Part shown: piece after piece, positions 1-25,832 of the stretch
Layout of the letters: the number at the start of each line of letters is the position of its first letter
Position numbering within the stretch: position 1 is the first letter of the stretch
Source: Spirogloea muscicola
Lineage: Eukaryota > Streptophyta > Zygnematophyceae > Spirogloeales > Spirogloeaceae
NCBI GenBank assembly: GCA_009602725.1
Contig: WELB01000118.1
Location: forward strand, 64,916-90,747
Direction of reading: 5' to 3'
Length of the DNA stretch: 25,832 nt
Notes under the pieces: model-generated
What the model saw: only the letters and a program-made list of their open reading frames with translations
Databases searched by the model: none
Told to the model about the DNA's origin: nothing
Made by a program: the position numbers and the translations under genes

Positions 1-932
<932 letters not shown>

Positions 933-3900
933 ATGGCACGCCGCAACGAGGAGGACGCCGGAGCTCCGCCGTGGCGGCGGCGGCGGCGTCGTGGGAGTCT
1001 GGCCAAGGAGGCGCTCGCAGCGGTCGCCGCTCTCCTGCTGGCGCTGGCGTCACGGCCCGGAGGCGTGTTTGCGCACCCCCTCTGCACCGACTTCAGTGAG
1101 CGCCCCCCCTTCCTCCTCCCCCCTCCTTCCCACCGCCCTCCTTGCACTCCGGGCACTGTCCTGAGTACAAGTTCTCACCTCCATCTAACCCTCCTCTGCG
1201 TGCTCCACTCGGCAGCCGGGCCGGGACCAGAAGACCCGACCACTTTCTGCAACGCATTCGAGCCGGCGTATGCAGACAATGGCTGCTGTCCACCCTCGAC
1301 GGACAACTCGCTGCAGAGCCAGTTCAACGGTCTGTCCTTCAGCGGGCCGCCAGGCGCCAATGTCACGGGCTGCCGGAGGCTCGTGCAGAAGAACCTCTGC
1401 GCGGTGCGGCCCCCTTACCCTCTTATCCACTTCGCGCTGTGCCCCTCTCTCTCTCCTCCCCTGCCCTGCCTCATCCTCCCCCACTTCCTCCTCCGTGTCC
1501 CACCCTCCTTCCCATTCCCTCAGCTGCCATTGCCCTTGATCTCTCCGCCCTCTTCCAAGAGCTTCCTAGCAGGCTGCACCATATCATTCCTGTCCTTGCT
1601 TCCGCTTGCACCCTCCTCATGCCCTCTCCACCCCGCCCCTCTTCGCTATCATTCCGCAGGTGTGCGACTCGTGGAGTGCCCACTTGTTCAACGTGGAGGC
1701 AGACGCGCCGCGCGTGCTGCCAAACCTTTGCCTCGGCGACTGGTGCTCGCAGGTGTATGCAGCGTGTGCCAACGTGGCGATCGTGGACTCGCCGTTCCAG
1801 CACCAGTGGGACCAGATCTACCAGAGCGCCGGCGCCGTGAACCAGCCGTACAACTCGACGGCCACGACGCTGGCTTCGCTGTGGCCCGACCTGTCGTCCT
1901 TCGCATCCGATGTATGCGCATCCCCATACGTAGCGCGCTGCTACAGCGGCGTGCCCTACGACCTGGATGCGCCGCTGCCGCCAGCCCCGCCTCCGCCTCC
2001 GTCGCCACCGCCGGCGCCCTTGGCGCCACCGCCCCTCCCTGCGCCGCCGCCGCCGCCACCGGTGCCCGACTTCTGCTACGAGAAGGTGGACCCTGGCAAC
2101 TATGTCGGCATGGTGGCGCACCCAGACGGCTCAGACACGAACCTCATCTTCACAGAGGCTGGCGTTGTGTACCTCACCACTGTCTCGCCACCCTACTCCG
2201 GAAAACCCATGGGCCCCAAGACAGTCGTGAGTCCGCCTGCGCCTGCTGCTGGACCCTTGTCCTGCTATGTGGTACTCAGGCTCGCGCTAGTTTGTGCTTT
2301 CTGATGCTTGGACCCCTCCAGGAGGGAGGGAAGATGCAGGAGGGGCTCTCGCAAGTCCCGCCACCTTGGTCATGAAGTTTTCCTTCACGTCAGCTGCGCA
2401 GCCTGCTCGCACCTCCTAACGCTTCTCTGTCTGTCTTGGCTGCCGCCGCCTGACCGTCCTCCTACGCCGCTCGCAGTTTCTGAACCTGACAGACCGCGTC
2501 TTCTACGACCGCAATGAGGCCGGGTTCCTGGGGATCGCGTTCCACCCCCAGTTCATGACCAACGGCCGCTGGTTTGTGCACTACGTCTGCGACTCGTCTG
2601 TGTGGCCCGACTGCCAGGGCCCCTGTGGCTGCGATCCGGCATTTGGATGCTACTTCAACGACTCGCGACTTGCAGCATCTTACCAGCCCCACTGCACAAC
2701 CAACACGATTGTTGCTGAGTATTCGGTGGGCGCCCACCCCGCCACCGCAAACGCGTCTCTGCCGAACGAGGTCCGCCGCATCTGGACGTATGGCAGGTGC
2801 GCTGCTCGCTGTCGCCCTCCCTGACCTCTCCTTCTGCCGCTCTTCCTTCCCGTACACCCACTCTCTCTCCTCTATCCCTCATGCTCTCCTTCTCCTGTTT
2901 CCGTCTCCGTGTTGCCACCCAGTCTAGCCCTGTTCACCACTCTCCATCTGCCTCTCCCACATGCTCGTCTTATGCCCCGCCCTCTTCCTCGCTTGATCTT
3001 CCACTCTCGTCGCTGTCGACCCCTGCCTCTGCTTCCAAGTCAGTCTCTCTCTTTGCCTCCCGCTCTGTTCCCCCTCTCCTCCCGTCCTATGATTTGCTTT
3101 TTTGATTCCAGAGAGTCTTGTGCCACTCCTACCACATGTCTTCCTTTCTCCCATCCTTCCTTACCCCTCTTCCATGTCCTCCTTTCTTCCCCCCCCCCCC
3201 TCTGGCAGACCGTACAACAATCATTTTGGTGGTCACATCTACTTCAGTCGCAAGAACCCGACGGGTGACATGTTCATCACGTCCGGCGACGGCGGCGGCG
3301 AGGGCGACATTTACAACTTTGCACAGAACGGCCTCTCACTGCTTGGCAAGATCCTGCGCGTCAACGTCGACAACATCACCACAAGCAATGCACAGTGGAA
3401 TTACCGCATCCCACCTGATAATCCATTTGTGCAGCGCACGGACGTGAATGTGCGGCCTGAGGTGTGGGCGCTTGGTTTCCGAAACCCCTGGTCCTGCACC
3501 ATTGACAAGGAGAATGACGACTTCTTCTGTGCTGATGTTGGTCAGGTGCCGTCACAACCCTCTTGGGGAATGAGTCTGCATACACCAGTTGCATCTCTCT
3601 AACATCTGCATTTCATGTTGCACAGATGATATTCGTGAGTAGCTCTGCGTCGTTTACATGCCATGCAACAGTACTTCGTAGTCATACTAGAGCAAAGTCC
3701 TACTTTATGATATCGAGATCTCAGTACTCTTAACGTGTTTCTTGAGCACAGTGGTTGTTGATTAGCTTCTGAGCAAATTGACAGTTTATATCCACCCCCT
3801 ACGCAGGATCTGCCATCCACTAAGACAGATGTCCAATTGCAGCAACTGCAATTTGCTCACATGTGGGCATGGCCTTGCTGCAGGACACTGAGGAGGAGCT

Positions 3901-6900
3901 TAACTTGATCGTGCCTGGCGGCAATTATGGCTGGCGCATGTTCGAAGGTAGGGCTGCGGCTCTTGGCTATGCCCTTCCTGCTGCCAAACTCTGCAAAGGA
4001 ACGGTTCTCCTGAGCCGTCTGGTGGAGACGCCCCGCATGTCCCTCTCGACAACCTCCGCTTGCTCGCTCGCCCACCCCACCTCCAGCAAGCCGTCATCTT
4101 GTTACTCTGCAGGCACGGTGAACTTCACGCAAATTGGCGGCCTCAGCAAGTACCCCCCCGTCGGCGGCATCACTACGCCCGACCAGGCCATCAACCACCC
4201 CGTCCTGGTACGAGATGCGCAGCGCGAACTCCCCAGTGGTGCTGACACTTGGAGCTGCCGAGCAGCAGACCTGAATTGCTGATACTGACCTGACCTGGCT
4301 CTCCTGTTGTGGCCGCCGCAGTTTCCTCTCATTGAGTACGCGCATCGCGACTTCAACCCCGCTAGCGCGTCCATCATCCAGGGCCCCATCTATCGCGGTC
4401 CTTTGTCGTGCTACTATGGGAAGATGTTCTGGAACGAGTGCTTCAACTGTGAGCACCCATCCTCCTCCTACCCCCTGCCAAGCTTCTGGTACTTGATAAT
4501 TTGTCATTATCAAGTACATTATTATTTAAATAAGTCTCAGGTGATTACCGAGGCAGGACGTTGTGGTTGTCATGCGAGGCTTGATGAGGACCCCTCCTCC
4601 CCTGTTGCTCTCCCCTCCCCTTCCCTGGGCAGGCGCGAACATGATGCAGGTGGCGACGGACACGACGCCGCCCGGCGTGGGCAAACGCTGGCAGAATGCG
4701 TCGTCGCAGGCGGTGAATCAGTTCTGCTCGTCAACGAGCCCCTGGACATGCGGAGCAGGCAGCCAGACGGTGCCAGCATATGGCCAGCTCAAAGGGCTGT
4801 CGTGGCTATGGATCTGGGCGGAGGACAACAACCACGACGCGTACATCGTCGGTAAGTACGGCGTCTACCGGCTCGTGCACCCGGCCTACTGCAACATCAC
4901 CGCCACTTGCGGCGCTGTGCCAAGCCAGCCGCCGACGTCGCCCCCGCCGCCGCCGCCCAACTCACCGCCGCCGCCCAAGTCACCGCCACCGCCCAAGCCG
5001 CCCCCGCCGCCCAAGTCGCCGCCGCCGCCCCCCAAGGCATGCCCTCTGAGGAGGTGAGGTCCATATGAAGCTTACGTAAGTTGATGCCACCGGCGTGGAT
5101 GATCCTCTTTGCATGTCATCGTAGTCCTCAGCCCTGACTGTGACTACAGCACTCCTGTGGCTAACACTTCAGATTTAAGCTTAACTTCAGATTTTTCGGC
5201 AAAAATGATAAATCTTGAATGCTCTGTATTCCTTGCACTGGGCAGACATCAAGCTTCAGCTTCAGTTCTAGGCTTCATGAATATTTCGCCTGATCAAGGA
5301 CTCGAGATCCACGATCTAGAACTGGCAATGTCTATGTATGTATTCCATCTCATGCTGATGCTGTTGGTAGGCTTCGTGACCTCCTTTTCAGCAGTGTCTG
5401 TTTTTTAAAGCCGCTTTTGACGAGGATGCGAACAANCCACCCGCCGCCGCCCTCGCCGCCGCCGCCTATCGAGTCTCCCCCGCCGTCGCACCCGCCCCCG
5501 CCTCCGTCACTTGGCCAGTGGACCCTCCTCTCCAGCAACATTGGGATTTCAGGCGGCATTGCAGCGCTGCTGCACTCCAACACCATCGTGTTTGCAGACC
5601 GGGGGGCCATTGCTCAGACAGGCGTCTTCCAGAGCGCCAATCAGTCGGCATATGCGCATGCGGTGGAGTACAATCTTGCCAGCAATCAGGTATTGCTGCT
5701 GGAGCCGGGTGTGGGGGATGGCTGCTTTCAACTGATCGAGCATAAGGAGCATGCTGTGGACGTGCTCTGTTGGCTCATGTAAGGTAGCATTACGGCTTCT
5801 GCAGAACACTTCCACCGTCGAAATTCATCATGTCTCTCTGAAACCTGCAGATACGCGGGTTGAATGTTGGGTCCGACACTCTGGGTGCGTGCGGTCACAC
5901 CATGGCCGACGGCACGCTGGTCCTGGCTGGGGGCGCGCGCCTTGTCAACGACATGAGCGGCTTCTACGCAGTCCGGAAGTTTGCGCCCACCTCAGATGGC
6001 TCCAGCGATTTCCAGGTGCCAGCTGGGGCTACAAGAACTAGGAGGTGAGAAACACGTACTCACCACACTGATGGCCATGTGCATGTGTAGTACCATGCAC
6101 ACATTATGTGTTGAAATGCATGTTGCACGTGTCTGTCTGCATCTGCATAATCTTGCGCATGTCGTAAGGAGTCTACGAGTTTCACATATTCTTGGTGCAC
6201 TCTACATGCACATCTTGAGTGACACATCATGGAGTCATATGCCTGTGTGTATCCACTTGCATGTTGCGAGTCAGTTGATTGACAAGGGCACGTTCAAAAT
6301 GAATGGATGTCCATGTGTGTCCATGCTGCTAATGTTCCTCCTGAAATTTCATATGTTCGGCTTACCAGCCAAGCTTACTCATCATGTTGGCAGCAGCGCT
6401 CCACTTTGAACCTGAATGACTAATTTACTGCTGTACTCTGAAAGCTCATCCCATAAATTGCCTTCCTGCCATATGCAGGTACGGGTGCGGCTGCTCGAGG
6501 ATGGTCAATGGCAACCTGGTCTTTGTCGGGGGCCAGGGCATCGTAGCTGACACTGATTCAACGCTGTACACAAGCTACTCGTATGAATTCCTGCAGCGAG
6601 CGTCCCAAACAGAGGCACCCAACTCGCATCCATTGGCGCTGCTCAATGTTACACTGCCATACGACCTGTACCCGGCAGTCATTTCCCTTAAGAACGGCAA
6701 TGTCTTCATCTTTGCCAACACACAGGTGCCGGCCCTGGCACCCTTTAGGAGATGATTGGAGCAATTCGGAGCTGCCCATTATGCACCCATAGCATTAATA
6801 CTTCTTGGTATGTATGCCTCTGATGATTTTATTACCTTCTGTGATTTCAGTCAGTGGAAGCCAACCTGGCATCGAGCGGGGCAACAGTGCGGAGCTTCCC

Positions 6901-9900
6901 AGAGCTTACCGACGACTCTGGGAGCAACCCGAGGAGCTCTCCATATCCTGCGTCGATAACGCTGCTGCCTTTGGATCATGTGGACTCCTATGCCCAGAAG
7001 ATTCTTGTGTGCGGCGGCGGCAACCCTGTCACAGCAAGCTGCGCCGTGATCAACACGGACGCCGCCAGCCCGGCATGGACCTCAGAGAATATGCCCGGGG
7101 CTCGAACCATGAGCTCAGCCGTCCTCCTCCCCACTGCCACCGTGCTCATCATCAATGGAGCGCAGGATGGGTCTGCAGGTTCGCTCTCCAGCCTGTGCTC
7201 GATCCATATTTGATCATTGCAATTGTTGGCTCTTTGTTGCGCGTCGCGTTGCAATGTGAGCTGCTTCTGGATCTCAGCTGCCCCTGATATGCGTCTGCAT
7301 TTCTTTTCTGTCATCAGTGGTGAAAGGCTCCACCACGCCTGTGCTCACTCCATACCTGTACGACCCTGCGGGCCCACTTGGCGGCCGCTTCACGGTCCTC
7401 GCGGCTGCCACCACGGCCCGCATGTTCTCGTCGACTGCGACCATCGCACCGGACGCCCGCGTCATTGTGGCCGGGTCCTTCGAGCAGACCACAACTGCCT
7501 CCTACGTAAGCCCAACGCAGCTCAGCGTGGAGGCATATTCCCCGCCATACCTGCTCACAGGCGCCACGCAGCCTGTAATCACCGCAGCACCGGCAACCGT
7601 GAACTACGCCCAAGCATTCACCGTCAAGTTCACCTCAGCGGCCTTCAGTGCAGTGTCGGTTGTTCTCACGGACCCCGGCGTTGCGGTGCGCGGACTAAAT
7701 CTTGGACAGCGGCTGGTCAAGTTGGCCGCGTCGTCCGTCGTCGCGGGCGCCGGTGACTCGTGGACGGCCAGCTTGGCAGGCCCGCCGAGCGGTGTCGCGC
7801 CGGCAGGTTTCTATCTCCTGGCCGTGGTCGTGGACGGCGTGCCTTCGGCCGCTTCGTGGGTCCAGGTGGGCGGCGTGCCAGTCCTGGCTCCGCCAGGCAC
7901 GCCGGCGACGCCACCGGCGCCGTCCGCGCCCTCCCCAGTCGGCACGCCACCAACTCCACCACCATCACCCCCCATGGTGGCCTCACCCCCGCCACCCCGC
8001 CCACCTCCTCCATCGCCTCCACGATCGCCGCCACCGCCTCATCCGCCGTCTCCGCCGCCTCCGCACCCCCCCCCCTCTCCTCCGCCGCCCAGCCCGCCTC
8101 CCTCAGTTGGCAGCTACGCTGTCCTGAGCCCCAACATTGGCATCGTCGGAGCATATGCAGCACTTACAAAGTCCAACACCATCTTGTACCTAGACCGTCT
8201 GGACGTGGCACAAACACAGACGCCCCTTTGGAACAACGCCTCAGCATCGGCTCATTCGGTGGAGTTCACCATCACGTCTGGTGCTGTAAGTGTCAGACTG
8301 CACCCAGCATTTTGCACTTCTAGCTGGGCAACACGTGATCACTCCTGGCTGGCACCACATGATTATCTAAGTTGACAATTGCTTAAGCCGTCGTGTTTGC
8401 CAGCTTCGTCCTCTACTACATGTAGCAACTGAGGGGTTTGCATTCTCAGCACCTCATTGTAACACCGTGCCTACCTTGCACAGGTCCGTGGCCTGACCAT
8501 TCAGAGCAATCCAATTGGGTCCTCGGGACACTCAACTCCAGATGGCCACATCGTGAGCATGGGTGGCGCTCTCGGTGGCACTGGTTACTACGGGAATCGC
8601 CAGGGGTACTACGGCATCAGGACCTTCCTAACCGGGAGCCCCACATCCGACTTTGACCTGCCGGAGAAGACGCTGAGGACGAGTAGGTACCAAGGGGCTG
8701 CACACAGGCTGCCGAATGGCAATCTGGTGGTGGTCGGCGGTCAAGGGGCCTTCACTGACTTGGACACGAATACGACGGTCAGCCCGTCGTACGAGGTTAT
8801 GATCAAGGGTGGGCCCTACAGCACCATAGAGAAGTCCAATGCCAACCCGGTTCCCTTCCTTGCACAAGCCACACCATATGACCAGTACCCCATCCTGCAC
8901 CTCTTGAAAGATGGCACCTTCTTCCTCTTTGCCAGCTACATGGTGAGTCAAGGACCAGACGCCATTCTATTCACCATGCTATGACTTCTCCCATTCCCCA
9001 ATGGTGGCTGCCATGTGCCTCTGACCATGGCATTCTACATCTGGACTGCCCTCTGATATTTGGCTGAAATTTCCGTGCAGTCCTGCACCGTGAACTTGAC
9101 GATCCCTGGTCCAACTGGTGCACCTTGTATCAAGACCTTCCCGGCTCTCGCGGACGGAAATGGCAACAACGTTCCCCGGACCACCCCGCTTCCCGCGGCC
9201 TCTGTGCTCCTTCCCCTCGATGCCTCAGCAGGTTATGCTCAGAAGGTCCTCGTCTGCGGTGGCGGCTTCCCCACCTTGGCGACCTGCGGCATCCTCGATG
9301 TCGATACTGCCTCGCCGAGCTGGGCCCTGGAGAGCATGCCGGGCCCCAGACTGATGTCAGACGCAGTCCTTCTCCCCACGGGGGACGTACTCCTCATCAA
9401 CGGTGCTTCTTCTGGTTTGGCTGGTGAGAATGGCCCTCCCTCTAAAGCATACCATACAGTATGATGGCTTTTGACCAGGTTGAGCTTCAAGCAGGCAGCT
9501 GCAAGTCTGCATCCAAAGCATGCACACTAAGTGTGTGATATTTATTCTATTGTCACAGGCAACAATGTGGCCAACACCCCCCTGCTGGCCCCGTATCTCC
9601 TCGCACCAAGCGTGGCCGTCGGCACACCCGGTAGATGGACCACTCTCGCATCGGCAACCACGCCCAGAGCGTACCTGTCGACAGCCACCCTTGTTGCGGA
9701 CGGAAGGGTTGTCCTCGCCGGAGGCAACCCGAATCAGAACAACACCCAGCGCTACTACTCGCCTCCGGCCGTTCTCTCGGTGGAGGCCTTCTCTCCACCT
9801 TACCTCTCCTACAGGTACTTGTCGTCAAGAGGGCTGCTCAAGGCATCTGGCTTTACGCATTTGGCATCAGCCAGGCTGCGGTGAATCGATATGGAGAGTC

Positions 9901-10491
9901 TTCTTTCTTCCTTTATATATTCCTGATGGCTGTTGTATTAAACTGCACACTTTGCAGTGCCTCGGCCCCAACCATTTTGACAGCTCCGGCAACGGCTGGT
10001 TATGGCGCCACCTTTACGGTCACATTCAAGGCAGCATCGACTCCCTCCATGGTCACTCTTGCGTTTGTTGACACGGGCTACCACACACATGGACTGGGCA
10101 TGGGCCAGAGGAGCGTCATGGTCGCAATATCTGCTGTCAGTGGATCAGCCAGCTCCATGACTGTGACAGCAGTTGCACCTCCCAATGCCAATTATGCACC
10201 ACCTGGTGAGGAGATGTTGCATGAGATCAAGTCAACTATCCCAACTCCTAATAATCGATGTAGGCATGTCCTTTTATAGTTTCACACATGCAGAGATTCA
10301 AGCAAGATCTTCCTCCTGACTTGTTGATTGATTGCCATTTCTATCTTCCTGCTGTTGTTGCAGGCTACTATCTGCTCTTTGTTGTCATTCCGGGCCCGGC
10401 GGGGAGCATCCCATCCCCAGGTGTGTGGGTGCAAGTTGGGGGTGTGCCCAACTATCCTCCTCCTCCTCCCTCTCCTCCTTCCACAAGATAG
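933..10491 (+). CDS. Secreted fusion protein: HIPL-type glucose/sorbosone dehydrogenase with two glyoxal oxidase-like modules
   Basis: Nineteen exons read by eye: 933-1095, 1216-1403, 1660-2226, 2477-2796, 3209-3545, 3884-3947, 4113-4207, 4322-4448, 4633-5053, 5392-5689, 5851-6044, 6479-6725, 6851-7178, 7318-8285, 8484-8942, 9081-9423, 9559-9814, 9958-10205, 10364-10491. All introns are GT-AG, every junction keeps phase, and the total is 5,751 nt (1,916 residues plus stop). The ATG at 933 has A at -3 and G at +4. Residues 1-47 form an Arg-rich n-region, a Leu/Ala core and a VFA|HP cleavage-like site, so the protein should enter the secretory pathway. Then come a Cys-rich domain (48-219), a Pro linker, a dehydrogenase-like propeller (254-706), a Pro linker, oxidase-like module 1 (801-1306), a Pro linker, oxidase-like module 2 (1381-1900) and a Pro-rich tail. 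The fusion depends on the intron 5054-5391; otherwise the first part would end at TGA 5055-5057. I infer an extracellular or cell-wall protein; its activity is uncertain. Confidence 0.75.
1084..1965 (+). other. Cys-rich HIPL/folate-receptor-like domain (residues 48-219)
   Basis: This module is spread over the end of exon 1, exon 2 and the first part of exon 3. It contains repeated cysteines in an arrangement typical of the N-terminal domain of plant HIPL and animal HHIP-like proteins: a single Cys after the signal peptide, FCNAF, a GCC pair, NLCA, VCDSW, NLCLGDWC and AACANV. In that family the domain precedes the sugar-dehydrogenase propeller, as here. It is probably disulfide-bonded and extracellular. 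Its ligand cannot be inferred from sequence; the resemblance to folate receptors is structural and does not imply folate binding. Confidence 0.75.
1966..2066 (+). other. Pro-rich linker 1
   Basis: About 34 residues, mostly Pro with Ala and Ser, join the Cys-rich domain to the propeller. The DNA is a CCG/CCN triplet run. Such SPPP/PPPP stretches are typical of hydroxyproline-rich algal and plant wall proteins. Confidence 0.85.
2067..4892 (+). other. Glucose/sorbosone dehydrogenase-like (GSDH) beta-propeller module (residues 254-706)
   Basis: Exons 3-9 encode the module. Recognisable family segments in order are GFLGIAFHPQF (exon 4), PYNNHFGGHIYF with a candidate catalytic His 418 and a TSGDGGGEGD turn (exon 5), GFRNPWSC (exon 5), GGNYGWRMFEG (exons 6-7), FPLIEYAHRD and GPIYRGP (exon 8), and a closing KYGVYRLV strand (exon 9). 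Soluble members of the fold use PQQ and calcium to oxidise sugars; plant and animal HIPL/HHIP members have this propeller, but their enzymology is poorly known. The His-containing HxGG segment is kept. Whether it binds PQQ cannot be read from the sequence. Confidence 0.85.
4924..5509 (+). other. Pro-rich linker 2, interrupted by the intron that joins dehydrogenase and oxidase halves
   Basis: The propeller is followed by PPPPKSPPPPK-type repeats (4924-5038). An intron with donor GAG|GTGAGG at 5054 then leads to more PPPPSPPPP sequence (5437-5509) just before oxidase module 1. The acceptor at 5390-5391 follows CCTCCTTTTC and restores frame; those ending at 5424, or at the ambiguous base 5436 if it is G, would also keep frame. 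Pro-rich sequence on both sides supports a single split linker. Confidence 0.65.
5510..7886 (+). other. Glyoxal oxidase-like module 1 (residues 801-1306)
   Basis: Exons 10-14. It opens with WTLLSSNIGISGG, continues through IRGLNVGSDTLGACGHT, a kelch-like repeat region (VLAGG, VFVGG, LVCGGG, LIINGA) and RVIVAGS, and ends in the VEAYSPPYL and FYLLAVVVDGVPS segments of the C-terminal immunoglobulin-like domain (DUF1929 type). Copper radical oxidases need a Tyr-Cys crosslink, a second Tyr and two His. By alignment this module keeps the Cys (874, codon 5890-5892) and the first Tyr (926, 6480-6482). The second Tyr-His pair is replaced by Phe-Ser (1153-1154, 7425-7430) and the last His by Arg (1241, 7689-7691). 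Copper radical chemistry is therefore unlikely as in the canonical enzyme. Confidence 0.85.
7887..8108 (+). other. Pro-rich linker 3 between the two oxidase-like modules
   Basis: About 74 residues of Pro/Ser/Thr/His repeats (PPPSPP, SPPPPRPPPP, PPPPHPPSPPPP) lie within the single exon 7318-8285, so the tandem arrangement of the two oxidase modules is read directly in one open frame without needing a splice. Confidence 0.95.
8109..10440 (+). other. Glyoxal oxidase-like module 2 (residues 1381-1900)
   Basis: Exons 14-19. It has the same order of segments as module 1: SPNIGIVGAYAAL, VRGLTIQSNPIGSSGHS, VVVGGQ, LVCGGG, LLINGA, VVLAGGNPN, VEAFSPPYL and YYLLFVV. By alignment the crosslinking Cys is Ser (1453, 8523-8525). 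The first Tyr is kept (1508, 8688-8690), the second Tyr is kept (1745, 9672-9674), the adjacent His is Leu (1746, 9675-9677), and the last His is kept in HTHGLGMGQR (1836, 10088-10090). It could still bind a metal with Tyr, Tyr and His but lacks the Tyr-Cys cofactor. Its losses differ from those of module 1. Confidence 0.85.
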
Positions 10492-13000
10492 AGTGGCCAG
10501 CCAGTCACTGGCTGGCCTGTGTAGCACTAGCATTAGTGAGTTCTCTTCTGCGATAGCGGCGTTGCTGGCTCTTTGTGAGGTACACAGTCTTGTGGACATG
10601 ATGTGACATTCCTCATACCCACAGTCGTCCTGAATGCGTCACCTGCAAATTAGCAAGTGGATGCAGGATGCGTTACCTTACCATTCTTTCTAGTTGGGCT
10701 GCAATTTAGCAATAAGAATTCGTAGACATATCATTGAGCAGACTAGGGCGTTGGTACCTGCTTTGGCATGATACTAGCCTGGCTAATAATGTCGATGCTT
10801 TGTACCAACTATCTCTTCATCATACCAACTTCTCCTACATCATTGCCTGGGTGTTCCTCTTTGAAACCTAAAAAGTCCTGAGTCCTGAGTTTGCAGCACA
10901 CACTGCTCTAAGGCTCAGGTAAATGTCAATTAGTTGATCTCCCCAGAGCTTCCCCGCTGGCCCCCACAAGCACCCAACCTCCTGTAAACCTGCATTGCTA
11001 AGACTCCATTTGTGCAAGAATTATGGCATCACAAATGACTGTTGGCATCGAGGGGCCAGGGTAGAAGGGCATTCTAGGAGACATAAGCACGGCAGATGAG
11101 AGGCCGTCTAGCAAATGAAGAAAGGGCTCGCCCACTGAGGATAGGGGCTGGACAAGCCAGCCCATTTAAAGAATGAACAAAGGACGAGAAGGGGGTTGGG
11201 GGAAGCGCTAATAAAAACAAGCACAAAACGAAACTAAGCAGCTTCGAATCACTCAGTAACCCCTGCTAAGCAGCCGCAGGTCAGAGAAGCTAGGCTCCTG
11301 GAAGTGGGTCCTCTGGCCAGAGCCAGAGGCAGCAGCAAGGGCTCTGCCGGCGCACAGGTGCAGCGCGCAGCAAATACCTTCTCTGTTACACCAGTACTTT
11401 CAGTATCCTTACTTCTAACAGCCGTGAAGTGGATTATTTGGCGACCCAAAAAAGCAGCACTGCAGGCACTTCAGTGGCAAACTGAGCGACCAAGGACACT
11501 GGCATAAACATCTAAAGGTGCCAGTGGGCTGGGCACCATGAAAGGCTAGTTGCACAGGATGTGCCACATGGCTTGGCTGGCAGCCAGGAGGCCCAGCTAG
11601 TGCCGCGCATGTCACTGGCGCGTGAAGCAAAGAGATTCGATGTTGTGCATGTCGGCTGGCTCCTACCTTGACATCAGCGTGTATTGAGGGCGGTAGGGCC
11701 TGAGTAGCCAATACAGAAAAGCAAGCAAATCTGCTGCTAAGCGGACCCGCTCAGTAACTAAAGCTTAGCAATCAGAGGTTGAAGGTCGATGCCCAACTAT
11801 CGGACGGCAGAGTAGGAATGGAGTAGCCAAGGCGCCTCGTTTTGAGGCGCCCTTGTAGCCACTCCCGGTATCACTACCACTTAGCTCTTCAAGTGTTACT
11901 GATGATGCCCACAGTCTACTCAGGGCATGCAGGTAAACTCATGGAGTCCACCTCGGGTGGAATGTCGATGGAGCTCAAAGCTGCCGGTATCAGGCTTCCA
12001 AGGATCAGGACAGACTATCTTAGAACCAGTCAGCCCAAAAGTGGGCATTGATGCCATATGCCCTGATTGTTCCCTGAAACCAGAGGCCCACATTGGAAGG
12101 GAAGGACCATTGGCTCACACAATAGCCCCGGTGTACATGTACATGAGGAGACGACCTCATGACTAGAACAGATAAAGGGTGCGCACATCTTACAGCGTCT
12201 ATGTTCACTGCGATCAACCTTATGAGAATCAAATGCCCTCCTTACAGACGAGCTTCTCAAGGGGCTGGCGTATCTATCTAGAGTTCAGGGGTTTTGGGTC
12301 CAGCATGGGTCTGCTCCGCAGGGGTGGAGAGTCGATTGTGGCACTTGTGTCAGGCAGAGGTGCACTCTGGCGGAACATATAGCAGTATTGTGCAAGCATG
12401 GCTGCAGCTTACTCGGATAATCAAGATACCTAGGTGAGATGTAAATGAGGAGTACCTTAACGGGCATTTGCTCAATAAGATAGCTATTGCAGTACCAATC
12501 CACGTTCCTCCGAGCTGGCGAGACCAAGCCAGCCCTCCTTTCAGTGGAGATTGCGACATCTCAAGCAGATGGAAAGCTGGCAGACGGATGAACCGCATAT
12601 TCTGACAGACATCAGTAGCGTTGAGTGCTTGCTAAGCACACTAAATAAAACTGGCGAAGCATTGCAGCTGGCTCCTAAGAGGCCCTTGCTGTGTGGAGAA
12701 GGGCTCCTCCATCAGGGCAGTGGCTGCGAAACATTTGGCCCAGAAGAAGACAGCACTTGGTCAGCAAGCCCAGTAAATGTGATAAGGTTTGGGACAGAAA
12801 GGCGCAAGCAAGGCGCCAGCAACTTGGATCTGATCACAAATGTGGGCCTCGACAGCAAGTACGAGGGTCAACTGAGCACACATGGTCCTGTAACAAGTCG
12901 ACTCTGTATGGTTGACGTCTCTCTTGTCATAGTCAATAAGTCGGCATGTGGCAGATAGTGGCATGCTCGGAGGGGAAAGTGGAGATTGACCAGGGAGCTT
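10492..13000. other. Intergenic region without a supported gene
   Basis: The 3' flank of the fusion gene. Open frames here are short and have no recognisable domain or consistent splice structure. TGTAA, a green-algal polyadenylation signal, occurs at 10983-10987, about 490 bases after the stop. A perfect short hairpin lies at 11831-11851. Parts may be decayed mobile DNA, but I cannot identify a polymerase, integrase or transposase motif. Confidence 0.5.
11831..11851. repeat. Short perfect hairpin GGCGCCTC-N5-GAGGCGCC
   Basis: Eight-base arms with a five-base GTTTT loop. The pairing extends outward with one bulge (CCAA on the left, TTG on the right). It is not next to any recognised gene. 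Confidence 0.8.
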
Positions 13001-13345
13001 GCGGCTGAGAATCACGAGGGCGGAACTGTGGCGGCCCAGCAAAGAGAAGGGGCTAAAAGGGATGAAGGGGAAAGGAAGGCGCGCTTTGCACATGAAGTGA
13101 AAGGGAGGCCACACCAAGCCAGTACACTATTGTAAGACGACTTAAGAAAAACGACATAAGCCCGAAATAGGGGCCAGGTACCAGAGCGAACACACGATTG
13201 AAGAAAATTCGTGTGTTTGAAACAAACGAAGGCCATTTAAGGGAAACGTAGTTCAATACCCACGAGTTTCCACATACATACTGATAGACTTGTCTGGGGC
13301 GCCGGAGCACCAGCAGGCAAGCCAGTAGCCTCGCTAAGTGCCTCG

Positions 13346-13360
13346 CTAAACCCTAAACCC
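13346..13360. repeat. Interstitial telomere-like motif (CCCTAAA type)
   Basis: Two tandem plant-type telomere units, CTAAACCCTAAACCC, stand alone in the intergenic region. It is too short to be a telomere tract and may be a telo-box or a chance or repair-derived insertion. Confidence 0.7.
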
Positions 13361-13783
13361 AATACGGCGTGGAAGGCTAGAGCCTAGGAATGCTGCAAGC
13401 TAAGCCAGAGCCGCATTCTGTATCCATTGTGTAATAAAAACCAATGCTTGCTAGACGCCAGTATGCGCCACATTACCGGCCCGACTACGATGGCGTGCAT
13501 CTAGCAGCTAGGCCAGGCGATGGAGGAAGTGGTGCTCTGGCTCCTCATCTTAGCTTGTCTGATATGTATGTGCGCACTTGAGGATACTAGTGTCCCCCTG
13601 GCTTGGCCAGCCCTTCTCTCTATGAGCGAGCACCATCTCCCTCCCCCTTAGCCGGCCTTACTGGCCTTCAACTGTTTCAAATACACGAAATTTCCTTAGC
13701 CGGCTCATTACCCGTTACCAGGACTTTTGTAAGGCTCGAGTTGGCCTCCCTTTCATTTTCACGCGCACCGCGCCTTTCTCTCT

Positions 13784-13829
13784 GGGCTGGCTTTTCGCAG
13801 CCCTTGCCCCCATTGGGAGTGCCACTTCT
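13784..13829 (+). repeat. Left arm of a perfect 46-bp inverted repeat
   Basis: Begins GGGCTGGCTTTTCGCAGCCC and ends GTGCCACTTCT. It is the exact reverse complement of 14463-14508, with about 630 bases between the arms. Confidence 0.9.
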
Positions 13830-13991
13830 TCTGGGATGTCGGGTGTGGGGATCAACGTTTGGTGATAATGGGGATTGATTGTGGGTAGGAGTTAGCCTGG
13901 TCATCCTCCACCCGTTCTGACAAAGCGCTTTAGGCCTCCTTCCCTGCAACGAGCTACTCCGACCTGATGTTGCTCACTCACGGGTACTGAG

Positions 13992-14131
13992 TGCCAATTT
14001 ACACTTGCCCGGTCGCTCACCCATTGGGCTCGTCTTGGCCTCACATTGGCCAGGTCTTGACCGCAGGCGTCCAAACAACGAGCGACACGTACCATTCGGC
14101 CCGTGACCGACCGGGCAAGTGTAAATTGGCC
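13992..14131. mobile_element. Foldback or MITE-like element of about 140 bp
   Basis: Arms at 13993-14015 and 14108-14130 are perfect 23-base inverted repeats that start GCCAATTTACACTTG. They extend inward to 28 bases with one mismatch (TCGCTCAC against TCGGTCAC). The direct repeat CTGAG lies at 13987-13991 and 14132-14136, immediately outside, as expected of a 5-bp target-site duplication. There is no coding capacity. Short length, terminal inverted repeats and flanking duplication together suggest a non-autonomous DNA transposon of unknown family. Confidence 0.65.
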
Positions 14132-14462
14132 CTGAGCGTCTCTAGTGCGTTGTCGTGCTTGCTAGTGTAGTCCTTTTTCGGCACCTCTTTCTTTGGCTTT
14201 GGACATTGTCCATTCTTTTAGGCTGGCTTTGCTGGCCCCCTTTCTCTATGGGCGCGCTCTTTCTTCTTTTGCCAGCCCCTCTTTCCTATGCGCGAGCTCT
14301 CCTTTCTGAACAATGTATTGGCTTGAATTGGCCTCCCTTTCATTTCATGCGCCCCTCGCGCCTTCTCTCTTTCTTTTAGGCAGCCCTTGCCCCCACTGGG
14401 AAAGCCACTTCTTTCCTTAGCCTGGTACTACTAGGCGGCCGCCCCGCTTGCTGTAGCATGAG

Positions 14463-14508
14463 AGAAGTGGCACTCCCAATGGGGGCAAGGGCTGCGAAAA
14501 GCCAGCCC
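14463..14508 (-). repeat. Right arm of the perfect 46-bp inverted repeat
   Basis: Begins AGAAGTGGCACTCCCAATGG and ends AAAGCCAGCCC. It is the exact reverse complement of 13784-13829. A diverged direct copy of the same core lies between the arms at 14381-14412. Confidence 0.9.
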
Positions 14509-14599
14509 AAAAAGAATTGACAAAGTTTCGGAGGGGCCTACAAGCGTGTAGCAGCTACAAAGAAATGCGTGTATTTCAAGAGATGGGGAGGCCATGTGT

Positions 14600-15013
14600 G
14601 GCCAAGTACAAAGGGGTCGGAAGATGAAAGTGGGTCCCGGGAAGCCCTCCACCCTGCGGGGTGGAGCTGCTGTGAGTTTGCCGTCCGATTTGTGCCGCTT
14701 TCGATCGGCCGGTGTCTGAGCGGCCACGCCGCCAGACGCTCCTGCCGCGCCGAACGTTGCCGCGTTCCGTCGCACTGGACGGCGCGGGCTTCGCTTGACG
14801 GCGATGGGGCCGCCGGGGGTCGCCGTTAGTGAGTGAATGTGTTCCCGCGCGGGGCGGCCCCTCGAGCTGGGGCGGAGGGGGGGGGGTGCCCCGGGCCGGT
14901 CGTGCCGTCATTTTGAGGCCGTTTGACGGCGACCCACCGTTTGGTCACGGGCGCCCCCGTCGCTCGGGCTGCCCCGCGGCTATGGTCGCCGGATGCGCCT
15001 GACTACCCTCCCC

Positions 15014-15059
<46 letters not shown>

Positions 15060-15317
15060 GNCGGCGGCGGCGGCGGCGAGCTTCTCCTCGCCAGCCTCCC
15101 GGCGCGTCTGGCTCTCAGCCTCGAAGGGCGCGGAGGACCGGCGGTGACGGGCGTCTGCGGCGGCGCTCCTAGGCGGGCGAGGCTTGGTGCAGACCTTAGT
15201 CGGACAGGTCGACGGCGTCTGTTGTGGCTGGAAGGGCCGTCTGAACGGCAGTGAGAGCCATCCGTAGAGGCGGCAGGGAGGCCTGCGCTGCCCCCTACGG
15301 TTCAGGCCGCGGCGGCG
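14600..15317 (+). other. GC-rich 5' flank of the MATH-domain gene
   Basis: GC-rich sequence with no supported gene, including a CCG/CGG repeat at 15014-15078. It probably contains the promoter and 5' leader of the gene starting at 15318. Poly-Ala or poly-Arg open frames here are products of the triplet repeats. Confidence 0.5.
15014..15078. repeat. CCG triplet repeat facing a CGG triplet repeat across an unresolved base
   Basis: About 15 CCG units run to 15058. They are followed by GGG-N (15061 is N) and then about six CGG units. The two arms are complementary and could fold into a hairpin. The N suggests the read or assembly failed at the centre, so the true length may be different. Confidence 0.85.
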
Positions 15318-18300
15318 ATGGCCGGACGAAGCAGGGGAGACGGCTCCGGGAGCCGGCGCGGCGGCTCGGAGGGCCCGTCCTCGGCCGCCTCCAAGCTGCA
15401 GCACCTCCAGGACGAAGCAGCGCAGGTGAGCGGACGGCAGAGCGCTGTGATTGGCATGGAGGCCCTGTCAGGCAGTTCAGCCGATGGCGCCGATCTGCCC
15501 TTGACTGCGTGCGCGTTCTAGCTTACCGCCGCCATGGTGAACCCCATCTCATGCGAGAATGGCATTGAGTGCCCTAGTGGTGGCATACAAACGTTCATTC
15601 ACTTAGACCTAAGGGACAGCAGCAAGGCAACAGTATGGTATGGTGCTGTCACCGCGTGGCAGCGGCTCACATGCACAGGATCGAGTGCTGCACATTGATG
15701 CTGCCGGTGAGGAAGCAGCCTCGTTACAAAGACAGCCGGCTGCGTGCAGGACTGGACGACCCGGGACGGAGTGCTCGAGCCCTCCATACCATCTCCGAGT
15801 TCGGGCTACTTTGACAGCGGCGACGATAGCGACGGAGGGCCAAAGCCCTCAGAGCTGTACGGCAAGTTCACGTGGAAGATTGAGAAGTTTTCGGAGATCA
15901 ACAAGAGGGAGCTGCGGAGCAACGTCTTTGAAGTTGGGGGTTACAAATGGTGACTATACAACACCTGTGCCAAGGCTCTGCGCTCTAGCAAGTCCTCTCT
16001 GGAGAGTCTGTGTGCATCAAAGTTTGTCAAGCCTATGCCCTTAAGGTGTTTTCGCAAGTGCCACAAGGGCAGTGCCACAGTCGACATGGTGAGCTCCTCT
16101 TGTCCGCCTGACACCTCTCAATGTGGTCGCAGGTACATCTTGGTCTATCCTCAAGGTTGTGACGTCTGCAACCACCTCTCCTTATTCTTATGCGTGGCTG
16201 ATTATGACAAGCTTCTACCAGGTGAGCTTGGTGACACACAGGGCTTTGACAGTCATTAAGGGCAGGGTTTCTGATGGAGATCGAGAAAGTCCTTGCGTTC
16301 CAATGGATGGTCTAGCTGTACCATTTGCTGCTCCTGGGAAGTCAGTGCTTGATCTACCTTGGGAGTCACAACGATAGGGCCCTAGTGAGTGGGTTGTGGT
16401 CCTCTGCTTTATCAAGCAGCCCAGCTGAGCAACAACTAGTCTCCAAGTCAATAAGCGTGCAGCAGCAGGACAACATCCCACTGAGAGTGGTCTACACGAC
16501 CTGGGATTGACAATGACTGCTAGGGTGCCTTGTGAGGCGTCTTCGTTGGCTCTTCCTGAGGACTGTAATTGATGTAATAGCTGGCATATGCCCAGCATTG
16601 TCGGGTTTTCTTTGGCTGGTGACAGTTGAGGTACATGATCATTGTGTTGTGTATTAGTAATATAAAGAAGCCCATGGACAACCCTTTCTCTATGATTGGT
16701 AAGATGAGAGAGTCAATCAAATAGGTGTCGCTTCGGTTCACCACTATCGTGCGTGTTAGGCCCTCTACTAGTAAGTGTGAGCTCATATCAAGGCATGTCC
16801 ATAAGAGATTCATTCAGCTCTGTGTGCAGGATGGAGCCATTTTGCTCAATTCACAATTGCTGTAGTCAATAAGGATCCTAAGAAGTCCAAGTATTCAGGT
16901 AGCCCACTCCTTTCTTGACTATCATGACTCTTGACACCAAGGGCAACATCAGGCTGTGTGCATACTGCTGGTCGTCTACCTACGAAGACTCTCGTTTGCT
17001 GCGGGGCTTCCCTGTCTCAGAAATACAAATTGTTGGTTGCCAGACACTTTGCATCGTTTCTGCAAGAAGGAGCACGACTGGGGATGGAAGAAATTCATGG
17101 AGCTCTCCAAGGTTCTGGATGGGTTCACAGTTGCTGACACACTTGTCATCAAGGCTCAGGTCCAGGTCATCAGGTACACCTCTGCAAGCAGCCAATTGAG
17201 CTGCAGACTGTGTTCAAAGTTTTGTGCTCATATGCATGCTCCTCTCAGCCAGCACGCTACTTGTCTAGCACTTGAGAGCTGAAAGCTGATTTAAAGGCAT
17301 GTTTTCTTTTCTACAGAGAGAATCCTCTTCGGCCCTTCCGATGTCTGGACTGTCAGTATCGCCGTGAGCTCGTCCGTGTGTACCTTACCAACGTCGAAGG
17401 AATATGCCGCCGTTTTGTAGAGGAGAAACGTGAGAAGCTTGGGAAGTTGATGGAGGATGCCAACAAGTGGTCAAAGTATGTGCAATGTGCTCAATGCCAT
17501 ACGCTTGTGCTTTCGCCCAATTATTTAGATCTTTCTCTGGAGTGTGAGCACTTACCCTGTGCTCCACTGCCTATACATTTCTTCTTTGACTTGCAGTCTC
17601 ACAATGACGCATCTCTGGCTGCTCTGTACATCCTCATTGTGGTCCTTGGTTTGCAGCTTCCGCAAGTTCTGGGCCTCTGTTGAGGAAGGGAAGCGGCGCA
17701 AATTGGCTCAGGAGAAGATGGAAGTCATTCTGAAGGCTGTTGTGAAGCGGTTCTTCAACGAGAAGGAGGTCACGTCCACATTGGTCATGGATGCTCTTTA
17801 CAGTGGAAGTCGCTCCTTGGACAATAGCAATCAAACCAGCAGAAGAAAGGCAGCCATCACAGCAGTGAGTGCTGACCGTAGGAGTAGGGGCTGAGGATGA
17901 TGGTTACACTCAAGTAGACTACCCCCAAGTATCATGGGAGGCATCACCAAATAGCACAGCTGGCAATGCAGATCAATGTCAATGTACCCCACCTGCAACT
18001 TGCTGCACAAGCAAGTTTGCATAGCAACAAGCATGCCTGTGAAGGGCAATCAAATACTGGATGCCCCAGAACTAAGTTGTCCTCTGGTGTTGAATGTTGC
18101 AGGATGAGGATTTGAGTGCTCCTGTGGTCTGGGTTGACAAGGAGTGCTTCGTTCTTGCCGGAGACATCATGAGCTTGATTGAGCGCGCTGCTCATGAGTC
18201 CATCCCTCTATACAAGGATGACAAGGGCCCCCAAAATCGGACAAAGGTGCACACCTATCTTCCTCATATTTAGCATCACTAATTATCATATTAGAGCCCC

Positions 18301-21300
18301 GCTTGTTTACTGCCAGCTGTGCTATCAATAATTTCGTAAGCAATCCGTGTGCAGGATGGGGTGAGTGATGAGCTTGGGAAAGATTCAGCTGAAAGAGACG
18401 AGAGAAGATTGACTGAGTTGGGCAGACGGACCGTTGAGATGTTTGTACTAGCCCATCTTTTCAGGTATGCATAGCTGAAACCCTTTGGGATGGGCTCTCG
18501 CAGGGCCTCTGAGCAACCACCAGTTGAGGTGCTTGTGAGCAATATGAGGTGACTTGATGATGCACATCTGACTTCTGTGCATGACACGCAGAAAAGCCTG
18601 GTCAATCTGGAATGCTCACCTAGCTTAAGTGTGGCTTGTGACTGTGCCTCCACTACGTTGTCTTCACAATCAGCAACCGTGTGGAGGTGGCGTACCGCGA
18701 AGCAGTGGCCCTCATGAGACAGGAGGAGCTCATTCGTGAGGAGGAGGCGGCAGAGCTTGCCGACCGTGAGCTGGCAGAGCGACAGAAGCTCCAGGACAAA
18801 GACAAGAAGTCAAAGAGGAATAAGGTGCTATGTGCGCCCGACGTCAGCCATGTCGTAGCTGTGTGTACTTATAACCTCCAAGAACAATTATACATGGCCA
18901 CCTTGCATGAGCTTACACTTCTCACTGAACTCCACTTGCAGGCAAAGCAGAAGAAGAAGGATCGGAAGGAGCGGGAGGAGGCTGAGAAGCGTATAAAGCA
19001 GGAGGAGGAAGAGGAGGACCTCCGATTGAAGAAAGAGTCCAGCAGGCAGCAGCAGAAGGAGCAGCTGCAGAAGAAGCAGCAGCATCTGCAGCAGCAGCAC
19101 TTGTTGCAGCAGCAGCAACAGCAGCAGCAGCAGCAGCTGCAGCAGCAGCAGCAGCGCTTCTTAGAAAGCCAGCTCCAGCAAGAGCAGGTTCAGCAGGGAG
19201 AGGTGCCTCCCCTTTTGCCGGTTCAGCTGCAGACGGGGCAAGGGGAGCTTGGAGAGGAGGACGAGGACGAGGAGGAAGAGTACGAGGAGTACTTGGAGGA
19301 AGACGAGGATGACGAGGGAGAGGATGAGGAGGACGAGGAGGAAGACGAGGAGGAGGAGGATGAGGAGGAGGAGGAGGAGGAAGAGGAGGAGGACGGGGAG
19401 GAGGAGGAAGAGGAGGAGGAAGAGGAGGTGGCAGGCACAGCTACGGCTGTTGCCGTAGCCAAGGCGGCTGACGACCAAGGTGCTGTGCCAAGCATTGGAT
19501 ATGGGCAGAACGTCTCTGAGCAGGCCGACGTGCATGCTCGGGCTACTGAGGCTGCTGCTCAGGCTAGTGGGGTAACCTCGTTATCAAGAGCAGGTTCGCT
19601 CAGCCCATATACGTCACGGCATTGTGTTGCTTGCCTGGTCATGAGAGCTCATGAGCGCTTACTTACGAGAGCTTTTATTCACGATGTATGCTTGGTGGCA
19701 AAACCCCTTCAGGCATGCAAGCAACTCCAGCACGACGTGAGGTGCAAGAAGTATTTGTGCGGAGGGAAAATGGAGTGTCAAGGGCCACTGCCATGGACGA
19801 CTCATCATCCAGTTGCTCTACTGATTCATTGGCCTCACAAAGTATCCCTAATGGTGTAGTGGATGCCTCTTGCAATGGAAATGTAGCTGGGGAGCATTTA
19901 CTACCTCACAAGAGGTGCTTATCTTTCATTCTCACCTCTCCTTTGGGCAGCTCGCACCATGTAGCAGATGTACTTGTCAGGGCTTTGCGGGGTCTCACTC
20001 CAAGTCCTGGATGAATCATTTTCAATGCATTTCTCCTTATACTGGTCTTTGGTCTTGTGCCTGTAATCACTCATCGGATACTGTTGTTATTGTGCAGGTC
20101 ACCTGCATCTAAAGGGCACGAGCTTCTTTTAGCTGCGTCAGCAGAAAGGCCGACAGATGCTGTGGGCGAATCTCATGATGCCACCCTCTTGGAGAATGGC
20201 TGCAGCACCCCAGAAACTAGCCAGGGCACAGCACGGCGACCTGCTGCTCTGGATGCCAATGCCGTTGTGTTCTCCCTGAGGAGTCGTGTGCAGTGGCTTG
20301 AGCAACGTCTACAGGAGAAGGTGAACATACAAATTTTCATAGGATGTATAGCCGTGCTAGTGATCCCAGTGCCCCAGTGCTGATCATCCTGCCACTTTTG
20401 GGTATTTCATGTGTGTTCCAGGAGGATGAGGTTGTAGCCTTGCAAGAGCAGCTGCGCTTGCTGCAGCATCAAGTCACCTCCAGCACAGCCAAGACGAAGG
20501 AGGGTCCAAGCCCCGCTTATTCCAGCGCAGTGCCCTCTGCTTCCGGGCCAGCTTCGCCCAACCCAGCCGGGTCCGAGGATAGGAAGCTGAGCATGCCCCA
20601 CACTGCATCGGCATTTGTGACCACCTCGAGGGACAGGATCATCAATGCCGGCGCCGCTGTCAGCAGCGGGAGCAGTGGGGCAGAAGCTCTCAGGGGCTCG
20701 CGGGCAGGCGAGGCCATCCAGCCCAAGGTCGTCCCTGTCCAGGAGAGGGGGCCAAGCCAATACCATCAACACCCCCACACTGCTTCTCATGCGCCACGGG
20801 CTATGAGTAGCGCGGCTGTATCCCAGCACCCCCCCCTCGTAGGCCATGCAAGCAGATCCACGTCAGCAGGTGCCGGAGGTGCCGTCGCTCCAGCGCTCTT
20901 GTCGGCGGTCGTGCCAGGGAGGAGCAAGGGCCATGATGGGAGATTTCTACGCAGCGGAAGCACCGGTCCAGTGAAGGTGGCTGGCGAAGGAGGACCTTCT
21001 CATTCTTCTCCGCTTGCTCTGCCATCGGCGCCTTTGCCGTCTGTGACGCCCGCTCCTCCTTCTGCATCGGCGGGTGCGTCACTCCAGCGACCGGCATCGG
21101 CGCTGGGCATCCCTGGTGGCGCTGTGGCTCCTTCTGGAAGCACGCATCCTGGGGCGCCACAGCAGCATGCCTTATCAGCAGATGCGTCAACTTCTGGGCT
21201 GCTCCGCTCCCAGAGCATGTCAGCGGCAGCTGCGGCTAGGCCCCTGCATCAGAGCCAGCAGGACGGGTCTGCCGGCAGTCTCAGTAGTGGCAGCCTACAG

Positions 21301-22575
21301 AGCAGCAACTCGTACCGTGGGGCCATGGCAAGCAGCAGTGGAGGCGGCAGTGGCAACCAACATGGGAGTGGACGACGACTGGCACTTCTCTCACCCGCTG
21401 CAAGCATGCCAGTGGCATTGGCAGGCGGCGGAGGAGGGGTCAGCGGAGGGGGCGGCAGCGGTGGGAGCTCGACCAGCAGTCAGAGCACGTCAGGGGCGCA
21501 ATACAAGCAGCCCTCAGTGGCTTCAGTGGCAGCAGCAGGCGGGAAGATAGGGCAGCCGATTGCAAGCAAGGCTGAAATGGCTGTGAGCATGTCTGCGGCC
21601 TCCAGTGCTTCGCCAATGCGGCTGGCTGCAGCAGCAGGGCCTTCTGGCGCCGATCTCAAGGGCGGTCGGTCCACCATCACATTTGGGACGGTGACGCCAG
21701 AAATACTGCAGCAGCAGCGGCGGCGCCGCCAGCAGCAGCAGCAACAGCAGCTGCAGATGCAGCAGATGCAGCAGCGACAGCAGCAGCAGAGCCAGGGTGC
21801 CGCAAGCAGTGACATCACAGGGAGGGCAGCCTCGACACTCAGGTCTGCCTCCTCGGTGATGGTCCAGGAGGCAAGCTCGCCGCTGCCTCCTGGCATGGCG
21901 GTGCTGGACTCGCCGACTTCTGTCAGTCGAGCCCTTGCGAGCGCTGGTGGTGGCGGTGAGGGCCCTGGCGAGGACTTTCCGCACCTCGCGCTCATCAATT
22001 ACCTCCTTGATGAGGACCGCCTCTGGGGGGGGCCACAGCGCTCGCCGGGTGGGTACCGGCCAGTGCCCACCCCAGTCGTGCTGAGTTCGGGGTACGAGCA
22101 TGGCGGCAGCATGGCAGCGCTGCACATGTATGGCGGCAGCGCAGGCGGCGGCAGATCAAGAGGCGTGGACAATGGAAAGCCAGTGCCGTCTCTGGAGGCA
22201 GCCAAGGACAAGGGGCCACCGGAGGACTCTTTGCGGCGCCAAGGGGAGGAGCTCATCCACCAGCTGCCGGCATCGTCGCAGCAGCAGCCACAGCAGCCAT
22301 CGCCAGGGCAAGCGCATGGGGAGAAGCTCGGTGGGGGGGTGCAGGCACCTGTGCCTGCGCCACCACCATCGTCCTCACCTCTCTCGCGGCCAGCAGTGCC
22401 TGGCCACTACTGGGCGCCTGGTGGCGGTAGCAATGGTCATGCTGCTGGGGGCCTCGATAGTCATGGCATGTACGTGCAGCCACTGGGGCAGCAGCGTCCG
22501 CCAGGCTCACCGCTGCCGTATGGCACTCCCAACGGCTACGCCGGGTACTCTGGTGGCGTTGTGCAGCACCGCTAG
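15318..22575 (+). CDS. MATH/TRAF-like domain protein, MUSE13/14 (TRAF1a/b) homologue with Gln- and Glu-rich insertions
   Basis: Fourteen exons: 15318-15425, 15750-15949, 16133-16221, 16830-16898, 17044-17173, 17317-17475, 17657-17864, 18103-18246, 18355-18464, 18674-18824, 18942-19593, 19713-19914, 20098-20320, 20422-22575. The total is 4,599 nt (1,532 residues). The 19593 donor is the least certain; one at 19567 has the same phase. The MATH domain (about 73-198) carries KFTWKIEKFSEINKREL, GYKW|YILVYPQGCDVCNHLSLFL and HDWGWKKFMELSK. A conserved plant-type region follows (RPFRCLDCQYRRELVRVYL, RRLTELGRRTVEMFVLAHLFS), then a charged coiled coil with EELIREEEAAELA, a Gln-rich run (about 491-540), an acidic run (about 560-620) and a long Ser/Ala/Gly-rich tail containing FPHLALINYLLDED, which resembles a motif near the plant proteins' C-terminus. 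In Arabidopsis, MUSE13/14 work with the SCF-CPR1 ubiquitin ligase in immune-receptor turnover and with autophagy factors. A comparable adaptor role here is inference. Confidence 0.88.
19045..19190 (+). repeat. CAG-type repeat coding a Gln-rich run
   Basis: Imperfect CAG/CAA tract in exon 11 of the MATH-domain gene, with interspersed Leu, Lys and His codons. It encodes a Gln-rich coiled-coil-like stretch. A second shorter Gln-rich tract lies at about 21712-21790 in exon 14. Confidence 0.9.
19243..19428 (+). repeat. GAG/GAA/GAC tract coding an acidic run
   Basis: Nearly all-purine repeat, mainly GAG, GAA, GAC and GAT codons, giving about 60 almost continuous Glu/Asp residues in exon 11. The opposite strand is open as a poly-Ser frame, which is a shadow. 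Confidence 0.9.
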
Positions 22576-23716
22576 GCACTAAGTCCAGGGGTTCTGTCAC
22601 AGCTCCTTGGCACAGGTACGCGCCGACAATAGCAGCTGGACGCGTGGCCTGCGAGCTGGAGCGAGCAGGACTGGCTGTTGATGTGCTCCAAGCTTGTCAG
22701 GGGCCAGCGGCGCGCTGGCAGTACCAGAGGACGCTTCCTTCAGTCGTTTGCGGTCCCTGTTCTATATGCTTCAAAATAGTCCTGCTTTACCAACTACGGT
22801 GTGCTGGTGCGCTTGTGTGGTCCTTCAAGGGGCCTACTTGTCTTGCATTACATGAGCAATCAACTGCTCTCGCACACTTAACGACGTGAGTCATCGCCTG
22901 GCAAGTGCTCTGTACCATCCTCGGGACGCTCTCCGGCAGAAAACAAGTAGCTGCATGTTGGCATGCAGACAGTGACGCCAACCAGCAGCGCATCTGCAGA
23001 TCTGCTCTCATCTGCTCTGCTCGGGTCTAACCTGGCCTTGACCTTGCTGCGAGTCAGCTCCAGCTGAGCCTTCCAATGGTACTACTGCATAGATTGCACC
23101 CAATGCACCCAGCTGATGTCTTGCTTGCAGGACCAAATATGGTCAAGTGGTGTCACGAACACATGGCCACGAGCAGATGCCACACAGTGCCCTCGCCTGA
23201 GCAAAGCTGCTGTCCACTAACGCGACCTTGTGCAGGGTATGCCTGTTCCAACCGTGGACCAGCTGCACTGGGACTGCGTGATGCGCTTATTCACGTGAGA
23301 AGCCGCTCCAGCAGGGTCCTACATTCTTTCCCGTGATGACTGTCGGCCTACGCGGCAAGCCTACAGGATGCAACCAATGCGGGGCCCCAAGAGGCGAAGG
23401 AAGCTGGAACCAGCTGCTGACAGGCAGGTCGCACTACGGCCGACCGCCACCGTTGGTAGCAAACACAGCAGGAGCAGTGTCCGGCCATATGTTATGGCCG
23501 TGTCATCGAATCATACGTTTCAATTAGGGGGCCAAGGTTGGGAGGTCCGATCGGGCGGCCCCGGAGGCACGCGGGCCGTAATGTGGCTAACGGGCAACAA
23601 TGGCGGACAGCCTGAGCAATGCCAGCCGAGCCTGCTGCCGCGGCGGTCGCGGCGGCGGCGGCAGAGGCGGCGGAGGCGGCGGCGGCAAAGGCGGCGCTCT
23701 CCGGCGGCGCTCTGCT
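22576..23716. other. Intergenic region between convergent MATH-domain and petM genes
   Basis: Expected to hold the 3' UTR of the MATH-domain gene and, on the other strand, that of petM. Short open frames here have no recognisable domains or splice pattern. The last part (23640-23716) is GGC-rich. Confidence 0.5.
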
Positions 23717-23997
23717 CTACTCCTCCTCGATCGCGGCCTCCACCCGGAGGAGCAGGAAGCCGACGGCGATGCCGAGCAGCGTGAGGCCGGACATGAGCGG
23801 CACGAGGCCGAAGATCTCCTCGGCCAGGGACGCGGACGCGCCGAGAGCGCCGCCGCCGCCGCCGCCGCCGCCGCGGCGCGCGCCGTTAGAGGAGAGGCGG
23901 AGGGAGGCCTTCGCGGCGCAGGCGCGGAAGTTGGGGCCGAGCGGCCTGCGAAGCCAGCCACCGTTGTGGGCCACCAGAAAATTAGCGCGGCGGTCAT
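23717..23997 (-). CDS. petM: PetM, cytochrome b6f complex subunit 7, chloroplast precursor (start unresolved)
   Basis: The minus strand encodes EEIFGLVPLMSGLTLLGIAVG, then a short stretch ending RVEAAIEEE, and a TAG at 23717-23719. This is the single transmembrane helix and acidic stromal tail typical of PetM, a small subunit of the thylakoid cytochrome b6f complex. Upstream is a Ser/Arg/Ala-rich stretch (RRPLGPNF, CAAKASLRLSSNGARR) like a chloroplast transit peptide, then a Gly-rich run. No ATG lies in this frame at a suitable distance. The nearest ATG in good context (23997, AAGATGACC) would give a precursor of about 93 residues, a normal length, but it is one frame off. A one-base sequence error, an unseen 5' exon or a non-AUG start are possible. 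No intron of reasonable size rescues it. It is divergent from the DUF538 gene. Confidence 0.8.
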
Positions 23998-24052
23998 CTT
24001 CTCGTCCGAGCCAGGGGCCGGGCCCTGGGCTCGGGACCGCCGGGGGGTCCCG

Positions 24053-24079
24053 ATTAGGGTTTAGGGTTTGAGGTTTAGG
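24053..24079. promoter_or_regulatory. Telo-box cluster in the divergent petM/DUF538 promoter
   Basis: ATTAGGGTTTAGGGTTTG followed by AGGTTTAGG, i.e. AAACCCTAA-type boxes read on the minus strand. It sits 25 bases before the DUF538 ATG and about 55 bases upstream of the petM region. Telo-boxes in plant 5' regions are known to be bound by Myb-like telobox factors and are enriched at highly expressed housekeeping genes. Confidence 0.65.
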
Positions 24080-24103
24080 CGGCGGCGGTGTCGGCGCGGC
24101 GCC

Positions 24104-25030
24104 ATGGACTCGCTGCTGTCCAAGGCCGGCGGCTTCCTGATGCAGCGCCGCGCCACAACCGAGTGGAACTCCTTCAACGACGACGTCACTGTAAGCTCCC
24201 CACGCCCCGCTTTCCTTCGCCGCCGCCACCACTGCCGCCGGCTGCGGCGCCGAAGCTTTGCTGGGCCCCGCCCCGGCCGCTCGGAACCCCACCTGGCAGA
24301 GGTCGCCTTTGAAGCGCTGCAAAACTTGGTTGCCTCGAGCTCTGCTGGCCGCAGAGGGTCGCGCCGGAGCGTCTGCGGATGCAGTCAGCTATGCAACCCC
24401 TGGCGCGCTTTTCCCAGCTGACTGCCTTCGGGCACAATTGGCCACTGTGCAGTCGCTGAGCAAGTCGGCGTCCGAGTCCACGTCAAGGCTCATCAACAAA
24501 CTCCGAGGTTCGCACCGCTGGAGCGCCCCCGCCTAGTCTTTGTTGCACCTTCAGATGTGCGGAGTCTTGCCCAGTTCGCACGCCAACCACCTACAGCCCC
24601 TGTCCTCATGCGCTTCGCTTTGCGACCTTCCTTGGGGGCTGCTTCTGCAGGCAAGGCGCAGTTACTGATCACGGAGTTGCTGGCAAAGCACGGCTTGCCC
24701 AGGGGGCTATTTCCCAAGGACGTCACTGGCTACACATTTGACGAGGCCACGAGTCGGTTGGAGGTCACACTTGGCAGCTGCCGCGAGGTGCACTATCCAG
24801 ACAAGTCCGTCGTGCGCTTTGACTCCACCATCTCCGGTATCCTGGAGGAGCGCTCCCTGACTGTCATCGAGGGTATGAAGACCAAGATGCTGCTGTGGAT
24901 GAAAGTCACGGCGATATCTGCGGACTACCCACCGCCGGACCAGGTGTACTTCCAAGCTAGCGTCAAGAAGGCCCGCAAGTTTCCCGCTTATGACACCGTC
25001 CGGGAGGGGGTGGAAATCGATGCATTCTAA
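24104..25030 (+). CDS. DUF538 family protein
   Basis: Three exons (24104-24190, 24453-24507, 24651-25030) with GT-AG borders and matching phases give 173 residues. The start MDSLLSKAGG is the first ATG after the telo-box cluster. The short N-terminal part (MDSLLSKAGG to NKLRG) is followed by the DUF538 fold: ITELLAKHGLPRGLFPKDV, GYTFDEATSRLEV, FDSTISGILEERSLTVIEGM, LLWMKVTAI and VYFQASVKKARKFP. There is no signal peptide or membrane segment, so it is probably cytosolic. DUF538 proteins are widespread in plants, and some have been linked to stress and trichome growth; the biochemical role is not settled. A TGTAAG lies 18 bases after the stop and could be a polyadenylation signal or a 3' UTR splice donor. 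Confidence 0.93.
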
Positions 25031-25832
25031 AGCTTGCAAGTAGCTTCTGTAAGTCATTTCTCTTTGTTATTCAGCAGAAGCTGCGCATGCGTCGCACCCT
25101 CAGCTCCCTTATACACTAGAGCATGGCACACGTCCCTTGCCAACTCCGCTCTTATAGAATGCAGTGAGCTCATGCAATGACCCGTACTTGGGCCTTGTTG
25201 AGGAATTCAAGTGAATGTCAACTCAACTCATACATGCCTTCGACTGGCTTTTGGCTCCTCTGTTATCATAGACTACTGCGCAAATCAATAACATCAGGTG
25301 TTGTCGGTGCAACAAGGCCACCCACGGTGACTCCGAGTGCCCTTGCAGAACTGTCCAGCGGCCTGTCCCAGTGCAATGGCACAGTGCGCCAAGCTTTGAG
25401 GCGCATTGAAGCAGAGTGACTTGCCCCATTGACCCTTGTTTCTGGGCACATTGTAGCAGCAGCAATCAGTGGTGCCAGTGCTGCAGTATTGGTATTGAAG
25501 GATGGCCAACTTACGAATGCCAAGAGATACTCATCAAGGCCGACTGCATATCTCAGACGGTGACCAGGAAAGGTCATTACAGTGCATCACTGCAGCGTAA
25601 TAAGGAAGCCGGGCAGATGCAGTGTAAAACACGCCAAGACATAGGGCAGTGATGGTATTTGAAAAAGAATGGACCTGGAGTTGCAGGTGATGCTTGACCC
25701 AGGCAGATTGCAGCATAATGGTCACGCGTGGGCTGCAGCAGGAGGCACTCAAAGGCGTCAGGTGCGGCACCGTGACGCTCCAATGTCCTCTCCTGATCCC
25801 CAAACGTAAGAGTGATAGCTTGCGCCTGCACT
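25031..25832. other. 3' flank without a supported gene
   Basis: It starts with the DUF538 3' UTR. Short open frames at 25177-25419 (+) and 25577-25831 (-) have no recognisable motif. Either could be an exon of a gene continuing beyond the window, but I cannot support a call. Confidence 0.4.

Follow-up and report, generated by a model that had tools for sequence, protein, structure and literature searches.

The window, a stretch of 25,832 nucleotides from Spirogloea muscicola, is best explained by two genes on the same strand that are separated by an assembly gap, a reading to which we give a probability of roughly 0.55 (Table 1). The first gene would encode a HIPL protein with an apparent signal peptide, a Cys-rich domain of the folate-receptor/HHIP type, a GSDH propeller, and a Pro-rich tail followed by a stop. 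The second would encode two Pro-linked glyoxal oxidase (GO) modules, its 5′ end having been lost in the gap. The preliminary description had joined both into a single HIPL-GO-GO polypeptide; this claim is unsupported because it rests on an unsupported join across 5054-5391.

Table 1. Positions of the genes, exons, modules and assembly features in the window
Feature	Positions	Strand	Remarks
HIPL gene	933-5057	+	Cys-rich domain, GSDH propeller, Pro-rich tail; 761 residues if unspliced at 5054
HIPL exons 1-5	933-1095, 1216-1403, 1660-2226, 2477-2796, 3209-3545	+	
HIPL exons 6-9	3884-3947, 4113-4207, 4322-4448, 4633-5057	+	
Pro-rich (CCG-repeat) tail or linker of HIPL gene	4915-5039, approximate	+	
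C279-like segment	5040-5435	.	contains proposed intron 5054-5391 and exon start 5392-5435
Single N	5436	.	read as contig join, gap of unknown length
GO-GO gene	5437-10491	+	5′ end missing; two tandem GO modules
Pro-rich stretch opening GO-GO gene	5437-5509	+	exon runs on to 5689
GO-GO exons after 5689	5851-6044, 6479-6725, 6851-7178, 7318-8285	+	
GO-GO last exons	8484-8942, 9081-9423, 9559-9814, 9958-10205, 10364-10491	+	
GO module 1 (GO1)	5510-7885, approximate	+	Glyoxal_oxid_N and GO-like_E_set; degenerate copper site
Pro-rich linker GO1/GO2	7886-8105, approximate	+	within one uninterrupted exon
GO module 2 (GO2)	8106-10446, approximate	+	Glyoxal_oxid_N and GO-like_E_set; degenerate copper site

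The assembly gap and the fused paralogs

The N at 5436 lies inside the proposed exon 10 (5392 onward). DNA kinship of the window to two other GO-GO copies, on contigs C152 and C2, begins at 5438, and both copies have N runs just upstream (6,504 bases on C2, at C2:1825941-1832444, and at least 7,459 on C152, up to 26958). The C2 copy also has a poly-A edge resembling window 1-121, and some single Ns of the genome adjoin poly-A or poly-G. At a control locus (L026, C20:534k), an ABC-transporter frame and a GO module are connected by a single N, whereas in L028, a close copy of this locus, a run of N occupies that position; we infer that the ABC-GO join is false. None of the three copies yielded a GO-GO 5′ end bearing a signal peptide of its own; each breaks off at an N or N run in Pro-rich, linker-like sequence, which counts against two genes. 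HIPL copies beside the GO-GO genes on C2 and C152 were considered and set aside, as none was found among the 69 of 87 candidates scored; the N gaps could conceal them, and this also counts against two genes, since both runs have room for a HIPL part.

The end of HIPL, a Pro-rich linker and the start of GO stood in one frame at five of the six same-strand loci read (C390, C95, C123, C12, and C289), where the frame is open and N-free with no intron in the linker. The gene models of C95 and C12 lack a linker intron, and Pfam recognizes GSDH, Glyoxal_oxid_N, and GO-like_E_set in the protein of C95. The aligner put short breaks in the Pro-rich linkers of C390, C123, and C289, where the frame was open when read; the HIPL part of C123 is interrupted by a frame break, and C289 contains stops. 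At the sixth locus (L031, C105:208k), the HIPL frame hits a stop and most of the GSDH half is missing. The titles and abstract openings that searches returned named no HIPL-GO fusion. Fusion of HIPL to GO through a Pro-rich linker held at five other loci, while in the window it had bridged an assembly gap. Because the order recurs at five same-strand loci, the position of HIPL ahead of GO in the window could be more than coincidence.

It is conceivable, though rather doubtful, that the locus truly encodes one HIPL-GO-GO chain, in which the Pro-rich tail of HIPL and the Pro-rich stretch ahead of GO1 form a single linker exon like that of the paralogs, 5040-5436 being an assembly error inside it. 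The N-free, single-frame linkers at the five loci, the intron-free linkers of the C95 and C12 models, and the Pro-rich ends of the three GO-GO copies all favor one chain, as does the GO-linker-GO arrangement in one frame that C2, C152, and C20 also have. However, one chain requires errors at both 5040 and 5436, as against one gap, and Pro-tailed unfused HIPLs exist. Of the seven 3′ ends read from unfused HIPLs, six carry a Pro-rich tail that is followed by a stop, either directly (C105:200k, C285, C28:621k, C390:55k) or after a Ser/Thr-rich stretch (C30 and C462); C28:42k ends in a hydrophobic tail. This survey listed at least 19 HIPL loci (69 of 87 candidates scored) and modeled nine besides that of the window, C285, C30, and C462 being read at the 3′ end only.

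The trees also weigh against one chain. GO1 and GO2 of the window fell outside the fused GO clade, and its HIPL was not part of the clade that unites the fused with the convergent HIPLs, so the paralog fusion is not transferable by descent alone. The GO tree contains 22 of the 30 aligned loci (L014, L033, L034, L037, L047, L051, L061, and L066 were short, broken or remote), and both trees are midpoint-rooted with long-branch warnings (C30_conv, C67/C365; WINDOW with C28_42k). Because neither the GO modules nor the HIPL of the window group within the fused clades, the fused paralogs were rejected as proof; neither they nor the trees demonstrate a fusion at this locus.

The segment before the gap and the proposed intron

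Window 5040-5435 is 88.7% alike to C279:35290-35684. The C279 copy is N-free, has neither HIPL nor GO alongside (1,300 bases read), and carries a stop in the frame of the supposed exon, of which it covers the first 44 bases (5392-5435). A fused gene interrupted in its linker by a real insertion of this duplicated segment would agree with the second copy, but the right border of the segment is the assembly N and C279 holds the only other copy found, making an insertion quite improbable.

The preliminary description had proposed 19 exons encoding 1,916 residues. On rebuilding, all borders were GT-AG, the phases matched and the length was reproduced, with one residue read as X from the N. Most exons stood; the exceptions were the intron 5054-5391 and the first part of exon 10 (5392-5435). 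The N was absent from the text of the preliminary description. Without splicing at 5054, the HIPL frame reaches a TGA stop at 5055-5057 after its Pro-rich tail, and with this stop, the foreign segment and the N, HIPL, linker and GO do not form one uninterrupted frame in the window. In-frame splice joins over this stretch are frequent by chance: at least one in-frame GT-AG join was possible in 226 of 300 mononucleotide shuffles, and donor 5054 itself gave one in 148 of 300. The real segment has 25 such joins across the proposed intron stretch, above the shuffle mean of 4.8, but 24 of them are due to just four donors, which share acceptors and lie in a single frame. The intron was rejected on account of the stop in the C279 copy and the shuffle results. 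Thus an exact 19-exon gene, despite its fitting borders and phases, is barely credible with an N inside the next exon, 44 bases of exon 10 copying sequence with a stop in frame, a join so readily available to shuffled sequence, and five fused paralogs whose open linkers have no intron.

Flawless splice borders thus do not keep a gene model from crossing an assembly gap of one base next to CCG-repeat linkers. Three checks apply to such models, namely kinship that starts at the N, the breakpoints of paralogs, and an unrelated-gene control.

Domains of the two genes

Under the preferred reading of two genes, the domains previously described in each were confirmed. The HIPL N-terminus has a hydrophobic stretch (by eye). 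The Cys-rich, folate-receptor-like domain (PF03024, Folate_rec) scored 34.5 bits (Pfam cut-off 29.8) and the GSDH propeller (PF07995) 93.7 bits (cut-off 25), and HHIP chains such as 2wfx_B match the window HIPL at E 2e-11. In the comparison with 2ism, which covers these residues of the cofactor site, the aligned His and the Arg-Asn pair are kept; we take them to be the PQQ/catalytic residues of the sugar dehydrogenase family. The propeller may thus be a PQQ-type sugar dehydrogenase. The protein would be secreted, and its Pro-rich tail may anchor it in a hydroxyproline-rich wall.

In the second gene, the exon 7318-8285 is common to GO1, the linker and GO2. Both domains passed the Pfam cut-off in both modules (Glyoxal_oxid_N, 110.9 and 103.3 bits; GO-like_E_set, 64.1 and 77.9 bits). 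The GO-GO half is coding, because no stop interrupts the same 10 exons in any of the three copies (window, C152, and C2), and codon changes among the three are mostly synonymous (synonymous/non-synonymous 118/44, 130/35, and 149/45).

The equivalent of Cys228, which forms the Tyr-Cys cofactor, is Gly in GO1 and GO2 and Cys in seven canonical sequences aligned alongside; in GO1, a Cys follows two residues past this position. For Tyr272, both modules have a Tyr one position before the aligned column. Among the copper ligands, the equivalent of Tyr495 is Phe in GO1 and Tyr in GO2, that of His496 is Ser and Leu, and that of His581 is Arg and His, respectively. The fused GO modules elsewhere in the genome have lost copper-site residues too. 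Because of these losses, oxidase activity of the window and fused GO modules appears unlikely, which weakens the proposal of a redox machine as far as the GO modules are concerned. They have the two-domain make-up of an oxidase and may instead bind wall glycans or glycoproteins, or provide a scaffold for them, without catalysis.

More speculatively, this genome might encode a family of wall proteins built from several Pro-linked propellers, each with a head module and one or two copper-less GO propellers as binding modules, of which the window would hold a three-propeller HIPL-GO-GO member broken only by assembly. The head module in such a family would be HIPL/GSDH, or a GO with a canonical copper site (C20:607-614 kb). 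HIPL-GO fusions and copper-less oxidase propellers raise the testable question of non-catalytic propellers in algal-type walls.

Comparison with known systems

The window HIPL resembles HIPL/HHIP proteins in its Folate_rec Cys-rich domain and GSDH propeller. It has a Pro-rich tail in contrast to the hydrophobic C-terminal tail of C28:42k, and in the alignment it keeps Arg-Asn where HHIP has His-Asp. With the soluble PQQ sugar dehydrogenases it shares the GSDH domain and, as in 2ism, the aligned His and Arg-Asn, but it differs from them by the Cys-rich domain and Pro-rich segments. Both GO modules have the Glyoxal_oxid_N and GO-like_E_set domains of AA5 copper radical oxidases (glyoxal/galactose oxidase), and 9n3u_A matches them at E 6e-37 and 2e-37. 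They differ from these enzymes by the tandem layout through a Pro-rich linker and by the loss of the Cys228 and His496 equivalents in both modules and of Tyr495 and His581 in GO1. The HIPL-GO fusions of C95, C12, C390, C123, and C289 have the domain order of the window, namely HIPL, Pro-rich linker and GO; unlike the window, they have one GO module, which belongs to another GO clade, and a linker that is open and N-free.

Two probable genes and the proposed join between them

The preliminary description had drawn a single chain over the HIPL gene (933-5057) and two tandem glyoxal oxidase-like (GO) modules, GO1 and GO2, of the GO-GO gene (5437-10491), connected by an intron at 5054-5391. When its 19 exons were rebuilt, the GT-AG borders and phases matched and 1,916 residues were recovered. 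In exons 1-9, the HIPL half, Pfam scored GSDH at 93.7 bits and Folate_rec at 34.5, and in the spliced protein GO1 and GO2 each had Glyoxal_oxid_N and GO-like_E_set over the cut-off. 9n3u_A was the best solved-structure relative of both GO1 and GO2, and 2ism and HHIP chains were those of the HIPL propeller.

The GO-GO half reads as a real gene when it is aligned with two other copies, on contigs C152 and C2, which are about 90% alike in DNA. Ten exons are common to the three copies, with no stops in any, and a single exon holds GO1, the Pro-rich linker, and GO2. Codon changes among the copies are chiefly synonymous (synonymous/non-synonymous 118/44, 130/35, and 149/45) and chiefly at the third position, and the introns are 76-94% alike.

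The join itself turned out to be unsupported. Position 5436 is an N, and similarity to the copies on C152 and C2 starts at 5438, immediately to its right; left of where it starts, both copies have an N run (see table), with a 123-base poly-A at the C2 gap edge. The stretch 5040-5435 is 88.7% alike to an N-free stretch of another contig (C279:35290-35684), within which there is a stop where the window model reads exon. In the 1,300 bases read around the C279 copy, HIPL was not found to the left and neither Pro-rich nor GO sequence to the right. The real join segment allows 25 in-frame GT-AG joins, but at least one such join also occurred in 226 of 300 mononucleotide shuffles (148/300 from donor 5054), and an in-frame join is therefore no evidence.

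Gaps and other features of the window and related contigs
Feature	Sequence	Position	Strand	Evidence
N run upstream of GO-GO	C2	1825941-1832444		
N run upstream of GO-GO	C152	from 19500 or earlier to 26958		
DUF538 protein	window	24422-25030	plus	PF04398, 89.9 bits

In this assembly, a single N looks like the mark of a contig join. Among those observed, two, which are the same place covered by overlapping loci, sit between poly-A and poly-G, and near-identical downstream sequence on C64 and C190 is N-joined to GO genes with break points that differ. As a control, a locus at C20:534k (L026, C20:532698-535937) has one N in one open frame that runs from an ABC transporter (ABC_membrane, 41.4 bits) through Pro-rich sequence to a GO start, a short piece scoring 23.7 bits, below the cut-off of 37.5. 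In the close copy of this locus on C185, an N run stands at the same place, and we infer that the L026 join is probably a false fusion made by assembly.

Another single N, at window 15061 within a CCG/CGG repeat, is probably a further contig join. Window 1-121 is poly-A that abuts an N run of its own contig (C118, 63500-64915); it resembles the C2 gap edge and looks like an assembly artefact.

The locus is best read, with a probability of roughly 0.55, as two genes separated by a gap. Unspliced, the HIPL gene ends in a Pro-rich tail and TGA (5055-5057), giving 761 residues. Among seven unfused HIPL 3' ends read, four had a Pro-rich tail and then a stop, two (C30, C462) had a Pro-rich tail turning Ser/Thr-rich before the stop, and one (C28:42k) had a hydrophobic tail that by eye looks like a GPI-anchor signal. 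HIPLs with a Pro-rich tail and stop are ordinary in this genome. All but C28:42k (6/7) have a GO match nearby on the opposite strand.

An unfused HIPL paired convergently with a GO gene is a recurrent arrangement, at L041, L042, L047, L051, L053, and L061. SILFGLAFRSPCPHWECHF, which lies in a minus-strand frame at window 14431-14907, is also found in the C30 HIPL tail and is perhaps a dispersed repeat.

HIPL-GO and GO-GO fusions elsewhere in the genome

Fusion of HIPL to GO by a Pro-rich linker, though not upheld in the window, was borne out at other loci. One N-free frame spans the HIPL end, Pro linker, and GO start at five of the six same-strand loci read (C390, C95, C123, C12, C289), each with a single GO module on the same strand as HIPL; the remaining locus (C105:208k) is broken. 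The C95 and C12 gene models have a linker without an intron, whereas the HIPL part is interrupted by a frame break in C123 and by stops in C289. In Pfam, the C95 protein has GSDH (81.8), Glyoxal_oxid_N (92.5), and GO-like_E_set (68.6), with Folate_rec (24.2) below its cut-off of 29.8. A search of titles and abstract starts, in literature largely without subscription journals, gave no report of a HIPL-GO fusion.

C95, C123, and C12 also carry a downstream GO match on the other strand. At L031 (C105:207596-210850), a HIPL without most of its GSDH half, which looks decayed, lies directly upstream of a fused-type GO module.

In midpoint-rooted trees, both with long-branch warnings, GO1 and GO2 of the window fell outside the fused clade (27 GO rows; clade support 100/100), fused and convergent rows were separated from them by a branch with 99/100 support, and the window HIPL fell outside the fused and convergent HIPLs (10 rows; 99/99). 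Given the fused paralogs, the window could therefore contain a fusion, but they do not prove one, as the window parts lie outside the fused clades in both trees, and a true HIPL-GO-GO chain with a misassembled linker is a tentative alternative to two separate genes. The exact 19-exon model as first drawn is very unlikely.

On C20, N-free frames run from a canonical GO end to a second GO module (609575-610576) and from the second to a third (611242-612474). These loci (L068 and L023, C20:607765-614400) comprise a canonical GO and two degenerate modules with N-free Pro-rich frames between them, and would probably encode a single protein of three modules whose head is active.

Copper-site and PQQ-site residues

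In galactose oxidase, the copper ligands are Tyr272, Tyr495, His496, and His581, and Cys228 is linked to Tyr272 (PMC4072685). In a single alignment of 27 modules, the columns for the first four of these sites (228, 272, 495, and 496) read Cys, Tyr, Tyr, and His in all seven canonical rows; the fifth lies beyond the partial model in 5/7. At 228, both GO1 and GO2 carry Gly; at 495, 496, and 581, GO1 carries Phe, Ser, and Arg, and GO2 carries Tyr, Leu, and His. Both have a Tyr one column left of 272. HIPL-fused GO modules have Gly at 228, then Phe, Asp, Gln, and His. Because these residues differ, the window and HIPL-fused modules are unlikely to be oxidases of known kind.

In structure alignments, the window HIPL propeller keeps a His and an Arg-Asn pair of the PQQ family, which we take to be functional residues there. 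HHIP keeps the His as well, but has His-Asp where the window propeller has Arg-Asn.
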